64,000 nucleotides of DNA. Source: Micromonospora sp. NBC_00389. Lineage in GTDB: Bacteria; Actinomycetota; Actinomycetes; Mycobacteriales; Micromonosporaceae. Positions within the stretch are counted from its first letter, which is position 1. The number at the start of each line of letters is the position of its first letter. The DNA lies in contig NZ_CP107947.1 in NCBI RefSeq assembly GCF_036059255.1, positions 806,001 to 870,000 of the forward strand, given 5' to 3'. Both the position numbers and the translations under genes were made by a program. Below are positions 1-64,000 of the stretch, one piece after another. The notes under the pieces are model-generated. The model saw only the letters and a list, made by a program, of their open reading frames with translations, did no database searches and was not told the DNA's origin.

Positions 1-513
1 TCGCACCCGGGCCAGCCGGTGCGACTCCGTCACGTCGACCGCTTCCACCGCGATGAAGCCGTTGCCGAGACCCATCGCCCGCAGGTGCACGCCGAGCGGG
101 TTCTCCCCCGCGCTGTCGCGACCCCGGGGCAGGTCCAGCTCGATCTCGCGCCGCACCCCGGTGCGCCGCACCTGGCCAGCGAGAGTACGGATCAACGGGT
201 GCGCGGCGATCGACCCTGCGGTACTGCCGGTACGCAGCAGACCCATCGCGCGGGCGGCCGGGTTGATCAGCACGGGCACGTCGTTGTCATCCAGCACCAC
301 GACACCGGCCCGGAGCGAGTCGATCGTCCGGCGGCCGAGCCCGGCCTGTTGCTCGTCGACTATCGCGGGCCTCCCCCTGCTCCAGCGGGAGCTCGCGCTC
401 CCCGTCGACGTGGAGAGGCCGTCCCGCGTCCGCAGGAACCGGGGCAGCAGGAAACCGGCGGCCAACCCGGCCACCAACGCCACGGCCACCACGACCGCCA
501 CCACCCACTCCAC
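1..513 (-). CDS. senX3: SenX3/PhoR-type sensor histidine kinase, N-terminal part (cut by window edge)
   Basis: Membrane sensor kinase expected to phosphorylate a PhoP/RegX3-type regulator under phosphate limitation. Only about 171 codons are visible. The frame opens with a GTG at 511-513, encodes one hydrophobic N-terminal helix (VVAVVVAVALVAGLAAGFLL, about residues 4-23), then a PAS-like region containing LRAGVVVLDDNDVPVLINPA and LGNGFIAVEAVDVTE. It runs off the left edge before the HisKA and ATPase domains, so the catalytic part is unseen. It is divergent from phoU across about 200 bp, the arrangement familiar from Streptomyces phoU-phoRP and mycobacterial senX3-regX3. The kinase identity rests on the TM-PAS pattern and on this neighbour. 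Confidence 0.8.
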   Translation of the reverse strand, partial: MEWVVAVVVAVALVAGLAAGFLLPRFLRTRDGLSTSTGSASSRWSRGRPAIVDEQQAGLGRRTIDSLRAGVVVLDDNDVPVLINPAARAMGLLRTGSTAGSIAAHPLIRTLAGQVRRTGVRREIELDLPRGRDSAGENPLGVHLRAMGLGNGFIAVEAVDVTESHRLARVR

Positions 514-585
514 CCGGCGATCGTAGGGTCATTGTTAACCTGGCTACCACACAGACCAGGACGAACCACCCTCACTTTCGCGAAT

Positions 586-628
586 GTTCACCCCTGCGTC
601 CGGTGCCGTTCACCGGGGTTCATCCGGG
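586..628. promoter_or_regulatory. PHO-box-like direct repeats between senX3 and phoU
   Basis: Three GTTCA-type repeats lie in the divergent intergenic region: GTTCACCCCTG at 586, GTTCACCGGGG at 608 and GTTCATCCGGG at 618. The first two are 22 bp apart (two 11-bp units) and the third follows at 10 bp. Streptomyces PhoP binds 11-bp direct repeats with a conserved GTTCA core, and the phoU-phoR interval is a classic target. Binding here is inferred from that match. Confidence 0.7.
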
Positions 629-713
629 GTCCGTCCGCGCCACCTACCGTTGGCGTCGCACCTGCTCAACCCCTGCGCCGACACCCGTCGGCGGCGACCG
701 ACCACAGGACGTG

Positions 714-1370
714 ATGATGCGCGACGAGTTCCGGGCCGACCTCCAGATCGTCAGCCAACTGCTGGTGGACATGGCGGAGGGCGTCCGCGCCGCCATGCGC
801 CAGGCCACCCGGGCCCTGCTCACCGCCGACCGGCAGGCCGCCGAGACGGTCATCGAGCGGGACGCCGAGATCGACGACCTCTACCGGCATGTGGAGGAGC
901 GGGTCTGTGACCTGCTCGCCAGGCAGGCGCCGGTCGCCTCCGACCTGCGCGCCATGATCACCGCACTGCACGTGGCGGCCGACCTGGAGCGGATGGGCGA
1001 CCTCGCCGACCACGTGGCGAAGACCGCGCTGCGCCGGCACCCCTCGCCCGCCGTACCGGCCGAGCTGCGGACGATCTTCACCGAGATGGCCGAGATCGCC
1101 GACCGGATGGCCGTGAAGATCGGCTCGGTGCTGGCGAAGCCCGACGCCGACCTGGCCGGCGAACTGGACCGCGACGACGACGCGATGGACGAGCTGCACA
1201 AGAACCTGTTCGCGGTGCTGCTCGGCGACGACTGGCCGTACGGGGTGGAGACCGCGATCGACGCCACCCTGCTGGGCCGCTTCTACGAGCGCTTCGCCGA
1301 CCACGCGGTCAACGCCGGTGAGCACGTGGTCTACCTGATCACCGGGCAGACCTCGCCCACGGCGAGCTGA
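714..1370 (+). CDS. phoU: Phosphate signalling accessory protein PhoU
   Basis: PhoU is a cytoplasmic helical protein that links the Pst transporter to the phosphate sensor kinase and helps switch the Pho response off. The 218-residue product has the family's two repeated three-helix units. Each contains a metal-binding E/DxxxD-type segment: ERDAEIDDLYRHVEE in the first and DRDDDAMDELHKNL in the second. The first repeat also has HVAADLERMGDLADHVA and the second RFYERFADHAVNAGEHV. Length is normal for PhoU. Candidate starts are GTG 711, ATG 714 and ATG 717; no strong ribosome binding site decides between them. It is divergent from senX3, and pstSCAB is about 48 kb away in the same window. Confidence 0.92.
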   Translation: MMRDEFRADLQIVSQLLVDMAEGVRAAMRQATRALLTADRQAAETVIERDAEIDDLYRHVEERVCDLLARQAPVASDLRAMITALHVAADLERMGDLADHVAKTALRRHPSPAVPAELRTIFTEMAEIADRMAVKIGSVLAKPDADLAGELDRDDDAMDELHKNLFAVLLGDDWPYGVETAIDATLLGRFYERFADHAVNAGEHVVYLITGQTSPTAS

Positions 1371-1382
1371 TCCACGTACGGC

Positions 1383-1410
1383 GAAGGCCCCCGGGTTCCC
1401 GGGGGCCTTC
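1383..1410. terminator. Bidirectional hairpin terminator between phoU and gpmA
   Basis: GAAGGCCCCCGGG and CCCGGGGGCCTTC form a 13-bp perfect stem around a TT loop. It sits between the 3' ends of two convergent genes and probably serves both. Confidence 0.8.
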
Positions 1411-1419
1411 GTCGTAGGC

Positions 1420-2187
1420 TCAGCGGCCCTGGTTGGCCACCGCGGCGGCGGCCGCCTTGGCGGCGTTCGGGTCGAGGTACGTGCCACCCAGGGTGAGCGG
1501 GCGCAGCTGCGGGTCGAGGTCGTAGCGCAGCGGGATGCCGGTCGGGATGTTCAGCTTGGCGATCGCCTCGTCGGAGATCTGGTCGAGGTGCTTGACCAGG
1601 GCGCGCAGCGAGTTGCCGTGCGCGGCCACCAGCACCGTCCGGCCGGCCAGGACGTCCGGCACGATCGAGTCGTACCAGTACGGCAGCATCCGGTCGACGA
1701 CGTCCTTGAGGCACTCGGTGCGCGGCATCAGCTCGGTCGGCAGCAGCGCGTACCGCGGGTCGCCCACCTGCGACCACTCGTCGTCGTCCGCGATCGGCGG
1801 CGGCGGGGTGTCGTACGACCGGCGCCAGAGCATGAACTGCTCCTCGCCGTACTCCTCCAGGGTCTGCTTCTTGTTCTTGCCCTGCAGGGCGCCATAGTGC
1901 CGCTCGTTGAGCCGCCACGACCGGCGCACCGCGATCCAGTGCCGGTCGGCGGCGTTCAGCGCCAGCTCGGCGGTGCGGATCGCCCGGCGCATCACGCTGG
2001 TGTGCACGACGTCCGGCAGCAGACTGTGCTCGCGCATCAGCTCGCCGCCGCGCCGCGCCTCATCCTCGCCCTTCTCGGTCAGGTCGACGTCCACCCAGCC
2101 GGTGAAGAGGTTCTTGGCATTCCAGTCGCTCTCACCGTGCCGCAGCAGGACCAGCGTCCCGACGGTGGGCCCCTCGCTCGCAGTCAT
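1420..2187 (-). CDS. gpmA: 2,3-bisphosphoglycerate-dependent phosphoglycerate mutase
   Basis: Interconverts 3- and 2-phosphoglycerate in glycolysis and gluconeogenesis. The 255-residue product has the histidine phosphatase signature [12 protein letters not shown] with the phosphorylated His at about residue 17, the substrate-binding segments [11 protein letters not shown] and [10 protein letters not shown], and the second catalytic His in [14 protein letters not shown] place the start at ATG 2185-2187 (MTASEGP) because AGGA lies 8 nt upstream; ATG 2194-2196 and an earlier start at 2229 are possible but less well placed. The gene is convergent with phoU. Confidence 0.95.
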
Positions 2188-2340
2188 GCGGATCATCCTG
2201 CCCCACCCGGGGACGTGACACGCGGGCACCCGTAGTGACGACCACCACGTGAAAAAGCGGGTGACCTGCGGATCCGCCCAGCACTAGGGTTGTAAGGCGC
2301 TGTAGTCACATCGGTCATTACTTGCAAGCGGGGGAACCAC

Positions 2341-3630
2341 GTGCGGACGATGCGGAGCTGGTTCCGGGACACCACCGGCGGCCTGCCCACCACTTTCTGG
2401 TACCTGTGGAGCGGCACCCTGATCAACCGGCTCGGCTCGTTCGTGCTCGTCTTCCTCGCCATCTACCTGACCCAGGAACGCGGCTTCTCCGCGTCCCAGG
2501 CCGGCCTGGTGCTCGGCCTGTGGGGCGTCGGCGGCGCGATCGGCACCACCGCCGGCGGCACCCTGGCCGACCGGTGGGGACGGCGACCCACATTGCTCAC
2601 CGCGCACGTGGGCGCGGCCGCCATGATGCTGGGCCTCGGGCTGGCCCGGGACCTCTGGGCGGTGGCGCTGGGTGCGCTGCTGCTCGGCATGTTCGCCGAG
2701 GCGGCCCGGCCCGCGTTCGGTGCCATGATGATCGACGTGGTGCCGGCGAAGGACCGCCTGCGCGCCTTCTCGCTCAACTACTGGGCCATCAACCTGGGCT
2801 TCGCCTGCGCCGCCATCCTCGCCGGCCTCGCCGCGCAGGCGAACTACCTGCTGCTGTTCGTGGTAGACGCGGCCACCATGCTGATCACCGCGCTGATCAT
2901 CTTCGTGAAGGTGCCGGAGACCCAGCAGACCGGACGTACCGTCACCCCCGCGGCCACCGCCCAACGCGGCGCACTGCGCACCATCCTCAACGACCGGGTC
3001 TACCTCGGCTTCGTGGCGCTGAACCTGTTCGCCGCGCTGGTCTTCCTCCAGCACATCTCGATGCTGCCCATCGCCATGGGCGACGACGGTCTCAGCCCGG
3101 CCACCTACGGCTCGGTGATCGCGCTCAACGGCGTCCTGATCGTGGTCGGCCAACTCTTCGTGCCCCGACTGATCCGGGGCCGAAGCCGCTCGCACGTGCT
3201 CGCGCTGGCCGCCGTGGTGATGGGTGTCGGGTTCGGGCTGACCGCGTTCGCCGGCACCCCCTGGTTCTACGGGCTGACCGTGCTGATCTGGACGGTCGGC
3301 GAGATGCTGAACTCACCGTCCAACTCCACCCTGATCGCCGAGCTGTCCCCGGCCGAGCTACGTGGCCGGTACCAGGGCGTCTTCTCCCTCTCCTGGCAGA
3401 TCGCCGGGGCCTGCGCGCCGATCCTCGGCGGCCTGGTACGCGAGCACGCCGGCAACGACACGCTCTGGTTCGGCTGCGCCGCGATCGGCGTCCTGACCGC
3501 GGTGGCCCACCTGGTGTCCGGCCCGGCGCGCGAGCGCCGCGCCACCGCGCTGCGTCGCTCCGGCGAGGCGCTGGCACCGGTTGAGAACCCCCGGCCGCCG
3601 GCTTCGCAGCCCGCCGAGGCTGCCGTCTGA
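2341..3630 (+). CDS. MFS transporter, multidrug-exporter type (first of tandem pair)
   Basis: A 429-residue inner-membrane protein of the major facilitator superfamily with about 12 predicted helices. The loop between helices 2 and 3 carries motif A (GGTLADRWGRR). PAFGAMMIDVVPAKDRLRAFSLNYWAINLG covers the region after helix 4, and a long polar linker (about residues 195-215) separates the two six-helix halves. Overall it resembles MdtH/YfkF-like proton-driven drug exporters; the substrate cannot be read. Start is GTG with GCGGGGGAA upstream. About 120 bp downstream lies a clear paralogue in the same direction. Confidence 0.88.
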   Translation: MRTMRSWFRDTTGGLPTTFWYLWSGTLINRLGSFVLVFLAIYLTQERGFSASQAGLVLGLWGVGGAIGTTAGGTLADRWGRRPTLLTAHVGAAAMMLGLGLARDLWAVALGALLLGMFAEAARPAFGAMMIDVVPAKDRLRAFSLNYWAINLGFACAAILAGLAAQANYLLLFVVDAATMLITALIIFVKVPETQQTGRTVTPAATAQRGALRTILNDRVYLGFVALNLFAALVFLQHISMLPIAMGDDGLSPATYGSVIALNGVLIVVGQLFVPRLIRGRSRSHVLALAAVVMGVGFGLTAFAGTPWFYGLTVLIWTVGEMLNSPSNSTLIAELSPAELRGRYQGVFSLSWQIAGACAPILGGLVREHAGNDTLWFGCAAIGVLTAVAHLVSGPARERRATALRRSGEALAPVENPRPPASQPAEAAV

Positions 3631-3747
3631 CGGTGGCCCCATCGCTGTGACGAAGGGCCCATGATCAGGAAATCGACTAGCGGGACCGGGCCCGAGTTCC
3701 TACCGTGCAGGAGAAACGGTTAGGAAACTGAACTGTCGGGAGGTCGG

Positions 3748-5040
3748 GTGCACACCCTGCGGCGCTGGTGGCACGACACCGCAGGTGGGCTCCCCGCCAC
3801 CTTCTGGTACCTCTGGGCCGGCCTGCTCATCAACCGAGCCGGCGCGTTCGCCATGCTCTTCCTGTCGCTGTACCTCACCGATGCGCGGGGGGCCAGCGAG
3901 GCGCTGGCCGGCACGGTGGTCGGCGCGTACGGGGCCGGTGGGGCGGCCGGCGTCCTGCTCGGCGGAGTGCTGGCCGACCGGTGGGGTCGCCGAGCCACCC
4001 TGCTCGCCGCGCACCTGGCCACCGCCGGCCTGATGGTGGCACTGGCCTTCAGCCGACCCCTGGTGCTGATCGCGGCGCTCTCCGCGCTGGTCGGCGTGGT
4101 GCACTCGATGCCGAGCCCGGCCTTCGTCGCGGCGATCGTCGACGTGGTGCCCGCGCAGCGTCGCTCGCGCGCGTTCAACCTCCAGTTCTGGGCGTTCAAC
4201 CTGGGCATGGCGGTCGCCTCGCTGCTCGCCGGCGTGCTGGCCGAGGCGAGCTTCACCGCGCTGTTCCTGGTGGACGCGGGCGCCACCCTGGCCGCCGCCG
4301 GCGTGATCGCCTGGAAGGTGCCGGAGACGCTTCGACGCACCGCACCGACGGCTGACCTCCCGCCGCCCACCCCATCGGCGCCGGGGGCGAGCCGGGTTCG
4401 GCAGCCGGGCCTGCACACCGCACTCACCGACCGGACCTTCCTGATCTTCGTCGGGCTCACCTTCGTGCTGGCCGTACTCACCCTGCAGACCTCGACGATC
4501 ATGCCGCTGGCCATGCGCGCAGACGGCCTGGGCCCGTCGGCGTACGGGCTGGTGGTGGCGCTCGGCGGAGCGCTGATCGTGATCGGCCAGTTGTTCGTGC
4601 CCCGGCTGATCGACCGGCATCGCAAGGCCGTCGTGCTGGCGGCCTCGACCGCCCTGCTCGCGCTCGGCTTCGGCGTGCTCGCCGTCGCCGACGAACTGGC
4701 CGTTTACCTGGGCGCCGCGGTGGTCTGGACGGTCGGCTCGATGCTCGCCGCCCCGCCCAACGCGCAGATCAACGCGGATCTGGCGCCGCCGCAGCTGCGC
4801 GCGCGGTACCAGTCGGTCTTCTACCTGACGTTCCCGGCCGCGGCGTTCGTCGCACCCACGCTCGGCGGGGTGAGCCTGCAATACCTCGGCGACCGACACT
4901 GGCTGATCGTCGGCGGGCTCGGCCTGCTGGCCGCGCTCGGCCACCTGCTGGCCGGACCGCCCCGGGAGCGGCACGTCGCCGCGCTGCGCCGGGCCGACCG
5001 GGAGCCGACACCGCCCGCGGACCGCGTGCCGACCGCGTGA
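3748..5040 (+). CDS. MFS transporter, paralogue of the preceding gene
   Basis: A 430-residue, 12-helix MFS protein closely similar to the gene just upstream. Both start with a GG-L-P-T-FWYLW segment, share motif A (LADRWGRR), a DVVPA segment followed by RAFNLQFWAFNLG, and a (L)IVIGQLFVPRLI helix. This points to tandem duplication. It differs mainly in the central linker (PTADLPPPTPSAPGASR) and the C-terminal tail. Start is GTG with CGGGAGG 6 nt upstream. It probably exports small toxic or signalling molecules, but no substrate is evident. Confidence 0.88.
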   Translation: MHTLRRWWHDTAGGLPATFWYLWAGLLINRAGAFAMLFLSLYLTDARGASEALAGTVVGAYGAGGAAGVLLGGVLADRWGRRATLLAAHLATAGLMVALAFSRPLVLIAALSALVGVVHSMPSPAFVAAIVDVVPAQRRSRAFNLQFWAFNLGMAVASLLAGVLAEASFTALFLVDAGATLAAAGVIAWKVPETLRRTAPTADLPPPTPSAPGASRVRQPGLHTALTDRTFLIFVGLTFVLAVLTLQTSTIMPLAMRADGLGPSAYGLVVALGGALIVIGQLFVPRLIDRHRKAVVLAASTALLALGFGVLAVADELAVYLGAAVVWTVGSMLAAPPNAQINADLAPPQLRARYQSVFYLTFPAAAFVAPTLGGVSLQYLGDRHWLIVGGLGLLAALGHLLAGPPRERHVAALRRADREPTPPADRVPTA

Positions 5041-5077
5041 CCGACCCACCCCGCCCACGGGGTACGACAGACGCAAA

Positions 5078-5111
5078 GCGCCCACCACGGCCCGAAGGTC
5101 GTGGTGGGCGC
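5078..5111. terminator. Hairpin terminator after the MFS pair
   Basis: GCGCCCACCAC and GTGGTGGGCGC form an 11-bp perfect stem around a 12-nt loop, about 40 bp after the second transporter's stop codon. Confidence 0.75.
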
Positions 5112-5432
5112 CCGCCGGCGGGGCCGGCGGCGGCGGGCAACACTCACCCCCGTAAGCATCGCCCGCTCACGCCGCCGGTCCAAACAGGTGGGCACCGTCC
5201 CCCAACGGTTGATCCACCCGTCCCCTCGCGTCTCGCTCGGTGCACGGATCTGATCGATCCGCCGCTCCCCCGAACGTTTCCAAGCGTGACGCGGTGCAAT
5301 AAAGCTAGTTCGCCCGGATTCTGGATTCAACCCAGATCGGCTGTCTCGCCGATCACAACTCGCGAGTATCCGCTGCTCGGGCCTCGGTCTTTGGTAACAG
5401 CCGCATACCCGTCGCGCATTCCCGCAAACACC
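5112..5432. other. Intergenic stretch with no convincing gene
   Basis: About 320 bp, noticeably less GC-rich than its surroundings, between the MFS terminator and the 3' end of the Rho_N/H1-like gene. Open frames crossing it lack actinobacterial codon bias and recognisable protein sequence. It contains a small inverted repeat GATCGG (5335) - CCGATC (5349), which could be a terminator for the gene on the minus strand. Confidence 0.5.
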
Positions 5433-6644
5433 TCAACCGTCCTCTCGATCCGGTGATTCCGTCCGGAAGAAGTTGCTCTGCCGACCGTCGCGCATCTGCT
5501 CCTGATAAATCAGGTTCAGTCGCCGCAGGTCGAAAGTGTGGAACCACGCATCCCAGGTGATCTCGCGGATCCGGCTGCTCTCCCGGTAACCGGGGATGTT
5601 GAAGGTCAAAACCCCCGCCCGGCCGTCCCGCTCGGTGCCGGCGATGGTCGCCGGCTTCGCCCCGCGTTCCCGGGCCCAGCGCATGATCACCTCGTGGTTC
5701 GCCGTGATCAGGCTCCGTCCCGGGCGCTCCGGCCGGTCCGCGATCGACGAGATCACCTGCGAGCTGCGAACCGATCGCCCGGTGCTCCGCCCTACCCGGA
5801 TCCCACCCGCCGTCGTACCACCGCCGGCCGGCCGGCTCGGCGCAGCGCGCTTCGCGGGCGCCGCCCGCTTCGCCGCCGGTCGCGCCGGGGCCTTCTTCGC
5901 CGGGGCCTTCTTCGCGGGCGCGGTGCGGGCCGTAGTCGTCTTACGCGCGGCCGCCGTCTTGCGCGCCGGCGCGGTCTTGCGGGCGGCCGCCGTCTTACGT
6001 GCCGGCGTCGTCTTGCGGGCAGCCGTCGTCTTGCGGGCGGCCGCGGTCTTACGGGCGGTCGTCGTCTTGCGCGCGGGTGCAGTCTTGCGCGCGGCGGCCG
6101 TCGTCTTGCGGGCGGGCGCGATCTTGCGGGCGGTCGTCGACTTCGCCGCTGCCGTCGTCTTCTTCGCGGCGGCTGCCTTCTTCGCCGCCGTTGTCTTCTT
6201 CGCGGCGGTCGTCTTTTTTGCCGCCGCCGTCTTTCGCACGGCGGCCGTTTTCGTCGCGGCGGCCCGCTTCGCGGGGGCGCTCTTGTTCGCCGGCGCGGCC
6301 TTCGCGCGGCTCGGCACCGCCCTGGCCGCCGACTTCTTCGTCGCGGCGGCACGGCCCGCCGACGCCCTGGTGCCGGTGGCCCGGCCGGCCGGGCCGGTAC
6401 TGCGCCGGCCGGCCCCGCCACGCTCGGCCCGCAACGAGCGCACCAACTGTTTCACCAGGTCGGGCTTGCGCAGTGCGGAGATCCCGGAGACCCCGCGTTT
6501 GCGCAGCTGCCCGCGGATGTCGTCCACCCGCATCCGGGAGATCTCCGACTCGGAGATCCCCGGTGTGTTCGGCGTCTGGTTGCCAGCCTGTCGTTTGGTA
6601 GTGGTCGCAGTCCCGCCGCGACCTGAGCTGTTCCGCTGAGCCAT
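5433..6644 (-). CDS. Rho_N / histone-H1-like fusion protein (probable nucleoid-associated protein)
   Basis: A 403-residue protein in three parts. Residues about 35-75 (SRMRVDDIRGQLRKRGVSGI...LVKQLVRSL) form a Rho N-terminal-like/SAP-type helical domain that binds nucleic acid. Residues about 80-285 are a low-complexity Lys/Arg-Ala-Thr tail of repeated units such as AAARKT, TTARK and APAKK, like bacterial histone H1 homologues. Residues about 310-395 form a compact domain (NHEVIMRWARERGAKPATI...FNIPGY...ITWDAWFHTFD...LIYQEQ) that resembles a small stand-alone protein family often mislabelled as glucan-branching enzyme. DNA or RNA binding is inferred from the first two parts; the role of the last is unknown. 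Start is ATG, with AGGAG 12 nt upstream. The repeats are a likely site of length variation. Confidence 0.75.
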   Translation of the reverse strand: MAQRNSSGRGGTATTTKRQAGNQTPNTPGISESEISRMRVDDIRGQLRKRGVSGISALRKPDLVKQLVRSLRAERGGAGRRSTGPAGRATGTRASAGRAAATKKSAARAVPSRAKAAPANKSAPAKRAAATKTAAVRKTAAAKKTTAAKKTTAAKKAAAAKKTTAAAKSTTARKIAPARKTTAAARKTAPARKTTTARKTAAARKTTAARKTTPARKTAAARKTAPARKTAAARKTTTARTAPAKKAPAKKAPARPAAKRAAPAKRAAPSRPAGGGTTAGGIRVGRSTGRSVRSSQVISSIADRPERPGRSLITANHEVIMRWARERGAKPATIAGTERDGRAGVLTFNIPGYRESSRIREITWDAWFHTFDLRRLNLIYQEQMRDGRQSNFFRTESPDREDG

Positions 6645-6806
6645 GGGACGCTCACGCTCCTCGACACTCCGTCCTCGGCGCGCGGGGGTCCCTGTGCCGC
6701 ACCGCGCGGTGCGGCATACCCGTCAGGAGCGGTCCGAACCACCAGCCGGCAGACAGTCGGGTCGGACCGGTCAGGACAGACGGTCAGGCGGGGTCTGGGC
6801 CCACCG

Positions 6807-7328
6807 TCAGGCGGGGTCGGGGTCGGGGCCGGTGCCGGACGGCTCGAAGAGGTGGGCGAACGCGGCCAGGTTGGCCGTCGACTCACCGCGCTTGACCCGC
6901 CACTCGTACTCCCGACGGATGGAGCTGCCGAAGCCGATCTCCAACATGGTGTCGAAGGACTCGTCGGCGTACGTGAGCACCGCGCCGAGCAGCCGGTCCA
7001 GCTCGTCGGCGTCCACCCCGGCCGGGTTGACCCGCCCGGTCAGGTACACGTCGCCGACCGCGTCCGTGGAGAAGGAGACCCCGTACATCCGTGCGTTGCG
7101 CTGCAACAGCCAGGCCCACAGCTCCTCGCGCCGCTCGTCCGGCTGACGCATCACGAACGCCTCGACGCGTAGCGCATGCTCGCCGACGATCAGGTTGCAG
7201 ACCGTCTTGAGCTTGTGGGTGCCCGGCAGGGTCACCGCGTACGAACCCGACCCGGTCGACTCCCAGGCCAGGTCCCGCTCGGCACAGACGGACTCGATCA
7301 GGGTCGCAAGATCGCTCTTCGGGCTCAC
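6807..7328 (-). CDS. YbjN-domain protein
   Basis: A 173-residue cytoplasmic protein with the YbjN (type III secretion chaperone-like) fold: an N-terminal helix, then strand-rich LKTVCNLIVGEHALRVEAFVMRQP, and helical LWAWLLQRNARMYGVSFSTD and LDRLLGAVLTYADESFDTMLEIGF. Proteins of this type commonly sit next to mshA in actinomycetes, as here, but the molecular function is unknown. I choose GTG at 7326-7328 (VSPKSDL) because TAGAGT lies 7 nt upstream, giving a leaderless start; a GTG three codons earlier is also open. Confidence 0.75.
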   Translation of the reverse strand: MSPKSDLATLIESVCAERDLAWESTGSGSYAVTLPGTHKLKTVCNLIVGEHALRVEAFVMRQPDERREELWAWLLQRNARMYGVSFSTDAVGDVYLTGRVNPAGVDADELDRLLGAVLTYADESFDTMLEIGFGSSIRREYEWRVKRGESTANLAAFAHLFEPSGTGPDPDPA

Positions 7329-7385
7329 CGGACCCACTCTACGACCGACCCCGCCGGTGTACCCGACGGCGACCGGTAGCCCCGG

Positions 7386-8750
7386 TCACCAGGAGCAGGA
7401 GAGCGCGGGATCGCCCGCCAGGTCGGCGGCGAGGCGGGCGCGGTGCGCCGTGATCGCCTCGCCGTAGACGGCGAGAAGGCCGGCGACCGTACGGTCCCAG
7501 GAGAAATGGCGGGCGTGCTGCTCGGCGCCTCGGGACAGCTCCGCCCGCCAGGCCTGATCCGGCAGCAGGCGGGCCAGCGCGACCGCCCAGTCCGCCGGGT
7601 CGTGCCCGTCGATCAGCACCCCGCTCACCTGGTCCCGCACGGCGGTGACCAGCCCGCCGACGGCGGCGGCCAGCACGGGCGTACCGCAGGCCTGCGCCTC
7701 CAGGGCGACCAGCCCGAAGGACTCGTTGTGCGACGGCACCGCGACCAGGTCGGCGGCCCGGTACAGGGCGGGCAGGTCGTCCCCGGTCTGCGGTGGCAGG
7801 AAGCGCACCCGGTCGGTGACCCCCAGGGTGGCGGCCAGCTCGATCAGCGCGGTGGGCCGGTCCAGCCCGCTGCCGCTGGGGCCGCCGCAGATCGCCACGG
7901 TCACCTCGTCGGCCAGGGCCGGGTCACGCTCCCGCAGCGCGGCGACCGCGCGGATCAGCACGTCGGGGGCCTTGAGCGGCTGGATCCGGCCGACGAAGGC
8001 CACCACGTACCCGTCGACCGGAAGCCCCAGCCGGCGGCGGGCCGCCCGGGTGGCCGCGGACCGGTCGCCCGGCGCGGGCCGGAACCGCTCCAGGTCGACG
8101 CCCGGCGGGACGACGGCGACCTGGGTCGGGTCGGCGTCGTACCGCTCGACGAGGTCGCGGGCCTCCACCCGGGTGTTGGCGACCAGGCGGTTCGCCTCGG
8201 CGACCACCTGCTCCTCGCCGATCACCCGGGCCTTTGGTTCCGGCCGGTCGCCGGCTGCGAGCTGGGCGTTCTTGACCTTCGCCAGGGTGTGCGCGGTGTG
8301 CACCAGCGGCACCCCCCAGCGCTCCTTGGCCAGCCAGCCGACCTGGCCCGAGAGCCAGTAGTGGGAGTGGATCAGGTCGTAGTGCCCGGGCGGGCGGGAC
8401 GCCTCGGCCCGCAGCACCCCGGCCGTGAAGGCGCAGAGCTGGCCGGGCAGCTCCTCCTTGGTGAGCCCCTCCAGCGGGCCGGAGGTGATGTGCCGGACCT
8501 GCACGCCGGGGGCCATCTCGACCACCGGGGGCAGGTCGCCGGAGGTGGCCCGGGTGAAGATCTCCACCTCGACGTTGGCCTCGGCGAGCCGCCGGGCGAC
8601 CTCGAGGATGTAGACGTTCATTCCGCCAGCGTCGCCCGTGCCGGGCTGGTGCAGCGGGGAGGTGTGTACGGACAGGGTCGCGATACGACGGGGCCGGGGC
8701 CACGGTTGCGTACCGCGCTGACGACCGACACCGGTGTGCAGTTCCGCCAC
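7386..8750 (-). CDS. mshA: D-inositol-3-phosphate glycosyltransferase MshA
   Basis: First committed enzyme of mycothiol synthesis: transfers N-acetylglucosamine from UDP-GlcNAc to 1L-myo-inositol 1-phosphate. The 454-residue GT-B protein has the N-terminal glycine-rich loop ([19 protein letters not shown]), the acceptor-domain segment [20 protein letters not shown], a Rossmann segment [19 protein letters not shown] and the retaining GT4 motif [16 protein letters not shown]. Start chosen: GTG 8748-8750, because GAGGAG lies 5 nt upstream; an upstream GTG at 8768 is inside that leader. mshD is about 39 kb downstream and an MDMPI-type gene about 3 kb away. Confidence 0.95.
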
Positions 8751-8953
8751 GTCCGCTCCTCTTGTCACGGTTAATGCCGTCGCACGACCGGCGCTTCTCG
8801 CTCAACCTGTACGCCGGATGTCATCTTCCCCATCGGGCTACGGAAATTCCCCGGCGGTCCCCCGGGGGTGACGGACCTCATCTCCGTGCCCGCCTGCGGC
8901 GACCCCCCACGCCCGCCCGGAGCGGGTCGGATCGGCGGGGTGACAATGACGGG

Positions 8954-9721
8954 ATGACCTCTGTCGCCATCGTCACCGGAGCGTCCAGCGGGATCGGCGC
9001 GGCCACCGCCCGCCGGCTCGCCGCCGAGGGTTTCCACGTGCTCGCCGCCGCCCGCCGCCCCGACCGGCTCGCCGACCTGGTCGCCGAGATCACCGCCGCC
9101 GGCGGAAAGGCCACCGCGGTGACCTGCGACATCACCTCGGACGAGTCGGTGGCCGGGCTGGCCGAGGCCGCCGCACGGGCATCCGGGCCGGTGACCCTGC
9201 TGGTCAACAACGCTGGCGGCGCGCGCGGCCTGGAGCCGGTGGAGTCCGGGTCGGTCGCCGACTGGCAGTGGATGTACGACGTCAACGTGCTCGGCACGCT
9301 ACGGGTGACCCAGGCGCTGCTGCCGGCACTGGAGGCGTCGGGCGCCGGCACCATCGTGGTGGTCTCGTCCACCGCCGGCCTGACCGTGTACGAGGGCGGG
9401 GGCGGCTACACCGCCGCGAAGCACGCGCAGACCGCCATCGCCGGCACGCTCCGGCTGGAACTGTGCGGTCGGCCGCTGCGAGTGATCGAGATCGATCCGG
9501 GCATGGTGAAGACCGACGAGTTCGGCCTGGTCCGTTTCGGCGGCGACGCGGAGCGAGCCGCCGCCGTCTACGCCGGGGTGCCCGGGCCGCTGGTCGCCGA
9601 GGACGTGGCCGACTGCATCGCCTGGTGCGCCACCCGCCCGGAGCACGTCAACGTGGACCGGCTGGTGGTCCGGCCGCGGGCGCAGGCTGCCCAGCACAAG
9701 GTGCACCGCGTCGGCCAGTGA
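8954..9721 (+). CDS. SDR-family NAD(P)-dependent oxidoreductase
   Basis: A 255-residue classical short-chain dehydrogenase. It has the cofactor motif TGASSGIG near the N-terminus, LLVNNAGG (NNAG motif), the catalytic Ser in IVVVSSTAG and YTAAK as the YxxxK catalytic pair, followed by IDPGMVKTD. This resembles YdfG-like enzymes that reduce 3-hydroxy acids or small carbonyls, but substrate cannot be told. ATG at 8954 is chosen because the family's N-terminal strand begins there; the frame is open further upstream but without conserved sequence. Its stop codon lies inside the first copy of a direct repeat. Confidence 0.88.
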   Translation: MTSVAIVTGASSGIGAATARRLAAEGFHVLAAARRPDRLADLVAEITAAGGKATAVTCDITSDESVAGLAEAAARASGPVTLLVNNAGGARGLEPVESGSVADWQWMYDVNVLGTLRVTQALLPALEASGAGTIVVVSSTAGLTVYEGGGGYTAAKHAQTAIAGTLRLELCGRPLRVIEIDPGMVKTDEFGLVRFGGDAERAAAVYAGVPGPLVAEDVADCIAWCATRPEHVNVDRLVVRPRAQAAQHKVHRVGQ

Positions 9722-9860
9722 AGCGCGAGGAGTGAGCCGGGCCTGCGAGCCCCGCAGTCGCGAACACGGGGATCGCAGTGAAGCGCGAGGAGTGAGCCGG
9801 GCCTGCGAGCCCCGCAGTCGCGAACGGGGTCGGCAGTGAAGCGCGAGGAGTGAGCCGGGG
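9716..9860. repeat. Direct repeat cluster, about 58-60 bp unit (two full copies plus a partial third)
   Basis: The unit starts CAGTGAAGCGCGAGGAGTGA and continues through GCCGGGCCTGCGAGCCCC and GCAGTCGCGAAC. Copies begin at 9716, 9776 and 9834; spacing is 60 then 58 bp. The third copy keeps only about the first 25 bases and runs into the next gene's ribosome binding site. The first copy supplies the SDR stop codon. Within the unit, GAGGAGTGAG resembles a ribosome binding site followed by GTG. Probably a small dispersed repeat captured between two genes. Confidence 0.85.
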
Positions 9861-9872
9861 CGGGAGGTCGGG

Positions 9873-10673
9873 ATGAGCGGAGCGGCGCGACGCCGGCCGC
9901 TCGGCGTGGTCACCCGGGGCACGACCAACCCGAACCGGCTCCGCCGGGTGGACAACTGGATCGTCGCCACCTGCGCCGACCGACTGCGGGCGGCGGCCGA
10001 CCCCCTGGTGGTCGATCTCGGCTACGGCGCCACCCCGGTGACCGCGGTGGAGCTGCGGGCCCGGCTGGCCGCCGGGGTCCGTCCGGACGTACGACTGGTA
10101 GGGCTGGAGATCGATCCGGCCCGGGTGGCCGCCGCGGCACCGGCCGCCGACCCGCCCGGCCTGACCTTCGCTCGCGGCGGGTTCGAGCTGGCCGGGCTCC
10201 GGCCGGTGCTGGTGCGAGCGTTCAACGTGCTGCGCCAGTACGACGAGAGCGAGGTGCCCGAGGCCTGGCGGACGATGACCGCCGCGCTCGCCCCGGGCGG
10301 GGCGCTCATCGAGGGCACCTGCGACGAGTTGGGCCGGCTCGCCAGCTGGCTGCTGATCGACTCTGACGGCCCCCGGACGCTGACCCTGGCCGCGAAGCTC
10401 GTCACGTTGGGCAGCCCCGCCGAGCTGGCCGAGCGGTTGCCGAAGGCACTGATCCACCGCAACGTCCCCGGTGAACCGGTGCACGATCTGATCCGGGCGT
10501 TGGACGACGCCTGGCAGGCCGCCGCCCCGTACGCCCCCTTCGGCCCCCGCCAGCGCTGGCTACGAGCCGTAACCCAGCTCAAGAGCGCCGACTGGCCCAT
10601 CCTCGACGGCCCGCACCGCTGGCGCCAGGGCGAACTGACCCTCCCCTGGCCCACCATCGCCCCCCGAACCTGA
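9873..10673 (+). CDS. SAM-dependent methyltransferase-like protein
   Basis: A 266-residue protein with a class I methyltransferase core: motif I as VVDLGYGATPVTAVEL (about residues 46-61), an acidic ribose-binding strand VRLVGLEIDPARVAAA, and later FNVLRQYDESEV and APGGALIEGTCDELG. It lacks a readable substrate motif. The glycine-rich loop is GYGATP, slightly off the usual GxGxG, so catalytic activity is probable rather than certain. Start is ATG with GGGAGG 5 nt upstream, directly after the repeat cluster. Confidence 0.75.
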   Translation: MSGAARRRPLGVVTRGTTNPNRLRRVDNWIVATCADRLRAAADPLVVDLGYGATPVTAVELRARLAAGVRPDVRLVGLEIDPARVAAAAPAADPPGLTFARGGFELAGLRPVLVRAFNVLRQYDESEVPEAWRTMTAALAPGGALIEGTCDELGRLASWLLIDSDGPRTLTLAAKLVTLGSPAELAERLPKALIHRNVPGEPVHDLIRALDDAWQAAAPYAPFGPRQRWLRAVTQLKSADWPILDGPHRWRQGELTLPWPTIAPRT

Positions 10674-10761
10674 TCTCGGTCCCCGCACTTTCGCCGCTTT
10701 TGCACCCTCAAGGCCGGTTTGCCCCGTCAGTAAGTGCGAAACCGGCGCTGCCGGAGCGGGA

Positions 10762-11844
10762 TCACACCGTGCAGTTGATGAGGACGGGTTCCGGGTGGAG
10801 GGTTACGCCGAAGCGGGTGTGCACCGTGTCGCGGATGTCGCGGGCCAGGGCGATCAGGTCGGCAGTGTGAGCTGTGCCGGTGCGGTTGGTGAGTGCCAGC
10901 GTGTGCTTGCTGGAGATGGCCACCCCGTCCGGGCCCGGGTGGCCCTTGACGAAGCCGGCCTTGTCGATCAGCCAGGCAGCGCTCACCTTGACCGTGTCGT
11001 CGGCCCCGGGCCAGTGGGGCGGCTCGCCCAGCTCGACGGCGCGCTCCCGGAGCAGCTCGTACGTCGCCCGGTCGAGCACCGGGTTGGTGAAGAAGGAGCC
11101 GACCGAGCGAGTGTCGGGGTCGGTGGCGTCAAGCACCATGCCCTTACCGGCGCGTAGCCGCAGCACGGCCGCCCGGGCGTCCGCCAGCGGCACCCGCTCG
11201 CCCACCTCGACTCCGAGCGCCCGGCCCAGCTCGGCGTAGCGCACCGGGCCGGAGAGTGGGGACCGGGCGAGCCGGAAGTCGACGGAGAGCACCACCCAGC
11301 GGTCCCGGTACTTGAAGATGCTGCCCCGGTAGGCGAACCCGCAGTCGGCGGCGGGGATGAACTGACGGGTGCCCTCGACCCGGTCGTACACCTCGACTCC
11401 GGTGATGGTCTCGGCGACCTCCTGGCCGTACGCGCCGACGTTCTGGATCGGGGTGGCACCGGTTGAGCCGGGGATGCCGGAGAGGCACTCCACGCCGGCC
11501 CAGCCGTTGGCCACCGTGGCGGCGACCAGGTCGTCCCACGGCTCGCCGGCCTCGACCCGTACGGTGACCGACCCGGCGTCCTCGGCGACGACCCGCAGGC
11601 CACCGGAGCGCACCAGGACGACCGTGCCGGGGAAGCCGGCGTCGCCGATCACCACGTTGCTGCCGCCCGCGAGGATCAGGACCGGCTCGTCCGCAGCCTG
11701 CACGGCCCGGATGATCTCGTCGGCACTGCCTGCGGCCACGATGCGCCCGGCCGGCCCGCCCATCCGCAGCGTGGTGTAGCTGGCCAGTGGACCAGGGATG
11801 GCACGATCGGCTTCGGTTGTCGACTGGGCGTAGGCGTCTGACAC
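10762..11844 (-). CDS. murB: UDP-N-acetylenolpyruvoylglucosamine reductase MurB
   Basis: FAD-dependent enzyme that makes UDP-MurNAc for peptidoglycan. The 360-residue product has the FAD-binding segments ILAGGSNVVIGDAGF and GIPGSTGATPIQNVGAYGQE, the catalytic Ser in SVGSFFTNPV, and the C-terminal Glu in LHPEPVLI. Length and the YGQE segment fit the type I (E. coli-like) form. Start is GTG 11842-11844 (VSDAYAQ) because AAGG lies 8 nt upstream; the frame stays open far upstream but over the divergent neighbour. The gene is apart from any mur/fts cluster here. Confidence 0.93.
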   Translation of the reverse strand: MSDAYAQSTTEADRAIPGPLASYTTLRMGGPAGRIVAAGSADEIIRAVQAADEPVLILAGGSNVVIGDAGFPGTVVLVRSGGLRVVAEDAGSVTVRVEAGEPWDDLVAATVANGWAGVECLSGIPGSTGATPIQNVGAYGQEVAETITGVEVYDRVEGTRQFIPAADCGFAYRGSIFKYRDRWVVLSVDFRLARSPLSGPVRYAELGRALGVEVGERVPLADARAAVLRLRAGKGMVLDATDPDTRSVGSFFTNPVLDRATYELLRERAVELGEPPHWPGADDTVKVSAAWLIDKAGFVKGHPGPDGVAISSKHTLALTNRTGTAHTADLIALARDIRDTVHTRFGVTLHPEPVLINCTV

Positions 11845-11913
11845 GTCTTTCACCTTAGGCTGAGGGGTAGCCGCGGCACCCACTGGTGGCCCGGCACCCC
11901 CGGGAGGATGGCG

Positions 11914-12687
11914 ATGAGCAGACTGCACGGCAGCAAGGATTTCTGGATCGGGGCGCTCCGAACGGAGGGCCCGGCCTTCGCCGCAGCGGTGGCCGAGGCA
12001 CCGCCGGAGACACCGGTGCTGTCTTGTCCCGGCTGGACGGTCAACGATCTCACGCTGCACCTCGCCGGCATCTACCACTGGGTTTATTCGTTCGCCGGCT
12101 CCGGCGTGACCACCGCGCCGGCCCCCCGGGTCCAGGTCGAGGCGGACCGGGCCGAGGCGGCCCGGGGTCTGAGCGCTCTCCCGTTCTGGCAGCAGGGGTA
12201 CGACCAGCTGATGACCCTCTTCGACGGGCTCGACCCGGAGACCCCGGCGTGGAACTGGGCTCCGCAGCCGAAGAAGGCCGGCTTCTGGCCGCGCCGGATG
12301 GCACACGAGACGGCGGTACACCGCTGGGATGCCCAGCTCGCCATCGGAGCCGGTGACCCGGTCGAGGCGAAGCTGGCCGCCGACGGCGTGAGCGAGGTGC
12401 TGGACACCTGGTTGCCCGCGGGCCGGCGGCAGGTGCCGGGCGACTGGCACGGGGTGGTGCAGCTCTCCGCGGTCGACGCGGCCCAGGTGTGGTATCTGCG
12501 GCTGCGCGGCCAGGGGGTGGCGCTGCTCGACACCTCGACCATCTTCGACCACGACGACCATCACGCCCGGGCGCAGGTCAGCGGCAACGCGAGCGACCTG
12601 CTGCTGGCGCTCTGGGGCCGGGTCAGCTTCGAGACGCTGGACGTCAGCGGCGACCGGACCCTGCTCGACGGCCTGCGCACCGACTGA
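11914..12687 (+). CDS. Mycothiol-dependent maleylpyruvate isomerase-family protein
   Basis: A 257-residue protein of the TIGR03083/DinB-like family, whose members use mycothiol as cofactor or are S-transferases. The N-terminal helical domain carries CPGWTVNDLTLHLAG, with the first metal-ligand His, and RRMAHETAVHRWDAQ, with two more His. A C-terminal MDMPI_C-type domain follows from about residue 170. Specific substrate unknown. I choose ATG 11914 because GGGAGG ends 6 nt before it, while ATG 11908 abuts that site. It is divergent from murB. Confidence 0.8.
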   Translation: MSRLHGSKDFWIGALRTEGPAFAAAVAEAPPETPVLSCPGWTVNDLTLHLAGIYHWVYSFAGSGVTTAPAPRVQVEADRAEAARGLSALPFWQQGYDQLMTLFDGLDPETPAWNWAPQPKKAGFWPRRMAHETAVHRWDAQLAIGAGDPVEAKLAADGVSEVLDTWLPAGRRQVPGDWHGVVQLSAVDAAQVWYLRLRGQGVALLDTSTIFDHDDHHARAQVSGNASDLLLALWGRVSFETLDVSGDRTLLDGLRTD

Positions 12688-12707
12688 CCGCCACCCGGCC
12701 CGCACGT

Positions 12708-12740
12708 CGAGGGCGTCACCCCACGGGGGTGGCGCCCTCG
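12708..12740. terminator. Hairpin terminator after the MDMPI-family gene
   Basis: CGAGGGCGTCACCCC pairs with GGGGTGGCGCCCTCG across a short loop with one G:T-type mismatch. It separates the MDMPI-family gene from the sugar operon promoter. Confidence 0.7.
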
Positions 12741-12775
12741 TTGGCGTCAATGTCTCGGTAACGAATGAAAACCGG

Positions 12776-12787
12776 GAGAGCGCTCTC
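12776..12787. promoter_or_regulatory. LacI-family operator 1 (upstream)
   Basis: Perfect 12-bp palindrome GAGAGCGCTCTC, abutting the -35 hexamer. Its central CG dyad is typical of LacI/GalR-family operators. Probable ligand is the LacI-type regulator at 17487-18494. Confidence 0.8.
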
Positions 12788-12816
12788 TTGACAGCGCGGA
12801 AACGACCCAGCACCCT
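12788..12816 (+). promoter_or_regulatory. Sugar operon promoter
   Basis: TTGACA at 12788-12793, a 17-bp spacer and CACCCT at 12811-12816 as a weak -10. The promoter is enclosed by two identical operators, so bound repressor would block polymerase directly. Confidence 0.6.
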
Positions 12817-12822
12817 GTCCGT

Positions 12823-12834
12823 GAGAGCGCTCTC
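12823..12834. promoter_or_regulatory. LacI-family operator 2 (near transcription start)
   Basis: Second perfect GAGAGCGCTCTC palindrome, identical to operator 1 and 47 bp from it centre to centre. It lies just after the -10, over the expected transcription start. Confidence 0.8.
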
Positions 12835-12881
12835 CCAGCCACTTGCCACCACCCGATCACCTTGAGAGGGGTCCGAATCCC

Positions 12882-14189
12882 ATGGCTGTCTTCCCGCGCC
12901 GCCGCCTCGCCGCGGTGGCCCTCGCCGCCGCCACCGCCCTGCTCGCCACCGCCGGCTGCGGCGGCGCCGACGAGGCGGACGGGGACGGACCGGTCACGCT
13001 GACCGTCGACGTCTTCGGCCAGTTCGGCTACGAGCAGCTCTACCAGGAGTACATGAGCGCGCACCCCGACGTGAAGATCGTCGAGCGCGGTGCCGGCACC
13101 AACCTCGACGAGTACTCGCCGAAGCTGACCCAGTGGCTCGCCGCCGGCCGGGGGGCCGGCGATGTGGTGGCCATCGAGGAAGGCCTGATGGTCGAGTACA
13201 AGGCCAACCCCGGCAACTTCGTCAACCTGCTGGATCACGGCGCCGCCGACCTCAAGGGCAACTTCCTCGAATGGAAGTGGAACGCGGGGCTGACCGCCGA
13301 CGGCAAGCAGCTGATCGGCCTCGGCACCGACGTCGGCGGCATCGCCATCTGCTACCGCTCGGATCTCTTCGCCAAGGCCGGCCTGCCCACCGAACGGGAC
13401 GAGGTCTCCAAGCTCTGGCCGACCTGGCAGGACTACATCGCCACCGGGGAACGGTTCGTCGCGGCGAAGACCGGGGCGTCGTTCCTCGACGCGGCAACCA
13501 ACACCTTCAACACCATCCTGCTGCAGACCGCCGGCAACACGACCGGGTACAGCTATTACGACACCAGCGGCAACGTCGTCGTCGACAGCAACCCGGCGGT
13601 ACGACAGGCCTGGGACACCACGATGGACATCATCGACTCTGGCCTCTCCGGAAAGTACGGCTCCTGGTCCGAGGAGTGGGTTTCCGCCTTCAAACAGTCG
13701 AAGTTCGCCACCATCGCCTGCCCCGCCTGGATGACCGGGGTCATCGAGAGCAACGCCGGCCCGACCGCCCAGGGCAAGTGGGACATCGCCCGGGTGCCCG
13801 GCAACGGCGGCAACTGGGGCGGGTCACACCTCGCCGTGCCCAAGCAGAGCAAGCACCAGGCCGAGGCGATCGAGCTGGCCAAGTTCCTGACCAGCGCCAA
13901 GGGCCAGATCGGCGCGTTCAAGGCCAAGGGCCCGCTGCCCTCCTCGCCACAGGCGCTCGACGATCCGGCGATCACCGGCGCGACCAACGCGTACTTCACC
14001 GGGGCACCGGTCGGCGCCATCTTCGGCACCGGCGCGAAGAGCCTGAAGCCGGTCTACATGGGCCCGAAGAACCAGGCCGTCCGCACCGAGGTGGAGAACG
14101 CCGTACGGACCGTGGAGCTGGGGCAGCGCAACCCCGGGCAGGGCTGGACCGACGCGGTGGCCAACGCGAAGAAGGCCGCCGCCAAGTAG
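12882..14189 (+). CDS. Sugar ABC transporter substrate-binding lipoprotein
   Basis: A 435-residue extracytoplasmic binding protein of family 1. The signal peptide begins MAVFPRRRLAAVALAA and ends in the lipobox ATAGC (Cys about residue 26), so the mature protein is lipid-anchored. The fold is recognisable from LTVDVFGQFGYEQL, TQWLAAGRGAGDVVAIEEG and WDIARVPGNGGNWGGSHLAV. The operon context (GH1 glucosidase, LacI regulator) suggests cellobiose or another beta-glucoside, as for Streptomyces CebE; this is inferred. Start ATG 12882 has GAGAGGGG upstream. Confidence 0.9.
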   Translation: MAVFPRRRLAAVALAAATALLATAGCGGADEADGDGPVTLTVDVFGQFGYEQLYQEYMSAHPDVKIVERGAGTNLDEYSPKLTQWLAAGRGAGDVVAIEEGLMVEYKANPGNFVNLLDHGAADLKGNFLEWKWNAGLTADGKQLIGLGTDVGGIAICYRSDLFAKAGLPTERDEVSKLWPTWQDYIATGERFVAAKTGASFLDAATNTFNTILLQTAGNTTGYSYYDTSGNVVVDSNPAVRQAWDTTMDIIDSGLSGKYGSWSEEWVSAFKQSKFATIACPAWMTGVIESNAGPTAQGKWDIARVPGNGGNWGGSHLAVPKQSKHQAEAIELAKFLTSAKGQIGAFKAKGPLPSSPQALDDPAITGATNAYFTGAPVGAIFGTGAKSLKPVYMGPKNQAVRTEVENAVRTVELGQRNPGQGWTDAVANAKKAAAK

Positions 14190-14200
14190 CCAGACCCAGC

Positions 14201-14238
14201 GTGCGGGCGGGCTCCGGCTGCCGGAGTCCCGCCCGCAC
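14201..14238 (+). other. Intercistronic stem-loop between binding protein and permease
   Basis: GTGCGGGCGGGCTCCGG pairs with CCGGAGTCCCGCCCGCAC, a 17-bp stem with one bulged T and a 3-nt loop. It lies inside the operon and has no T tract. Such stems usually protect the upstream message or partly terminate, giving more binding protein than permease. Confidence 0.7.
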
Positions 14239-14258
14239 CGCGAAAGGAGCTCCCGGGC

Positions 14259-15257
14259 ATGACCGTCCAGCTCGACGCCCGCCCGCCGGCCGCACCGACG
14301 CCCGGCAGCCGCCGCCGATCGTCGGGTCGACTCACCCGACTCGACACCCGCTACTCCCCGTACCTCTACATCGCCCCGTTCTTCCTGCTCTTCGCGGTCT
14401 TCGGGGTCTACCCGCTGGCGTACACCTTCTGGGTCTCGCTGCACGACTGGGACCTGCTCGGCACCGACCACCCGTTCGTCGGCGCGGCGAACTACACCCA
14501 ACTTCTGGCCGACGCCGACTTCTGGCACGCGGTGGTCAACACGCTGGGCATCTTCGTCATCTCCACCGTCCCGCAACTGCTCGCCGCGCTCTGGCTGGCC
14601 AACCTGCTCAACCGAGGGCTGCGGGCCCGTACCGGCTGGCGGATGGCGGTGCTCGTCCCCAACGTGACCTCCACCGCCGCCGTGGCGATCGTGTTCGGGG
14701 TGCTCTTCGGCCGCGAGTTCGGCATGATCAACTGGATGCTCGACCTGGTCGGGGTCGACCCGGTGGCCTGGAAATCCGACCGGGTCGCCTCCTGGGTGGC
14801 CATCTCCGCCATGGTCGACTGGCGGTGGACCGGCTACAACGCGCTGATCCTCCTGGCTGCGATGCAGGCCATCCCCCGCGACCTGTACGAATCGGCGGCG
14901 ATCGACGGCGCCAACCGGGTCCGGCAGTTCTGGGCGATCACCGTGCCGCTGCTCAAGCCGACGATCATCTTCTGCGTCATCATCTCCACCATCGGCGGGT
15001 TGCAGCTCTTCACCGAGCCCCGGCTGTTCCACTCCGGCACCAACCCGATCCGGGGCGGATCGCTCCGGGAGTCGCAGACCGTGACCATGTACATGTTCGA
15101 GAACGCCTTCGCACCGCACTACAACTTCGGGTACGGCTCGGCCGTGGCCTGGCTGCTCTTCGCGCTCATCGCGATCGTGGCGGCGGTCAACGTGCTGGTC
15201 CTGCGCCGGATGGGCGGCGGATCGGGACCCGGTCCCGGGAAGGGAGCGGCTCGATGA
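14259..15257 (+). CDS. Sugar ABC transporter permease (MalF/CebF type)
   Basis: A 332-residue inner-membrane permease with a positively charged N-terminus and six predicted helices, the first at PYLYIAPFFLLFAVFGVYPL. The EAA loop that contacts the ATPase reads ESAAIDGANRVRQFWAITVP. Start ATG with AAAGGAG upstream; its stop overlaps the next gene's ATG (ATGA). No ATPase gene lies in the operon, so it probably shares an MsiK-like ATPase encoded elsewhere, as in Streptomyces. Confidence 0.92.
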   Translation: MTVQLDARPPAAPTPGSRRRSSGRLTRLDTRYSPYLYIAPFFLLFAVFGVYPLAYTFWVSLHDWDLLGTDHPFVGAANYTQLLADADFWHAVVNTLGIFVISTVPQLLAALWLANLLNRGLRARTGWRMAVLVPNVTSTAAVAIVFGVLFGREFGMINWMLDLVGVDPVAWKSDRVASWVAISAMVDWRWTGYNALILLAAMQAIPRDLYESAAIDGANRVRQFWAITVPLLKPTIIFCVIISTIGGLQLFTEPRLFHSGTNPIRGGSLRESQTVTMYMFENAFAPHYNFGYGSAVAWLLFALIAIVAAVNVLVLRRMGGGSGPGPGKGAAR

Positions 15258-16087
15258 GCCGGCTCTGGCGGGCCAGCCCGCTGACGTACCTGGCCCTGGT
15301 GATCGCCGCTGGGATGTCGGTCTTTCCGATCTGGTGGATGTTCGTGGTGGCCAGCCGGTCCAGCGACGCGATGGGTCAACTGCCGCCGCCGATGACCCCC
15401 GGCGGCAACCTGGGAGCCAACATCGCCCGGCTGTTCGACAACACCGACGCGTACTTCCTGACCGGCCTGATCAACTCGACGATCGTGGCCTGCACGGTGA
15501 CCGTCTCCGTGGTGTTCTTCGCCAGCCTGGCCGGCTTCGCCTTCGCGAAGCTACGGTTCCGTGGCCGCAACGCGCTGCTGTTGGCGATCATCGCGACCAT
15601 GATGGTGCCGACCCAGCTCGGCGTGATCCCGCTGTACATGTTGATGACCCGGCTGCAGTGGAACGACCGACTGCCCGCGGTGATCGTGCCGGCACTGGTC
15701 ACCGGGTTCGGGGTCTTCATGATGCGGCAGTACGCCGGACAGGCGGTCAGCGACGAGCTGATCGAGGCCGCCCGGATGGACGGCTGCGGCACGGCCCGGA
15801 TCTGGTGGCACGTGGTGGTGCCCGCGCTGCGACCGGCCGCCGCCGTGCTCGGCCTGCTCACGTTCATGACCACCTGGAACGACTTCCTGTGGCCGTACGC
15901 TGTGCTGAACGACCCGGCGAACCCGACCGTTCAGCTCTCCCTGCGGGCGCTGTCAGACGGGTACTACCAGGACATGTCGCAGGTGTTCACCGGGACGGCC
16001 ATCGCGACGCTGCCCCTGCTGCTGGTCTTCGTGCTGTTCGGCCGGCAGATCATCGGCGGGATCATGGAAGGTGCGGTCAAGGCGTGA
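15254..16087 (+). CDS. Sugar ABC transporter permease (MalG/CebG type)
   Basis: A 277-residue second permease with six helices, first at LTYLALVIAAGMSVFPIWWM. The EAA loop is EAARMDGCGTARIWWHVVVP. It forms the transmembrane pore with the preceding permease. The ATG overlaps the upstream stop by 4 nt and its own stop overlaps the GTG of the glucosidase gene, so translation is probably coupled along the operon. Confidence 0.92.
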   Translation: MSRLWRASPLTYLALVIAAGMSVFPIWWMFVVASRSSDAMGQLPPPMTPGGNLGANIARLFDNTDAYFLTGLINSTIVACTVTVSVVFFASLAGFAFAKLRFRGRNALLLAIIATMMVPTQLGVIPLYMLMTRLQWNDRLPAVIVPALVTGFGVFMMRQYAGQAVSDELIEAARMDGCGTARIWWHVVVPALRPAAAVLGLLTFMTTWNDFLWPYAVLNDPANPTVQLSLRALSDGYYQDMSQVFTGTAIATLPLLLVFVLFGRQIIGGIMEGAVKA

Positions 16088-17466
16088 ATGAACTCCGGTT
16101 TCCCGAGCACTTCCTCTGGGGAGCGGCCACCGCCGCGTACCAGATCGAGGGCGCGGCCCGCGACGACGGACGCGGCCCGTCCATCTGGGACACCTTCAGC
16201 CGCACACCGGGAAAGGTGTACCAGGGCCACACCGGCGACGTCGCCTGCGACCACTACCACCGGTACGCCGACGACGTGGCGCTGATGGCCGAGCTGGGGC
16301 TGCGGGCGTACCGGTTCTCGGTCGCCTGGCCACGGATCCAGCCGGACGGCACCGGCCCGGTCAACCCGCGCGGCCTGGACTTCTACGACCGGCTCACCGA
16401 CACGCTGCTCGACCGGGGGATCGACCCGATCGTCACCCTCTACCACTGGGACCTGCCGCAGACCCTGGGCGACCGGGGCGGCTGGACCAACCGGGACACC
16501 GCCGAGCACTTCGCCACGTACGCCACGGCGATGTACGCCCGGCTCGGCGATCGGGTGGATGTCTGGACCACGCTGAACGAGCCGTGGTGCTCGGCCTACC
16601 TCGGCTACGGCAACGGGGTGCACGCCCCGGGCGAGCAGGACCCGGCGGCGGCCTTCACCGCCGTACACCATCTGCTGCTCGGGCACGGCCTGGCGGCGCG
16701 GGCGCTGCGGGCGGCCGGCGCACGCAGCGTGGGCATCACCCTCAATCCGGCCGACGTGCGGCCGGCCGATCCGCAGAGCGCCGCCGACGCCGCGGCGGTC
16801 CGCCTGGTCGACGGCCTGCACAACCGGATCTTCCTCGACCCGCTGTTGGCCGGTGGCTACCCGGACGACGTGCGGGAGCACGTGGCGCGGATCGTCGAGC
16901 CGACGTTCATCCGGGACGGCGACGAGAAGCTGATCGCCGCCCCGATCGACCTCCTCGGGATCAACTACTACCAGCCCAGCTACGTCGCCGGTCGGCCCGA
17001 CGGCGCTGGCGGCGGCGGTGCGTACCCGGGCACCGAGGGCGCGGTGCAGTTCCTGCCGCCGGCCGGGCCGCTCACCGACATGGACTGGATGATCGAGCCG
17101 GCCGGGCTGACCCGGCTGCTGGAACGGATCGCCACCGACTACCCCGGGGTGCCGCTGCTGATCACCGAGAACGGCGCGGCGTTCCCCGACAAGCCGGGCG
17201 CCGACTCGCCCGACGGGCCGGGGCAGGTGATCGACACCGACCGGATCGCCTACCTCGACGGGCACCTGCGTGCCGCACACGAGGCGATCTCCCGGGGCGT
17301 GGACCTGCGCGGCTATCTCGTATGGTCATTCCTGGACAACTTCGAGTGGGCGGAGGGCTACCGCAAGCGGTTCGGGATCGTGCACGTCGACTACCTGACC
17401 CAGCGGCGCACACCGAAGGCCAGCGCCCGGTGGTACCAGGAGGTGATCTCCCGGAACGGGCTGTGA
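16084..17466 (+). CDS. GH1 family beta-glucosidase
   Basis: A 460-residue cytoplasmic enzyme that hydrolyses imported beta-glucosides. It has the N-terminal GH1 signature FLWGAATAAYQIEGA, the acid/base Glu in TTLNEPWC (about residue 165), the nucleophile in LITENGAAF (about residue 361) and WSFLDNFEWAEGY near the end. No signal peptide. Start is GTG 16084 with 4-nt overlap (GTGA) with the permease stop. With the transporter and LacI gene it forms a self-contained beta-glucoside use operon. Confidence 0.95.
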   Translation: MNELRFPEHFLWGAATAAYQIEGAARDDGRGPSIWDTFSRTPGKVYQGHTGDVACDHYHRYADDVALMAELGLRAYRFSVAWPRIQPDGTGPVNPRGLDFYDRLTDTLLDRGIDPIVTLYHWDLPQTLGDRGGWTNRDTAEHFATYATAMYARLGDRVDVWTTLNEPWCSAYLGYGNGVHAPGEQDPAAAFTAVHHLLLGHGLAARALRAAGARSVGITLNPADVRPADPQSAADAAAVRLVDGLHNRIFLDPLLAGGYPDDVREHVARIVEPTFIRDGDEKLIAAPIDLLGINYYQPSYVAGRPDGAGGGGAYPGTEGAVQFLPPAGPLTDMDWMIEPAGLTRLLERIATDYPGVPLLITENGAAFPDKPGADSPDGPGQVIDTDRIAYLDGHLRAAHEAISRGVDLRGYLVWSFLDNFEWAEGYRKRFGIVHVDYLTQRRTPKASARWYQEVISRNGL

Positions 17467-17486
17467 CGAGCGGGGGGGAAGGCGCT

Positions 17487-18494
17487 ATGACGACGGCGCA
17501 ACGGCCGACGCTCGAGGCGGTGGCAGCGCTGGCCGGGGTGTCCCGGGCCACCGTGTCGCGCGTGGTCAACGGCTCCACCACCGTCGCCGAGCCGATCCGG
17601 GAGGCGGTCAACCGGGCGGTCGCCGAGCTGGGGTACGTACCCAACCTGGCCGCCCGCAGCCTGGTCACCCAGCGCACCGACTCGATCGCCCTGGTCATGC
17701 CGGAGGCGGCCACCCGGGTCTTCTCCGACGACCAGGTCTTCCCCGGCATCATCCGCGGGGTGAGCCAGGAGTTGGAGGCGGCCGACAAGCAGTTGGTGCT
17801 GATGCTGGCCGGGTCACCGGCCGGGCACCACCGGGTCGAGCGGTTCACCACCGGCCGGCACGTCGACGGGGTGCTCTTCGCGTCGCTGCACGGCGCCGAC
17901 CCGCTGCCCGGAACGCTGGCCCGACTCGGCATCCCGGTGGTGTGCAGCGGCCGGCCGCTTGGCGACGTGCCCGTGCCGTACGTGGACGTCGACCACGTCG
18001 GCGGCGTGACGGCGGCCGTGCGGCACCTGATCGACAGCGGTCGCCGGCGGATCGCCAGCATCGCCGGGCCACAGGACATGGTGGCCGGGATCGAACGGCT
18101 CGCTGGCTACCGCGACACGGTTGCCGCCGCCGGGCTACCCGAGCTGGTCGCGATCGGCGACTTCACCCGGGAGTCCGGGGCTGCGGCGATGCACCGGCTG
18201 CTCACCGAGCATCCCGACCTGGACGCGGTCTTCGCCGCCTCCGACCTGATGGCGCACGCCGCCATGCGCACGCTGCGCGAGGCCGGTCGGCGAGTGCCGG
18301 AGGACGTCGCGGTGGTCGGCTTCGACGACATCGAGACCGCCGCGTACACCGAGCCGCCGCTGACGACCGTCCGGCAGCCGATCGTGGAGATCGGCCGACG
18401 GATGACCCGACAGCTGCTCCGGCTGGCCGCCGGCGAGACCATCGAGCCGGCGGTCATGCTCCCCACCGAGCTGATCCTGCGCGACTCGGCCTGA
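17487..18494 (+). CDS. LacI-family transcriptional regulator
   Basis: A 335-residue repressor with an N-terminal helix-turn-helix (LEAVAALAGVSRATVSRVVNG) and hinge (PNLAARSLVTQRT), then a periplasmic-binding-protein-like effector domain ending with VGFDDIETAAYTEPPLTTV. It closes the sugar operon, 20 bp after the glucosidase stop, with GGGGGGGAAGG upstream of ATG. The two GAGAGCGCTCTC sites at the operon promoter are its likely targets; autoregulation would follow because it is the last gene of the operon. It resembles CebR/BxlR-type regulators, though the Streptomyces cebR gene lies upstream of its operon. Confidence 0.9.
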   Translation: MTTAQRPTLEAVAALAGVSRATVSRVVNGSTTVAEPIREAVNRAVAELGYVPNLAARSLVTQRTDSIALVMPEAATRVFSDDQVFPGIIRGVSQELEAADKQLVLMLAGSPAGHHRVERFTTGRHVDGVLFASLHGADPLPGTLARLGIPVVCSGRPLGDVPVPYVDVDHVGGVTAAVRHLIDSGRRRIASIAGPQDMVAGIERLAGYRDTVAAAGLPELVAIGDFTRESGAAAMHRLLTEHPDLDAVFAASDLMAHAAMRTLREAGRRVPEDVAVVGFDDIETAAYTEPPLTTVRQPIVEIGRRMTRQLLRLAAGETIEPAVMLPTELILRDSA

Positions 18495-18527
18495 GTCGGT
18501 CGGGCCGCGCTCGCCGGGGCGCGCCCG

Positions 18528-18546
18528 CAAGATCCACACAACTGCC
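18528..18546. repeat. Fragment of the CAAGATC palindromic repeat
   Basis: CAAGATCCACACAACTGCC matches one arm of the full palindromic element at 62331-62412 (arm CAAGATCCACACAGTTTCC), without the partner arm. Looks like a decayed or partial copy. Confidence 0.55.
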
Positions 18547-18599
18547 TGCCGCCGGTTAATGCGTCGCCCCGATACCCGATCGTGGTTAGCCTCGCCGGC

Positions 18600-19013
18600 A
18601 TGCCGCAATCCGTCGCGTTGTTGCACGTCCCTGCCCTCACCGACGTCGCCGAGTACGCGTACGCGGCAACCGTCGAGCCGCCCGCCCGGCTGGTGTTCAC
18701 CGCCGGTGCGTGCCCGCTCGACGCGGAGGGACGGACCGTCGCGCCGGGCGACCACGCGGCGCAGGCCCGGCAGGTGATGGCGAACCTGGAGACCGCCCTC
18801 AATGCGGCCGGCGCCCGGCTCACCGACGTGGTCAAGACCACCGTCTACGTGGCGTCGTCACGGCAGGCGGACCTGGTGACGGCCTGGGAGGTGGTACGGG
18901 ACTTCTTCGGCGACCACGACCCGCCCAGCACCCTGCTCGGGGTGGCCGTGCTCGGCTACACCGACCAGCTCGTCGAGGTTGAGGCCGTCGCCGCCGTCCG
19001 GATGGGAGCCTGA
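18600..19013 (+). CDS. RidA/YjgF-family protein
   Basis: A 137-residue protein of the Rid family, whose archetype deaminates reactive enamine/imine intermediates from PLP enzymes. The segments FTAGACPLDAEGRTV, ARQVMANLETALNAAGARLTDVVKTTVYV and VEVEAVAAVRMGA follow the family. The catalytic Arg usually found in the last strand (CIAR-type) is not seen in the same form; I read AAVRMGA, so subfamily and activity are uncertain. ATG 18600 has TAGCCT 7 nt upstream, fitting a leaderless transcript. The GNAT gene follows after 1 nt. Confidence 0.82.
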   Translation: MPQSVALLHVPALTDVAEYAYAATVEPPARLVFTAGACPLDAEGRTVAPGDHAAQARQVMANLETALNAAGARLTDVVKTTVYVASSRQADLVTAWEVVRDFFGDHDPPSTLLGVAVLGYTDQLVEVEAVAAVRMGA

Positions 19014-19014
19014 C

Positions 19015-19911
19015 ATGCGGATTCGTGTGGCGCAGCCCGACGACGCTCCGGCCGTGGTGGCGCTGCGGGCCATCGTCTACCCGTACCTGGTGCGCGGGGT
19101 CGAGTCGACCCGCAAGATGCTCGCCGAGCCGCCGCCCGAGGAGGGGTGGACCGCCTTCGTGGCCGAGGTCGACGGGCAGGTGGTCGGCTGGGCTTCCGCC
19201 CAGCGCGTTGCCTGGACCTCGACGCCGGACGTCGGCGACATCGCCCTGCTGCACGTCCACCCGGAGCACCGGCGGCGCGGCATCGGCAGCAGGGTGCTGG
19301 CCGCCGCGACGGACCACCTCGCCCCGCTGGGGATCCGCAGGTTGCGCTCCTGGGCGCAGCCGGACTCGCTGCCGTTCGCCCGCCGGCACGGCTTCGAGCC
19401 AAGCCGGGAGGTGCGGTACTCCGCGCTCGACCTGGACCCGGCACCGCCCGCGCCGGACCTGCCAGCGGGCGTACGGCTGCACCCGATCGCGGACCTGGAC
19501 CCGCACCGGCTGTACGTGGCGAACGTGGCCGCAGGGGCCGACGAGCCGAGTGACGTCCCGATCGACGCGGTCAGCTACGCGAGCTGGCAGTACGACGTCT
19601 GGGAGAACCTCGGCCTGGACAAGGCGGCCAGCACCGCCGTCGAGGTCGACGGGGAGGTGGCCGCGTTCAGCCTGGTGAAGCGGGACGGGGACCGGATGTG
19701 GTCGGACTACACCGGCACCGTCCCGGCATACCGGGGCCGAGGGCTGGCCCGGCTGGTCAAGACGGCGGCGCTGCACCGGGCCGCCGCTGGCGGCGTCCGC
19801 ATCGCGTACACCTCGAACGACGAGGCGAACGGGCCGATGCTGGCGATCAACGCGCGGCTCGGCTACCGGCCGGTCGCGTCCCAGTGGTCCTGCCTGGCCG
19901 AGCTGACCTGA
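19015..19911 (+). CDS. Tandem GNAT-family N-acetyltransferase
   Basis: A 298-residue protein with two GNAT domains. The first (about residues 1-150) contains the acetyl-CoA loop HPEHRRRGIGSRVL and FARRHGF. The second (about residues 155-298) contains VPAYRGRGLARLVKTAALH and NARLGYRPVA. Two-domain GNATs of this size include MshD, but the MshD signatures are absent and a better mshD lies at 48050. Substrate unknown. It probably forms an operon with the RidA gene (1-nt gap). Confidence 0.82.
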   Translation: MRIRVAQPDDAPAVVALRAIVYPYLVRGVESTRKMLAEPPPEEGWTAFVAEVDGQVVGWASAQRVAWTSTPDVGDIALLHVHPEHRRRGIGSRVLAAATDHLAPLGIRRLRSWAQPDSLPFARRHGFEPSREVRYSALDLDPAPPAPDLPAGVRLHPIADLDPHRLYVANVAAGADEPSDVPIDAVSYASWQYDVWENLGLDKAASTAVEVDGEVAAFSLVKRDGDRMWSDYTGTVPAYRGRGLARLVKTAALHRAAAGGVRIAYTSNDEANGPMLAINARLGYRPVASQWSCLAELT

Positions 19912-19957
19912 TCAGCGTCGGTCGACACGAGGAACCAGGCGCGTCCGGGGGCTTTCG

Positions 19958-20482
19958 CTATGCCGAGGGGTCGGCGTCGAAGACCTGGCGCGCGGTGGCG
20001 TGGGTGTCCGCCCCGAAGAGGACCAGGCGAGCCTCGGTGACGTTCGCCGGCGCGGCCGGGCGCAGCACCGACAGCGCCTGGCGGACCGCGTCCTCGATCG
20101 GCCAGCCGTAGATGCCGGCGGAGATCAGCGGGAACGCCACGGTGGACGCGCCCAGCTCGTCGGCTATCCGCAGGCTGTTGGCGTAGCAGTCGCGCAGCAG
20201 CGCCGAGCGGTCCTCGCCGGCCGACCAGACCGGCCCGACGGTGTGGATGACCCAGCGGGCCGGCAGCTCCCCGGCCGTGGTGGCCACCGCCTGCCCGGTG
20301 GGCAGACCCCGGCCGTACCGGGACGCCAGCAACGCCCGGCACTCGGCCAGGATGGCCGGGCCGCCGCGCCGGTGGATGGCACCGTCCACTCCGCCGCCGC
20401 CCAGCAGGGACGAGTTGGCGGCGTTCACGATCGCGTCCACCCGCTGGACGGTGATGTCGCCCTCGACGAGGTTGATCTGCAT
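19958..20482 (-). CDS. Macrodomain protein (O-acetyl-ADP-ribose deacetylase type)
   Basis: A 174-residue single macrodomain that binds ADP-ribose. It shows INLVEGDITVQRVDAIVNAAN, the phosphate/ribose loop SSLLGGGGVDGAIHRRGG, VIHTVGPVWSAG and PLISAGIYGWP, matching MacroD/YmdB-like hydrolases that remove ADP-ribose or deacetylate OAADPR. ATG at 20482 follows the upstream gene's stop by 1 nt, so it is the second gene of a pair with the EI24 protein. Confidence 0.9.
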   Translation of the reverse strand: MQINLVEGDITVQRVDAIVNAANSSLLGGGGVDGAIHRRGGPAILAECRALLASRYGRGLPTGQAVATTAGELPARWVIHTVGPVWSAGEDRSALLRDCYANSLRIADELGASTVAFPLISAGIYGWPIEDAVRQALSVLRPAAPANVTEARLVLFGADTHATARQVFDADPSA

Positions 20483-20483
20483 G

Positions 20484-21314
20484 TCAGCGCCCCTCGATGG
20501 GGTGGCCTGCCGGCGGCGCGGGCACCCGTTCGTCGATGGGCTGGCCGAGGGATCGGCGGGCCAGCAGAGTGGCACCGGCGACCGCGGCCGGCATGATCAG
20601 CACCGCGCCGAGCGGGATCAGGAAGCAGACGAAGACCGCCACTCCGAAGCCGAGCGCCATCGGCCGGTCCGCCTTCAGCACGGACCGGCGGTCCGGCAGC
20701 CGCATCCCCCGCCGGTAGAAGGGTGCCCCGACCAGCTCCAGCGCGAGGAACCAGCCGCCCACCGCCGCCCCGATCACCGGGACCACCGTCTGACCGACCA
20801 CCGGGATGAAACCGGCGACGAAGAGCGGAATGCCGACCAGCGCAGCGAGGGCCACCAGCCGTAAGGAGTCGGCGATGCTGCGGCGCAGCGAAGGCCAGAA
20901 GGAGACCTCCACCGCGCCGGGAGTGCCCCCGAGCCGTTCCTCCACCCGCTCGGAGATCTTCTCGTAGAACGGGTCTCCGATCACCAGGGTCACCGCCGTG
21001 AAGGTGAGCACGCCGAGCAGCCCGCCGAGACCCAGGATGGCCAACCCGGCGATCACCCGGACCAGGTTGCGGGCGGTGGTCGACCAGTCGTCGGCGAACG
21101 GCGTGACCAGTGCGGCGATGTCGTCCACGAAATACGCCAGGGTGGCGATCGCGGCCACGAAGAGCGCACCGGAGATCAACGCTGGCACGATGCCGAGCAG
21201 CATCAGTCCGGGGCTGCGCACGTAGAGGCCGAGCCCACGCAGGAGCAACCCGACCCCGGCGAAGAAGCGTCCGACGACCCCGGTCACCGGGCTGGCGATT
21301 CTGCTGGCGTCCAC
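20484..21314 (-). CDS. EI24/CysZ-like membrane protein
   Basis: A 276-residue membrane protein with about five to six helices, matching the EI24 domain family that includes the sulfate transporter CysZ. Hydrophobic segments include LMLLGIVPALISGALFVAA, VRVIAGLAILGLGGLLGVLT and LALVGIPLFVAGFIPVVG-type stretches; the family core GDPFYEKISERVEERLG is clear. Transported substrate is unproven. Start GTG 21312-21314 has TAGGCT 8 nt upstream (leaderless). Confidence 0.8.
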   Translation of the reverse strand: MDASRIASPVTGVVGRFFAGVGLLLRGLGLYVRSPGLMLLGIVPALISGALFVAAIATLAYFVDDIAALVTPFADDWSTTARNLVRVIAGLAILGLGGLLGVLTFTAVTLVIGDPFYEKISERVEERLGGTPGAVEVSFWPSLRRSIADSLRLVALAALVGIPLFVAGFIPVVGQTVVPVIGAAVGGWFLALELVGAPFYRRGMRLPDRRSVLKADRPMALGFGVAVFVCFLIPLGAVLIMPAAVAGATLLARRSLGQPIDERVPAPPAGHPIEGR

Positions 21315-21360
21315 GACCGAGCAGCCTAGCGATCAGTGCCAACCGCCGCCGGGCGGCGCG

Positions 21361-21389
21361 TTGACAGGGATCCCTTCCGTGCACATCAA
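21361..21389 (+). promoter_or_regulatory. Possible promoter of the ABC/two-component operon
   Basis: A perfect TTGACA at 21361-21366 lies about 145 bp before the ATPase start. The best -10 at 17 bp is CATCAA, which is poor. A nearby CAACCGGTTG palindrome (21388-21397) could be a binding site. Tentative. Confidence 0.3.
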
Positions 21390-21511
21390 CCGGTTGGTGG
21401 ATCGCCGAGGTCAGCCGCTGCCACGAAAGATCACCAACGGCTGGTCGATTCGCCGCCGAGCCGCCGCCGCCACGCTGAAGAGGTACGGGTACGACGGCGG
21501 AAGGCGGCGCG

Positions 21512-22420
21512 ATGCCGGTCATTGAGGTGACCAACCTGCACAAGCGATACGGCGACCTGGTGGCCGTGGACGACGTGTCGTTCACGGTCGAGGCCGGGGA
21601 GATCTTCGGGGTTCTCGGCCCGAACGGCGCTGGCAAGACCACCACGGTGGAGTGTGTCGCGGGGCTCCGCGTCCCGGACGGGGGCGGGGTGTCGGTCCTC
21701 GGGCTCGACCCCCGCGGGGACGCGGCCCAACTCCGCCAGCGGGTTGGCGTGCAGCTCCAGGAGAGCCAACTGCCGGACCAACTGCGGGTCGCCGAGGCGC
21801 TGGAGCTGTACGCCTCGTTCTACCGCAACCCGGCCGACCCGGCGGGCCTGATCGACAGGCTGGGTCTGGGCGAGAAGCGGAACACCGCGTACAAGAAGCT
21901 CTCCGGCGGCCAGAAACAGCGGCTGTCGATCGCGCTGGCGCTGGTCGGCAACCCGAGCGTCGCGATCCTGGACGAGCTGACCACCGGGTTGGACCCGCAG
22001 TCCCGGCGGGACACCTGGGCCCTCATCGAGCAGATTCGGGACAGCGGCGTGACGATCGTGCTGGTCACCCACTTCATGGAGGAGGCCGAGCGGCTCTGCG
22101 ATCGGGTCGCCGTGATCGACCGGGGACGGGTCGTCGCACTGGACAGCCCGGCAGGCCTGGTGTCGACGGTGGCCCCGGAGCAGCGGGTCCGATTCCGGCC
22201 GTCCGCCCCGGTCGACGACCAACTCTTTACGGACCTGCCCGAGGTGATCTCCGTGCACCGCACCGGCAATCAGCTGGTGGTGACCGGCACCGGTGAGGTG
22301 CTGCACGCAGTCACCTCGGTGCTCGCCCGCAACCAGATCGTCGCCGCCGACCTGCGGCTGGAGCAGTCCACCCTCGACGACGCGTTCGTCGAGCTGACCG
22401 GGCACCGGCCCGCCGCCTGA
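21512..22420 (+). CDS. ABC exporter ATP-binding protein (DrrA/CcmA type)
   Basis: A 302-residue ATPase: Walker A GPNGAGKTT, Q-loop VQLQESQLPDQL, signature LSGGQKQRL, Walker B VAILDELTTGLD (with Glu replaced by E-L in ILDEL), H-loop VLVTHFMEEAERL. A C-terminal extension of about 75 residues is typical of drug- and antibiotic-export ATPases. It pairs with the permease 12 bp downstream and with the sensor kinase and regulator that follow. The set resembles linearmycin/antibiotic sensing and resistance modules such as Bacillus LnrJK-LnrLMN. Confidence 0.9.
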   Translation: MPVIEVTNLHKRYGDLVAVDDVSFTVEAGEIFGVLGPNGAGKTTTVECVAGLRVPDGGGVSVLGLDPRGDAAQLRQRVGVQLQESQLPDQLRVAEALELYASFYRNPADPAGLIDRLGLGEKRNTAYKKLSGGQKQRLSIALALVGNPSVAILDELTTGLDPQSRRDTWALIEQIRDSGVTIVLVTHFMEEAERLCDRVAVIDRGRVVALDSPAGLVSTVAPEQRVRFRPSAPVDDQLFTDLPEVISVHRTGNQLVVTGTGEVLHAVTSVLARNQIVAADLRLEQSTLDDAFVELTGHRPAA

Positions 22421-22432
22421 GGGAGAACCGAC

Positions 22433-23167
22433 ATGCACGCCTTCGGGCAGATCCTCAAGATCGAGACACGACTCTTCCTGCGGGACTTCGGCTCGCCGTT
22501 GACGACCGTGGCGTTGCCGCTCGCGCTGCTGCTGGTGTTCGGGCTGATCCCGGCGGCTCGCCAGCCGGAGGCACAGTTCGGCGGCCTGTCGTTCATCCAG
22601 TACTTCGCCCCCTCGCTGCTGGTGATCACGCTCGCCATGTCAGCGGTGAACATCCTGCCCACAGTGTTGGCCACCTATCGGGAACGTGGGGTGCTGCGCC
22701 GGCTGGCCACCACCCCCGCCAGCCCTGCCGCACTGCAGGCCGCCCAACTGGTCATCACGCTCGGCACCATCCTGGTCAGCGCCGTACTGCTCGTCGTGAT
22801 CGGCCGGTTGGCGTTCGACGTACCGCTGCCCCATCGCCCGCTGGGCTTCACGCTGGCCCTCATCCTCGGTACGGCGGCCCTGCTGGCACTGGGCCTGCTG
22901 GTGGCGGCGGTGGCGCGGACAGCCAAGTCGGCGCAGGCGCTGGCCGTGCCGTTGTTCATGGCGGTCATGTTCTTCGGCGGCGTCTACGTGCCCCGGTTCC
23001 TCCTGCCGGACTTCCTGGTCCGGATCGGCGACTACACGCCACCCGGGGTGCAGGCGCTGCTCGATGCCTGGACCGGGCCGTCGCCGCAGCCGCTGCACCT
23101 GGCGATAATGGCGGTCATCGCCGTGCTCGCTGGTTCCGTCGCGGCGAAGTTGTTCCGCTGGGAGTGA
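22433..23167 (+). CDS. ABC-2 type transporter permease
   Basis: A 244-residue membrane protein with six predicted helices, beginning IETRLFLRDFGSPLTTVALP and containing FIQYFAPSLLVITLAMSAVN, an ABC-2 family stretch, and YRERGVLRRLATTPASP, the cytoplasmic coupling loop. It forms the channel for the ATPase encoded 12 bp upstream. Exported substrate unknown; peptide, lipid or antibiotic are typical. Confidence 0.9.
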   Translation: MHAFGQILKIETRLFLRDFGSPLTTVALPLALLLVFGLIPAARQPEAQFGGLSFIQYFAPSLLVITLAMSAVNILPTVLATYRERGVLRRLATTPASPAALQAAQLVITLGTILVSAVLLVVIGRLAFDVPLPHRPLGFTLALILGTAALLALGLLVAAVARTAKSAQALAVPLFMAVMFFGGVYVPRFLLPDFLVRIGDYTPPGVQALLDAWTGPSPQPLHLAIMAVIAVLAGSVAAKLFRWE

Positions 23168-23178
23168 GTGGGGGTCCG

Positions 23179-24447
23179 ATGACCAGCACCGCCGAGCAGG
23201 TCGACCGGCTGGCAACCTGGGAGGCCCGAGAGGCGCGCCTCCACCGGGTGCTCCCGTACGTCGGGCTGGCCGTCGGGGCACTGCTCACCGCCGCCGCGCC
23301 GGCACCCCTGGGCATCTCCCTGGCCCCCCACCTGCTCGTCGCCGCGACCGCGGCGTGCTGGATTACCTGGTTCGTCAGCCTGCACCCCGGTTGGGCGACC
23401 CGGCGCACCCTGATGACCGTCTACTACGTCGGGCTGCTCGCGCTCAGCGCCATGCTGGTGCTGATCAGCCCCTGGTACGGCTTCTTCAGCTGGGCCGGCT
23501 TCCTGCACGCGGTGCTGCTGCCCGGCAACTGGCGGTTCGCCGGAGTGGCTGCCTCGGCCGTCCTGGCAGCCACCGCGCAGGGCGGCGGCCTCCCGTCCTC
23601 TCTGTCGCACTGGCTGCTCTGGGGCGTGCTGGTGCTGTTCAACCTGGGTGCGGCCGGTGGAATGATCTGGTTCGCCACCATCGCCGATCGACAGCACGCC
23701 AACCGCAAGCGGCTGGTCGACGAGCTGGCCGAGGCGAACCGCCGGCTGGCCGAGACGATGCGGGAAAACGATGGGCTACACGCCCAGCTACTCACCCAGG
23801 CCCGGGAGGCCGGGGTGACCGACGAGCGGCAGCGGATGGCCCGGGAGATCCACGACACCCTGGCGCAGGGCCTCACCGGCATCATCACCCAGCTGGAGGC
23901 GGCCGGGGTGGCCCGGGACCGGCACGCCGACTGGCAGCGGCACGTGGACACCGCGGTCGCCCTGGCCCGGGAGAGCCTCACCGAAGCACGCCGCTCGGTG
24001 CGGGCGGTCCGCCCCGAGGCGCTGGAGGCCGCCCGGCTGCCCGAGGCGCTCGCCGAGCTGACCCGGCGCTGGTCGACGATCAACGAGGTACGCGCCGAGG
24101 TGAACGTGACCGGCGACGCCCACCCGCTGCACCCGGAGGTCGAGGTGACCCTGTTGCGGACCGCTCAGGAGGCGCTGGCCAACGTGGCCCGGCACGCCAA
24201 GGCGTCCCGGGTCGGGCTCACCCTGTCGTACATGGGTGACGTGGTCACCCTGGACATCCGGGACGACGGCACGGGTTTCCCGGTCACCGACCCGCCCGCC
24301 CTCCACCGTCCCGACGGCGGATACGGGCTGATCGCCATGCGGCAGCGGGTGGCCGGCGTCGGCGGCGAGCTGGCCGTCGAGAGTGAGCCGGGCTGCGGCA
24401 CCGCCGTCTCGGCGTCCGTGCCCGCACTTTCCGGGGGTGCCGGGTGA
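23179..24447 (+). CDS. NarL-type sensor histidine kinase
   Basis: A 422-residue kinase with about four to five N-terminal helices (residues 25-165, no large extracellular domain), a coiled coil (about 178-215), the HisKA_3 phosphoacceptor block RQRMAREIHDTLAQGLTGII and a HATPase_c domain (TAQEALANVARHAKASRV, DIRDDGTGF, GYGLIAMRQRV). A kinase sensing within the membrane next to an ABC exporter suggests it detects membrane-active compounds. ATG 23179 follows the permease by 11 bp; its stop overlaps the regulator's GTG. Confidence 0.93.
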   Translation: MTSTAEQVDRLATWEAREARLHRVLPYVGLAVGALLTAAAPAPLGISLAPHLLVAATAACWITWFVSLHPGWATRRTLMTVYYVGLLALSAMLVLISPWYGFFSWAGFLHAVLLPGNWRFAGVAASAVLAATAQGGGLPSSLSHWLLWGVLVLFNLGAAGGMIWFATIADRQHANRKRLVDELAEANRRLAETMRENDGLHAQLLTQAREAGVTDERQRMAREIHDTLAQGLTGIITQLEAAGVARDRHADWQRHVDTAVALARESLTEARRSVRAVRPEALEAARLPEALAELTRRWSTINEVRAEVNVTGDAHPLHPEVEVTLLRTAQEALANVARHAKASRVGLTLSYMGDVVTLDIRDDGTGFPVTDPPALHRPDGGYGLIAMRQRVAGVGGELAVESEPGCGTAVSASVPALSGGAG

Positions 24448-25085
24448 ACGCCCCGGTCCGGCTGCTGATCGTCGACGACCACCCGGTGGTACGGGACGGC
24501 CTGCGTGGCATGTTCACCGGCGACCCGGATTTCGAGGTGGTCGGCGAGGCCGGTGACGGTGCCGAGGCGCTCGCGCTGGCCGCGCACCTGCGTCCGGACG
24601 TGGTGCTGATGGACCTGCGGATGCCCGGGATGAACGGGGTGACCGCGATCGGCCGGCTGGCCCGTTCCGGCAGTTCCGCCAAGGTGCTGGTGCTCACCAC
24701 GTACGACACGGATGCCGACGTGCTGCCGGCCATCGAGGCCGGCGCGACCGGCTACCTGCTGAAGGATGCTCCCCGGGACGAGCTGGTCCGAGCGGTACGG
24801 GCCGCCGCCCGGGGCGAGTCGGTGCTGTCCCCCAGCGTCGCCGGTCGGCTGATGGGACGGCTCCGCGCGCCCGCCGAGGAGCCGCTGAGCCAGCGGGAGC
24901 TGGAGGTGCTCACCCTGGTGGCGAAGGGCGCGTCCAACCGGGAGGCCGCCGCCCGGCTGTTCATCAGCGAGGCCACGGTGAAGACCCACCTGCTGCACGT
25001 CTACGCCAAGCTCGGGGTCAACGACCGTGCCGCCGCGGTGGCCGTCGCGTACGACCGGGGCCTGCTCACCCCCGGCGGGCGGTGA
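24444..25085 (+). CDS. NarL/LuxR-family response regulator
   Basis: A 213-residue regulator. The receiver domain has the acidic pair in LLIVDDHPVVRDGL, phosphoacceptor Asp in VVLMDLRMPGMNG, and conserved Thr and Lys in VLTTYDTD and GYLLKDAP. The C-terminal LuxR helix-turn-helix is LSQRELEVLTLVAKGASNREAAARLFISEATVKTH (positions about 150-185). GTG start overlaps the kinase stop by 4 nt (GTGA). It presumably activates the ABC exporter operon. Confidence 0.94.
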   Translation: MNAPVRLLIVDDHPVVRDGLRGMFTGDPDFEVVGEAGDGAEALALAAHLRPDVVLMDLRMPGMNGVTAIGRLARSGSSAKVLVLTTYDTDADVLPAIEAGATGYLLKDAPRDELVRAVRAAARGESVLSPSVAGRLMGRLRAPAEEPLSQRELEVLTLVAKGASNREAAARLFISEATVKTHLLHVYAKLGVNDRAAAVAVAYDRGLLTPGGR

Positions 25086-25109
25086 GCGGGGGCCGGGCAG
25101 GATGGGCGG

Positions 25110-26078
25110 ATGCGCGCCTCCCGACTGATCTCGCTGCTGTTGCTGTTGCAGGCCCGCGGGTCGATGACCGCGGGCGAGCTGGCGCGGGAGCTGGAGGTCT
25201 CCGAGCGGACGGTCTACCGGGACGTGCTTGCGCTCTCCGCCGCCGGGGTGCCGGTATACGCCGACCGGGGCCGGGCCGGCGGGTACCGGCTGCTCGGCGG
25301 CTACCGGACCCGGCTGACCGGGCTGACCCGGGACGAGGCGGAGGCCCTCTTCCTCTCCGGCCTGCCCGGGCCGGCCGGCGACATGGGGCTCGCCGACGCG
25401 GTCGCCGCCGCCGAGCTGAAGGTGCTCGCCGCGCTGCCTCCCGCGCTGCGGGACGCCCCGGCCCGCGCCGGGCAGCGGTTCCACCTGGACGTGCCGGGCT
25501 GGTTCCGGGAGACCGGACCGCCGCCATGGCTGACCGAGTTGGCCCGGGCTGTCTGGCGGGACCGGGTGGTGCAGCTGGGGTATCGGCGCGGCGACCGGGA
25601 GGCGACCCGCCGGGTGCAGCCGTACGGGCTCGTGCTCAAGAGCGGGGTCTGGTACCTGGTCGGCCGGGTCGGCGAGGACGCCCGCACCTACCGGGTGGAC
25701 CGGGTGACCGGGGTCGAGGTGGGCGAGGAGAGCTTCGACCGGGACGAGGACTTTGACCTGGCCGGGTACTGGCGCGAGCAGGCCGGGTCGTTCCTGCGGA
25801 CCATGCTGCGCGCCGAGGTCACCGTCCGGCTCAGCCCGGCCGGCCTGCGCCAGCTCCGGCACCTGGTGGACGCCCCCTTCGTGTACGACGAGGTGGTCGC
25901 CACCGCCGACGAGCCCGACGGGCAGGGGCGGGTCGTAACCCGGCTGCCGGTCGAGTCCGTCGAGGTGGCGTACCACCAACTTCTCGGGCTCGGCCCCGAG
26001 GTGGAGGTCCTCGAACCACCCGCGCTACGGGAGCTGTTCGCCGACGCGGCGGACCGGATCCGCGAGCTCTACCGGTAG
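25110..26078 (+). CDS. WYL-domain transcriptional regulator
   Basis: A 322-residue DeoR/YafY-type regulator: N-terminal winged helix (ISLLLLLQARGSMTAGELA and LEVSERTVYRDVLALS), then GVPVYADRGRAGGYRLL, a WYL domain (about residues 140-220; LVLKSGVWYLVGRV) and a C-terminal extension ending in LRELFADAADRIRELYR. WYL domains bind nucleic acid or small ligands. It begins 24 bp after the response regulator and could be co-transcribed, and its last 10 bp overlap the convergent SDR gene. Confidence 0.88.
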   Translation: MRASRLISLLLLLQARGSMTAGELARELEVSERTVYRDVLALSAAGVPVYADRGRAGGYRLLGGYRTRLTGLTRDEAEALFLSGLPGPAGDMGLADAVAAAELKVLAALPPALRDAPARAGQRFHLDVPGWFRETGPPPWLTELARAVWRDRVVQLGYRRGDREATRRVQPYGLVLKSGVWYLVGRVGEDARTYRVDRVTGVEVGEESFDRDEDFDLAGYWREQAGSFLRTMLRAEVTVRLSPAGLRQLRHLVDAPFVYDEVVATADEPDGQGRVVTRLPVESVEVAYHQLLGLGPEVEVLEPPALRELFADAADRIRELYR

Positions 26079-26983
26079 CCGGTGACGTCCGCCGGCTTGC
26101 CGGCGTTGACCACCTCGGTGATGTACCGGATGGCCTCCGGCTGGCTGCCGTCGACGTCGGTGAACCCGTACACCTTGGCCAGCGAGCCGGCGTCGACGGA
26201 CTCGCCGTTCCAGCGGGCCTTGTCCTCGTCGGCGGCCAGCGCGGCGACCGCGCGTCCGACGAAGGCCGGCGTCTCCGAGATGAGGAAGTGCGGGTCGGTG
26301 GCCGCCCCGTCGCGCCAGTTCTCCTCGGTCACGCCGAAGATCTCCAGCATCGCCTCGGAGCGGAGCCAGCCTGGGGTGAGAGCGACGGCGGTACAGCCGT
26401 GCGGCTTCAGCTCGTGCGCCTGGCTGAAGGCGAGTCGGTTGACCGAGGCCTTGGCCAGGTCGTAGAAGACCGAGAGTCGATAGTTGTCGTCGTTGTACGC
26501 CTTGGTGCCGTCGCCGATCTCCACCACCAGGCCGCCAGGCTTGCGGATCAGTAGCGGCAGCGCGAAGTGACTGGTGATGATGTGCGTGTCGATGGCCAGG
26601 CGCAGGGTGCGGAAGCCTGCGTCCAGCGGCTGCTCCCAGATCGGCTTCTCCCAGGTGACCAGCGGGTCGCCGCCCCAGATGTCGTTGACCAGCACGTCGA
26701 GTTGGCCCTGCTCGGCGTCGATCCGGGCGACCAGGTCCCGGACCTGCTCGGGCACCAGGTGGTCGACCCGGACGGGGATGCCGACGCCGCCGGCGGCGGT
26801 GACCAGCTCGGCGGTCTCCTCGATGGTCTCCGACCGGTCCATCTCCGAGCGGCCGGCGCGGCTGCTGCGGCCGGTGGCGTACACGGTGGCCCCGGCGGCG
26901 CCGAGCTGGACGGCGATCTGCCGACCGGCACCCCGGGTAGCGCCGGCGACGAGCGCGATCTTTCCTGCGAGCGGTTGTGTCAT
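26069..26983 (-). CDS. SDR-family oxidoreductase
   Basis: A 304-residue short-chain dehydrogenase: cofactor loop VAGATRGAGRQIA (GATRGAG), NADP-preferring ATGRSSR after strand 2, VNDIWGGD in place of the usual NNAG, and YDLAK as the YxxxK pair. The layout resembles DHRS1-like enzymes. The changed NNAG motif (VNDI) is a small oddity also found in that subgroup. The 3' end overlaps the WYL gene by 10 bp on the opposite strand. Confidence 0.85.
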   Translation of the reverse strand: MTQPLAGKIALVAGATRGAGRQIAVQLGAAGATVYATGRSSRAGRSEMDRSETIEETAELVTAAGGVGIPVRVDHLVPEQVRDLVARIDAEQGQLDVLVNDIWGGDPLVTWEKPIWEQPLDAGFRTLRLAIDTHIITSHFALPLLIRKPGGLVVEIGDGTKAYNDDNYRLSVFYDLAKASVNRLAFSQAHELKPHGCTAVALTPGWLRSEAMLEIFGVTEENWRDGAATDPHFLISETPAFVGRAVAALAADEDKARWNGESVDAGSLAKVYGFTDVDGSQPEAIRYITEVVNAGKPADVTGYR

Positions 26984-27070
26984 GCCTTCGAGGCTGCCAG
27001 CAATACCTGACAGCCTCCGTCCGAATTCCGGATCGGGTCACGAGCGGCCGGCGGGCATCCGCGCCGCCCT

Positions 27071-27216
27071 GTCGAGCTGCCCCATTTGTGGGGCAGCTCG
27101 ACGTCTAGGCACGCTCGACGTCTAGGCACGCTCGACGTCTAGGCACGCTCGACGTCTGGCCCGCTCGACGGGCGGCGAGCCACCCGTGCCACGCCCCATA
27201 TCTGGGGCAGCTCGAC
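27071..27216. repeat. Hairpin plus 17-bp tandem repeat array
   Basis: GTCGAGCTGCCCCA (27071) and TGGGGCAGCTCGAC (ending 27102) form a perfect 14-bp stem with loop TTTG. The right arm runs into three identical 17-bp units CTCGACGTCTAGGCACG at 27097, 27114 and 27131, then a 16-bp variant at 27148. A second hairpin CCCCA-TATC-TGGGG followed by the same GGGCAGCTCGAC lies at 27194-27216. The CTCGAC core is common to stem arms and tandem units. Likely a small repetitive element. Confidence 0.85.
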
Positions 27217-27259
27217 AGGCCCGCATCCAGTCATGCCCGGCCGAACGGCTGCCCGGCTG

Positions 27260-27709
27260 TCACTGCACGTCGAACTCGTTGCCCTCCGGGTCGGTCATGG
27301 TGGTGTGCACGCTGCCCCGGTCGGCGACCTCGCGCAGCACGGTGGCGCCAAGCCCGACCAGCCGCTGCACCGTCGCCTCCCGCTCGTCCGGGCCGGCGTG
27401 TAGGTCGATGTGCAGCCGGTTCTTGACCTGCTTGGGCTCCGGCACGGCCTGGAACAGCAGCCGGCGGCCGAGACCGATGCCGCTGACCGGTTGGACCGGG
27501 TCCTCCGGGTGGCGGACCGCCGCGAGTTCCCGAAAGGCCCGCCGGCCGTCGACCTCGACGTACTCGTCCGGCCCGACCCTGCCGGCCGCGGCCAACTGGT
27601 CAATGAGGGCGCTGTTGTCCTCGACCTCGTATTCGAGGGCCGCCGCCCAGAACCGGGCCAGCGCGATCGGCTCCGCGCAGTCGACGACGAGCTTCCATGC
27701 CAGGGCCAT
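27260..27709 (-). CDS. VOC/glyoxalase-like protein
   Basis: A 149-residue protein of the vicinal oxygen chelate fold, probably a glyoxalase-like dioxygenase or resistance/binding protein. Recognisable pieces are WKLVVDCAEPIALARFWAAAL at the start, NRLHIDLHAG in the middle and MTDPEGNEFDV at the end. Metal-ligand candidates are the His in LHIDLH and Glu in GNEFDV. ATG 27709 has AAGGGG 6 nt upstream. Divergent from the CGNR regulator. Confidence 0.78.
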   Translation of the reverse strand: MALAWKLVVDCAEPIALARFWAAALEYEVEDNSALIDQLAAAGRVGPDEYVEVDGRRAFRELAAVRHPEDPVQPVSGIGLGRRLLFQAVPEPKQVKNRLHIDLHAGPDEREATVQRLVGLGATVLREVADRGSVHTTMTDPEGNEFDVQ

Positions 27710-27759
27710 CTGGATCCCCTTCACCTTCGTCGGCGACCCGCAGCGTGCGGACCACCCCT

Positions 27760-27780
27760 GTAACCGTTTATAGTGGTTAC
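27760..27780. promoter_or_regulatory. Dyad operator overlapping the -10 of the CGNR gene
   Basis: GTAACC (27760-27765) and GGTTAC (27775-27780) form an inverted repeat with 9-bp spacer; the -10 TATAGT (27769-27774) lies inside it and the GTG start follows at once. Likely autoregulatory, possibly also controlling the divergent VOC gene. Confidence 0.6.
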
Positions 27781-28404
27781 GTGACCGACGTCGCAAGTGG
27801 AATCACCCTGGTGTCGCTGCAAGGGGCCCGTTTCCTCTTCGATCCAGGAGCGCTCTGCCTGGAGTTCCTCACCAGCGGCGGGCCGGGCATCGGGGCCCGT
27901 TTCGAGGTGCTGCACCGCCCGGCGGATCTCGCCGACTGGCTGGGGCGGTCGCGGCTGCGCTTGGACCCTGCCCGGGTCGACGTCGACCTGGCGGAGTTGG
28001 CCGCCGCGCGGCGCCTGCGGGACGCGCTGTGGCGCCTGGTGTGCGCCCGCACCGGCACCCGGCCACCGGCCACCACGCCCACGGACTTCGACGCGACGCC
28101 CGGCGACCTCGACACCCTCAACGAGGCGGCGGCCGCTGCGCCGCTGGCGCCCCGGCTGGATGCGGACGGGACACGGCATTGGGTGCTCCCGGCCAGCGGG
28201 CAGCAGGCCCTCGCCAGCATCGCCCGGGACGCGATCGACCTGTTCAGCGGGCCGTACGCCGACCGGATCCGGGAGTGCGGCGCGCACAACTGCTACCTGG
28301 TCTTCGTGGACACCTCACGCCCCGGGCAGCGCCGCTGGTGCAGCATGGAGCGCTGCGGAAACCGGCACAAGGTCCGGTCGCTGCGCGCCCGCCGGGACGC
28401 CTAG
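27781..28404 (+). CDS. CGNR zinc-finger transcription regulator
   Basis: A 207-residue protein with an N-terminal ABATE (stress-response) domain (LCLEFLTSGGP, ADLADWLGRSRL, LRDALWRLVCA) and a C-terminal CGNR zinc finger: Cys in IRECGAHNCYLVFVD and in RRWCSMERCGNRHKV, the family signature. Such proteins are DNA-binding regulators. GTG 27781 is preceded by TATAGT at 6 nt, giving a leaderless start, and by a dyad that spans this -10. Confidence 0.88.
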   Translation: MTDVASGITLVSLQGARFLFDPGALCLEFLTSGGPGIGARFEVLHRPADLADWLGRSRLRLDPARVDVDLAELAAARRLRDALWRLVCARTGTRPPATTPTDFDATPGDLDTLNEAAAAAPLAPRLDADGTRHWVLPASGQQALASIARDAIDLFSGPYADRIRECGAHNCYLVFVDTSRPGQRRWCSMERCGNRHKVRSLRARRDA

Positions 28405-28425
28405 TCCACCAAGCGACAGCGCCCC

Positions 28426-29163
28426 TCAGTCCGGGAGCCGGACGCGGACCCGGCGATTGGCCCGGCCCTTGCTCTCCACCTTGACCACCTGCACCTTGCC
28501 GATCTGGGCGGTGGAGGCGACGTGGGTGCCGCCGTCGGCCTGCACGTCCAGCCCGACGATGTCGACGATCCGGACCTCCTGCTCGTCCGGCGGAATGAGG
28601 TCGGACTGGGTGCGGATGATGTCCGGCAGGGACAGCGCCTCGACGCGCGGCAGCACCCGGACGGCAACCGCACGGTCGGCGGCCACCTCGGCGTTGACCA
28701 GCTCCTCGATCCGGCTCTTGAAGTCGGCCGGCACCTCGGGCAGGTTGAAATCCATCCGAGCCTCGCCCGGTTCCATGTTGCCGCCGGTGACCAGCGCGCC
28801 GAAGTCGCGGAACACCACCCCGCAGAGCACGTGCAGCCCCGAGTGGGTGCGCATCAGCCGAGTACGGCGCTCGTCCTCCACCGCGCCGGTCACCTCGGTG
28901 CCGGGCGGCGGCAGCGGATCACCCTCGGCGGGAATCAGGTACGGGTCGTCGCCCTTGCGGGTGCCGATGATCCGGGTCTGCACGCCCTGCCAGAGCAGCA
29001 CCCCGTGGTCCGGCGGCTGCCCCCCGCCGCCCGGATAGAAGGCCGAGCGGTCCAGGACGATGCCCTGCTCCGGGTCGGCGTGCAGGACCGTGCAGGTCCA
29101 CTCGCGCAGGGTCGGGTCGGCAAGGTCCAGCCGGTGCGTCCGGCCATGCTGTGTGACGCCCAT
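28426..29163 (-). CDS. Alanyl-tRNA editing protein, AlaX type
   Basis: A 245-residue trans-editing factor that deacylates Ser- or Gly-tRNA(Ala). It starts with the small AlaRS-like barrel (LDRSAFYPGGGGQPPDHG) and has the zinc-ligand motifs THSGLHVL (HxxxH) and VQADGGTHVAST (His of the second pair; the usual Cys position is occupied by Q/A, so ligand geometry may differ). No synthetase domain. ATG 29163 has TAGCGT 8 nt upstream (leaderless). Confidence 0.88.
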   Translation of the reverse strand: MGVTQHGRTHRLDLADPTLREWTCTVLHADPEQGIVLDRSAFYPGGGGQPPDHGVLLWQGVQTRIIGTRKGDDPYLIPAEGDPLPPPGTEVTGAVEDERRTRLMRTHSGLHVLCGVVFRDFGALVTGGNMEPGEARMDFNLPEVPADFKSRIEELVNAEVAADRAVAVRVLPRVEALSLPDIIRTQSDLIPPDEQEVRIVDIVGLDVQADGGTHVASTAQIGKVQVVKVESKGRANRRVRVRLPD

Positions 29164-29174
29164 GACAGGGCACG

Positions 29175-30062
29175 CTACTCGTTCAGGAAGCTGGACACTC
29201 GCTCCCGCAGGTCGGCGCGTTCCGTCCAGAGCACGCCGGGCCGGTCGTACACGTGCAGGGTGGCCTGGGGCAGCGCGGCCGCGAGCTGCTCGGCCACCTC
29301 GACCGGGTGCAGATCGTCGCCCGCACAGCCGATCACCAGCGCCGGTGCGGTGACCGCCGCCAGGGCGGTGGCGTCGCGCAGCGGCGCCTGCTCCGGCAGG
29401 GTGGCCAGACCGTCGGCCAGACCGTCGCGGAGCAGCTGGTCGAGTCGCTGCCGCAGGTACGCCCAGCCGGCCGGGGTGTTGCGCACCGCCGTGGGCAACT
29501 CCAGCGAGACGATGTCGGCGACCGCCGAGGCGTCCCCGCTTTCCACCGCCTCCAGCAGGTCCGTGACGCGTTCCTGGGCGACCTGGCCGCGCGGCTGGTC
29601 AAGCACCGCCGGGAGGAAGAAGACCAGCTTCTCGAAGCGTTCCGGGCTCTCGGCCAGCAACCGGCAGAGCGCACCCGCGCCGAGGCTCACCCCGAACGCC
29701 CGACTGGCGCCGCCGAGATCCGCGACGGCGCGCAGATCCCGGGCCAGGTCCAGGTAGCTCCACTGCCCGGCCGGCGCGTCGGAGCGGCCGTGCCCGCGGA
29801 ACTGGAAGAACACCTTGCGGCCGGTCACCCCGCTGCCGAAGGGGCGGGTGGTGGCGATGCCGTTGCCCAGCCCGTGCGCGAACACGGTGACCGGATCGCC
29901 GGTGCCGGTGACCAGCCGCTCCAGCCGTACCCCGTGCGGGGTGGTGATCAGCTCGGTCTCCGGCTCCGGCAGCGCCGGCCGGCCGGTACGCGGACCACCC
30001 GGACCGGGCCCCCAGGTGCGAGGCCCACCGTCCGGCGGGGGTGGCCAGCGGAAACTTCTCAC
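29175..30062 (-). CDS. Alpha/beta-hydrolase fold protein
   Basis: A 295-residue protein with oxyanion segment TVFAHGLGNG, FQFRGHGRSDAP, nucleophile elbow FGVSLGAGAL (Ser) and acid strand VIGCAGDDLHP. The late His expected near the C-terminus is not where I expect it: that region reads YDRPGVLWTERADL, and the only nearby His lies before it (TLHVYD). It may be inactive or use another base. GTG 30062 overlaps the upstream DUF2516 stop by 4 nt (GTGA), with AAAGGG 5 nt upstream, so the two are coupled. Confidence 0.78.
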   Translation of the reverse strand: MRSFRWPPPPDGGPRTWGPGPGGPRTGRPALPEPETELITTPHGVRLERLVTGTGDPVTVFAHGLGNGIATTRPFGSGVTGRKVFFQFRGHGRSDAPAGQWSYLDLARDLRAVADLGGASRAFGVSLGAGALCRLLAESPERFEKLVFFLPAVLDQPRGQVAQERVTDLLEAVESGDASAVADIVSLELPTAVRNTPAGWAYLRQRLDQLLRDGLADGLATLPEQAPLRDATALAAVTAPALVIGCAGDDLHPVEVAEQLAAALPQATLHVYDRPGVLWTERADLRERVSSFLNE

Positions 30063-30373
30063 CAGAACCCTTTGCCGTCGCTCAGGTCGCGCAGGCCGAC
30101 CCGGACGTCGAGCAGGTAGATGAGGGCGGCGGCGATGCCGATCAGTCCGAAGAGGCTGATCGGACCGAAGCCGAGAAGGGTCAGCACCAGGCAAACCGCC
30201 AGGATGGCGATCCAGCCACCCTTGGGCAGCGTCCCGATGGCGGGGAAGCCGTCGGAGCGCTGTGTGACGGCGTGCACCAGCGCGACACCCTGGATGATCA
30301 GCGCGAAGACGAGCAGGATCAGCTCGATCACGTAGCGGACTTCGAACGCGAAGATCGGCGCGGCGTTGGCCAT
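30059..30373 (-). CDS. DUF2516 family membrane protein
   Basis: A 104-residue membrane protein with three predicted helices (YVIELILLVFALIIQGVALV, WIAILAVCLVLTLLGFG, LFGLIGIAAALIYLLDV) and a conserved cytoplasmic TQRSDGFPA-type loop. Function unknown. It lies downstream of the HBHA-like gene, the order I recall for M. tuberculosis Rv0474-Rv0476. ATG 30373 has TAAGCT 7 nt upstream, so it has its own leaderless promoter after the terminator. Confidence 0.8.
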   Translation of the reverse strand: MANAAPIFAFEVRYVIELILLVFALIIQGVALVHAVTQRSDGFPAIGTLPKGGWIAILAVCLVLTLLGFGPISLFGLIGIAAALIYLLDVRVGLRDLSDGKGFW

Positions 30374-30386
30374 GCCGGCAAGCTTA

Positions 30387-30437
30387 TGTCGACGACCCCG
30401 ACTACGTCCGACAAGGACGCCGCCGGGGTCGTCGACA
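30387..30437. terminator. Hairpin terminator after the HBHA-like gene
   Basis: TGTCGACGACCCCG (30387-30400) and CGGGGTCGTCGACA (30424-30437) form a 14-bp perfect stem with a 23-nt loop just after the minus-strand stop at 30445. Confidence 0.7.
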
Positions 30438-30444
30438 CCACGAA

Positions 30445-31155
30445 CTACTCGGCCGCCGGACGGGTCCGCTTGGTGGCCCGGGGCAGCTTCGCCGACGGGG
30501 TCGCGGCCGGCTTGGCGGCCGTCCGCGCCCGGGCGGCCTTCTTGACGGCGGCCGGCTTGGCCTCGGCGATCTCGGCCACCTCGGCCGGGCTCGGCACGTC
30601 GGCCGGGCTGGACACCTGGGCCGGGCTCACCGGGGCGGTGGCTACCGCGTCGGCGGTCGCCGGCGACACGGCCTGGGTCGCCTCGATGTCGGCGTTGACC
30701 GTCTCGGCGGCCTCCAGCACGCCGGCGCCGACGACCCGCTCACCACGGGCGACCAGTGCGCCGTACGCGGCGAACGCGCGCTCCTGCGCGGCCTGGGCAC
30801 CGGCGACCACCACAGCGGCGTTACGGGTCGCGGCGGCGCGCAGCTTGTCGAGGTCGGTGACCTCGCGGAGCTTGGCCAGGTCGGCGGACTCACGGAGCTT
30901 GGCCAGGTCCAGCTCGGCCTGAGCCCGGCCGCGCAGGGTCTCGGCGGTCTCGTTGGCGGTACGCAGCGTCTCGGTGGCCTTCTGGCGCAGCTCGAAGCCG
31001 GTCAGCACGGCCCGGCCGCCCAGGTCGGCGACGACCCGGGTGCCGAGGACGCCGACCACGGCCGGCAGCTTGCGCAGCTGCTGGAGGGCCAACTCTCCGG
31101 CACCGGCGGCAGCGTAGATCGGGGCGGGGATGCGGTTGATCTTCGGCTCGGTCAT
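30445..31155 (-). CDS. HBHA-like coiled-coil protein
   Basis: A 236-residue protein like mycobacterial heparin-binding hemagglutinin: N-terminal YAAAGAGELALQQL helix, a long predicted coiled coil (about residues 50-150: ELRQKATETLRTANETAETL, DLAKLREVTDLDKLRAAA) and a basic Ala/Pro/Lys tail (KPAAVKKAARARTAAKPAA, about 200-236), the part that binds sulfated glycans in HBHA. Outside pathogens this type may act in lipid or cell-surface organisation. ATG overlaps the upstream HTH gene's stop by 4 nt. Confidence 0.82.
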   Translation of the reverse strand: MTEPKINRIPAPIYAAAGAGELALQQLRKLPAVVGVLGTRVVADLGGRAVLTGFELRQKATETLRTANETAETLRGRAQAELDLAKLRESADLAKLREVTDLDKLRAAATRNAAVVVAGAQAAQERAFAAYGALVARGERVVGAGVLEAAETVNADIEATQAVSPATADAVATAPVSPAQVSSPADVPSPAEVAEIAEAKPAAVKKAARARTAAKPAATPSAKLPRATKRTRPAAE

Positions 31156-31781
31156 GAGGTCTCCTCTTCGGCCGCGTCGGCGGCCTTCCGGACCGCCGGA
31201 CCGGCGGCCTTCTTCTCGGGGGTGCTGGTGCTGGGCGGGGCGGGGGCGGACCCCGCCTCGGTGACGGCGACCGACTCGAGCACGGCCTCGGTCGGGGTGC
31301 CGCCCGCGGTGGTGGGGCCGGTGGCGGCCAGGTTGGCCACGTCGGCCGGCTGGTCGGCGATGTCGGTCGGGGTGGTCACCCCGGCCGCGCCGCCGGTGTT
31401 CGTGCCGGCGCCCTCGGCCTTGGCCTCGGCCTCGGTCAGCCGGGCGTTCTCCCGGCGGAAGGTCTCGTAGATCTGGCTGAGCGACTGCTTCTGGGCCATC
31501 GTCAGGTCGGCGTCCACCGCGATGGCGGCGAGCACACCGTGGCCTTCCTTGTCGTCGAGCAGCCCGGCCCGCAGGTACATCGCCGGAGTGGACACCCGCA
31601 GGGCGCTGGCCAACTGCTGGAGCACCTCCGCGCTGGGCTTGCGCAGGCCGCGCTCGATCTGGCTGAGGTACGGGTTGCTGACCCCCGCCTGCTCGGCGAG
31701 CTGCCGCAGCGAGATCTTCGCGTTGCGCCGCAGATCGCGGATGAACCCGCCGACGTCGGGGAGGTCCTTCGGTGTGGCCAT
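31152..31781 (-). CDS. XRE-family helix-turn-helix regulator
   Basis: A 209-residue regulator with an N-terminal Cro/CI-type HTH (residues about 12-66; LRQLAEQAGVSNPYLSQIER) followed by a helical segment (MAQKQSLSQIYETFRRENARL) and a disordered Thr/Ala/Pro-rich tail of about 80 residues. It is the first gene of the pair with the HBHA-like gene. ATG 31781 has no obvious ribosome binding site. A set of GCTAAC/GTTAGC repeats lies just upstream. Confidence 0.85.
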   Translation of the reverse strand: MATPKDLPDVGGFIRDLRRNAKISLRQLAEQAGVSNPYLSQIERGLRKPSAEVLQQLASALRVSTPAMYLRAGLLDDKEGHGVLAAIAVDADLTMAQKQSLSQIYETFRRENARLTEAEAKAEGAGTNTGGAAGVTTPTDIADQPADVANLAATGPTTAGGTPTEAVLESVAVTEAGSAPAPPSTSTPEKKAAGPAVRKAADAAEEETS

Positions 31782-31790
31782 GACACCGAC

Positions 31791-31840
31791 GCTAACCGGA
31801 CCCGCTAACTCCTGCAAGCAGAACGCTAGCAAGAGTTAGC
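31791..31840. promoter_or_regulatory. GCTAAC/GTTAGC repeat cluster (probable regulator binding region)
   Basis: GCTAACTC at 31804-31811 and GAGTTAGC at 31833-31840 form an inverted repeat with 21-bp spacer that holds a GCTAGC palindrome (31825-31830); another GCTAACC is at 31791. On the minus strand TTGCTAACTC and TTGCTAGCGT sit 10 bp apart. Position upstream of the XRE gene suggests autoregulation. Confidence 0.6.
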
Positions 31841-31893
31841 AAGGTCTCAGCATCCTGTTTGCGCGCCGCTCGTCCGATCCGTACCGTCCGTCC

Positions 31894-32691
31894 GTGCACA
31901 AGACCACAGTCAATGGAGCAGTCATCGCGTACGACGAGGCCGGCAGCGGCTCGCCCGTCGTGCTGCTGCACGCCGGCATCGCCGACCGCCGGATGTGGCG
32001 GGGGCAGTTGTCCGCGCTCGCCGCCCGGCACCGAGTGATCGTCCCGGACCTGCGCGGCTACGGCGACTCCGAGTTGCCCCCGATCCCGTTCGCGCACCAC
32101 GACGACGTGGCCGGCCTGCTGGACGCGCTCGACCTGCCCCGGGCCGCCCTGGTCGGCTGCTCCTTCGGCGGGGCGGTGGCCATCGACACCGCGCTGGCGT
32201 ATCCGGACCGGGTGAGCGCGCTCGCGCTGTTCGGCACGGCGGTCTCCGGCAATGAGTGGTCCGAGGAGGCCAACGACCTCTGGGACAGCCTGGTCGGCGA
32301 GGTCGATCCCGACGACTTCGCCGCCGGAGCGGCCGGTGAGGTGCGGTTCTGGGTGGTCGGCCCGGGCCGTCAGCCGGCCGACGTCGACCCCGGGCTGATC
32401 GCGTTCGCGCAGGAGATGGATCAGCGCGCGCTCGCCGCCGAACTGGCCCTCGGCGCGGTGGAGGTGGGCGAGCTGACGCCGCCGGCGATCGAACGCCTCG
32501 GCGAGCTGCGGCTGCCCGTCCTGGTCACCGCCGGCGCGGCGGACGTGCCGGACATTCGCCGGCTCGCCGACCGGATCGCCGCCGAGGCGCCCGACGCGGT
32601 ACGGCTGCCCGATGTGCCGGACGCTGCACACCTGCTGCCGCTGGAGCGGCCCGAGCCGGTCAACGCGGCCCTGCTCGACTTCCTGAGCTGA
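31894..32691 (+). CDS. Alpha/beta-hydrolase fold enzyme
   Basis: A 265-residue hydrolase of the 3-oxoadipate enol-lactonase/haloperoxidase-like group: VVLLHAGIADRRMW oxyanion region, VPDLRGYGDSELP, nucleophile elbow LVGCSFGGAVA (Ser), and the catalytic His in DAAHLLPLERPE. Specific substrate unknown. GTG 31894 follows TACCGT by 6 nt (leaderless). Divergent from the XRE gene, so its promoter is close to the GCTAAC cluster. Confidence 0.85.
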   Translation: MHKTTVNGAVIAYDEAGSGSPVVLLHAGIADRRMWRGQLSALAARHRVIVPDLRGYGDSELPPIPFAHHDDVAGLLDALDLPRAALVGCSFGGAVAIDTALAYPDRVSALALFGTAVSGNEWSEEANDLWDSLVGEVDPDDFAAGAAGEVRFWVVGPGRQPADVDPGLIAFAQEMDQRALAAELALGAVEVGELTPPAIERLGELRLPVLVTAGAADVPDIRRLADRIAAEAPDAVRLPDVPDAAHLLPLERPEPVNAALLDFLS

Positions 32692-32734
32692 GCCCGCCCG
32701 ACTCCGCAGAGCCCGCACCGAGGGTGTCGGGCGA

Positions 32735-32786
32735 ATGAGGCTGATACCTCAGAGGCATGAATATGCCTCTGAGGTATCGCGCTCAT
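32735..32786. repeat. Perfect AT-richer palindrome between convergent genes
   Basis: GATACCTCAGAGGCAT (32743-32758), loop GAAT, then ATGCCTCTGAGGTATC (32763-32778): 16 perfect pairs. After a 3-nt internal loop, ATGAG/CTCAT extends it by 5 pairs (32735-32739/32782-32786). It could act as a bidirectional terminator, but its composition differs from the GC-rich terminators nearby, suggesting an inserted repeat. Confidence 0.8.
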
Positions 32787-32826
32787 CCGCGAGTGGCCGT
32801 CCCCGACGGTCGGGACCAGCCGCCGC

Positions 32827-33786
32827 TCACCAGAGCGGACGGACCGCGCCGACCGGGACGCCGCCGCCGAAGAGCGGCACCTCGGCGTACTCGGCAAGCA
32901 CCGGGGCGTCCACGCCGAGCCGGCGCAGCGCGGAGACCAGCACCGGCATCCGGGCCCGGTCGGCGCCATCGTCGATCTTGAGCGCCACCGCGCCGACGCC
33001 CGGCAGGCCCACGGCGATCACGCCCTCGGCGCCAACCTTCGCCAGCAGGCCCGGAACGCCGCGCATCAGCCGGGTGTCGTCGGCCCGGGTGCCACCCACG
33101 ATCTCCGGGTGGGCGCGCATGGCGTCGGCCACCGCGCGCGGCACCGAACCGGGCTCGGCGTCGACCAGCCGGAGGTACGCCCCGGCCAGACCGGTCAGCG
33201 ACACGGCGAGCACCGGGGCACCGCAGCCGTCCACCCCCACCGCCGCCGCCTGCTCACCGGTGAACTCCTCGATGGCTGCCCGCAACCGCTGCTGCAACGG
33301 GTGCTCCGGCCGCCAGTAGCCGTCCAGCGGCCACCCGGCGGCCCGGCAGGTCAGCAGCATCCCGCTGTGCTTGCCGGAGCAGTTCATCTGCACCCGGGTC
33401 GGGCCGCCCCCGGCGCGCAGCACGGCCTCCCGGGCCGCCGCGCCCACCGGCAGGTCGGGCGGGCAGTGCAGGGCCGAAGCGTCCAACCCGGCCCGATCCA
33501 GCAGCGCACCGACCCGGGCCAGGTGGAATTCCTCACCCGCGTGACTGGCCGAGACCAGCGCGAGGTCGGCCGGGTCGGTCAGCGGCAGGCCGGCGCGGAG
33601 CATCCCGATCGCCTGCATCGGCTTGCTGGCCGAGCGGGGAAAGATCGGTGCGGTCACATCCCCGACGGCGGCCACCGGCACACCGGCGGCGTCCAGCACC
33701 ACCGCCGAGCCGCGGTGCGCGCCCTCCACGAACCCGGACCGGACCACCTCTGCGAGCGGCGCGCCGCCCTCGTACGTCTTTCCCAC
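32827..33786 (-). CDS. Asparaginase (type II, Rhizobium-like family)
   Basis: A 319-residue enzyme of the asparaginase_II (ReAII) family that hydrolyses L-asparagine. Family blocks: RSGFVEGAHRGSAVVLD, FPRSASKPMQAIGML (Ser-Lys pair), LALVSASHAGEEFHL, QMNCSGKHSGMLLTC and GVDGCGAPV. It is unrelated in sequence to the E. coli asparaginase fold. GTG 33784-33786 follows TACCGT by 7 nt (leaderless). Confidence 0.88.
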   Translation of the reverse strand: MGKTYEGGAPLAEVVRSGFVEGAHRGSAVVLDAAGVPVAAVGDVTAPIFPRSASKPMQAIGMLRAGLPLTDPADLALVSASHAGEEFHLARVGALLDRAGLDASALHCPPDLPVGAAAREAVLRAGGGPTRVQMNCSGKHSGMLLTCRAAGWPLDGYWRPEHPLQQRLRAAIEEFTGEQAAAVGVDGCGAPVLAVSLTGLAGAYLRLVDAEPGSVPRAVADAMRAHPEIVGGTRADDTRLMRGVPGLLAKVGAEGVIAVGLPGVGAVALKIDDGADRARMPVLVSALRRLGVDAPVLAEYAEVPLFGGGVPVGAVRPLW

Positions 33787-33880
33787 GTGCTGGACGGTAC
33801 CGACGGTCCCGGGGGTCTCGGCGGCGGGGTGACCAGGTCGTCCACCGCCCGGGTGACAGGGGTGCCCGACAGAGCCGGCC

Positions 33881-34708
33881 TTACAGGCCGAGCAGCTCGC
33901 GGGCCTCCGCGGTGGTCAGCGGCGGCCGCTGGGCGAGCTGGGCGAAACCGACCGCGCGGGCGACCAGTTGCATGTTGGACTCCACCGGCCGGCCCTTGGC
34001 GTACGTCACGGTGTCCTCCATGCCGACCCGCAGGTGCCCACCGGTCGACAGCGAGGCCAACATGACCGGGATCGTGCTGCGACCGATGCCGGTGGCCGCG
34101 AAGGTGGTGCCCTCCGGCAGGTCCCGCAGCATCCGGTGCGCCGCGACCAACGTCTCGGTGGTGCCCGGCATACCGCCCGGCACACCCATCACGAAGTCGA
34201 CGTGCACGTGCCCCCCGGCCGGCAGGCCGTACCTGCCCAACAGCCGCTGCAACGCGGACAGGTGGCCGAGGTCGAAGATCTCGTACTCCGGCACGATCCC
34301 GCGCTCCTGCATCCGGGTGTGCAGGTCGACGATGAACTCCCAGCGGTTGAGGAAGACGTCGTCGCCGAAGTTGACCGTGCCCATGGTGCACGAGGCCATG
34401 TCCGGGCGGGCGTCGAGCACGGCCAGCCGGGATGCCTCCGGGTCGGTCACCGCGCCGCCGGAGGAGAGCTGCACGATCAGGTCGGTGCTCTCGCGGAGCG
34501 CCGCCACGGTCTCCCGCAGGCGCACCGGGTCGAGGGTCGGCCGCGCCGCGTCGTCGCGGATGTGGACGTGGATCACGGCAGCGCCGAGGGCCTCGCACTC
34601 CTTGGCGGTGAGCACCAGCTCGTCGAGCGTCACCGGCAGCGCCGGCACCTCCGCCTTGGCCGACTCCGCGCCGGTCGGGGCTACCGTGATCAACGTCCCT
34701 GTCGTCAT
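33881..34708 (-). CDS. Beta-keto acid cleavage enzyme (BKACE, DUF849 family)
   Basis: A 275-residue TIM-barrel enzyme of the 3-keto-5-aminohexanoate cleavage family, which condenses a beta-keto acid with acetyl-CoA. Zinc-site segments are AAVIHVHIRDD (HxH) and the Glu in EYEIFDLGH; also VQLSSGGAVTDPEAS, DMASCTMGTVNFGDDVF and HLRVGMEDTVTYAKG. No lysine-fermentation neighbours, so its keto acid is undetermined. ATG 34708 follows TAGGAT by 7 nt (leaderless). Confidence 0.88.
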   Translation of the reverse strand: MTTGTLITVAPTGAESAKAEVPALPVTLDELVLTAKECEALGAAVIHVHIRDDAARPTLDPVRLRETVAALRESTDLIVQLSSGGAVTDPEASRLAVLDARPDMASCTMGTVNFGDDVFLNRWEFIVDLHTRMQERGIVPEYEIFDLGHLSALQRLLGRYGLPAGGHVHVDFVMGVPGGMPGTTETLVAAHRMLRDLPEGTTFAATGIGRSTIPVMLASLSTGGHLRVGMEDTVTYAKGRPVESNMQLVARAVGFAQLAQRPPLTTAEARELLGL

Positions 34709-34731
34709 GCCGGCGATCCTAGACGGCCCGG

Positions 34732-35853
34732 TCAGGCCGGGTCGATCGCCGCCGCGGTCTCGCCGATCCGCAGCGCGGCGTCCTCCGGGACGTTCCGCTT
34801 CAGCACCGCCAGGGCGATCTGGCCCAGCTCGTGGTGCAGCACGGCGGTGCCGACGAAGCCCACCGTCCGGCCGTCGAGGGTCACCGGCGTACCGGCGGTC
34901 GGCGGCTGGTCGGTGGTGATCCCGTCCAGGTGCAGCAGCACCAGCCGACGCGGCGGACGGCCCATGTTGTGCACCCGGGCCACCGTCTCCTGCCCCCGGT
35001 AGCAGCCCTTGTCCAGGTGCACGGCCGGGCCGATCAGGTCCACCTCGGCCGGGATCGTCCGGTGGTCGGTGTCCACCCCGACCCGGGGCCGCCGGGCGGC
35101 CACCCGGATCGCCTCGTACGCCCAGAGCCCGGCGACCGGTACGCCAGCGCCGCGCAGCTCCGCCACCACCTGCTCCATCGCGGCCCGGGGCACCAGCAGG
35201 TCCACCCCGAGCGGGCCGCGTCGGGCCCACCCGCCGGTGGGTAGCGGGCGTACGTCGTACCGAACGCTCGCTCGGGGTGGCACGGCACCGGCAGCGAACT
35301 TCGGACCCGGCACGGCGATCAGGTCCGGTGCGGCCATCCCGGTCACGCCGAGCACGCCGAGCACGCCCAGCACGTCCGTCGCCGCCGGCCCGACCAGCGA
35401 CAGCAGCGCCCGCTCGGCGGTGGCGTCGCGCGGCTCGACCTTGCTGAAGAACCGCATCTTCTCCAGGTACGCCAGCAGGCCGGCGGTCGCCCCCGGCTCA
35501 GTGTCCAGCCAGGTGGTCTCGCCATCCTCGGCGACCATGGCATGTTGCTCGACGTGCCCGTGCGGGGACAGCACCAGCAGTTCGGTGCCGTCGTTGGCGG
35601 CCAATGTCGCCAGGTGCTGCGAGGTGATCGTGTGCAGCCAACTGGCCCGCTCCTCCCCCGGCACCGCGATGATCCCCCGGTGCGACCGGTCGACCAGGCC
35701 GACCTCGGTGTCCAGGATGCGCTGCTCGCGCAGCGGGTCGCCGTAGTGCGCGGCCACCCCTCGCACCCCGGCCGCCGCGTGTGCCGGCTCCGGCTGGTCG
35801 CGGCTGGCCTCGTCGATACTCTCGACGGCCACCGCACCCGCTATGTCGATCAT
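34732..35853 (-). CDS. ygfZ: YgfZ/GcvT-like folate-binding protein
   Basis: A 373-residue protein of the YgfZ family, involved in repair or assembly of Fe-S clusters with a folate cofactor. The diagnostic motif KGCYRGQE is present (DKGCYRGQETVARVHN), along with GIIAVPGEERASWLHTITSQ at the N-terminus. Internal oddity: a 9-bp unit repeats three times (codons for LGV LGV LGV, about 35344-35380). ATG overlaps the Fur-family stop by 4 nt (ATGA), so the two are coupled. Confidence 0.9.
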   Translation of the reverse strand: MIDIAGAVAVESIDEASRDQPEPAHAAAGVRGVAAHYGDPLREQRILDTEVGLVDRSHRGIIAVPGEERASWLHTITSQHLATLAANDGTELLVLSPHGHVEQHAMVAEDGETTWLDTEPGATAGLLAYLEKMRFFSKVEPRDATAERALLSLVGPAATDVLGVLGVLGVTGMAAPDLIAVPGPKFAAGAVPPRASVRYDVRPLPTGGWARRGPLGVDLLVPRAAMEQVVAELRGAGVPVAGLWAYEAIRVAARRPRVGVDTDHRTIPAEVDLIGPAVHLDKGCYRGQETVARVHNMGRPPRRLVLLHLDGITTDQPPTAGTPVTLDGRTVGFVGTAVLHHELGQIALAVLKRNVPEDAALRIGETAAAIDPA

Positions 35854-36278
35854 TTCTGGTCCCCGTTCTCGCAGCGTCCGCAGACACCGAAGAGTGACAC
35901 GTGCCCGATGTCCACCCGGAACCCGCGCTGCGCGACCAACTGGTCGGCGAGCGGGCGGAGCAACTCCGGATCGATCTCGTCGATCGCGCCACACTCCCGG
36001 CAGACCAGGTGGACGTGCTGGTGCTCACCGGCCGCGTGGTAGGTCGGCGAGCCGTGCGAGAGGTGCGTGTGGGTCACCAGGCCGAGCCGTTCCAGCAGCT
36101 CCAGCGTGCGGTAGATGGTGGTGATGTTGACGCCGGCAGCGACCTCCCGCACCGCGTTGTGCACCTGCTCGGGGCTGGCGTGGCCCAGATCGAGCACCGC
36201 TTGGAGGACAAGCTGCCGCTGGGCCGTCAGCCGCAGCCCACGGGCCCGCAGCATTTCCGCGAGGGAGGATTCGGACAC
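35850..36278 (-). CDS. Fur-family metalloregulator, Nur-like
   Basis: A 142-residue regulator: winged helix (RGLRLTAQRQLVLQAVLDLG, GVNITTIYRTLELLERLGLV), then a dimerisation domain with metal ligands (HQHVHLVCRECG) and a C-terminal CGRC. The segments RLTAQRQLVLQAV, INI/VNITTIYRTLELLE and HLSHGSPTYH recall Streptomyces Nur (nickel) more than Zur or FurA, but metal choice is inferred. GTG 36278 is preceded by TATGAT at 6 nt (leaderless). It forms a two-gene unit with ygfZ. Confidence 0.85.
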   Translation of the reverse strand: MSESSLAEMLRARGLRLTAQRQLVLQAVLDLGHASPEQVHNAVREVAAGVNITTIYRTLELLERLGLVTHTHLSHGSPTYHAAGEHQHVHLVCRECGAIDEIDPELLRPLADQLVAQRGFRVDIGHVSLFGVCGRCENGDQK

Positions 36279-36347
36279 CGTCCGATCATAGTTCGGCAAC
36301 CATGCCGATCTCCGCATCGCGATGGACCGCCGCTAGGCTCGACGGTC

Positions 36348-37229
36348 ATGGTGATGTCGTCCGTCGGAAAGGTCGCGGCCGACCCGACCGCGCGGATCGT
36401 CGTCCTCGGCCGCGGCCCGGTGCCGGCCGGCGAGCCCGTGCTCCGCGGTGACGACCTCGGTGTGCTGCGCGGCGACGGCCTCTTCGAGACCATGCACCTG
36501 CGCCAGGGCCGGCCGTGGCTGCGCGACGAGCACCTGGCCCGGCTGGCCGCCTCGGCTGCCGCCGTCGAGCTGGCCCTGCCACCCATCGCCGCGCTGATCG
36601 ACCTGCTCGACACCGTGCGCGCGGGCTGGCCGGCGCGGGTGGAGGGGGCGCTGCGACTGGTCTGCACCCGTGGCCCGGAGGCCGGCGGCCCGCCGAGCGT
36701 CTACGCCACGCTGACCGAGGTGCCCGCGTCGTCCCGGGTGGCCCGTCGGGACGGGATCAGCGTGGCAACCCTGCCGCTGGGGGTGCCCGCGGGGGCACGC
36801 ACCGGACTGGACTGGCTGCCCGCCGGGATCAAATCCACTTCGTACGCGGTCAACACCGCCGCCCGCCGCTGGGCCGACCGGGCCGGGGTGGACGACGTGC
36901 TCTGGATCTCCTCCGACGGGTACGCGCTGGAGGGCCCCACCGCCAACGTGGTGTGGCTCACCGGCGGCACGCTCTGCACCGTGCCCGCCGCCACCACCGG
37001 CATCCTGCCCGGCACGACCGTCGCCTGGCTGCTGGGCCACGCTGGCGAGCTGGGCCTGACCGCCGCCGAGCGGATGGTCACCCCAGCCGAGCTGCACGCG
37101 GCGGACGGCATCTGGTTCACCTCGTCGGTCCGCGGGCTCACCGAGATCCACACGCTGGACGGGGTGCGCCGGGCGCGCTGCCCGCGTACCCCCGCCCTGC
37201 ACGCCGTGCTGGGTTTCCCCGTCCCGTGA
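36348..37229 (+). CDS. Class IV aminotransferase / aminodeoxychorismate lyase-like
   Basis: A 293-residue PLP enzyme of fold type IV (PabC, BCAT, D-amino acid transaminase family). The Schiff-base Lys is in LPAGIKSTSYAVNTAAR; other family pieces are RGDGLFETM, EGPTANVVWL and TTGILPGTTVAWLL. Small size and RGDGLFETM fit aminodeoxychorismate lyase (para-aminobenzoate synthesis), though no pabAB is nearby. ATG 36348 has TAGGCT 8 nt upstream (leaderless); GTG 36351 or ATG 36354 also possible. Confidence 0.82.
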   Translation: MVMSSVGKVAADPTARIVVLGRGPVPAGEPVLRGDDLGVLRGDGLFETMHLRQGRPWLRDEHLARLAASAAAVELALPPIAALIDLLDTVRAGWPARVEGALRLVCTRGPEAGGPPSVYATLTEVPASSRVARRDGISVATLPLGVPAGARTGLDWLPAGIKSTSYAVNTAARRWADRAGVDDVLWISSDGYALEGPTANVVWLTGGTLCTVPAATTGILPGTTVAWLLGHAGELGLTAAERMVTPAELHAADGIWFTSSVRGLTEIHTLDGVRRARCPRTPALHAVLGFPVP

Positions 37230-37232
37230 CGG

Positions 37233-37832
37233 TCAGCCGCCGACCCGGACGAGCCGGGCGGACAGGTGCGGGCTGAGCCCGTGCCCCATCGCGGCCATGT
37301 CCTGGGCGTAGAGCAGCGCGCCCTCGACGATGCCGAAGAGCCGGTGCCCGCCGGTGACCTCCTTGGCGGTCGCCGTCCGGACCACCGCGTCGGTGGCGAA
37401 CTCGACCTGGGTGCCGTTGCGCTTACCGAGGTGGAGCTCCATCACCCCGCTCGGGGTGGTCAGCAGAGCCTCCAGCTCGTCGGTGGCCCGGCCGTCCACC
37501 AGCACCGGCCGCCACCAGCCGACCTCACGCCCGGCGGGGCGGACCGGCTTGCTCTGCTCGTCGAGGATCCAGGCGCGGGACTCGTAGTGCAGGAACGGAC
37601 GGCCGTCGTGGCTGATCCGGATCTCCTGGGCGTAGTCGAAGTCCTCGACGGTGGGGAAACCACCCTTGCCACGGCCGCGCCACAGGCCGATGTAGGGCAG
37701 CAGGCCGTCCAACGCCGGGTGCAGCTTCGGCCCGACCCGCAGGTCGTGACTCTCCTCGAACGGGTACGGGTCGACCGGCGGCGCGTTCAGCCACGGGGGC
37801 TGCAGCGGGTTCTCGTCGCTCACCAGCGTCAC
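37233..37832 (-). CDS. Nitrobindin/FABP-like heme-binding protein (DUF1794)
   Basis: A 199-residue beta-barrel like M. tuberculosis Rv2717c, a heme protein with peroxynitrite isomerase activity. The family motif GLWRGRGKGGFPT (GxWxGxG) and the heme-ligand His near the end (MAAMGHGLSPHLSARL) are present. GTG 37830-37832 overlaps the stop of a 34-codon gene upstream (GTGA) with AGAGGA 5 nt upstream; a TTG at 37835 is less likely. Confidence 0.88.
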   Translation of the reverse strand: MTLVSDENPLQPPWLNAPPVDPYPFEESHDLRVGPKLHPALDGLLPYIGLWRGRGKGGFPTVEDFDYAQEIRISHDGRPFLHYESRAWILDEQSKPVRPAGREVGWWRPVLVDGRATDELEALLTTPSGVMELHLGKRNGTQVEFATDAVVRTATAKEVTGGHRLFGIVEGALLYAQDMAAMGHGLSPHLSARLVRVGG

Positions 37833-37933
37833 CAACGTCCTCTCGATATGCGTACGGCGAGGTAGACCAGGCCACCGGCGAGCCCGCCCAGGCCGGCGAC
37901 CAGCAGGCTGACGAACCCGATCTCGGTAACCAT
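37829..37933 (-). CDS. Small single-helix membrane protein (34 aa)
   Basis: MVTEIGFVSLLVAGLGGL is followed by AGGLVYLAVRISRGRW: one hydrophobic helix with a basic C-terminus. ATG 37931-37933 has TAGGAT 7 nt upstream (leaderless), and the stop overlaps the nitrobindin-like gene's GTG by 4 nt. Good codon bias, translational coupling and the promoter make this a real small gene. It might tether or assist the heme protein at the membrane; no family recognised. Confidence 0.72.
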   Translation of the reverse strand: MVTEIGFVSLLVAGLGGLAGGLVYLAVRISRGRW

Positions 37934-37940
37934 CCCGGCC

Positions 37941-37950
37941 ATCCTATGCT
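37941..37950. promoter_or_regulatory. Overlapping divergent -10 elements
   Basis: In ATCCTATGCT the forward -10 TATGCT (37945-37950) and the reverse -10 TAGGAT (37941-37946) share the central TA. Each lies 7 nt from a start codon (ATG 37958 forward, ATG 37933 reverse), so both transcripts would be leaderless and only one polymerase could bind at a time. Confidence 0.7.
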
Positions 37951-37957
37951 GGGCCTC

Positions 37958-38320
37958 ATGGCCCGCACTCTCGTCGTCAAGGCCACCGCGGGGGCGGACG
38001 CCCCGGAGCGGTGTGCGCAGGCGTTCACGGTCGCCGCCACGGCGGTCGCGGCCGGGGTGGACGTATCGCTCTGGCTGACCGGCGAGGCGACGTGGTTCGC
38101 GCTGCCCGGCCGTGCCCAGGAGTTCGAGCTGCCGCATTCCGCCCCGCTGGCCGAGCTGCTGCACGTCATCCTGACCAGTGGCAGGGTGACCGCCTGCACC
38201 CAGTGCGCGGCCCGGCGGGAGATCGGCCCGGACGACGTACTGCCCGGCGTCCGGATCGCGGGCGCCGCGGCCTTCGTCGAGGAGGCGCTGGCCGAGGGCG
38301 CGCAGGCCCTGGTCTACTGA
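37958..38320 (+). CDS. DsrE-family protein
   Basis: A 120-residue DsrE/F-like protein, a fold used for sulfur relay and small-molecule redox. It begins ARTLVVKATAGADAPERCAQA and has LWLTGEATWFALPG; two Cys in TACTQCAARR (about residues 82-85) could carry persulfide. Partner unknown. Shares its promoter DNA with the small membrane protein on the other strand. Confidence 0.75.
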   Translation: MARTLVVKATAGADAPERCAQAFTVAATAVAAGVDVSLWLTGEATWFALPGRAQEFELPHSAPLAELLHVILTSGRVTACTQCAARREIGPDDVLPGVRIAGAAAFVEEALAEGAQALVY

Positions 38321-38401
38321 CCAGCGGCGGGACGACCCGGACGGTAGGGGCGGAGTGCGGATACCGACCCGACATCTCGGACGGCTGCCTACGATTCGGA
38401 T

Positions 38402-38785
38402 GTGACCGAGGCGACGGAGAGGTTCTTCGAATCACTGCCGGCGCGTGCCCCGGAGGTCCTCGGCGGCCTGGTCGCCGGAACCCTTCAGATTGACCTCGGC
38501 ACCGACGACCAGACGACCGAGCACTGGCTGGTCCGGATGCGGCCGGGGTCGGTGCAGGTCAGCCGCAACCGCGGGCCTGCCGACGCCATCTGGTACAGCA
38601 GCGCGGCCCTGTTCGACCGGCTGGTGACCGGCGAGGCCCAGGGGGTCGCGGCGGTGCTGCGCAACGAGAGCACGTTCAGCGGGAACGTGGTGCTCTTCCT
38701 GGCCTTCCGGCGGTTCTTCCCGAACCCGCCGGGCACCCGCGACCCGCGCGAGGTGGCTCGGAAGCAGGCCGGGCGGATGGCGTGA
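38402..38785 (+). CDS. SCP2 sterol-transfer-like protein
   Basis: A 127-residue SCP2-fold protein (lipid or hydrophobic-ligand carrier): FFESLPARAPEVLGGLVAG, a strand-rich middle (QTTEHWLVRMRPGSVQVSR), DAIWYSSAALFDRLVTGEA and a C-terminal FRRFFPNPPG. GTG 38402 is preceded by TACGAT at 6 nt (leaderless). Its stop overlaps the start of the glycogen debranching gene by 4 nt, an unexpected coupling of a lipid-binding fold with glycogen turnover. Confidence 0.78.
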   Translation: MTEATERFFESLPARAPEVLGGLVAGTLQIDLGTDDQTTEHWLVRMRPGSVQVSRNRGPADAIWYSSAALFDRLVTGEAQGVAAVLRNESTFSGNVVLFLAFRRFFPNPPGTRDPREVARKQAGRMA

Positions 38786-40836
38786 ACGATCTCGTCAGCA
38801 TCCTGGACGGCAACACCTTCCTGGTCAGCGACCGGACGGGGGACATCGAGCCGTCCTACGACTTCCCGACCGGGCTGTTCTCCTTCGACACCCGCTTCCT
38901 GTCCAACTGGGTGCTCACCCTGGACGGCGAGCGGCTGCACGCCCTGTCGATGGACGATTCCGAGTCGTACCGGACCAAGTTCTTCCTGGCCCCCGGCGAA
39001 CCGACGCACTACCTGGACGCCAAGGCGTCGGTGATCCGCAGCCGGGCGATCGTGGGCAGCTTCGAGGAGGAGCTGACCGTGCTGAACCACACCGGCGAGG
39101 AAGTCGAGTTCACCGTCCGGGTGGAGATGGCGTCTGACTTCGCCGACCTTTTCGAGATCAAGAACGCCCGGCGGAAGCGCGGTCAGACGACGATTTCGGT
39201 GGCCGACAACGAGTTGCGCCTGACCTACCGGCGGGAGGCGTTCCACCGGGAGACGCTGATCACCTCCAGCGCACCGGCCATGGTCGACTCCTCCGGGATG
39301 ATCTTCCAGATCCGGATCGCCCGGAACAGCGAGTGGAGCACCCGGCTGCACGTGTCCACCGTCGTCTACGGCGCGCGGGGGGAGGACATCCGGGCCACCC
39401 TGCCGTACGGCGGCAGCCGCAGCGCGGACGCCATCCGCGCCGAGCAGCAGGAGCTGATCGACCGGGCGCCGAAGCTCGGCTGCGACTGCGAGCCGTTGGC
39501 CGGGGCGTACCGGCGCAGCCTCAACGACCTGGCCGCGCTGCGCTATGAGTCGATCGCCCTGGGCGTGCGGCTGCTCGCCGCCGGGCTGCCCTGGTTCATG
39601 ACCCTGTTCGGCCGGGACAGCATCATCACCTCGTTGCAGGTGCTACCGTTCCTGCCGGAGCTGATCCCGCCGACCATCGTGATGCTGGCCGGCCTGCAGG
39701 GGCACCGGGTGGACGACTTCCGGGACGAGGAGCCGGGCAAGATCCTGCACGAGCTGCGGTACGGGGAGACCGCCGGTTTCGAGGAGCAGCCGCACTCGCC
39801 GTACTACGGGTCGGCCGACTCGACGCCGCTGTTCATCATCCTGATCGACGAGTACGAGCGCTGGACCGGCGACTCCGAGTTGATCCGGCGGCTGGAACCG
39901 CAGGTGCGCGCGGCGCTGGAGTGGATCGACACCTACGGCGACCTGCTCGGCACCGGCTACCTCTGGTACCAGACCCGCAACCCGGAGACCGGCCTGCAGA
40001 ACCAGTGCTGGAAGGACTCCTGGGATGCCATCTCGTACGCCGACGGCCGGTTGCCCGGCTTTCCCCGGGCCACCTGTGAGCTGCAGGGCTACGCGTACGA
40101 CGCGAAGATCCGGGCCGCCCGGCTGGCCCGGACGTTCTGGAACGACCCGGCCTACGCCGACCGGCTGGAGCGGGAGGCCGCCGCGCTCAAGCAGCGGTTC
40201 AACCACGACTTCTGGATCGCCGACCGCGGGTACTACGCGCTCGCCCTGGACGCCGACGGGAAGCAGGTCGACGCGCTGTCCTCGAACATCGGGCACCTGC
40301 TGTGGAGCGGAATCGTCGACGAGTCCCGGGCCGGCAAGGTGGTCGAGCACCTGCTCGGGCCGCGACTGTTCTCCGGCTGGGGGGTGCGGACCCTCGCCGA
40401 GGACCAGGGCCGGTACAACCCGATCGGCTACCACGTGGGCACCGTCTGGCCGTTCGACAACTCGATCACCGCCTGGGGGTTGTGGCGGTACGGCTTCCGG
40501 AACGAGGCCGGGCTGATCTGCGACGCGATGCTGGCCGCATCCCGCTACTTCGATGGCCGGCTGCCCGAGGCGTTCGCCGGCTACGCCCGGGACCTCACCG
40601 ACTACCCGGTGGAGTACCCGACCGCGTGCAGCCCGCAGGCGTGGTCGACCGGCACACCGCTGCTGCTGCTGCGGGTGATGCTGGGGCTGGAGCCGCAGGG
40701 CGAGCACCTGATCATCGATCCGGCCGTGCCACCAGGCATGGGCCGGATCGAGCTGCTGGACATCCCCGGCCGGTGGGGTCGGGTCGACGCACTGGGCCGC
40801 AGCCGCGGCCCGGAGGAGCAGCAGCCGGGCGTCTGA
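38782..40836 (+). CDS. Amylo-alpha-1,6-glucosidase (glycogen debranching enzyme)
   Basis: A 684-residue enzyme with an N-terminal beta-sandwich (DUF-type, residues about 5-210) and a C-terminal GH133-like (alpha/alpha)6 barrel. Core segments: LPWFMTLFGRDSIITSLQ, YYGSADSTPLFIILIDEY, WKDSWDAISYADG (acidic catalytic region) and GYHVGTVWPFDNSITAWGLW. Removes alpha-1,6 branches in glycogen or storage glucans. GTG 38782 overlaps the SCP2 gene's stop. Confidence 0.9.
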   Translation: MNDLVSILDGNTFLVSDRTGDIEPSYDFPTGLFSFDTRFLSNWVLTLDGERLHALSMDDSESYRTKFFLAPGEPTHYLDAKASVIRSRAIVGSFEEELTVLNHTGEEVEFTVRVEMASDFADLFEIKNARRKRGQTTISVADNELRLTYRREAFHRETLITSSAPAMVDSSGMIFQIRIARNSEWSTRLHVSTVVYGARGEDIRATLPYGGSRSADAIRAEQQELIDRAPKLGCDCEPLAGAYRRSLNDLAALRYESIALGVRLLAAGLPWFMTLFGRDSIITSLQVLPFLPELIPPTIVMLAGLQGHRVDDFRDEEPGKILHELRYGETAGFEEQPHSPYYGSADSTPLFIILIDEYERWTGDSELIRRLEPQVRAALEWIDTYGDLLGTGYLWYQTRNPETGLQNQCWKDSWDAISYADGRLPGFPRATCELQGYAYDAKIRAARLARTFWNDPAYADRLEREAAALKQRFNHDFWIADRGYYALALDADGKQVDALSSNIGHLLWSGIVDESRAGKVVEHLLGPRLFSGWGVRTLAEDQGRYNPIGYHVGTVWPFDNSITAWGLWRYGFRNEAGLICDAMLAASRYFDGRLPEAFAGYARDLTDYPVEYPTACSPQAWSTGTPLLLLRVMLGLEPQGEHLIIDPAVPPGMGRIELLDIPGRWGRVDALGRSRGPEEQQPGV

Positions 40837-40854
40837 CCCGGCGGGATGCTCGGC

Positions 40855-41715
40855 TCAGCCAGGGCAGCCGACGGTGGCGGCCAGCCGGGCGGCGTCCGGG
40901 GTGAGGTCGGCCAGCACGGTGACCGGGCCGGCGCGGTACGCGTACACCGGGGGGTTGTCCAGCAGCGGGTTGCCGCCGGCCAGCGGTGCGAGCCCGCCCG
41001 GCGACGCGGCCGGGTCGGGACCGGCGGCGGACCGCGCGGTACGGGCCGACGCGCCGCCCGGACAGGGCGCGGTGACCAGCTCCGGCGCGGCGTCGGCCGG
41101 CCGGCCGAGCGCCCGCAGCGCGGCCGTCAGGGCGGCGACCTCCGGGCCGCCGTCGGTGGTCGAGGGCGGGGTGTAGCCGGAGCCAATCGGCCGACAGCCG
41201 GTGTCGACGGTCAACCGGATCCGACCGTCCCCGGTCGGCCGTCCCTGGACGGCGACGAACTCACCAGCGTCAGCGCGCAGCACCGGGCCGTCCCGCCCGG
41301 ACCCGACCCAGGCCCGCCAGTTGGCCGGAAGTCGCTCGGCGATCCCGGCCAGGACGGTGCGCTCGGTGCCGGCGGGCGCGAGCACACCGACCTCCCGGCG
41401 AAGCGTGGCACCGTCAGCGAGCGGGGTGACCCGGCAGCCCGACCCGATCCGCGCCGGGCTCAGCTCCAGCAGCCCGGCCGCGCCGGCCGCCCGGGCCAAC
41501 TCGCCGACCGCCCGGTCGACCACCGGGCCAGCCTGGTCGAGGGAGCGCTGCTCTCGCACGGTCGGTGGATCGTCGCGGACCGACGTCCAGGCGAGCAGGG
41601 CCAGCAGCACGGCCCAGACCACGCTCGCGACCAGCAGCCAGCGCCGCCGTCGCCGGGGTGCCGGCGCGGCGGGACCGGTCGACGGGGCCCACCCCGTCCG
41701 GACAGCACCGCTCAC
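40855..41715 (-). CDS. Membrane-anchored protein of unknown function
   Basis: A 286-residue protein with a basic N-terminus (APRRRRRW), one helix (LLVASVVWAVLLALLAWTSV, about residues 27-46) and an extracytoplasmic domain with several Cys (GSGCRVTPL, DTGCRPIGSG, TAPCPGG, VGCPG) that may form disulfides. No family recognised. Convergent with the debranching gene. GTG start without a clear ribosome binding site. Confidence 0.65.
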   Translation of the reverse strand: MSGAVRTGWAPSTGPAAPAPRRRRRWLLVASVVWAVLLALLAWTSVRDDPPTVREQRSLDQAGPVVDRAVGELARAAGAAGLLELSPARIGSGCRVTPLADGATLRREVGVLAPAGTERTVLAGIAERLPANWRAWVGSGRDGPVLRADAGEFVAVQGRPTGDGRIRLTVDTGCRPIGSGYTPPSTTDGGPEVAALTAALRALGRPADAAPELVTAPCPGGASARTARSAAGPDPAASPGGLAPLAGGNPLLDNPPVYAYRAGPVTVLADLTPDAARLAATVGCPG

Positions 41716-41803
41716 CCGGCCATGGTGTCACGGGCGATCCGCCGGCCCGGCGGCGACCGGCGCCCGCGGCGGCGGGTGGGCAGCCCGGGTCGTCGGGTGT
41801 TGG

Positions 41804-42349
41804 TCAGGCGGGCCGGGACGGCGGGTCGAGCCGGTAGCCGACGCCCCGCACGGTGTGCACCCGCGGCCCGCCCGGCAGGCTGCGCAGCTTGTGCCGGAGC
41901 CGCTTGATCGCGGAGTGCACGACTGCGCTGTCGCCCAGGTACGCGCCGTTCCAGACGGCCGCGAAGAGCTGCTGGTAGCTCCACACCACCGGCGGCGGAC
42001 CGATCAGCCGGGCGAGCAGCTCCCGCTCGGTGCGGGTGAGCGGGAGCGGATCACCGCACCAGGTGACCAGGCGCCCGGCCCGGTCGACGACCAGCTCGCC
42101 CCACGTGACCGGCCCCTGCGGCACCGCCGGCGGGCTGACCGGCGCGACGGCCGTGGCCGCGCCGCCCGGCGGCGACGGGAACAGCATGGCCCGCAGTTCG
42201 GCCAGGTCGACACAGCTCACCACCGGGCCGACCCCGTCGAGCTGGCGCACCACCCGCTCCCGCACCGAGACGTCCGCGGTGACGCAGACGACGATCGGGA
42301 CCCCTGCACCGGGCCTGGCGCCTTCACCCGCACTGACCGTGAATTCCAC
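41804..42349 (-). CDS. OmpR-type winged-helix regulator with atypical N-terminal domain
   Basis: A 181-residue protein with a short receiver-like region (VPIVVCVTADVSVRERVVRQL...VVSCVDLAELRAML) that lacks the acidic pocket, then a trans_reg_C winged helix (LTRTERELLARLIG, VWNGAYLGDSAVVHSAIKRLRHKL, VHTVRGVGYRLDPP). It probably acts without phosphorylation, like GlnR. I choose GTG 42347-42349 because upstream codons lose GC bias and CACTAT lies 6 nt away; starts at 42394 or 42406 are open. Confidence 0.75.
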   Translation of the reverse strand: MEFTVSAGEGARPGAGVPIVVCVTADVSVRERVVRQLDGVGPVVSCVDLAELRAMLFPSPPGGAATAVAPVSPPAVPQGPVTWGELVVDRAGRLVTWCGDPLPLTRTERELLARLIGPPPVVWSYQQLFAAVWNGAYLGDSAVVHSAIKRLRHKLRSLPGGPRVHTVRGVGYRLDPPSRPA

Positions 42350-42443
42350 CCGACGATAGTGACGTACGCCGATGGATTTCGGGGGGCGACCCATGGTCGA
42401 GGTCACGCTACGTAACTGACTCCGACCATCTCGACCGGGAAAC

Positions 42444-42484
42444 GACCGGGGCCGGTCACCCCACGAGGGTGACCGGCCCCGGTC
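42444..42484. terminator. Strong hairpin terminator after the sulfurtransferase operon
   Basis: GACCGGGGCCGGTCACCC and its exact complement form an 18-bp perfect stem with a 5-nt loop (CACGA), 17 bp beyond the DUF1416 stop. Confidence 0.85.
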
Positions 42485-42501
42485 GATCAGAGGGTGGGCT
42501 G

Positions 42502-42822
42502 TCAGGCGACGGTGACGCTGACCTCGTTGATGCCCCGGCCGGCGGTGACGGCGGTGTCGCCGTTGCCGTGTCGGGACAGCGCGCGCAGCGTCCAGGAGCC
42601 CGGCGCGGCGAAGAACCGGAACTGGCCGGCGGCCGAGGTGACGACCTCGGCGGTGAACTCACCGGTCGAGTCGAGCAGCCGGACGTACGCGCCCGCCACG
42701 ACCTCGTCCGCCTCGGAGCGGACGATGCCGGTGATCACGGTTTCCTTCTCCAGGTCCAGGCTGGCCGGCAGCGGCGCGGCCTGGTCCGGGGCGGCGCAAC
42801 CCGCGGTGGTGGGAGCAGTCAT
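42502..42822 (-). CDS. DUF1416 protein (SseC-like)
   Basis: A 106-residue beta-rich protein of the DUF1416/SseC family: VITGIVRSEADEVVAGAYVRLL, GEFTAEVVTSAAGQFRFFAAPGSW, GINEVSVTV. The fold looks like a carboxypeptidase regulatory (transthyretin-like) domain. It starts 2 bp after the thiosulfate sulfurtransferase gene, an arrangement shared with mycobacterial cysA2-sseC2. Possible sulfur-carrier or accessory role, unproven. Confidence 0.88.
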   Translation of the reverse strand: MTAPTTAGCAAPDQAAPLPASLDLEKETVITGIVRSEADEVVAGAYVRLLDSTGEFTAEVVTSAAGQFRFFAAPGSWTLRALSRHGNGDTAVTAGRGINEVSVTVA

Positions 42823-42824
42823 GG

Positions 42825-43673
42825 TCAGGCCTCCCCGGGCTCGTCGCCGAGCGCGACCGGCACGCCGACCAGCGAGCCGTACTCGGTCCAGGATCCGTCG
42901 TAGTTCTTCACGTTGCGGTGACCCAGCAGCTCCTGGAGCACGAACCAGGTGTGCGAGGAGCGCTCACCGATCCGGCAGTAGGCGATGGTCTCCTTGCCGT
43001 CGTCGAGCCCCGCGTCCCCGTAGATCCTGCGCAGCTCGTCGTCGGACCGGAAGGTGCCGTCCTCATTGGCCGCCTTGGACCACGGGACGCTGATCGCGGT
43101 GGGGATGTGCCCGCCGCGCTGCGCCTGCTCCTGCGGCAGGTGGGCGGGGGCGAGCAGCCGGCCGGCGAACTCGTCGGGGCTGCGCACGTCGACCAGGTTC
43201 TTGGTGCCGATCGCGGCGACGACCTCGTCGCGGAAGGCCCGGATGGAGGTGTCCGGCTCCTGCGCGACGTACTGGGTCGCCGGACGGGTCACCGCGTCGG
43301 TGACCAGCGGGCGGGCGTCCAGCTCCCACTTCTTGCGACCGCCGTCGAGCAGCTTCACGTCGCGGTGGCCGTAGAGCTTGAAGTACCAGTAGGCGTACGC
43401 GGCGAACCAGTTGTTGTTGCCGCCGTACAGGATGACGGTGTCGTCGTTGCTGATGCCGCGCTCGGAGAGCAGCGCCTCGAACTGGGTCTTGTTGACGAAG
43501 TCCCGGCGGACCTGGTCCTGCAGGTCGGTCTTCCAGTCGATCTTGACTGCGCCGGCGATGTGGCCGGTGTCGTAGGCCGAGGTGTCCTCGTCGACCTCGA
43601 CGAAGACGACGCCCGGGGCGTCGAGGTTCTTCTCGGCCCACTCGGCCGAAACGAGTGCGGTGTCGCGACTCAT
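42825..43673 (-). CDS. Thiosulfate sulfurtransferase (two-domain rhodanese)
   Basis: A 282-residue enzyme that moves sulfane sulfur from thiosulfate to cyanide or thiols, similar to mycobacterial CysA2/SseA. An inactive N-terminal rhodanese domain (VVFVEVDEDTSAYDTGHIAGA, DDTVILYGGNNNWFA) precedes the active domain with the Cys loop in IAYCRIGERSSHTW. ATG 43673 has GGGAG 7 nt upstream. About 210 bp further upstream is a Cys-rich leader peptide gene in the same direction. Confidence 0.92.
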   Translation of the reverse strand: MSRDTALVSAEWAEKNLDAPGVVFVEVDEDTSAYDTGHIAGAVKIDWKTDLQDQVRRDFVNKTQFEALLSERGISNDDTVILYGGNNNWFAAYAYWYFKLYGHRDVKLLDGGRKKWELDARPLVTDAVTRPATQYVAQEPDTSIRAFRDEVVAAIGTKNLVDVRSPDEFAGRLLAPAHLPQEQAQRGGHIPTAISVPWSKAANEDGTFRSDDELRRIYGDAGLDDGKETIAYCRIGERSSHTWFVLQELLGHRNVKNYDGSWTEYGSLVGVPVALGDEPGEA

Positions 43674-43847
43674 CGAATCACTCCCTGGTGAGGATGGATG
43701 GTGAGCCAACGCGCGAATATCGATGGGTTTGACTGTCGCACCGCGCGCGGGACCCAGCAAAAGGACGGGATCACGGGTTCGTGCGACGGCGCCGCTGCCG
43801 GGCGTTCGGTGGGATCACCGGAGGGTACGAGAACCCTGCGTGCCGGT

Positions 43848-43890
43848 GGCCGCCGTCAGGCGGCCGAAAACAGCCCCGCCGTCAGATGAC
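43848..43890 (-). promoter_or_regulatory. Possible Cys-codon attenuator region
   Basis: On the minus strand, CTGACGGCGG occurs twice: at the leader ORF's stop and about 28 bp later. The second copy forms a stem GGCCGCC-TGAC-GGCGGCC (43848-43865); the first can form CCGTCA-TC-TGACGG (43879-43890 region). These overlapping choices suit a translation-coupled attenuator. Structure not computed. Confidence 0.45.
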
Positions 43891-43959
43891 GGGGCGACAC
43901 AGGCAGGTGGCCACGCGGCACAGGTCGACCGCGCGCCGTTTGGTGAGGTGGGTCCCCAT
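43882..43959 (-). CDS. Cysteine-rich leader peptide (25 aa)
   Basis: A short reading frame ATG 43957-43959 to TGA 43882-43884. The peptide starts MGTHLTKRRAV and ends DLCRVATCLCRPVI, with three Cys in the last 12 residues, two separated only by Leu. A TAGGCT lies 8 nt before the ATG, so it may be leaderless. Mycobacterial poly-cysteine leaderless ORFs upstream of cysA2-sseC operons sense Cys-tRNA and attenuate the operon; this looks like the equivalent, ahead of the same two genes. Confidence 0.8.
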   Translation of the reverse strand: MGTHLTKRRAVDLCRVATCLCRPVI

Positions 43960-44024
43960 GGCCACGGAGCCTACCAGCCAGTGACTGTGCTGCCACTGGG
44001 TCGACCAGCATCCGGGAATCCAGG

Positions 44025-44059
44025 GCCGACCGCCGGCGTCCCTCCGCTCGGCGGCCGGC
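44025..44059. terminator. Hairpin downstream of lmeA
   Basis: GCCGACCGCCG and CGGCGGCCGGC pair at 10 of 11 positions around a 13-nt loop, 8 bp after the lmeA stop on the minus strand. Confidence 0.6.
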
Positions 44060-44066
44060 TGGCCGA

Positions 44067-44855
44067 TCAGCTCGCGGAGTTGATCGGCACGTTCTTCGCG
44101 TCGGCGGTGACCGCCAGCCCTTCGGGCAGCGGCCGGACCTCCCGAACGGCGAGCTGGAAGGGAAGGTCGGGCAGGGGCACGTCGATGGAGATGCCCTTGG
44201 CGTAGTTGTTCAGCAGCGCGCGGGCCAACGGCAGGTTCGGCAGGCCCTCGGCGTCCAGGTTGTTGAAACGCAGCGCGACGGCGCCACTCTTGGCGACCGT
44301 GACGTCGGCGGTGCCGCTGACGGTGAGTGTCTGGCCGAGGATGTCGACCGGGGCGGTGACGGCGAGCTTGCCGCCCTGCTCACCGAGGGTGAGCCCGGGC
44401 CGGTCCAGCAGCGCGGCGAGACTCTCGTAGCTGATCGTGCCGGTGCCGTTGACCGTGTCGGCGACAACGTCGCCCTGCCCGGTGCGCAGAGTGTCCAACG
44501 AGGCCCGCACGTTGCGGGCGTCCACGTCCAGCACCAGCAGCCGCACGGCGTCGCCCTCGACCGAGGCCTGCACGTCCCGCAGCTTGATGGAGATCCGCTG
44601 GTAGCGGCCGTCGAGCACCTGGGTCAGGAACGGAGTTCCGCCGACCTCCACATCGGGCGCGGCGGCCTGCGCGCCCTGCTTGGTGACCTCCTGGCTGACC
44701 CGGTCGGCGATGGCCCGCTCGGCCACCCCGACCGCCACCCGGTCCGCGATCACCAGCAGCCCTGCCACCAGCAGGAGCAGGACGACCAGGCCGATGAGCA
44801 GCTTGCGACCGCGCCGTCGGGGCCGGACCCCGTCCGCCGGATACTCCTGCGCCAC
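44067..44855 (-). CDS. lmeA: LmeA-family phospholipid-binding protein (DUF2993)
   Basis: A 262-residue secreted or membrane-anchored protein. After a basic N-terminus (RPRRRGRKLL) comes one helix (IGLVVLLLLVAGLLVIADRV) and a DUF2993 domain with QVLDGRYQRISIKLRDVQ, LLVLDVDARNVRASLD and GISIDVPLPDLPFQL. Mycobacterial LmeA binds phospholipid and affects lipomannan elongation; the role in this non-mycobacterial relative is inferred. Neighbours (sulfurtransferase, glnR, mshD, pst) match the order around Rv0817c as I recall it. Confidence 0.8.
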   Translation of the reverse strand: MAQEYPADGVRPRRRGRKLLIGLVVLLLLVAGLLVIADRVAVGVAERAIADRVSQEVTKQGAQAAAPDVEVGGTPFLTQVLDGRYQRISIKLRDVQASVEGDAVRLLVLDVDARNVRASLDTLRTGQGDVVADTVNGTGTISYESLAALLDRPGLTLGEQGGKLAVTAPVDILGQTLTVSGTADVTVAKSGAVALRFNNLDAEGLPNLPLARALLNNYAKGISIDVPLPDLPFQLAVREVRPLPEGLAVTADAKNVPINSAS

Positions 44856-44962
44856 GCCGCCTCCTGTCTCCGCCCGCCGCTTGCGGCGGATCGTCGGTAC
44901 CGGTTGCCGCAGCGCGGCGCACCACCCGTAGGTACCCGACCGGTCCCGGGCTCAACCGTGAC

Positions 44963-46018
44963 TCAGAGAAAGAGCATGCACATGGCGTACGCGGCCGGCG
45001 CGGCCAGGGCGAAGCCGCCGAGCGGACCCTGCATGTGCCGGGCGACCCACATGGTGGGTGGCTCGCCGGCCATCAGCCGGCCCGCCTCCGCGTACCCGAC
45101 GGCGAGGTCGGAGAGGACGGCGGTGACCGCCGCGACCAGGCCGATCACCGCAGCCCGCGTCGGCGTGAAGGGTGCCACCAGGTAGCTGCCGAGCATCGCG
45201 CTGACCAGCGTGCCGACCATCGCGCCGGCAACCACGCCGGCGGCGCCCCGGGGGACCTGCGGGGCCAGCCGGGGCCAGGGCAGCACCGCGTCGGTGAGCC
45301 GGGCGACGGTCAGCGCGACCCCGCTCGCGGTCAGGCAGACCGTGATCGCCTGGGTGCCGGCCGGGATCCTGCTGAGCACGATCAGGGTGCCGAAGGCCAC
45401 CACTCCGACCACGATGAGCAGCGTGGCGCCGAGCGAGTCGGTGACCCGGACCCGGTCGACCCGTCGGACCAGCTGACCGAGCACCGCGGCGAGGAACCCG
45501 CCGGCCGCCAGGTAACCCAGGGGCGCCAGGCCGGCGACGTCGGTCTGCACCGCGGCGATGTCGACGACCGCGGCGACCGCGGCGCTGACCCCGGCGACCA
45601 GCAGCAGCGCCGGTGGACGCATGGCCATCGTCCAGGCGAGCACGAACAGCAGTTGGACGCCGAAGATGATGAAGGCGAACGGCAGCCGGTGACCGGGGCC
45701 CGAGGTCTGCGCGCCGAGCACCAGGCCGACACCGAGCAGTGCGGCGAAGCCGGCGATGGTCAGCGCCAACGAACGGCGCACCTCGACCGGGGGTACGACC
45801 TCCTCCTCCGGCTCGTCGATCTCGTCTTCGGAGCGGCGGGCCGGCTCGCCGGCGCGGCGTGCCCGGCGGGGCCCACCCCGCTCGCGGCGGTTGCCGTCGA
45901 TGACAGGCGGGCCGGTACGCGGCGCAGGCGGGTGACCACGGGTCGGTGCGGCCGGGCCCGGGCGGGGCCCGTCGGGCCACGATTCGCGGCCGGCGTCGGG
46001 CGAGGTGGAGGGAAACAC
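44963..46018 (-). CDS. Multi-helix membrane protein of unknown function
   Basis: A 351-residue protein with a hydrophilic, proline- and charge-rich N-terminus (about 85 residues, with acidic EIDEPEEEVVPP) followed by about eight to nine helices (SLALTIAGFAALLGVGLVLG, AFIIFGVQLLFVLAWTMAM, LLIVVGVVAFGTLIVLS and so on), ending FALAAPAAYAMCMLFL. No family recognised. GTG 46018 lies 6 nt after CACGAT, a weaker leaderless-type -10. Adjacent to, and divergent from, glnR. Confidence 0.7.
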   Translation of the reverse strand: MFPSTSPDAGRESWPDGPRPGPAAPTRGHPPAPRTGPPVIDGNRRERGGPRRARRAGEPARRSEDEIDEPEEEVVPPVEVRRSLALTIAGFAALLGVGLVLGAQTSGPGHRLPFAFIIFGVQLLFVLAWTMAMRPPALLLVAGVSAAVAAVVDIAAVQTDVAGLAPLGYLAAGGFLAAVLGQLVRRVDRVRVTDSLGATLLIVVGVVAFGTLIVLSRIPAGTQAITVCLTASGVALTVARLTDAVLPWPRLAPQVPRGAAGVVAGAMVGTLVSAMLGSYLVAPFTPTRAAVIGLVAAVTAVLSDLAVGYAEAGRLMAGEPPTMWVARHMQGPLGGFALAAPAAYAMCMLFL

Positions 46019-46265
46019 GCCCCGATCGTGCCAGACCGACCGCCCGACGCGGTGGTCACGGGTTTCAGCAACGTTAAAACCTGTGCCACGATCAGGGGCA
46101 AGCTGGACAAACGGGAAATTGCCTGACGGCACAGCCAAGGCGATCGGTTAGGCTCAACGCGTTACCCGCCCGTCAGCGACGCCGGGACCACGCAATTTCT
46201 CAGCGCACTCCCCCGTGAGTGTGTCTGGTCGCGCGCGGCCGAGCGCCGCCGGGACGGAGGTGATC

Positions 46266-46979
46266 GTGGAGATCCTGCTGCTGGTGACCGCACGCGCAGG
46301 GGAACCGTCCGCTGTTCTGCCGGCACTCGACCTGCTGCCGCACTCGGTCCGCACCGCACCGCGCGACGTCCGCACCCTGGTCGCGGGCCCCAGCCCCGAC
46401 GCGGTGCTGGTGGACGCGCGGTCGGAGCTGAGCGAGGCCCGGGCGACCTGCCGGATGCTGCACGCCACCGGGCTCGGGGTGCCGCTGGTCGCGGTGGTGA
46501 CCGAAGCCGGCCTGATCGCGTTGAACGCGGACTGGGGCGTCGACGACGTCATCCTCGCCGCGGCCGGCCCCGCCGAGGTGGAGGCGCGACTGCGGCTGGC
46601 GGTGGGCCGGCTGAGCAACGCGACCGCTGGCGCCGGCGGCTCGATCCGGGCCGGCGAGCTGACCATCGACCCGGACACCTACGCGGCCAAGCTGAAGGGG
46701 CGCCCGCTCGACCTCACGTACAAGGAGTTCGAGCTGCTGAAGTTCCTGGCCCAGCACCCGGGCCGGGTGTTCACCCGGGATCAGCTGCTGCGCGAGGTCT
46801 GGGGCTACGACTACTTCGGCGGCACCCGCACGGTGGACGTGCACGTCCGACGGCTGCGCGCCAAGCTCGGCTCGGAGTACGAGTCGATGATCGGCACCGT
46901 CCGCCAGGTGGGTTACAAGTTCGTCGTACCGCCCTCGCGGTCGCTGCCCGAGGCGGAGCACGCGCCGCTGCCCGTCTGA
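46266..46979 (+). CDS. glnR: GlnR-type nitrogen regulator
   Basis: A 237-residue OmpR-type orphan regulator. The receiver-like domain ([66 protein letters not shown]) is close to Streptomyces GlnR, which controls glnA, amtB and other nitrogen genes without classical phosphorylation. The C-terminal winged helix reads [19 protein letters not shown] and [23 protein letters not shown] 46266 is chosen: GGAGG ends 5 nt upstream and the family begins here. Confidence 0.92.
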
Positions 46980-46992
46980 TCCGCACCCAGGC

Positions 46993-47007
46993 GGGGAACG
47001 ATTCCCC
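46993..47007. terminator. Short palindromic hairpin after glnR
   Basis: GGGGAA-CGA-TTCCCC, 6-bp perfect stem 14 bp after the glnR stop. Short; could be a terminator remnant or a protein site. Confidence 0.4.
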
Positions 47008-47134
47008 GTATGCCCTTTTGGCGCAGCTCGTCAGTTCTATTCTGACTGCCGGGTTTGTCGGAGAAAGGGGCGACGGTGCGCGCAGTGACCACGGGGACCA
47101 CGGGCCGGCGTGACCGGTCAGCCAGGCGGAAGCC

Positions 47135-47998
47135 GTGAAGTGGAGCAACCCGACCGTCCGGGCGGCGGGAATCGTGGTGTTGGTGGTGACGGCGCTGCTC
47201 GGCTCGGCATACGTGCTGGGCCGCAGTCTCATCCCCGACCAGCCTCAGCGGCAGGGGACCGGGGTCAACACGAACGCCGACGGGCCGTACTACGCCGACC
47301 AGCCCACCGACGACGCGTCCAGCGCGGCCCCGACCACCAGCAGCGGCCCCGCCCAGGCCGGTCAGGACGGGTCGGGGCGGGACGCCGAGGGCGAGAAGCT
47401 GTTCGGCGCGCACTCCACCACCGGCACTCCACGGCTCGCGCTGACCTTCGACGACGGACCGGACCCGCGATACACCCCGCAGGTGCTCGCCACGCTGCGC
47501 GAGTTCGACGTCAAGGCCACGTTCTGCGTGGTGGGCGAGAACGCCCAGGCCCATCCCGATCTGATTCGGGCGATCGTGGCCGATGGGCACACCCTGTGCA
47601 ACCACTCCTGGCACCACGACGTCACCCTGGGCAATCGTTCGGCGGACACGATTCGCGCCGACCTGTTGCGGACCAACGAGGCGATCCGGGCAGCGGTGCC
47701 GGACGCGCCGATCGTCTGGTATCGCCAGCCCGGCGGCGCCTGGACCTACCCTGTGGTGTCGATGGCGCAGCAGCTCGGCATGACCGCGCTGCACTGGTCG
47801 GTGGACCCGGCGGACTGGGAGGCCCCCGGCGCCTCCAAGATCGCCGCGTCAGTGCTCACCCAGGCCGAACCAGGATCGGTGGTGCTGCTGCACGACGCGG
47901 GTGGGGACCGGCAAGGCACGGTGGACGCGCTGCACCGGATCCTGGCCGACCTCACCGGACGGTTCGAGCTGGAGGCGCTGCCCACCGACCCGACGTGA
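47135..47998 (+). CDS. Polysaccharide deacetylase (CE4/NodB domain)
   Basis: A 287-residue exported enzyme: N-terminal signal-anchor helix (AAGIVVLVVTALLGSAYVLG), a flexible Ser/Thr/Pro-rich linker, and a NodB domain with motif 1 LALTFDDGPDPRYT (catalytic Asp), motif 2 NHSWHHDVTL (two metal His), motif 3 RQPGGAW and motif 5 SVVLLHDAGG. Likely deacetylates peptidoglycan or another surface polymer. GTG 47135 with AGGCGGA upstream. Confidence 0.9.
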   Translation: MKWSNPTVRAAGIVVLVVTALLGSAYVLGRSLIPDQPQRQGTGVNTNADGPYYADQPTDDASSAAPTTSSGPAQAGQDGSGRDAEGEKLFGAHSTTGTPRLALTFDDGPDPRYTPQVLATLREFDVKATFCVVGENAQAHPDLIRAIVADGHTLCNHSWHHDVTLGNRSADTIRADLLRTNEAIRAAVPDAPIVWYRQPGGAWTYPVVSMAQQLGMTALHWSVDPADWEAPGASKIAASVLTQAEPGSVVLLHDAGGDRQGTVDALHRILADLTGRFELEALPTDPT

Positions 47999-48049
47999 GC
48001 CGGTCGGGGATCCCGGCCGACCGTCGTCCCCGGCGACTACGGTGACGGG

Positions 48050-48976
48050 ATGAGCAGCGCGGAGCCGACCAGCGACCAGGTGACCCGGACCGACCGACTG
48101 GCCCCGGCGGAGATCGCCGACGTGCTGGCCCTGGCCCGCTCCGCAGGCGACACCGACGGCGCGGACCCGCTCGACGAGCACGTCCTGCTCCGGCTTCGTG
48201 ATCCCAGTGCGCCGGCCGTGCACCTGATCGCCCGCGCCGACGACGGCACCCTCACCGGGTATGCGCACCTGGACACCACCGACCCGGTCGGCGGGATCGG
48301 GGTGGAGCTGGTGGTGCACCCCGCGTACCGGCGGAGGGGCACCGGGCGGGCGCTGGTTCGGGGCGTGCTCGCCTCGGCCACCGGGCCGCTGCGGGCGTGG
48401 GCGCACGGCGACCACCCGTCGGCCGCCGCGCTCGCGGTCGACCTCGGGTTCACCCGGGTGCGGGTGCTCTGGCAGCTACGCCGGCCACTGGCCGCCCCGC
48501 TGCCCGAGCCGCGGCTGGCCGATGGGGTGGTGCTGCGCGCGTTCCGGCCGGGCGCGGACGACGCGGCCTGGCTGGCCCTCAACGCGCGGGCCTTCGCCGA
48601 GCACCCCGAGCAGGGTCGGTGGACCTCGGACGACCTGCGGGTCCGCCTCGCCGAGCCGTGGTTCGACCCGGCCGGCTTCCTGCTCGCCGAGGAGACCGCC
48701 ACGGGCCGACTGCTCGGCTTCCACTGGACCAAGGTGCACGAGCGCCCGGGGTCGGCCCGGATCGGCGAGGTGTACGTGCTCGGCGTGGAACCGACCGCGC
48801 ACGGCGGCGGGCTCGGCCGGGCGCTGACCACCGCCGGGTTGGCGTACCTGCGGGACCGGCGAGGGCTGGACCGGGTGATGCTCTACGTGGACGACTCGAA
48901 CACCGGCGCGGTGGCGCTCTATGAGCGGCTGGGCTTCGCCCGCTGGTCTGCGCACATCAACTACCACCTGGGCTGA
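48050..48976 (+). CDS. mshD: Mycothiol synthase MshD
   Basis: Last enzyme of mycothiol synthesis: acetylates Cys-GlcN-Ins. The 308-residue tandem-GNAT protein has the first acetyl-CoA loop HPAYRRRGTGRALV, then the family segments NARAFAEHPEQGRWT, LLGFHWTKVH, GEVYVLGVEPTAHGGGLGRAL and VMLYVDDSNTGAVALYERLGF. It matches MshD, unlike the other tandem GNAT at 19015. ATG 48050 follows TACGGT by 6 nt (leaderless). Located between the glnR region and pst, as near Rv0819. Confidence 0.94.
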   Translation: MSSAEPTSDQVTRTDRLAPAEIADVLALARSAGDTDGADPLDEHVLLRLRDPSAPAVHLIARADDGTLTGYAHLDTTDPVGGIGVELVVHPAYRRRGTGRALVRGVLASATGPLRAWAHGDHPSAAALAVDLGFTRVRVLWQLRRPLAAPLPEPRLADGVVLRAFRPGADDAAWLALNARAFAEHPEQGRWTSDDLRVRLAEPWFDPAGFLLAEETATGRLLGFHWTKVHERPGSARIGEVYVLGVEPTAHGGGLGRALTTAGLAYLRDRRGLDRVMLYVDDSNTGAVALYERLGFARWSAHINYHLG

Positions 48977-49094
48977 CCAGCGGAGTTGACCTCCGGGCAG
49001 CCGCTGCGACCGGGTCACCGGCGGGTAACGGCCACGCGTCGGCGGGATAACGCCTAACCGGAAATATGAGCATACTTCCGACAGGTGTACCCGA

Positions 49095-49171
49095 GTTCAC
49101 TTAACGGACAACCCACCCTCAGCAAGCGGTCACCTCGAGGGGCGTACGTGTTCACCTCGCGTTCACTTGCG
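49095..49171 (+). promoter_or_regulatory. PHO boxes upstream of pstS
   Basis: GTTCACCTCGC (49150) and GTTCACTTGCG (49161) are adjacent 11-bp direct repeats. GTTCACTTAAC at 49095 lies exactly 55 bp (five units) upstream and GGTCACCTCGA at 49129 approximately in register. This matches PhoP-bound repeats before pst operons in actinomycetes and predicts induction under phosphate starvation. Confidence 0.85.
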
Positions 49172-49281
49172 ACCGGCGAACCGGCTACCTGGCACTTCTA
49201 ACTTTCGTGTCAGCCGGTCAGTGCCGGTCCTCGGGCCCCGGGATCGGGGCGCCAAGTCAGACGCGAAGGGAAACCCCTCAG

Positions 49282-50388
49282 GTGAAGCTCCAGCGGTACG
49301 GCACTCTTGCCTGCCTCGCTCTCGCCGCGACGCTCGGTCTCAGTGCATGCGGCTCGGACAACAACGAGCCCACCTCCAGCGCCAGCGCTTCGGGCTCGGC
49401 CGCCGCGGTCGACTGCGCCACCGGCACGCTGAACGCCCAGGGCTCGTCGGCGCAGAAGAACGCCATGGCCGAGTGGATCAAGGCGTACCAGCAGAAGTGC
49501 CAGGGCACCACGATCAACTACGAGCCGACCGGCTCGGGCGCCGGCATCCAGGCGTTCATCGCCGGGACTGCCGACTTCGCCGGCTCCGACTCCGCGCTCA
49601 AGCCGGAGGAGCAGCCGCAGGCTGACGCGAAGTGCGTCGGTGGCAAGGCCATCCACCTGCCGATGGTGATCGGCCCGGTTGCCGTCGCCTACAACGTCAG
49701 CGGCGTGGACAACCTCCAGCTCAAGCCGGCCACCCTGGCGAAGATCTTCGCCGGCAAGGTCACCAAGTGGGACGACGCGGCGATCAAGGCCGACAACCCG
49801 GGCGCCACCCTCCCGGCGACCACCATCCAGACCGTCCACCGTTCGGACGAGTCGGGCACCACCGACAACTTCACCAACTACCTCTCGAAGACCGCCGAGG
49901 CCGACTGGACCCTCGGTAAGGCCAAGCAGTGGAAGGGCCCGGGCGGCACCGGCGCCAAGGGCTCGGACGGTGTGGCCAGCTCGGTCAAGGGCGCCGACGG
50001 CTCCATCGGCTACATGGAGTGGTCGTTCGCCGAGAACGCCGCTCTGAAGATGGCCAAGATCGGTAACGGCAACGGCGAGTTCGCCGCGCTGACCGCCGAG
50101 GCGGCCGGCAAGACCATCGCCGGCGCCAAGGTCGAGGGCCAGGGCGACGACCTCAAGCTGTCGATCGACTACAACACCAAGGAGGCCGGGGCCTACCCGA
50201 TCGTCCTGGCGACGTACGAGATCGTCTGCAGCAAGGGCCTCCCGGCCGACAAGCTGCCGCTGGTCAAGGGTCTGCTGGGCTACGCCGCCAGCACCGAGGG
50301 CCAGGCTGCCATGACCGAGTTGGGCTACGCCCCGCTGCCGGAGAGCGTCCGCACCAAGGTCGAGGCCGCAGTCAAGAACATCTCCTGA
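49282..50388 (+). CDS. pstS: Phosphate ABC transporter substrate-binding lipoprotein PstS
   Basis: High-affinity phosphate-binding protein, 368 residues. Signal peptide with lipobox LSAC (Cys about residue 23), then an Ala/Ser linker. Phosphate-site segments: LNAQGSSAQKNAMAEWI, TADFAGSDSALKP and RSDESGTTDNFTNYL. GTG 49282 gives the correct signal peptide; an ATG-type start 25 codons upstream would spoil it. First gene of pstSCAB, behind PHO boxes. Confidence 0.96.
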   Translation: MKLQRYGTLACLALAATLGLSACGSDNNEPTSSASASGSAAAVDCATGTLNAQGSSAQKNAMAEWIKAYQQKCQGTTINYEPTGSGAGIQAFIAGTADFAGSDSALKPEEQPQADAKCVGGKAIHLPMVIGPVAVAYNVSGVDNLQLKPATLAKIFAGKVTKWDDAAIKADNPGATLPATTIQTVHRSDESGTTDNFTNYLSKTAEADWTLGKAKQWKGPGGTGAKGSDGVASSVKGADGSIGYMEWSFAENAALKMAKIGNGNGEFAALTAEAAGKTIAGAKVEGQGDDLKLSIDYNTKEAGAYPIVLATYEIVCSKGLPADKLPLVKGLLGYAASTEGQAAMTELGYAPLPESVRTKVEAAVKNIS

Positions 50389-50422
50389 CCGACACCACTC
50401 CGCAACCGAATCGAGCGAGCAG

Positions 50423-51514
50423 ATGGGTGACACCCCACCCCGCTCGGCCGACGCCGGCACCGGCGGGACGCGCGTGACCCAGAGTCACGAGTGGCCCGCC
50501 GGTGCCTCGGCGCGTGTGGCCGAGGCACCAGTCAGCACCCGTTCCCCGGGCGGCACCGGGCTGGGCGGCGGCGGCGCGCTGCCGCGCAGCCGTAAGTTCG
50601 GCGCCGAGCGGGCCTTCCGCGGTCTCACCCTGGCCGCCGGCACCGCCGTTCTGGTCATCATCGCCGCCATCGCGATCTTCCTGGTCGCCAAGGCGGTGCC
50701 GGCCCTGCGCGCCAACACCGAGAACTTCTGGTCCTACGAGGGCTGGTCCCCCAACGAGGCGCAGCCAAAGTTCGGCATCGGTGCGCTCGCCTTCGGCACC
50801 GTGCTCAGCTCGGCGCTGGCGCTGCTCATGGCGGTACCGGTCGCACTCGGAATCGCGCTCTACCTCTCGCACTACGCGCCCCGCCGGCTGGGCACCGCGC
50901 TCGGCTTCCTGGTCGACCTGCTCGCCGCCGTGCCGAGCGTGGTTTTCGGCCTCTGGGGGCGGGACATCTTCATCAACCCGGTCCGGGATTTCTCGGTCTG
51001 GCTGAACAAATACTTCAGCTGGCTCCCGATCTTCGGCGGCGACGGCCCGTTCGGTAAGTCGATCATGCTGGGTGCCCTGGTACTCGCGATCATGGTGTTG
51101 CCGATCATCACCTCGCTCTCCCGCGAGGTGTTCCTCCAGACGCCGACCGCGAACGAGGAGGCCGCCCTCGCCCTGGGTGCCACCCGCTGGGAGATGCTCC
51201 GCACCGCAGTGCTGCCCTACGGACGCCCCGGCATCATCGCCGCGGTGATGCTCGGGCTGGGCCGCGCCCTCGGTGAGACCATCGCCCTGGCGATGACCCT
51301 CGGCATCACCTTCGGCGTCTCGTTCAACCTGATCCAGAACGGCGGCAACACCATCGCCGCCAACATTGCCAACGCGTTCGGCGAGGCGAACGAGACCGGC
51401 CGGGGCGCACTCATCGCCTCCGGCCTGGTGCTGTTCGCCATCACGCTGATCGTCAACATCACGGCGCGGGCGATCATCTACCGCCGCCGGGAGTTCACGG
51501 AGTCGGCCGCATGA
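50423..51514 (+). CDS. pstC: Phosphate ABC transporter permease PstC
   Basis: A 363-residue inner-membrane permease with a long hydrophilic N-terminus (about 60 residues, Gly/Ala/Ser-rich) before six helices. Family blocks: VPVALGIALYLSHYAPRR, LLAAVPSVVFGLWG and the EAA loop EEAALALGATRWEMLRTAVLP. Forms the channel with PstA. Stop overlaps the pstA start (ATGA). Confidence 0.95.
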   Translation: MGDTPPRSADAGTGGTRVTQSHEWPAGASARVAEAPVSTRSPGGTGLGGGGALPRSRKFGAERAFRGLTLAAGTAVLVIIAAIAIFLVAKAVPALRANTENFWSYEGWSPNEAQPKFGIGALAFGTVLSSALALLMAVPVALGIALYLSHYAPRRLGTALGFLVDLLAAVPSVVFGLWGRDIFINPVRDFSVWLNKYFSWLPIFGGDGPFGKSIMLGALVLAIMVLPIITSLSREVFLQTPTANEEAALALGATRWEMLRTAVLPYGRPGIIAAVMLGLGRALGETIALAMTLGITFGVSFNLIQNGGNTIAANIANAFGEANETGRGALIASGLVLFAITLIVNITARAIIYRRREFTESAA

Positions 51515-52599
51515 CCACAACCGTCACCTCCCACCGCACTCGTCCGCCGGCCCAGCCTCCCTCGCTGCGGGCTCGGCGGCTGCCCTGGTACGCCGCACCG
51601 GCCATCGCCGTGGCGGCCCTGGCGCTCTCCGCCGTGATCGTCTACGGCACCGGCACCGGCGGCCCGGTCCTCGTGGTCGCCCTCGGCGCAGTGCTCTACC
51701 TGGTCGGGCTCTTCGCCGCGGCGAACGCGGTCGAGGGGCGCCGGTCGGCCCGCAACCGCACCTGGAGCGCGTTGATCCACTCCGCGTTCGTGCTGGCGGT
51801 GCTGCCGCTCGTGTCGGTGGTCTGGACGCTGGTCAGCAAGGGCGCCGAGCGGCTGGACCTCAACTTCTTCCAGACCTCGATGAACAACATCGGGGCCCGA
51901 GACACCAACGGCGGCGCGTACCACGCGATCATCGGCACGCTGGAGCAGGTCGGCGTCGCCACCCTGATCACCGTGCCGCTCGGCATCCTCTGCGCCATCT
52001 ACGTCGTCGAGTACGGCCGGGGCAAGTTCGCCTTCGCGATCCGGTTCTTCGTGGACGTGATGACCGGCATCCCGTCGATCGTCTCCGGCCTCTTCGTGCT
52101 GGCGTTCTGGGTGCTGGTCGTGTCGCCGTGGTTCAACGACGGCCGGCCGAGCTTCTCCGGCTTCGCCGCTGCGCTCGCGCTGAGCGTGCTCATGCTGCCC
52201 ACCATCGTCCGGTCCACCGAGGAGATGCTCCGCCTCGTCCCGGCGCCACTGCGCGAGGGCGCCTACGCGCTCGGCGTACCCAAGTGGAAGACCATCCTGC
52301 GGGTGGTGCTGCCGACGGCGCTGCCCGGCATCGTCACCGGCGTGATGCTCGCCATCGCCCGTGCGGCCGGCGAGACCGCGCCGGTGCTGCTGGTCGCCGG
52401 CGGCGGTGCCGCGATCAACACCAACCCCTTCGAGAACAACCAGTCGTCACTGTCCCTCTTCGTCTACCAGCAGGCCGGCGACGCGTCGAGGTACGCGCCG
52501 GCACGGGCATGGACCGCGGCACTCACCCTGGTCGCCCTCGTGCTCATCCTGACGATCGGGGCGAAGCTGCTGGCCCGTCGTAACAGGCTCAGCCGATGA
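51511..52599 (+). CDS. pstA: Phosphate ABC transporter permease PstA
   Basis: A 362-residue permease with three helices at the N-terminus beyond the usual core (to about residue 125), then [39 protein letters not shown] and the EAA loop [21 protein letters not shown]. Longer than E. coli PstA, as is common in actinomycetes. ATG overlaps pstC. Confidence 0.95.
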
Positions 52600-52616
52600 A
52601 CCCCGGAGGTTCCACC

Positions 52617-53393
52617 ATGGCCAAGCGCGTCGCAGCCTCGAACGTCACCGCCTACTACGGCGGCTTCAAGGCGATCGAGAACATCAACCTGACCGTCGAG
52701 CCGAAGACGGTCACCGCCCTGATCGGCCCGTCCGGTTGCGGCAAGTCCACCTTCCTGCGGTCGATCAACCGGATGCACGAGGTGCTGCCGGGGGCCCGGG
52801 TCGAGGGCAGCCTGACCATCGACGACCAGGACATCTACGACCGGGACGTGGACGTCACCGCGGTTCGGCGCATGATCGGCATGGTCTTCCAGCGGCCGAA
52901 CCCGTTCCCCACCATGAGCATCTTCGAGAACGTGGTGGCCGGGCTGAAGCTCAACGGCGTTCGGAAGAAGTCGATCCTGGAGGACGCGGCCGAGAAGGCA
53001 CTGCGCTCGGCGAACCTGTGGGACGAGGTCAAGGACCGGCTGGGCAAGCCCGGCGCGGGCCTCTCCGGCGGTCAGCAGCAGCGGCTCTGCATCGCCCGGA
53101 CCATCGCGGTCGAGCCGCAGGTCGTGCTGATGGACGAGCCCTGCTCGGCCCTGGACCCGATCTCCACGCTGGCCATCGAGGACCTGATGTTCCAGCTCAA
53201 GGACAAGTTCACGATCATCATCGTGACGCACAACATGCAGCAGGCCGCGCGGGTGTCGGACCGGACCGCCTTCTTCTCGATCGAGAAGACCGGCGACCCG
53301 GGCCGGCTGATCGAGTACGACAACACCCAGAAGATCTTCAGCAACCCGAGCGTGAAGAAGACCGAGGACTACATCACCGGCCGCTTCGGCTGA
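52617..53393 (+). CDS. pstB: Phosphate ABC transporter ATPase PstB
   Basis: A 258-residue ATPase: Walker [13 protein letters not shown]-loop [17 protein letters not shown], signature LSGGQQQRL, Walker [18 protein letters not shown]-loop [13 protein letters not shown], and the PstB-specific ending [15 protein letters not shown] 52617 has CGGAGG 7 nt upstream. Last gene of pstSCAB; no phoU here, because phoU is beside senX3. Confidence 0.96.
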
Positions 53394-53409
53394 GCCGTCC
53401 GCAACCGGT

Positions 53410-53445
53410 CACCGGCGCCCCGCCCACCCGGCGTGGGCGCCGGTG
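53410..53445. terminator. Hairpin terminator after pstB
   Basis: CACCGGCGCCC and GGGCGCCGGTG form an 11-bp perfect stem with a 14-nt loop, 16 bp after the pstB stop. Confidence 0.75.
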
Positions 53446-53477
53446 TCGTATCCGATGTCGCCCGTGCGCCGCCACCT

Positions 53478-53558
53478 CCAAGATCGTGCTCGAACATGGA
53501 AGTAATGGCCTCCGTCGCACGACGACCCCACTACTTCCTGGATCGAGCGCGATCTTGG
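53478..53558. repeat. CAAGATC palindromic element, copy A
   Basis: Left arm CCAAGATCGTGCTCGA and following ACATGGAAGTA pair with the right arm (its complement reads CCAAGATCGCGCTCGA then TCCAGGAAGTA): 23 of the outer 27 positions match. The inside of the left arm reads TGGCCTCCG, as in copy B at 62331. About 81 bp in all. Confidence 0.8.
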
Positions 53559-53593
53559 GGGGCGAGCGCGGCGGGGGGGGTGGGGCGGGGTGC

Positions 53594-54427
53594 TCAGCCG
53601 AGCACGAAGCGGGGCTCGCCGTCGGGCGGCAGGTCCAGGCGGGGGGTGATCGGGGTGGCGGCGTCCCGGCTGGCCGCCGCTCGCGCCACTCCGGCCAGAT
53701 CGCCGGCCGCCGCCACCTGGGCCAGCGTGACCAGGGTCGGCGGCAGCATGGTCAGCTCGCCCGCCTCGGCCCGGGCCAGCGCGTCCGCCGGGCGAACCCA
53801 CAGGGTGTGGTCGGCCTCGCCGGAGACGTCCCGGGTCCGCTGCCCCTCGGGCAGCAGGGCGACGAAGAAGTACGTGTCGAAGCGGCGCGGCTCGAACTCC
53901 GGCGTGATCCACCGGCTCCACGGCAGCAGCAGGTCCGACCGTAACGTCAGGCCCCGGTCGGCGAGCAGCGCCGCGAAGCCCAGGCGACGCCCCTCCAGGT
54001 CCTGCCGGGCAGCTTCCCAGTCGTCGCCGCTGACGTCGCCCACCACGGTCGCCGGGTCCGGGCCGGCGAGCAGCACGCCCGCCTCCTCGAAGACCTCCCG
54101 GGCGGCGGCGCAGACCACCGCCTGGGCGGCGTCCGGGGCCACCCCGAGCCGCCCCGCCCACTCGCTCGGCGCCGGGCCGGCCCAGTCCAGGTGGGCCTCG
54201 GAGTCGGAGCGGTCCACCCCGCCGCCGGGGAAGGCGTACATCCCGCCGAAGGTCATCGCGGCGACCCGGCGGATGACGTACACCTCGAAGTCGGCGCCGG
54301 TCGGGCGGAGCAGCAGGACGGTGGCCGCGACCCGGGGCACCGCCGGGGTGCCGCCCTCGGCCTGGAACCGGCGGGCGTGCTCGACCAGGGCGGCCGGGGC
54401 GGCGAAGCCGTCGCTGTCGATCGTCAT
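53594..54427 (-). CDS. NUDIX hydrolase, NUDT19-like
   Basis: A 277-residue NUDIX protein. The box is split as in NUDT19/acyl-CoA diphosphatase types: AFPGGGVDRSDSE, an insertion of about 35 residues (LDWAGPAPSEWAGRLG), then AAAREVFEEAGVLLAG with the catalytic Glu cluster. Other pieces: AATVLLLRPTG, VYVIRRVAAMTFGGMYA and WITPEFEPRRFDTYFFVAL. Likely cleaves CoA derivatives or similar dinucleotides. ATG 54427 is 6 nt after TAGGCT (leaderless). Confidence 0.87.
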   Translation of the reverse strand: MTIDSDGFAAPAALVEHARRFQAEGGTPAVPRVAATVLLLRPTGADFEVYVIRRVAAMTFGGMYAFPGGGVDRSDSEAHLDWAGPAPSEWAGRLGVAPDAAQAVVCAAAREVFEEAGVLLAGPDPATVVGDVSGDDWEAARQDLEGRRLGFAALLADRGLTLRSDLLLPWSRWITPEFEPRRFDTYFFVALLPEGQRTRDVSGEADHTLWVRPADALARAEAGELTMLPPTLVTLAQVAAAGDLAGVARAAASRDAATPITPRLDLPPDGEPRFVLG

Positions 54428-54493
54428 GCCGCGAGCCTAGTTCCCCGCGACGCGGCTACCGGGAGCGCGCCCAGCCCACAAAGCGGGGTTCGG

Positions 54494-54555
54494 CTCCGTA
54501 TCGGCGATGTCGGGGTGTCCTGGTCGCGGGATACCGCGATGTCGCCGACACGGAG
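54494..54555. repeat. Imperfect 28-bp-arm palindrome
   Basis: CTCCGTATCGGCGATGTC and the rest of the left arm (54494-54521) pair at 22 of 28 positions with 54528-54555, whose complement begins CTCCGTGTCGGCGACATC. Loop GGTCGC. Lies between divergent NUDIX and Gfo/Idh/MocA genes, where a terminator is not expected, so it is more likely a repeat element. Confidence 0.7.
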
Positions 54556-54634
54556 TCGATCACGATCAGGCGCGCACCCCGGGCAGGCATGGCCGGCGAG
54601 CCAGCGGTTCACCTGGCTGGGCTAGCGTGCCGAC

Positions 54635-55603
54635 ATGACTCGTTGGGGCATCCTGGCCACCGGCCACATCGCCAGCCGTTTCGCCGAAGACCTCCGGTTG
54701 GTGCCGGACGCCGAACTGGTCGCGGTCGGCTCCCGCGCCGCCGACAGCGCGCAGCGCTTCGCCGAGAGGCACGACGTTAAGCGCGCCTACGCCTCCTGGG
54801 TGGAGTTGGCCGCCGACCCCGAGGTGGACGTGATCTACGTGGCCACCCCGCACGCCGCGCACTACGAGGCGGCCATGACCTGCCTGACCGCCGGGCGCCC
54901 GGTGCTGCTGGAGAAGCCGTTCACCCTCGACCTGGCCACCAGCGCCGAGTTGGTGGACACCGCCCGTGCCGCCGGGACCTTCCTCATGGAGGCCATGTGG
55001 ATGCGGACCAACCCGATGATCCTGCGGATGGTGCAGCTGATCGCGGAGGGCGCGATCGGCACGGTGAGCAGCGTCCGGGCCGACTTCGGGGTGTCCGGGC
55101 CGTTCCCGGCGGAGCACCGCATGCGGGCCGCGGCGCTGGGCGGGGGCGCCCTGCTCGACCTGGGGGTCTACCCGATCAGTCTGGCCCACCTGCTGCTCGG
55201 TGTGCCGCAGCAGATCCGGTCCTGGGCGCAGCTCGGCCCGGAGGGGACGGACGAGAACACCGGCATCCTGTTCGGCTACGACACCGGCGCGCTGGCCACC
55301 CTGAGCTGCGGCATGGTCGGGTCGAGCGGGCAGACCGCCTCGATCACGGGCACCGCGGGTCGGATCGACCTGGCGGAGCCGTTCTTCCGGCCGGGTTCGC
55401 TGGTCCTGCACCGCGACGGCGCCGAGCCGGAGACGATCACCGCCGACACGGTCGGTAACGGCTACCAGTACGAGGCGATCGAGGTGCAGCGCTGCCTGGC
55501 CGCCGGGCTGACCGAGAGCCCGCTGGTGCCGCACGCCACCACGCTTGAGGTGATGGCCCTGCTGGACGCCGTACGCGAGCAGATCGGCGTGCGGTACGCG
55601 TGA
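54635..55603 (+). CDS. Gfo/Idh/MocA-family oxidoreductase
   Basis: A 322-residue NAD(P)-dependent dehydrogenase: Rossmann start WGILATGHIASRFAEDL, VDVIYVATPHAAHYEAA, catalytic-site LLEKPFTLD (EKP motif) and GGGALLDLGVYPISLAH in the C-terminal domain. Resembles trans-dihydrodiol or sugar dehydrogenases; substrate unknown. ATG 54635 follows TAGCGT by 6 nt (leaderless). Confidence 0.88.
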   Translation: MTRWGILATGHIASRFAEDLRLVPDAELVAVGSRAADSAQRFAERHDVKRAYASWVELAADPEVDVIYVATPHAAHYEAAMTCLTAGRPVLLEKPFTLDLATSAELVDTARAAGTFLMEAMWMRTNPMILRMVQLIAEGAIGTVSSVRADFGVSGPFPAEHRMRAAALGGGALLDLGVYPISLAHLLLGVPQQIRSWAQLGPEGTDENTGILFGYDTGALATLSCGMVGSSGQTASITGTAGRIDLAEPFFRPGSLVLHRDGAEPETITADTVGNGYQYEAIEVQRCLAAGLTESPLVPHATTLEVMALLDAVREQIGVRYA

Positions 55604-55604
55604 A

Positions 55605-55640
55605 GAAAGGGCCCCTTGTCAGCTGACAAGGGGCCCTTTC
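55605..55640. terminator. Perfect palindromic bidirectional terminator
   Basis: GAAAGGGCCCCTTGTCAG and its exact complement make a 36-bp perfect palindrome, 1 bp after the Gfo/Idh/MocA stop and 22 bp from the convergent pit stop. Tracts of A and T at the ends fit intrinsic termination in both directions. Confidence 0.9.
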
Positions 55641-55662
55641 GTCGTGATGCGACGGGGTGCGG

Positions 55663-56670
55663 TCAGCCGAAGAGCGGCCGGACCAGCAGGTAGGTGAGGC
55701 AGGCGATCAGCGCGGCGGCCGGGAACGTGACGATCCAGGCGATCACGATGTTGCCGGCGACGTTCCAGCGGACCGCGGAGAGCCGCTTGGTGGCGCCCAC
55801 GCCCATGATCGCCGAGGTGATCGTGTGGGTGGTGGAGATCGGCGCCTTCAGCACCAGGGCGTTGAAGTAGAGCACCGCGCTGGCCACCGTCTCGGCGGCG
55901 AAGCCCTCCGGCGGGCCCAGATCGATGATCTTGCGGCCGAGGGTGCGGATGATCCGCCAACCGCCGGCGTACGTGCCCAGCGCCAGCATCGTCGCCGAGG
56001 TCCAGAACACCCAGCCGGGGATGTGGGACTTGTCGTCCTGGAAGCCGCCCGTGTACAGGGCGAGAACCACGATGCCCATGGTCTTCGCGGCGTCCTGCAT
56101 GCCGTGGCCGACCGACATGGCGGCCGCCGAGGCGGTCTGCGCCCATCGGAAGCCCCGGTTGAGCTTGCCCGGCTGCCCCTTCCGGAACAGCCAGAGGATG
56201 GCCAGCATCAGCAGGTAGCCGAGGGTGAGACCGACGATCGGCGAGAGCACCATCGGCAGGATGACCTTCTCGCCGATGGTGGCCCACTGCACGATGCCGC
56301 CGGTGGACAGCAGGGTCGCGCCGACCAGGCCGCCGAAGAGCGCGTGTGACGACGACGAGGGCAGACCGAAGTACCAGGTGATCAGGTTCCAGGCGATGGC
56401 GCCGAGCACCCCGGCGAAGACCACCCCGAGGCTGGCGACCCCGGTGGGCAGGGTGACCAGGCCGTCGCCGACGGTCTTGGCCACCCCGGCTCCGAAGTGG
56501 GCACCGACGAAGTTGCCGACGGCGGCGAGCAGCAGGGCGATCCTGGGTGTCAGCGCCCGGGTGGAGACGCTGGTCGCGATCGCGTTGGCGGCGTCGTGGA
56601 AGCCGTTGGTGTAGTCGAACGCCAGGGCCACCGCGATCACCGCCAGCACGGCGATGAGTTCGGGGGTCAC
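55663..56670 (-). CDS. Low-affinity inorganic phosphate transporter Pit
   Basis: A 335-residue PiT-family (PHO4) permease with about ten helices. The two inverted-repeat signatures are FDYTNGFHDAANAIATSVSTRAL and a C-terminal ISTTHTITSAIMGVG; SSSSHALFGGLVGA and GHGMQDAAKTMGIV are further family blocks. Imports phosphate (often with metal) by proton symport. GTG start at 56670, 4 bp after the DUF47 stop, so the pair is an operon. Confidence 0.94.
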   Translation of the reverse strand: MTPELIAVLAVIAVALAFDYTNGFHDAANAIATSVSTRALTPRIALLLAAVGNFVGAHFGAGVAKTVGDGLVTLPTGVASLGVVFAGVLGAIAWNLITWYFGLPSSSSHALFGGLVGATLLSTGGIVQWATIGEKVILPMVLSPIVGLTLGYLLMLAILWLFRKGQPGKLNRGFRWAQTASAAAMSVGHGMQDAAKTMGIVVLALYTGGFQDDKSHIPGWVFWTSATMLALGTYAGGWRIIRTLGRKIIDLGPPEGFAAETVASAVLYFNALVLKAPISTTHTITSAIMGVGATKRLSAVRWNVAGNIVIAWIVTFPAAALIACLTYLLVRPLFG

Positions 56671-56674
56671 AGGC

Positions 56675-57301
56675 TCAGGACTCCTTGACGGCGATGGTCT
56701 CGACGGTGTTGGCCACGTGCTCGAAGGCGTCGCAGGCGGCCTCCAGCTCGTCGGCGACCTCCTTCATCTTCAGCACCGTCAACGCGTCGTACTCGCCGGA
56801 GAAGAGACGGACGAGCAACTGCCGGTTGATCCGGTCGCCCTCGTTCTCCAGCCGGTTGCACTCGATCCAGTAGTCCTCGAGGTCCTTCATCGACTTCAGC
56901 CGCGGCATCGCGTCGGCGGTCAGCTTGGCCTGCTGGTCGAGCACGTTCACCATCTCGTGCAGCTCGCGGGGAAGCGCCGGGAGCTCGGTCAGCCCGTACA
57001 GGTAGAGCAGGTCGCCGACCGCCTCCAGGTGGTCCATCACGTCGTCCAGCAGCGAGCCGAGCCGGTAGATGTCCTCCCGGTCGAACGGCGTGATGAAGGT
57101 CGAGTTGATCTTCTTGTAAAGGTCGTGGGTGATCTGGTCGCTGTCGTGCTCGACCTCGGTCAACCGCTCGCTGACCGACTGCACATCGACGCCGGGCAGG
57201 GCCAGTTCGTTCAGCAACGCGGTGCCCCGGACCAGGTTCTGCGCGGCCCTGGTGAAGAGCTCGTAGAAGGCGCCCTCGGTGGGGCGGAAGGAAAACTTCA
57301 C
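56675..57301 (-). CDS. DUF47 (PhoU-like) Pit accessory protein
   Basis: A 208-residue PhoU-related helical protein of the DUF47 family: KFSFRPTEGAFYELFTRAA, VEHDSDQITHDLYKKINSTFITPFDREDIYRL (positions about 50-80) and ECNRLENEGDRINRQLLVRL. Commonly precedes pit and is thought to regulate it. GTG 57301 with GAGG 8 nt upstream. Triple PHO box about 115 bp upstream. Confidence 0.92.
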   Translation of the reverse strand: MKFSFRPTEGAFYELFTRAAQNLVRGTALLNELALPGVDVQSVSERLTEVEHDSDQITHDLYKKINSTFITPFDREDIYRLGSLLDDVMDHLEAVGDLLYLYGLTELPALPRELHEMVNVLDQQAKLTADAMPRLKSMKDLEDYWIECNRLENEGDRINRQLLVRLFSGEYDALTVLKMKEVADELEAACDAFEHVANTVETIAVKES

Positions 57302-57416
57302 AGCACAGACCTCGTCGCGTCGGTGGAAGGGTGGCGGTGCCCGTCGGGTACCCGCCCGGTGAATGCTAGGAAACGGCGGAACGGCGAATTCGTCGGCCCA
57401 CCCCTGGCCAGGCCGC

Positions 57417-57449
57417 ATTCACCGGTCGTTCACCTGCTGTTCATCTCGG
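57417..57449. promoter_or_regulatory. Triple PHO box upstream of DUF47-pit
   Basis: ATTCACCGGTC (57417), GTTCACCTGCT (57428) and GTTCATCTCGG (57439): three contiguous repeats in exact 11-bp register. It lies upstream of the DUF47-pit operon and overlaps the 3' end of ppk2. Direction of the effect (activation or repression of low-affinity uptake) is not readable. Confidence 0.82.
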
Positions 57450-58371
57450 GCGTCCCACCCGCCCCCGCGTCCCCAGCACAGAGCCGCTCCCGCTCGTGCG
57501 CCACGTCGAAATCGGCAGCCGGATACCCCAGATCAAGCGTGTCGAACGTCTCCCGCAACAGGTGGGCCACCGCCCAGTCCCGGTACCACTTGCGGTCCGC
57601 CGGCACCACGAACCACGGCGCGGCGTCCGTGCCGCACCGGCTCAGCGCCTCGGCGTACGCGGCCTGGTAGTCGTCCCAGAGAGCCCGGGAGTCGACGTCC
57701 GACGGGTTGTACTTCCAGTGCTTGCGCGGGTCGGTGAGCCGCTCCAGCAGCCGCCCGCCCTGCTCGGCGTAGGAGATGTGCAGCATCACCTTGACCAGGG
57801 TCACCCCGCCATCGGTGAGCTCCCGCTCGAAGGAGTTGATGTCGTCATAGCGGGCCCGCCAGGTGGCCTCCGGCACCAGCGAGCCGACCCGGGCGATCAG
57901 CACGTCCTCGTAGTGGGACCGGTTGAACATCCCGACGTACCCCGGTGGCGGCAGCGCCCGTCGGATCCGCCACAGGAAGTCGTGCCGCAGCTCCTGCGGG
58001 GTCGGCGGACCGAACGAGCGGATGTGCAGGCCCAGCGGGTTCATCGCGCCCGCCACCCGCTTGATCGTGCCGTCCTTACCGCCGCAGTCCATCGCCTGGA
58101 GCACCAGCAGCACCCGACGCGCCGGCCCGTCCGACCCGGCCTTGGCCATCGCGAAGAGCATCTCCTGCTGGCGGCCCAACTCGCCGCCGACCAACTCCAC
58201 CTGCTCGCGGGCCCAGGCCTTGCGGCGCTCCCCGGTCACCTCCGACGCCGGCAGACCGGGCGTGGACCGGGGGTCGATCGCGCCGAGATCCACCGGTGCG
58301 GTGACCCGCAGCAACTCCCGCACGGAGCCGCCGACGGGCGCCACGATCTGCGCTTGCTGGGGTGCGCTCAT
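57430..58371 (-). CDS. ppk2: Polyphosphate kinase 2 family
   Basis: A 313-residue PPK2 that transfers phosphate between polyphosphate and nucleotides. P-loop VLQAMDCGGKDGTIKRV (Walker A), Walker B region GMFNRSHYEDVLIARVG, and lid-module HWKYNPSDVDSRALWDDY, then FVVPADRKWYRDWAVAHLL. Single-domain, with the GTIKRVAGAMNPLG pattern that suggests the AMP/ADP-using class, unproven. ATG 58371 has GATGAT 6 nt upstream, a weak leaderless-type -10. Confidence 0.92.
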   Translation of the reverse strand: MSAPQQAQIVAPVGGSVRELLRVTAPVDLGAIDPRSTPGLPASEVTGERRKAWAREQVELVGGELGRQQEMLFAMAKAGSDGPARRVLLVLQAMDCGGKDGTIKRVAGAMNPLGLHIRSFGPPTPQELRHDFLWRIRRALPPPGYVGMFNRSHYEDVLIARVGSLVPEATWRARYDDINSFERELTDGGVTLVKVMLHISYAEQGGRLLERLTDPRKHWKYNPSDVDSRALWDDYQAAYAEALSRCGTDAAPWFVVPADRKWYRDWAVAHLLRETFDTLDLGYPAADFDVAHERERLCAGDAGAGGTPEMNSR

Positions 58372-58514
58372 CCTCGGATCATCGCCCACCCGCCGGCCAT
58401 CCGCCCGCCGAGCGCAGCCCTGCCCGGGCCGGCTGTCACGTTCGGGGCTGCCGGCGCGTCCAGTTGGCGGGAGGATGTACGCCGGGACGAGCCGGCCGGG
58501 GAGGGTGGTGGGTC

Positions 58515-59480
58515 GTGCAGGACCTGGCGACGGAGTTCGAGGCCAAGCGGGGCCGGCTGCTCGCGGTGGCCCAGCGCATGCTGGGCAGCCGCAGCGAGGC
58601 CGAGGACGCGGTGCAGGAGACCTGGCTGCGCTACGCCGGCGCGCTCGCCGACCCGGCGGCCCGCGCCGAGATCCGCGACCTGTCCGCCTGGCTGACCACC
58701 GCCTGCGCCCGGATCTGCCTGGACGTGCTCCGCTCGGCCCGGGTCCGGCGTGAGGCGTACCACGGGGAGTGGCTGCCGGAGCCGGTGGTGAGCCCGGTCG
58801 GCGCCACCCCGCCCACCGACGGGTACGCCCCCGACCCGGCCGAGCGGGCGGTGCGCACCGACCAGGTCGGCACCGCGCTGCTGGTGGTGCTGGAGCGGCT
58901 CGCGCCGGAGCAACGGGTCGCCCTCGTGCTGCACGACGTGTTCGCGGTGCCGTTCGCCCGGGTCGCCGACGTGCTCGGCACCACCGAGGCCGCCGCCCGG
59001 CAGCTCGCCTCCCGGGCCCGGCGGGCGGTCACCGCGCCGGACCTGCCCCGACACACCGCCGAGCCGGCCGAACAGCGCCGGGTGCTGGCCGCGTTCATCG
59101 CCGCCACCGAGTCCGGTGAGCTGGATCCGCTGCTCCGGGTGCTCGCGCCGGATGTGGTCCTCATCGGCGACTCGGGCGGGCATTTCCCGGCCGCCCGCCG
59201 ACCGGTGGTCGGCGCGGACAAGGTCGGGCGCTTCGCACTCGGCCTCTTCGGCCGGGCCGGCCGGTACGCCAGCCGGGTGCTGTCCCGGCCGGTGCTGGTC
59301 GACGGCGTGCTCGGCCTTCAACTGGAGACGGTGCACGCCGACGGCCGGCCGATCCGCCTGGTGACCGCGTTCGCCGTGGACCAGGGCCGGATCACCGCCA
59401 TCTACAACCAGCTCAACCCGGAGAAGCTGACCGATCTGCCGCCACTGAACGACGACGACCACTGGCCGCCGCGCTGGTGA
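58515..59480 (+). CDS. SigJ/ECF41-like sigma factor with SnoaL-type C-terminal domain
   Basis: A 321-residue extracytoplasmic function sigma factor. Sigma-70 region 2 (FEAKRGRLLAVAQRMLGSRSEAEDAVQETWLRY) and region 4 (LERLAPEQRVALVLHDVF, VADVLGTTEAAARQLASRARR) are followed by about 125 residues of a SnoaL/NTF2-like domain. ECF41 hallmarks are present in slightly altered form: WLPEP in the linker, DSGGHFPAARRP where DGGGK is usual, and NPEKL near the end. The usual carboxymuconolactone decarboxylase/oxidoreductase partner is not adjacent. GTG 58515 after GGGGAGGG. Confidence 0.88.
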   Translation: MQDLATEFEAKRGRLLAVAQRMLGSRSEAEDAVQETWLRYAGALADPAARAEIRDLSAWLTTACARICLDVLRSARVRREAYHGEWLPEPVVSPVGATPPTDGYAPDPAERAVRTDQVGTALLVVLERLAPEQRVALVLHDVFAVPFARVADVLGTTEAAARQLASRARRAVTAPDLPRHTAEPAEQRRVLAAFIAATESGELDPLLRVLAPDVVLIGDSGGHFPAARRPVVGADKVGRFALGLFGRAGRYASRVLSRPVLVDGVLGLQLETVHADGRPIRLVTAFAVDQGRITAIYNQLNPEKLTDLPPLNDDDHWPPRW

Positions 59481-59486
59481 GCCGGC

Positions 59487-59993
59487 TCAGACCACCAGGG
59501 CCAGCCACTTGCGGTACGAGGTGGCGAACGGCTCGGTGCCGTCGCCGAGCGCGCCGAACAGCCACCGGGCCGCCGCCTCGGCCTCGACCACCACGTCCTC
59601 CGGGTAGCCGTACCGGGCCCGGTGCTCGGCGAACTCGTCCTCGTCGAGCAGCTCCACCAGGCCGGTGGCCCGGCGCCGGACCACGTCCAGGTCCAGGTCG
59701 ATCAGATGGACCGTGTCGTCGGATTCCCAGCGGGCCGGGGTGGCGATGTCGCAGTAGACCTCGCTGGTCCGCGGCGGCGGGTTGAACATGCCCGTCCACC
59801 AGGCGTGGCGCGGCACCAGCAGGACGAACGGGATCTTCTCCACCGACGGACGGCCGTGGTAGACCGACTCGGTGCCCGCGGGGACGCCGAGCCAGACGCC
59901 GAGGTCGTCCTCGGCGAGCCGGCGGGCGGGATAGTCACGGTGGGCGCTGCCGTCGTACTTGCGGTAGATCACTCGGACCACGTCGCTCGGCAT
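59487..59993 (-). CDS. DUF402 family protein
   Basis: A 168-residue DUF402 protein (FomD/Ntdp-like phosphatase fold). Catalytic-site acids are in YCDIATPARWESDDTVHLIDLDLDVV, with a preceding basic strand VIYRKYDGSAHRDYPARRL. Members hydrolyse nucleoside di-/triphosphates or cytidylyl phosphonates; substrate unknown here. ATG 59993 is 7 nt after TAGGGT (leaderless). Convergent with the sigma factor gene. Confidence 0.82.
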   Translation of the reverse strand: MPSDVVRVIYRKYDGSAHRDYPARRLAEDDLGVWLGVPAGTESVYHGRPSVEKIPFVLLVPRHAWWTGMFNPPPRTSEVYCDIATPARWESDDTVHLIDLDLDVVRRRATGLVELLDEDEFAEHRARYGYPEDVVVEAEAAARWLFGALGDGTEPFATSYRKWLALVV

Positions 59994-60137
59994 GATTCGC
60001 ACCCTAACCGATACTGCCCACGCGTCGTAGCACAGCTGTAACCGGACGGCGCCGGACGGGCCGGCCCACCAACCGGTACCGCGCCACGCGGGCGGATGGG
60101 CGCGGCCCGTGTCGGGCACGACGGGTACCGTCGCACG

Positions 60138-62294
60138 GTGACTCCGCCCCGCACCGCCACCGGTTCCGCCACCCCGTCGGCCCGTGCCGGGAGCCGGCGG
60201 CGGGGTGCCCGGCCCAGCGGCACCGAGCTGCTCGCGGCGGCGGTCGGCGCGGTGCCTGGCGGTGCTGCGCGCCCCGGCCAGCAGCAGATGACCACCGCGA
60301 TCGAGGAGTGCGTGACCAGCGGCGAGCACCTGCTCGTCCAGGCGGGCACCGGCACCGGCAAGTCGCTGGCCTACCTCGCGCCGGCCCTCACCGTGGACGG
60401 CCCGGTGGTGGTCTCCACCGCCACCCTGGCGTTGCAGTCCCAGTTGGTCGACCACGACCTGCCCCGGCTGGCCGACGCGGTCGAGCCGCTGCTCGGCCGG
60501 CGGCCCACCTTCGCGGTGCTCAAGGGCCGCCACCACTACCTCTGCCTCGCGCGACTGGACAACTCCACAGAGGAGGAGCCGGAGGACACCCTCTTCGACA
60601 CCCCGGCCGCCCGCCCCGGCGGCGGCACGAAATGGCTCGGCGAGGCGGGCCGGATGGGCAAGCAGATCGAGCGGCTGCGCGGCTGGGCGGAGAAGACCGC
60701 CACCGGCGACCGGGACGAGCTGGACCCGGGCGTTGACGACCAGGCCTGGCGGCTGGTCTCGATGCCGGCCCGGGAGTGCGTCGGGGCGACCCGCTGCCCG
60801 TTCGGGGCGGAGTGCTTCGCCGAGGCGTCGCGTGCACGGGCCCGCGAGGCCGACATCGTGGTGACCAACCACAGCCTGCTCGCGGTCGACATGCTGGCCG
60901 ACCGGCACATCGTGCCGCCGCACAAGCTGCTCATCGTGGACGAGGCGCACGAGCTGGCCGACCGGGTCTCCTCGGCGGCCCAGGCGGAGCTGGTGCCGGA
61001 TCTGATCGACCGGTCCACCCGGAGGGCCCGCCCGCTGCTGCGGCCGGAGACCGCCGAGTCGCTCACCGCGGCCGGCGACGCCCTCGCGGTCGGGCTGGCC
61101 GAGGCACCGGCTGGGCGGATCACCGCCGGGCTGCCGGCGCCGCTTCGCGAGGCGTGCACGCTGCTCGACGCGGCGACCCGCGCCGCGCTGGACGCGATCG
61201 GCGAGGTCAAATCCGACGATCCCGACCCGGTCCGCAAGCAGCAGGCCAAGGCGGCGTTGGACGAGCTCTCCACGACCGCGCAGCGGCTGCTGGAGGAGGC
61301 CGAGCACGACGTGGCCTGGGTGGAGAAGAACGACAGCGGCAGCCGGCGCGCACTGGTGGTCGCGCCGCTGTCGGTGGCCGGCACCCTCGCCACCCACCTG
61401 TACGACGAGCGCACCGTGGTCGCCACCTCGGCCACCCTGGCGCTCGGTGGCCGGTTCGACACGGTGGCCCGCGCCCTCGGGCTGGACGCGCCGCCGGTCC
61501 CGGCGTCCCCGGCCGCCGCCGCGCTGGCCGCCCGCACCGGCCCGGGCCGCCCGGCCGCCGAGACGCCGGGCCGCCGGCTGGCCGACGACGCCATCCCGGG
61601 TGCCACCATCCCGGCGACCGAAGGTCCGGGCTGGCGGTCGCTGGACGTGGGGTCGTTCGACTACGCCCGGCAGGGCATCCTGTACGTCGCGGCGCACCTG
61701 CCCCGGCCCAGCGTCTCCGGGCTGCCCGAGGCGGCCGGGGAGGAGCTGATCGCGCTGGTCGAGGCGGCCGGTGGGCGTACTCTTGGGCTCTTCTCCTCCC
61801 GGCGAGCCGCGCAGCAGGCGGCGGAGCTGCTGCGCGCGCGGACCGACCTGCCGGTGCTACTGCAGGGTGAGGAGGCGCTGCCGCTGCTGGTCCGCCGGTT
61901 CCGCGAGGAGCGCGCCAGCTGCCTGTTCGGCGTGATGTCGCTCTGGCAGGGAGTGGACGTGCCGGGCGATGCCTGCCAGCTCGTGGTCATCGACCGGCTG
62001 CCCTTCCCCCGGCCGGACGAGCCGCTGGCAGCGGCCCGCGCCGCAGCCGTGGACGCGGGCGGCGGCTCCGGCTTTGCCGCGGTCAGCGTGCCGATCGCGG
62101 CGGTCCGGCTGGCCCAGGGGGTGGGCCGGCTGATCCGGGCCACCGGCGACCGGGGGGTGGTCGCGGTGCTCGACTCCCGGCTGGAGACCGCCCGCGGTTA
62201 CGGGCCGTTCCTGCGTCGTTCGCTGCCGCCGTTCTGGTACACCACCCGCCCCGAGGTGGCCCGCGGTGCGCTGCAACGCCTCGCCACCGCCTGA
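60138..62294 (+). CDS. dinG: DinG/XPD-like DNA helicase
   Basis: A 718-residue superfamily 2 helicase: Walker A VQAGTGTGKSLAYLAPAL, DEAH box in LLIVDEAHELADRV, four-Cys Fe-S cluster region (HYLCLARL, then ARECVGATRCPFGAECF), later motifs VVATSATLALGGRF, LGLFSSRRAAQQAAELL and QGVGRLIRATGDRG. Unwinds DNA in repair or R-loop removal. GTG 60138 has TACCGT 6 nt upstream (leaderless). Confidence 0.93.
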   Translation: MTPPRTATGSATPSARAGSRRRGARPSGTELLAAAVGAVPGGAARPGQQQMTTAIEECVTSGEHLLVQAGTGTGKSLAYLAPALTVDGPVVVSTATLALQSQLVDHDLPRLADAVEPLLGRRPTFAVLKGRHHYLCLARLDNSTEEEPEDTLFDTPAARPGGGTKWLGEAGRMGKQIERLRGWAEKTATGDRDELDPGVDDQAWRLVSMPARECVGATRCPFGAECFAEASRARAREADIVVTNHSLLAVDMLADRHIVPPHKLLIVDEAHELADRVSSAAQAELVPDLIDRSTRRARPLLRPETAESLTAAGDALAVGLAEAPAGRITAGLPAPLREACTLLDAATRAALDAIGEVKSDDPDPVRKQQAKAALDELSTTAQRLLEEAEHDVAWVEKNDSGSRRALVVAPLSVAGTLATHLYDERTVVATSATLALGGRFDTVARALGLDAPPVPASPAAAALAARTGPGRPAAETPGRRLADDAIPGATIPATEGPGWRSLDVGSFDYARQGILYVAAHLPRPSVSGLPEAAGEELIALVEAAGGRTLGLFSSRRAAQQAAELLRARTDLPVLLQGEEALPLLVRRFREERASCLFGVMSLWQGVDVPGDACQLVVIDRLPFPRPDEPLAAARAAAVDAGGGSGFAAVSVPIAAVRLAQGVGRLIRATGDRGVVAVLDSRLETARGYGPFLRRSLPPFWYTTRPEVARGALQRLATA

Positions 62295-62330
62295 CCGCCC
62301 GCCACGCCCCACCGCACACCGCGCCGCAGC

Positions 62331-62412
62331 TCAAGATCCGCACAACATCAGGGAAAGAGTGGCCTCCGACAGCGGGGAGACCACTCTTTCCAGGAAACTG
62401 TGTGGATCTTGA
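62331..62412. repeat. CAAGATC palindromic element, copy B
   Basis: TCAAGATCCGCACAACATCA and GGGAAAGAGTGG pair at 26 of 32 positions with the right arm, whose complement reads TCAAGATCCACACAGTTTCC and TGGAAAGAGTGG. Interior GGCCTCC/GGGGAGACC extends the stem. Same outer ends and inner TGGCCTCCG as copy A (53478). Confidence 0.8.
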
Positions 62413-62426
62413 AGTGGGCCGGCGGG

Positions 62427-63725
62427 TCAGGGAGCCTGTGCGGCGACGACCACGGCGTCCGGCGGGGTGTCCGGGACCGTCCGGGCGGCCAGCCTGCGGA
62501 CCGCGGTGTTCAGCACCGCGATCAGCGGCACGGAGACCAGCGCGCCGGTGATCCCGGCGAGCACCACCCCGGCGGCAATACCGATGATCACCGCGAGCGG
62601 GTGGAGGGCCACCGCCCGTCCCATGATCAGCGGCTGGAGCACGTGCCCCTCCAACTGCTGCACGCCGATCACCACGCCCAGGATGATCAACGCGGTGACC
62701 GGGCCGCTGTCGACCAGCGCCACCAGTACCGCCACGCCGCCGGAGAGCGCCGCACCGACGATCGGGATGAACGCGCCAAGGAAGACCAGCGCGGCCAGCG
62801 GGAAGGCGAACGGAATGTCGAAGATGACCAGGAAGATGCCGATGCCGACCGCGTCGATGAAGGCGACCAGCACCGTCGCCCGGACGTAGGCGACCAGCGT
62901 CTGCCAGGAGGCTCGGCCGGCGTCGTCGACCTTCCACCGGGCGGCCACCGGCAGCAGCCGGACCAGGAAGCGCCAGATCCGGCTGCCGTCGCGCAGGAAG
63001 AAGAACGTGGCGAAGAGCACCAGCAGCGTGCCGGTCAACACCTCGGCCAGCGTGGCGGCGGTGCTCAGCGCGCCGCTGGTGAACTTCGAGGTGTTGTCGT
63101 TGATCCAGCCCTGCGCCTCGTCGATGTAGCGGTCGAGCTGGTTGTCGGAGACGTGCAGCGGGCCCGTCTTCAGCCAGTTCTGGATCTGCCGGACGCCCTC
63201 CGAGGACTTCTCGCTCAGCTCCGGCACTCCCCGGATGAACTCGTTGACCACCAGGGTGAGCGTGCCGATCACCGCCGCCAGGCCACCGACCAGCACCACC
63301 GCCGTCGCCAGCGACCGGGGCAGCCGGGCCCGCAACAGCCAGCCCACCGCCGGCGCGAGCAGCGCCGAGAGCAGTAGCGCGATGGCCAGCGGAATGATCA
63401 CGATCTTGACCGTGCCGACGATCCGGAGCAGCGCCCAGGCCACCACGCCGATCACGATCAGCCGCCAGCACCAGGCGGCGGCGATCCGCAGCCCGTGCGG
63501 GACGTCGGCGTCGTCGCGGCTGGAGGTCGAGCTGTGCACGTCCACCGGAGGTTCCGCGCCGACGACCGTGGCCGTCGGCGGCGCGGCGGGCCCCGGCACG
63601 GCGGGCGAGGCCACCCCGACGGGCTCCGGGACGTCGCTCGACGCGCTCCGATCGGCGCGTACCGAGTCCCGTCCTGACTGGTAGGCGCGGCGGAGCCGCC
63701 CGCGTACCCGCTCGAAGCGGCTCAA
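62427..63725 (-). CDS. AI-2E-family transporter-like membrane protein
   Basis: A 432-residue member of the AI-2E/PerM family with about eight helices after a disordered N-terminus of about 75 residues. Core segments: IVIIPLAIALLLSALLAPAVG, TLLVLFATFFFLRDGSRIWRFL, AFPLAALVFLGAFIPIVGAAL and GHVLQPLIMGRAVALHPLAVI. Known relatives export AI-2 or exchange sodium/protons; function here open. I favour TTG 63725, 5 nt after AGGAGG; GTG 63731 abuts that site and ATG 63779 has none. Confidence 0.85.
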   Translation of the reverse strand: MSRFERVRGRLRRAYQSGRDSVRADRSASSDVPEPVGVASPAVPGPAAPPTATVVGAEPPVDVHSSTSSRDDADVPHGLRIAAAWCWRLIVIGVVAWALLRIVGTVKIVIIPLAIALLLSALLAPAVGWLLRARLPRSLATAVVLVGGLAAVIGTLTLVVNEFIRGVPELSEKSSEGVRQIQNWLKTGPLHVSDNQLDRYIDEAQGWINDNTSKFTSGALSTAATLAEVLTGTLLVLFATFFFLRDGSRIWRFLVRLLPVAARWKVDDAGRASWQTLVAYVRATVLVAFIDAVGIGIFLVIFDIPFAFPLAALVFLGAFIPIVGAALSGGVAVLVALVDSGPVTALIILGVVIGVQQLEGHVLQPLIMGRAVALHPLAVIIGIAAGVVLAGITGALVSVPLIAVLNTAVRRLAARTVPDTPPDAVVVAAQAP

Positions 63726-63884
63726 GCGCACCTCCTGGCAGAGAAACCGGCCCGCCCACGACGACAGGTCGGACAGCATACGTCCGTTCCCGACACCGTA
63801 GGGCAGTTCCGCCACACATTGCCCCGGTCACCTCGGGCGTAACCACCGGCTGCCGGCCGTCGCCGACACGGTAGCGTCTGCGGC

Positions 63885-64000
63885 GTGACCGCCGACCAGG
63901 ATCTCGACGCCGGCCTGCCGATCCGCCTGCTGCACGACCGGGTGCTGGTACGGATGGAGGGCAGCGAAGGCGAGCGCCGCTCCACCGCCGGCATCGTCAT
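63885..64000 (+). CDS. GroES-like co-chaperonin, N-terminal fragment (cut by window edge)
   Basis: 38 codons visible: VTADQDLDAGLPIRLLHDRVLV then RMEGSEGERRSTAGIVI, matching the cpn10 start (PLHDRV..., mobile loop, GGIVIP). It continues beyond the right edge. GTG 63885 has TAGCGT 7 nt upstream (leaderless). Diverged from standard GroES, so it could be a second copy. Confidence 0.75.
   Translation, partial: MTADQDLDAGLPIRLLHDRVLVRMEGSEGERRSTAGIV

Follow-up and report, generated by a model that had tools for sequence, protein, structure and literature searches.

Passages of Shell et al. (2015) describe a mycobacterial upstream open reading frame (uORF) preceding cysA2/Msmeg_5788 and ending in clustered Cys codons; it is conserved among mycobacteria, and 70S ribosomes occupy it in M. 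smegmatis (PMC4633059). Other authors summarise the work of Canestrari (2020) as reporting an attenuation mechanism responsive to the supply of cysteine (PMC9031893, PMC13236596). In the relevant section of a 2005 survey, no terminator hairpin was found to be conserved among the mycobacterial cys leaders, and how they are regulated is described as unknown (PMC1262725). We take the uORF of Shell et al., on the basis of its name and genes, to be the type member of the Ms5788A family of leader peptides. In four-segment attenuators of the trp type and in translational attenuators of the erm type, pairings 1:2 and 3:4 compete with pairing 2:3, and the control codons are situated beside segment 1.

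Here we analyse a 64,000-nucleotide stretch of DNA from Micromonospora sp. NBC_00389 (the window), in which a Cys-containing uORF precedes a cysA2-DUF1416 operon. All features described below are on the minus strand. We propose, with a probability of about 0.6, that this leader of the Ms5788A family acts as a leaderless cysteine attenuator, in which pairings 1:2 and 3:4 would compete with pairing 2:3 to control expression of cysA2-DUF1416. Comparison of related leaders supports the uORF, its codon conservation, the spacing of its promoter box and the three pairings. The peptide family has already been described and annotated, and what appears to be new is the candidate four-segment switch; in open-licence papers, a scope that leaves the main 2020 paper outside, we found neither an account of the leader as it occurs in Micromonosporaceae nor one of a paired-strand switch for it. 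The peptide of actinobacterial cysteine leaders was known; for this leader, candidate paired strands can now be named and are testable base by base.

A leader peptide of the Ms5788A family precedes cysA2 in Micromonospora

The operon consists of a gene for a cysA2-type thiosulfate sulfurtransferase (rhodanese; 42825-43673; PF00581, E = 8.6e-35) and a DUF1416 (sseC-type) gene (42502-42822; PF07210, E = 5.6e-41). Among named sequences, those closest to the sulfurtransferase are Micromonospora proteins with 98% identity, and its Shine-Dalgarno sequence is AGGGAG at 43681-43686. As the preliminary description had it, a 25-codon ORF with TAGGCT 8 nt upstream lies about 210 bp ahead of this operon; the distance from the leader stop to the rhodanese gene start at 43673 was measured as 208 nt. 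The ORF (43882-43959) translates as MGTHLTKRRAVDLCRVATCLCRPVI, with Cys at codons 14, 19 and 21. The next gene upstream, on the same strand as the leader (44067-44855), encodes an LmeA-like phospholipid-binding protein (PF11209).

The peptide scored against the NCBIfam profiles was a 27-codon form (43882-43965) that begins with the GTG at 43965. This form matched NF042933, "Ms5788A family Cys-rich leader peptide", with 64.9 bits (cut-off 45; E = 3.7e-18) over positions 1-27 of 27, and the leader stretch recovered by the genome search scored 61.9 bits. NF042934, "putative leader peptide", was matched at 39.9 bits (cut-off 27); this is a broader group of cis_reg_atten leader peptides with other genes nearby. 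The GTG at 43965 was rejected as the leader start because the -10 box ends only two bases before it.

The peptide had been described as different in sequence and family from the mycobacterial one. This was wrong, as NF042933 scores over its cut-off and the core LTKRRAVDLCRVA is common to the Micromonospora leader and the mycobacterial loci; a novel peptide family was rejected on the same profile score. Judged by sequence, the leader corresponds to the cysA2 uORF of mycobacteria, for which an NCBI model already exists. Since the family is known and the same kind of gene is located downstream, the arrangement is not a parallel invention. The Micromonospora and mycobacterial members have in common the LTKRRAVDLCRVA core, the leaderless geometry and the cysA2-type gene downstream, but the mycobacterial core ends in a poly-Cys run (CCCCCC), whereas the Micromonospora peptide has CLC with no contiguous run, a feature that the NF042933 model does not require. 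The dispersed Cys arrangement is a lineage variant. Moreover, the mycobacterial loci shown start with GTG whereas the Micromonospora leader starts with ATG, and the gap to cysA2 is 208 nt here, shorter than the 569-574 nt measured at three named loci from mycobacteria. The suggestion of a Cys attenuator outside mycobacteria is well supported by comparison, and the earlier interpretation as a whole is partly supported.

NF042933 exceeded its cut-off in 61 of 61 Micromonospora genomes sampled. Among 150 genomes of the family, 146 contained a match at E ≤ 0.001 and 111 a match over the cut-off, where "family" is the grouping used by the search tool and includes genera with MRK...FCR peptides that look like Glycomyces and Stackebrandtia. 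A phylum sample gave matches in 17 of 296 genomes, eight of them over the cut-off. A pattern rule applied around cysA2, with a similar box rule, recovered a leader at 75 of 80 further loci; the 80 were picked from the top of a long list of matches to the downstream gene, and the figure is not a census. Leaders from Nocardia, Nocardioides, Geodermatophilus, Glycomyces, Gordonia, Mycobacterium and Saccharopolyspora were among the 40 loci listed. Of 148 loci compared, 144 had a cysA2 relative downstream of the leader, and the remaining four were weak off-locus matches.

The uORF is predicted to be leaderless

The TAGGCT sequence (43968-43973) has the form and position of a -10 box placed 8 nt before the uORF start. 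A TANNNT box 6-8 nt before the start was present in 143 of the 144 loci with cysA2 downstream (8 nt in 108 loci, 7 nt in 32 and 6 nt in 3), a figure that is partly circular because the box was used in choosing each start codon. As background, none of 799 start codons within cysA2 had such a box. An ATG start with the 8 nt spacing was found in all 65 Micromonospora loci. In these loci a Shine-Dalgarno-like 4-mer was never found 5-16 nt before the uORF start (0/65), and one was found before the cysA2 start in every case (65/65). For comparison, the distance from box to start in S. lividans is given as 4 to 9 nt in a passage of PMC8079986. From the box spacing and the lack of a Shine-Dalgarno sequence, which together place the predicted 5' end at the start codon, we predict that the uORF is leaderless, as in mycobacteria.

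Cys codons and neighbouring codons are conserved at the DNA level

Cys14 and Cys21 were kept in all 128 family loci scored, and Cys19 was kept in 65 of 65 Micromonospora loci and 56 of 63 loci from other genera. The Cys21 codon (43897-43899) was TGT at each of the 65 and 63 loci, i.e. 128 of 128. In 45 long window ORFs with high GC3, taken as putative genes, Cys was encoded by TGC 82 times and by TGT 13 times. Outside the family, the matching Cys among the 40 loci listed was mostly TGT, with TGC in four Nocardia loci. The invariant TGT raises the question of whether the codon, beyond the amino acid, sets the sensitivity of a charged-tRNA sensor.

DNA identity among the 65 Micromonospora loci was 0.99 over codons 6-22 compared to 0.59 over bases 21-60 upstream of the ATG, and synonymous positions are therefore held as well. 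In codons 5-22 there were 6 nonsynonymous and 11 synonymous departures from consensus. The Lys7 codon (43939-43941) is AAA in 64 of the 65 loci despite the GC-rich genome.

These nearly invariant amino acids would also be expected if the product were a small, conserved protein functional in itself, in which case the RNA pairings described below would serve something else. The constraint on synonymous sites argues against this explanation, as do the retention of the less used codon for Cys21, the use of the C-terminal codons as one arm of a hairpin and the differences in Cys content between lineages. We regard such a protein function as highly improbable.

Segments 1 and 2 are predicted to form a conserved hairpin

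Segment 1, GCCCCGUC (43888-43895), occupies codons 22-24 and is the predicted 5' arm of hairpin H1. Segment 2, GACGGCGGGGCUGU (43870-43883), starts within the stop codon. Its initial portion makes up the predicted 3' arm of H1, and the segment is also one arm of the candidate long-range helix. Pairing was assessed by swap tests, in which the folding energy of a leader's own arms or partner was compared to that obtained after arms were exchanged among leaders. The genus-level test used the first-listed leader of each genus and covered 34 of the 44 family genera, ten genera being left out. H1 arms folded with a mean of -16.46 when native and -13.89 when swapped (0/5000), and similar values were obtained for 58 distinct pairs from other genera (-16.31 versus -14.15; 0/2000). 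Within Micromonospora the test was negative (329/2000), there being too little variation. In 15 leaders of other families H1 was no better than swapped combinations (164/2000); the switch is therefore claimed only for the family represented in the window. In one Micromonospora leader ORF (L110) the usual stop has been lost, yielding a longer peptide, and the H1 hairpin sequence is kept.

The strong conservation of H1 would also be expected if the locus were a plain transcription attenuator, in which H1 is a terminator that forms after ribosome release when cysteine is present and is blocked by stalling, with pairing 2:3 being incidental. H1 is followed by UGUUUU in the window, and one of two terminator-like matches in the region, counting both strands, spans H1 (0.2 matches expected). 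However, TTTT follows H1 in just 9 of 129 family loci; a conserved U-tract was not found, and H1 as a simple terminator was rejected for this reason. The combination that marks a classical transcription attenuator, a terminator hairpin with a conserved U-tract, was not found across these loci.

Two copies of CTGACGGCGG had been noted after the ORF and taken to allow alternative stems. Both copies are present, but the first overlaps the stop codon and so is not strictly after the ORF. The second is contained in hairpin H2 (GGCCGCC-UGAC-GGCGGCC; 43848-43865). A perfect 6-bp stem at this site was found in 58 of 65 Micromonospora leaders and in 4 of 64 others; the sequence itself recurs in a single one of these four, L127. 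Changes such as GGTCGC/GCGACC were spotted by eye and are uncounted. As this hairpin is largely confined to the genus, the second copy was rejected as a conserved alternative partner. Comparison does support alternative RNA stems, the covarying partner of segment 2 being located instead at 43785-43799.

Segment 2 covaries with a strand 70 nt downstream

This alternative partner, segment 3 (GGCAGCGGCGCCGUC; 43785-43799), is found 70 nt downstream of segment 2. A first test of the 2:3 helix with a fixed segment 3 window was negative, both for 28 distinct other-genus pairs (514/2000) and within Micromonospora (1414/2000), where both strands hardly vary. Later tests differed from this version in searching the whole leader for the partner. 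A preceding set, 30 leaders chosen by hand from 28 genera, yielded 8/5000 and 9/5000, with negative outcomes for five control strands. With one leader from each of 34 genera, segment 2 paired more stably with its own leader than with swapped leaders (-22.91 versus -21.17; 0/5000), and six random draws of genus representatives gave 0, 0, 0, 0, 0 and 1 of 2000. Control strands from the same 34 genera were negative, with 980/5000 for codons 20-25, 1815/5000 for codons 10-16 and 3439/5000 for the strand just after H1.

There were 27 distinct 2:3 arm pairs among 103 loci. Variation is slight in the first seven base pairs. At pair 8, 11 of the arm pairs have G-C, 7 have C-G and 8 have a G-G mismatch; at pair 10, 9 have G-C, 8 have A-U and 4 have G-U. 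The match in single leaders was often not distinct from that in shuffled ones, and in the genera resembling Glycomyces and Stackebrandtia it was unconvincing when leaders were considered one by one. Covariation of segment 2 with a strand transcribed approximately 70 nt later would be left unexplained if H1 acted simply as a terminator, and we consider that explanation unlikely.

A conserved RNA element contains segments 3 and 4

The last 3 nt of segment 3 lie within helix P1, whose arms are GUCGCAC (43781-43787) and GUGCGAC (43735-43741), the latter being segment 4; only these three nucleotides are shared by the 2:3 helix and P1. In an alignment that was not fitted to P1, 8 cells at two base pairs were changed on both sides compared to 0.7 in shuffles (0/500), six of the eight double changes being of one kind. 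P2, with arms GAUCC (43768-43772) and GGGUC (43751-43755), was paired in 98.8% of cells, with little variation and in an alignment fitted to P2. A possible third helix, P4 (43742-43748 with 43709-43715), would form a pseudoknot with P1. P4 gave 2/2000 in the swap test, in which a few leaders were visibly mis-segmented, and it looked better in two counts for which the structure was chosen from the same sequences or the alignment was fitted to P4. It was not above shuffles in an alignment not fitted to P4, and we keep the pseudoknot as a suggestion only.

Models R1 and R2 of the conserved RNA element (43700-43804) gave a single strong match in this genome (E = 7.4e-20), the next best having an E-value of 0.52. 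At E ≤ 0.01 the element was detected in 20 of 44 genera and 79 of 150 family genomes; in at least two of these genomes, G080 and G196, the sole match was weak and lay elsewhere. Matches in 5 of 296 phylum genomes outside the family (E = 0.001-0.005) were taken as chance. In contrast to the mycobacterial Ms5788A leaders, the element was found only in leaders of the family to which Micromonospora belongs. Rfam gave no match in the window at the gathering score, the best sub-threshold match in the leader region having an E-value of 2.4, and a known riboswitch was rejected.

Folding of the leader, to which the preliminary description had pointed, gave a divided result. H1 together with H2 folded better than shuffles (z = -3.85), but the conserved block alone (43725-43810) did not (z = 0.59), and the whole leader was only slightly better (z = -1.30).

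Proposed mechanism

The order of the parts fits control by stalling because the last Cys codon abuts segment 1. Competing 1:2, 3:4 and 2:3 pairings, as in a four-segment attenuator, were all found, with the first version of the 2:3 test being negative. We infer the 5' end, ribosome stalling, the direction of the switch and its output, whether transcription or translation. Transcription would begin at the uORF AUG, and a ribosome would translate at once. When charged Cys-tRNA is present, the ribosome would pass codons 14, 19 and 21, terminate and leave. Segments 1 and 2 would then form H1, leaving segment 3 free, such that P1 (3:4) could form upstream of the cysA2 ribosome binding site and expression would be low. 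When Cys-tRNA is short, the ribosome would stall at Cys19 or Cys21 and cover segment 1. Segment 2 would then pair with segment 3, taking three bases of the P1 5' arm, and cysA2-DUF1416 would be expressed.

Because segment 3 is made after H1, pairing 2:3 cannot prevent termination at H1. We therefore favour control exerted at P1 or beyond it, the simplest form being translation of cysA2. We tentatively propose that in Micromonosporaceae stalling at the invariant UGU Cys codon may govern how strongly cysA2 is translated, through a long-range four-segment switch whose freed strand would invade an RNA element, structured and perhaps pseudoknotted, immediately upstream of the ribosome binding site. 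If so, the switch would provide the RNA component that has been missing from the picture of cysteine attenuation in actinobacteria. The computed accessibility of the Shine-Dalgarno sequence in ten leaders showed no consistent difference between stalled and released states, and Shine-Dalgarno sequestration was rejected.

Release of the ribosome might instead leave an untranslated leader open to Rho, with the downstream structures only pacing or shielding transcription. A C-rich, G-poor stretch ahead of the Shine-Dalgarno sequence, seen by eye, would fit this possibility, and the relevant section of the 2005 survey proposed Rho for the mycobacterial cys leaders while judging its own prediction rather weak (PMC1262725). 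Rho-dependent attenuation does not predict the covariation of paired strands, and we think it quite unlikely to be the explanation.

The four-segment switch proposed here resembles trp- and erm-type attenuators in its pairing scheme and in the placement of its control codons. It differs in that 70 nt separate segment 2 from segment 3, that no conserved terminator U-tract is present and that sequestration of the Shine-Dalgarno sequence was not demonstrated. The LEU element upstream of leuA in Actinobacteria, as described in part of the 2005 survey, likewise combines a leader peptide with a candidate pseudoknot before the first gene (PMC1262725). LEU concerns leucine whereas this leader concerns cysteine, the P4 pseudoknot is weakly supported, and the likeness is drawn from the published description.

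Related leaders elsewhere in the genome

Four further leaders resembling NF042934 (L153-L156) were found elsewhere in this genome at E ≤ 0.1, two of them over the cut-off. The genes near them encode an M14 peptidase, an NMT1-type binding protein with a permease, a family-3 binding protein with a permease, and a Cons_hypoth698 protein. As chosen, the reading frame for this last protein begins next to its leader. The ABC transporters would fit a role in sulfur uptake; the M14 peptidase is an unexpected target for a leader of this type.
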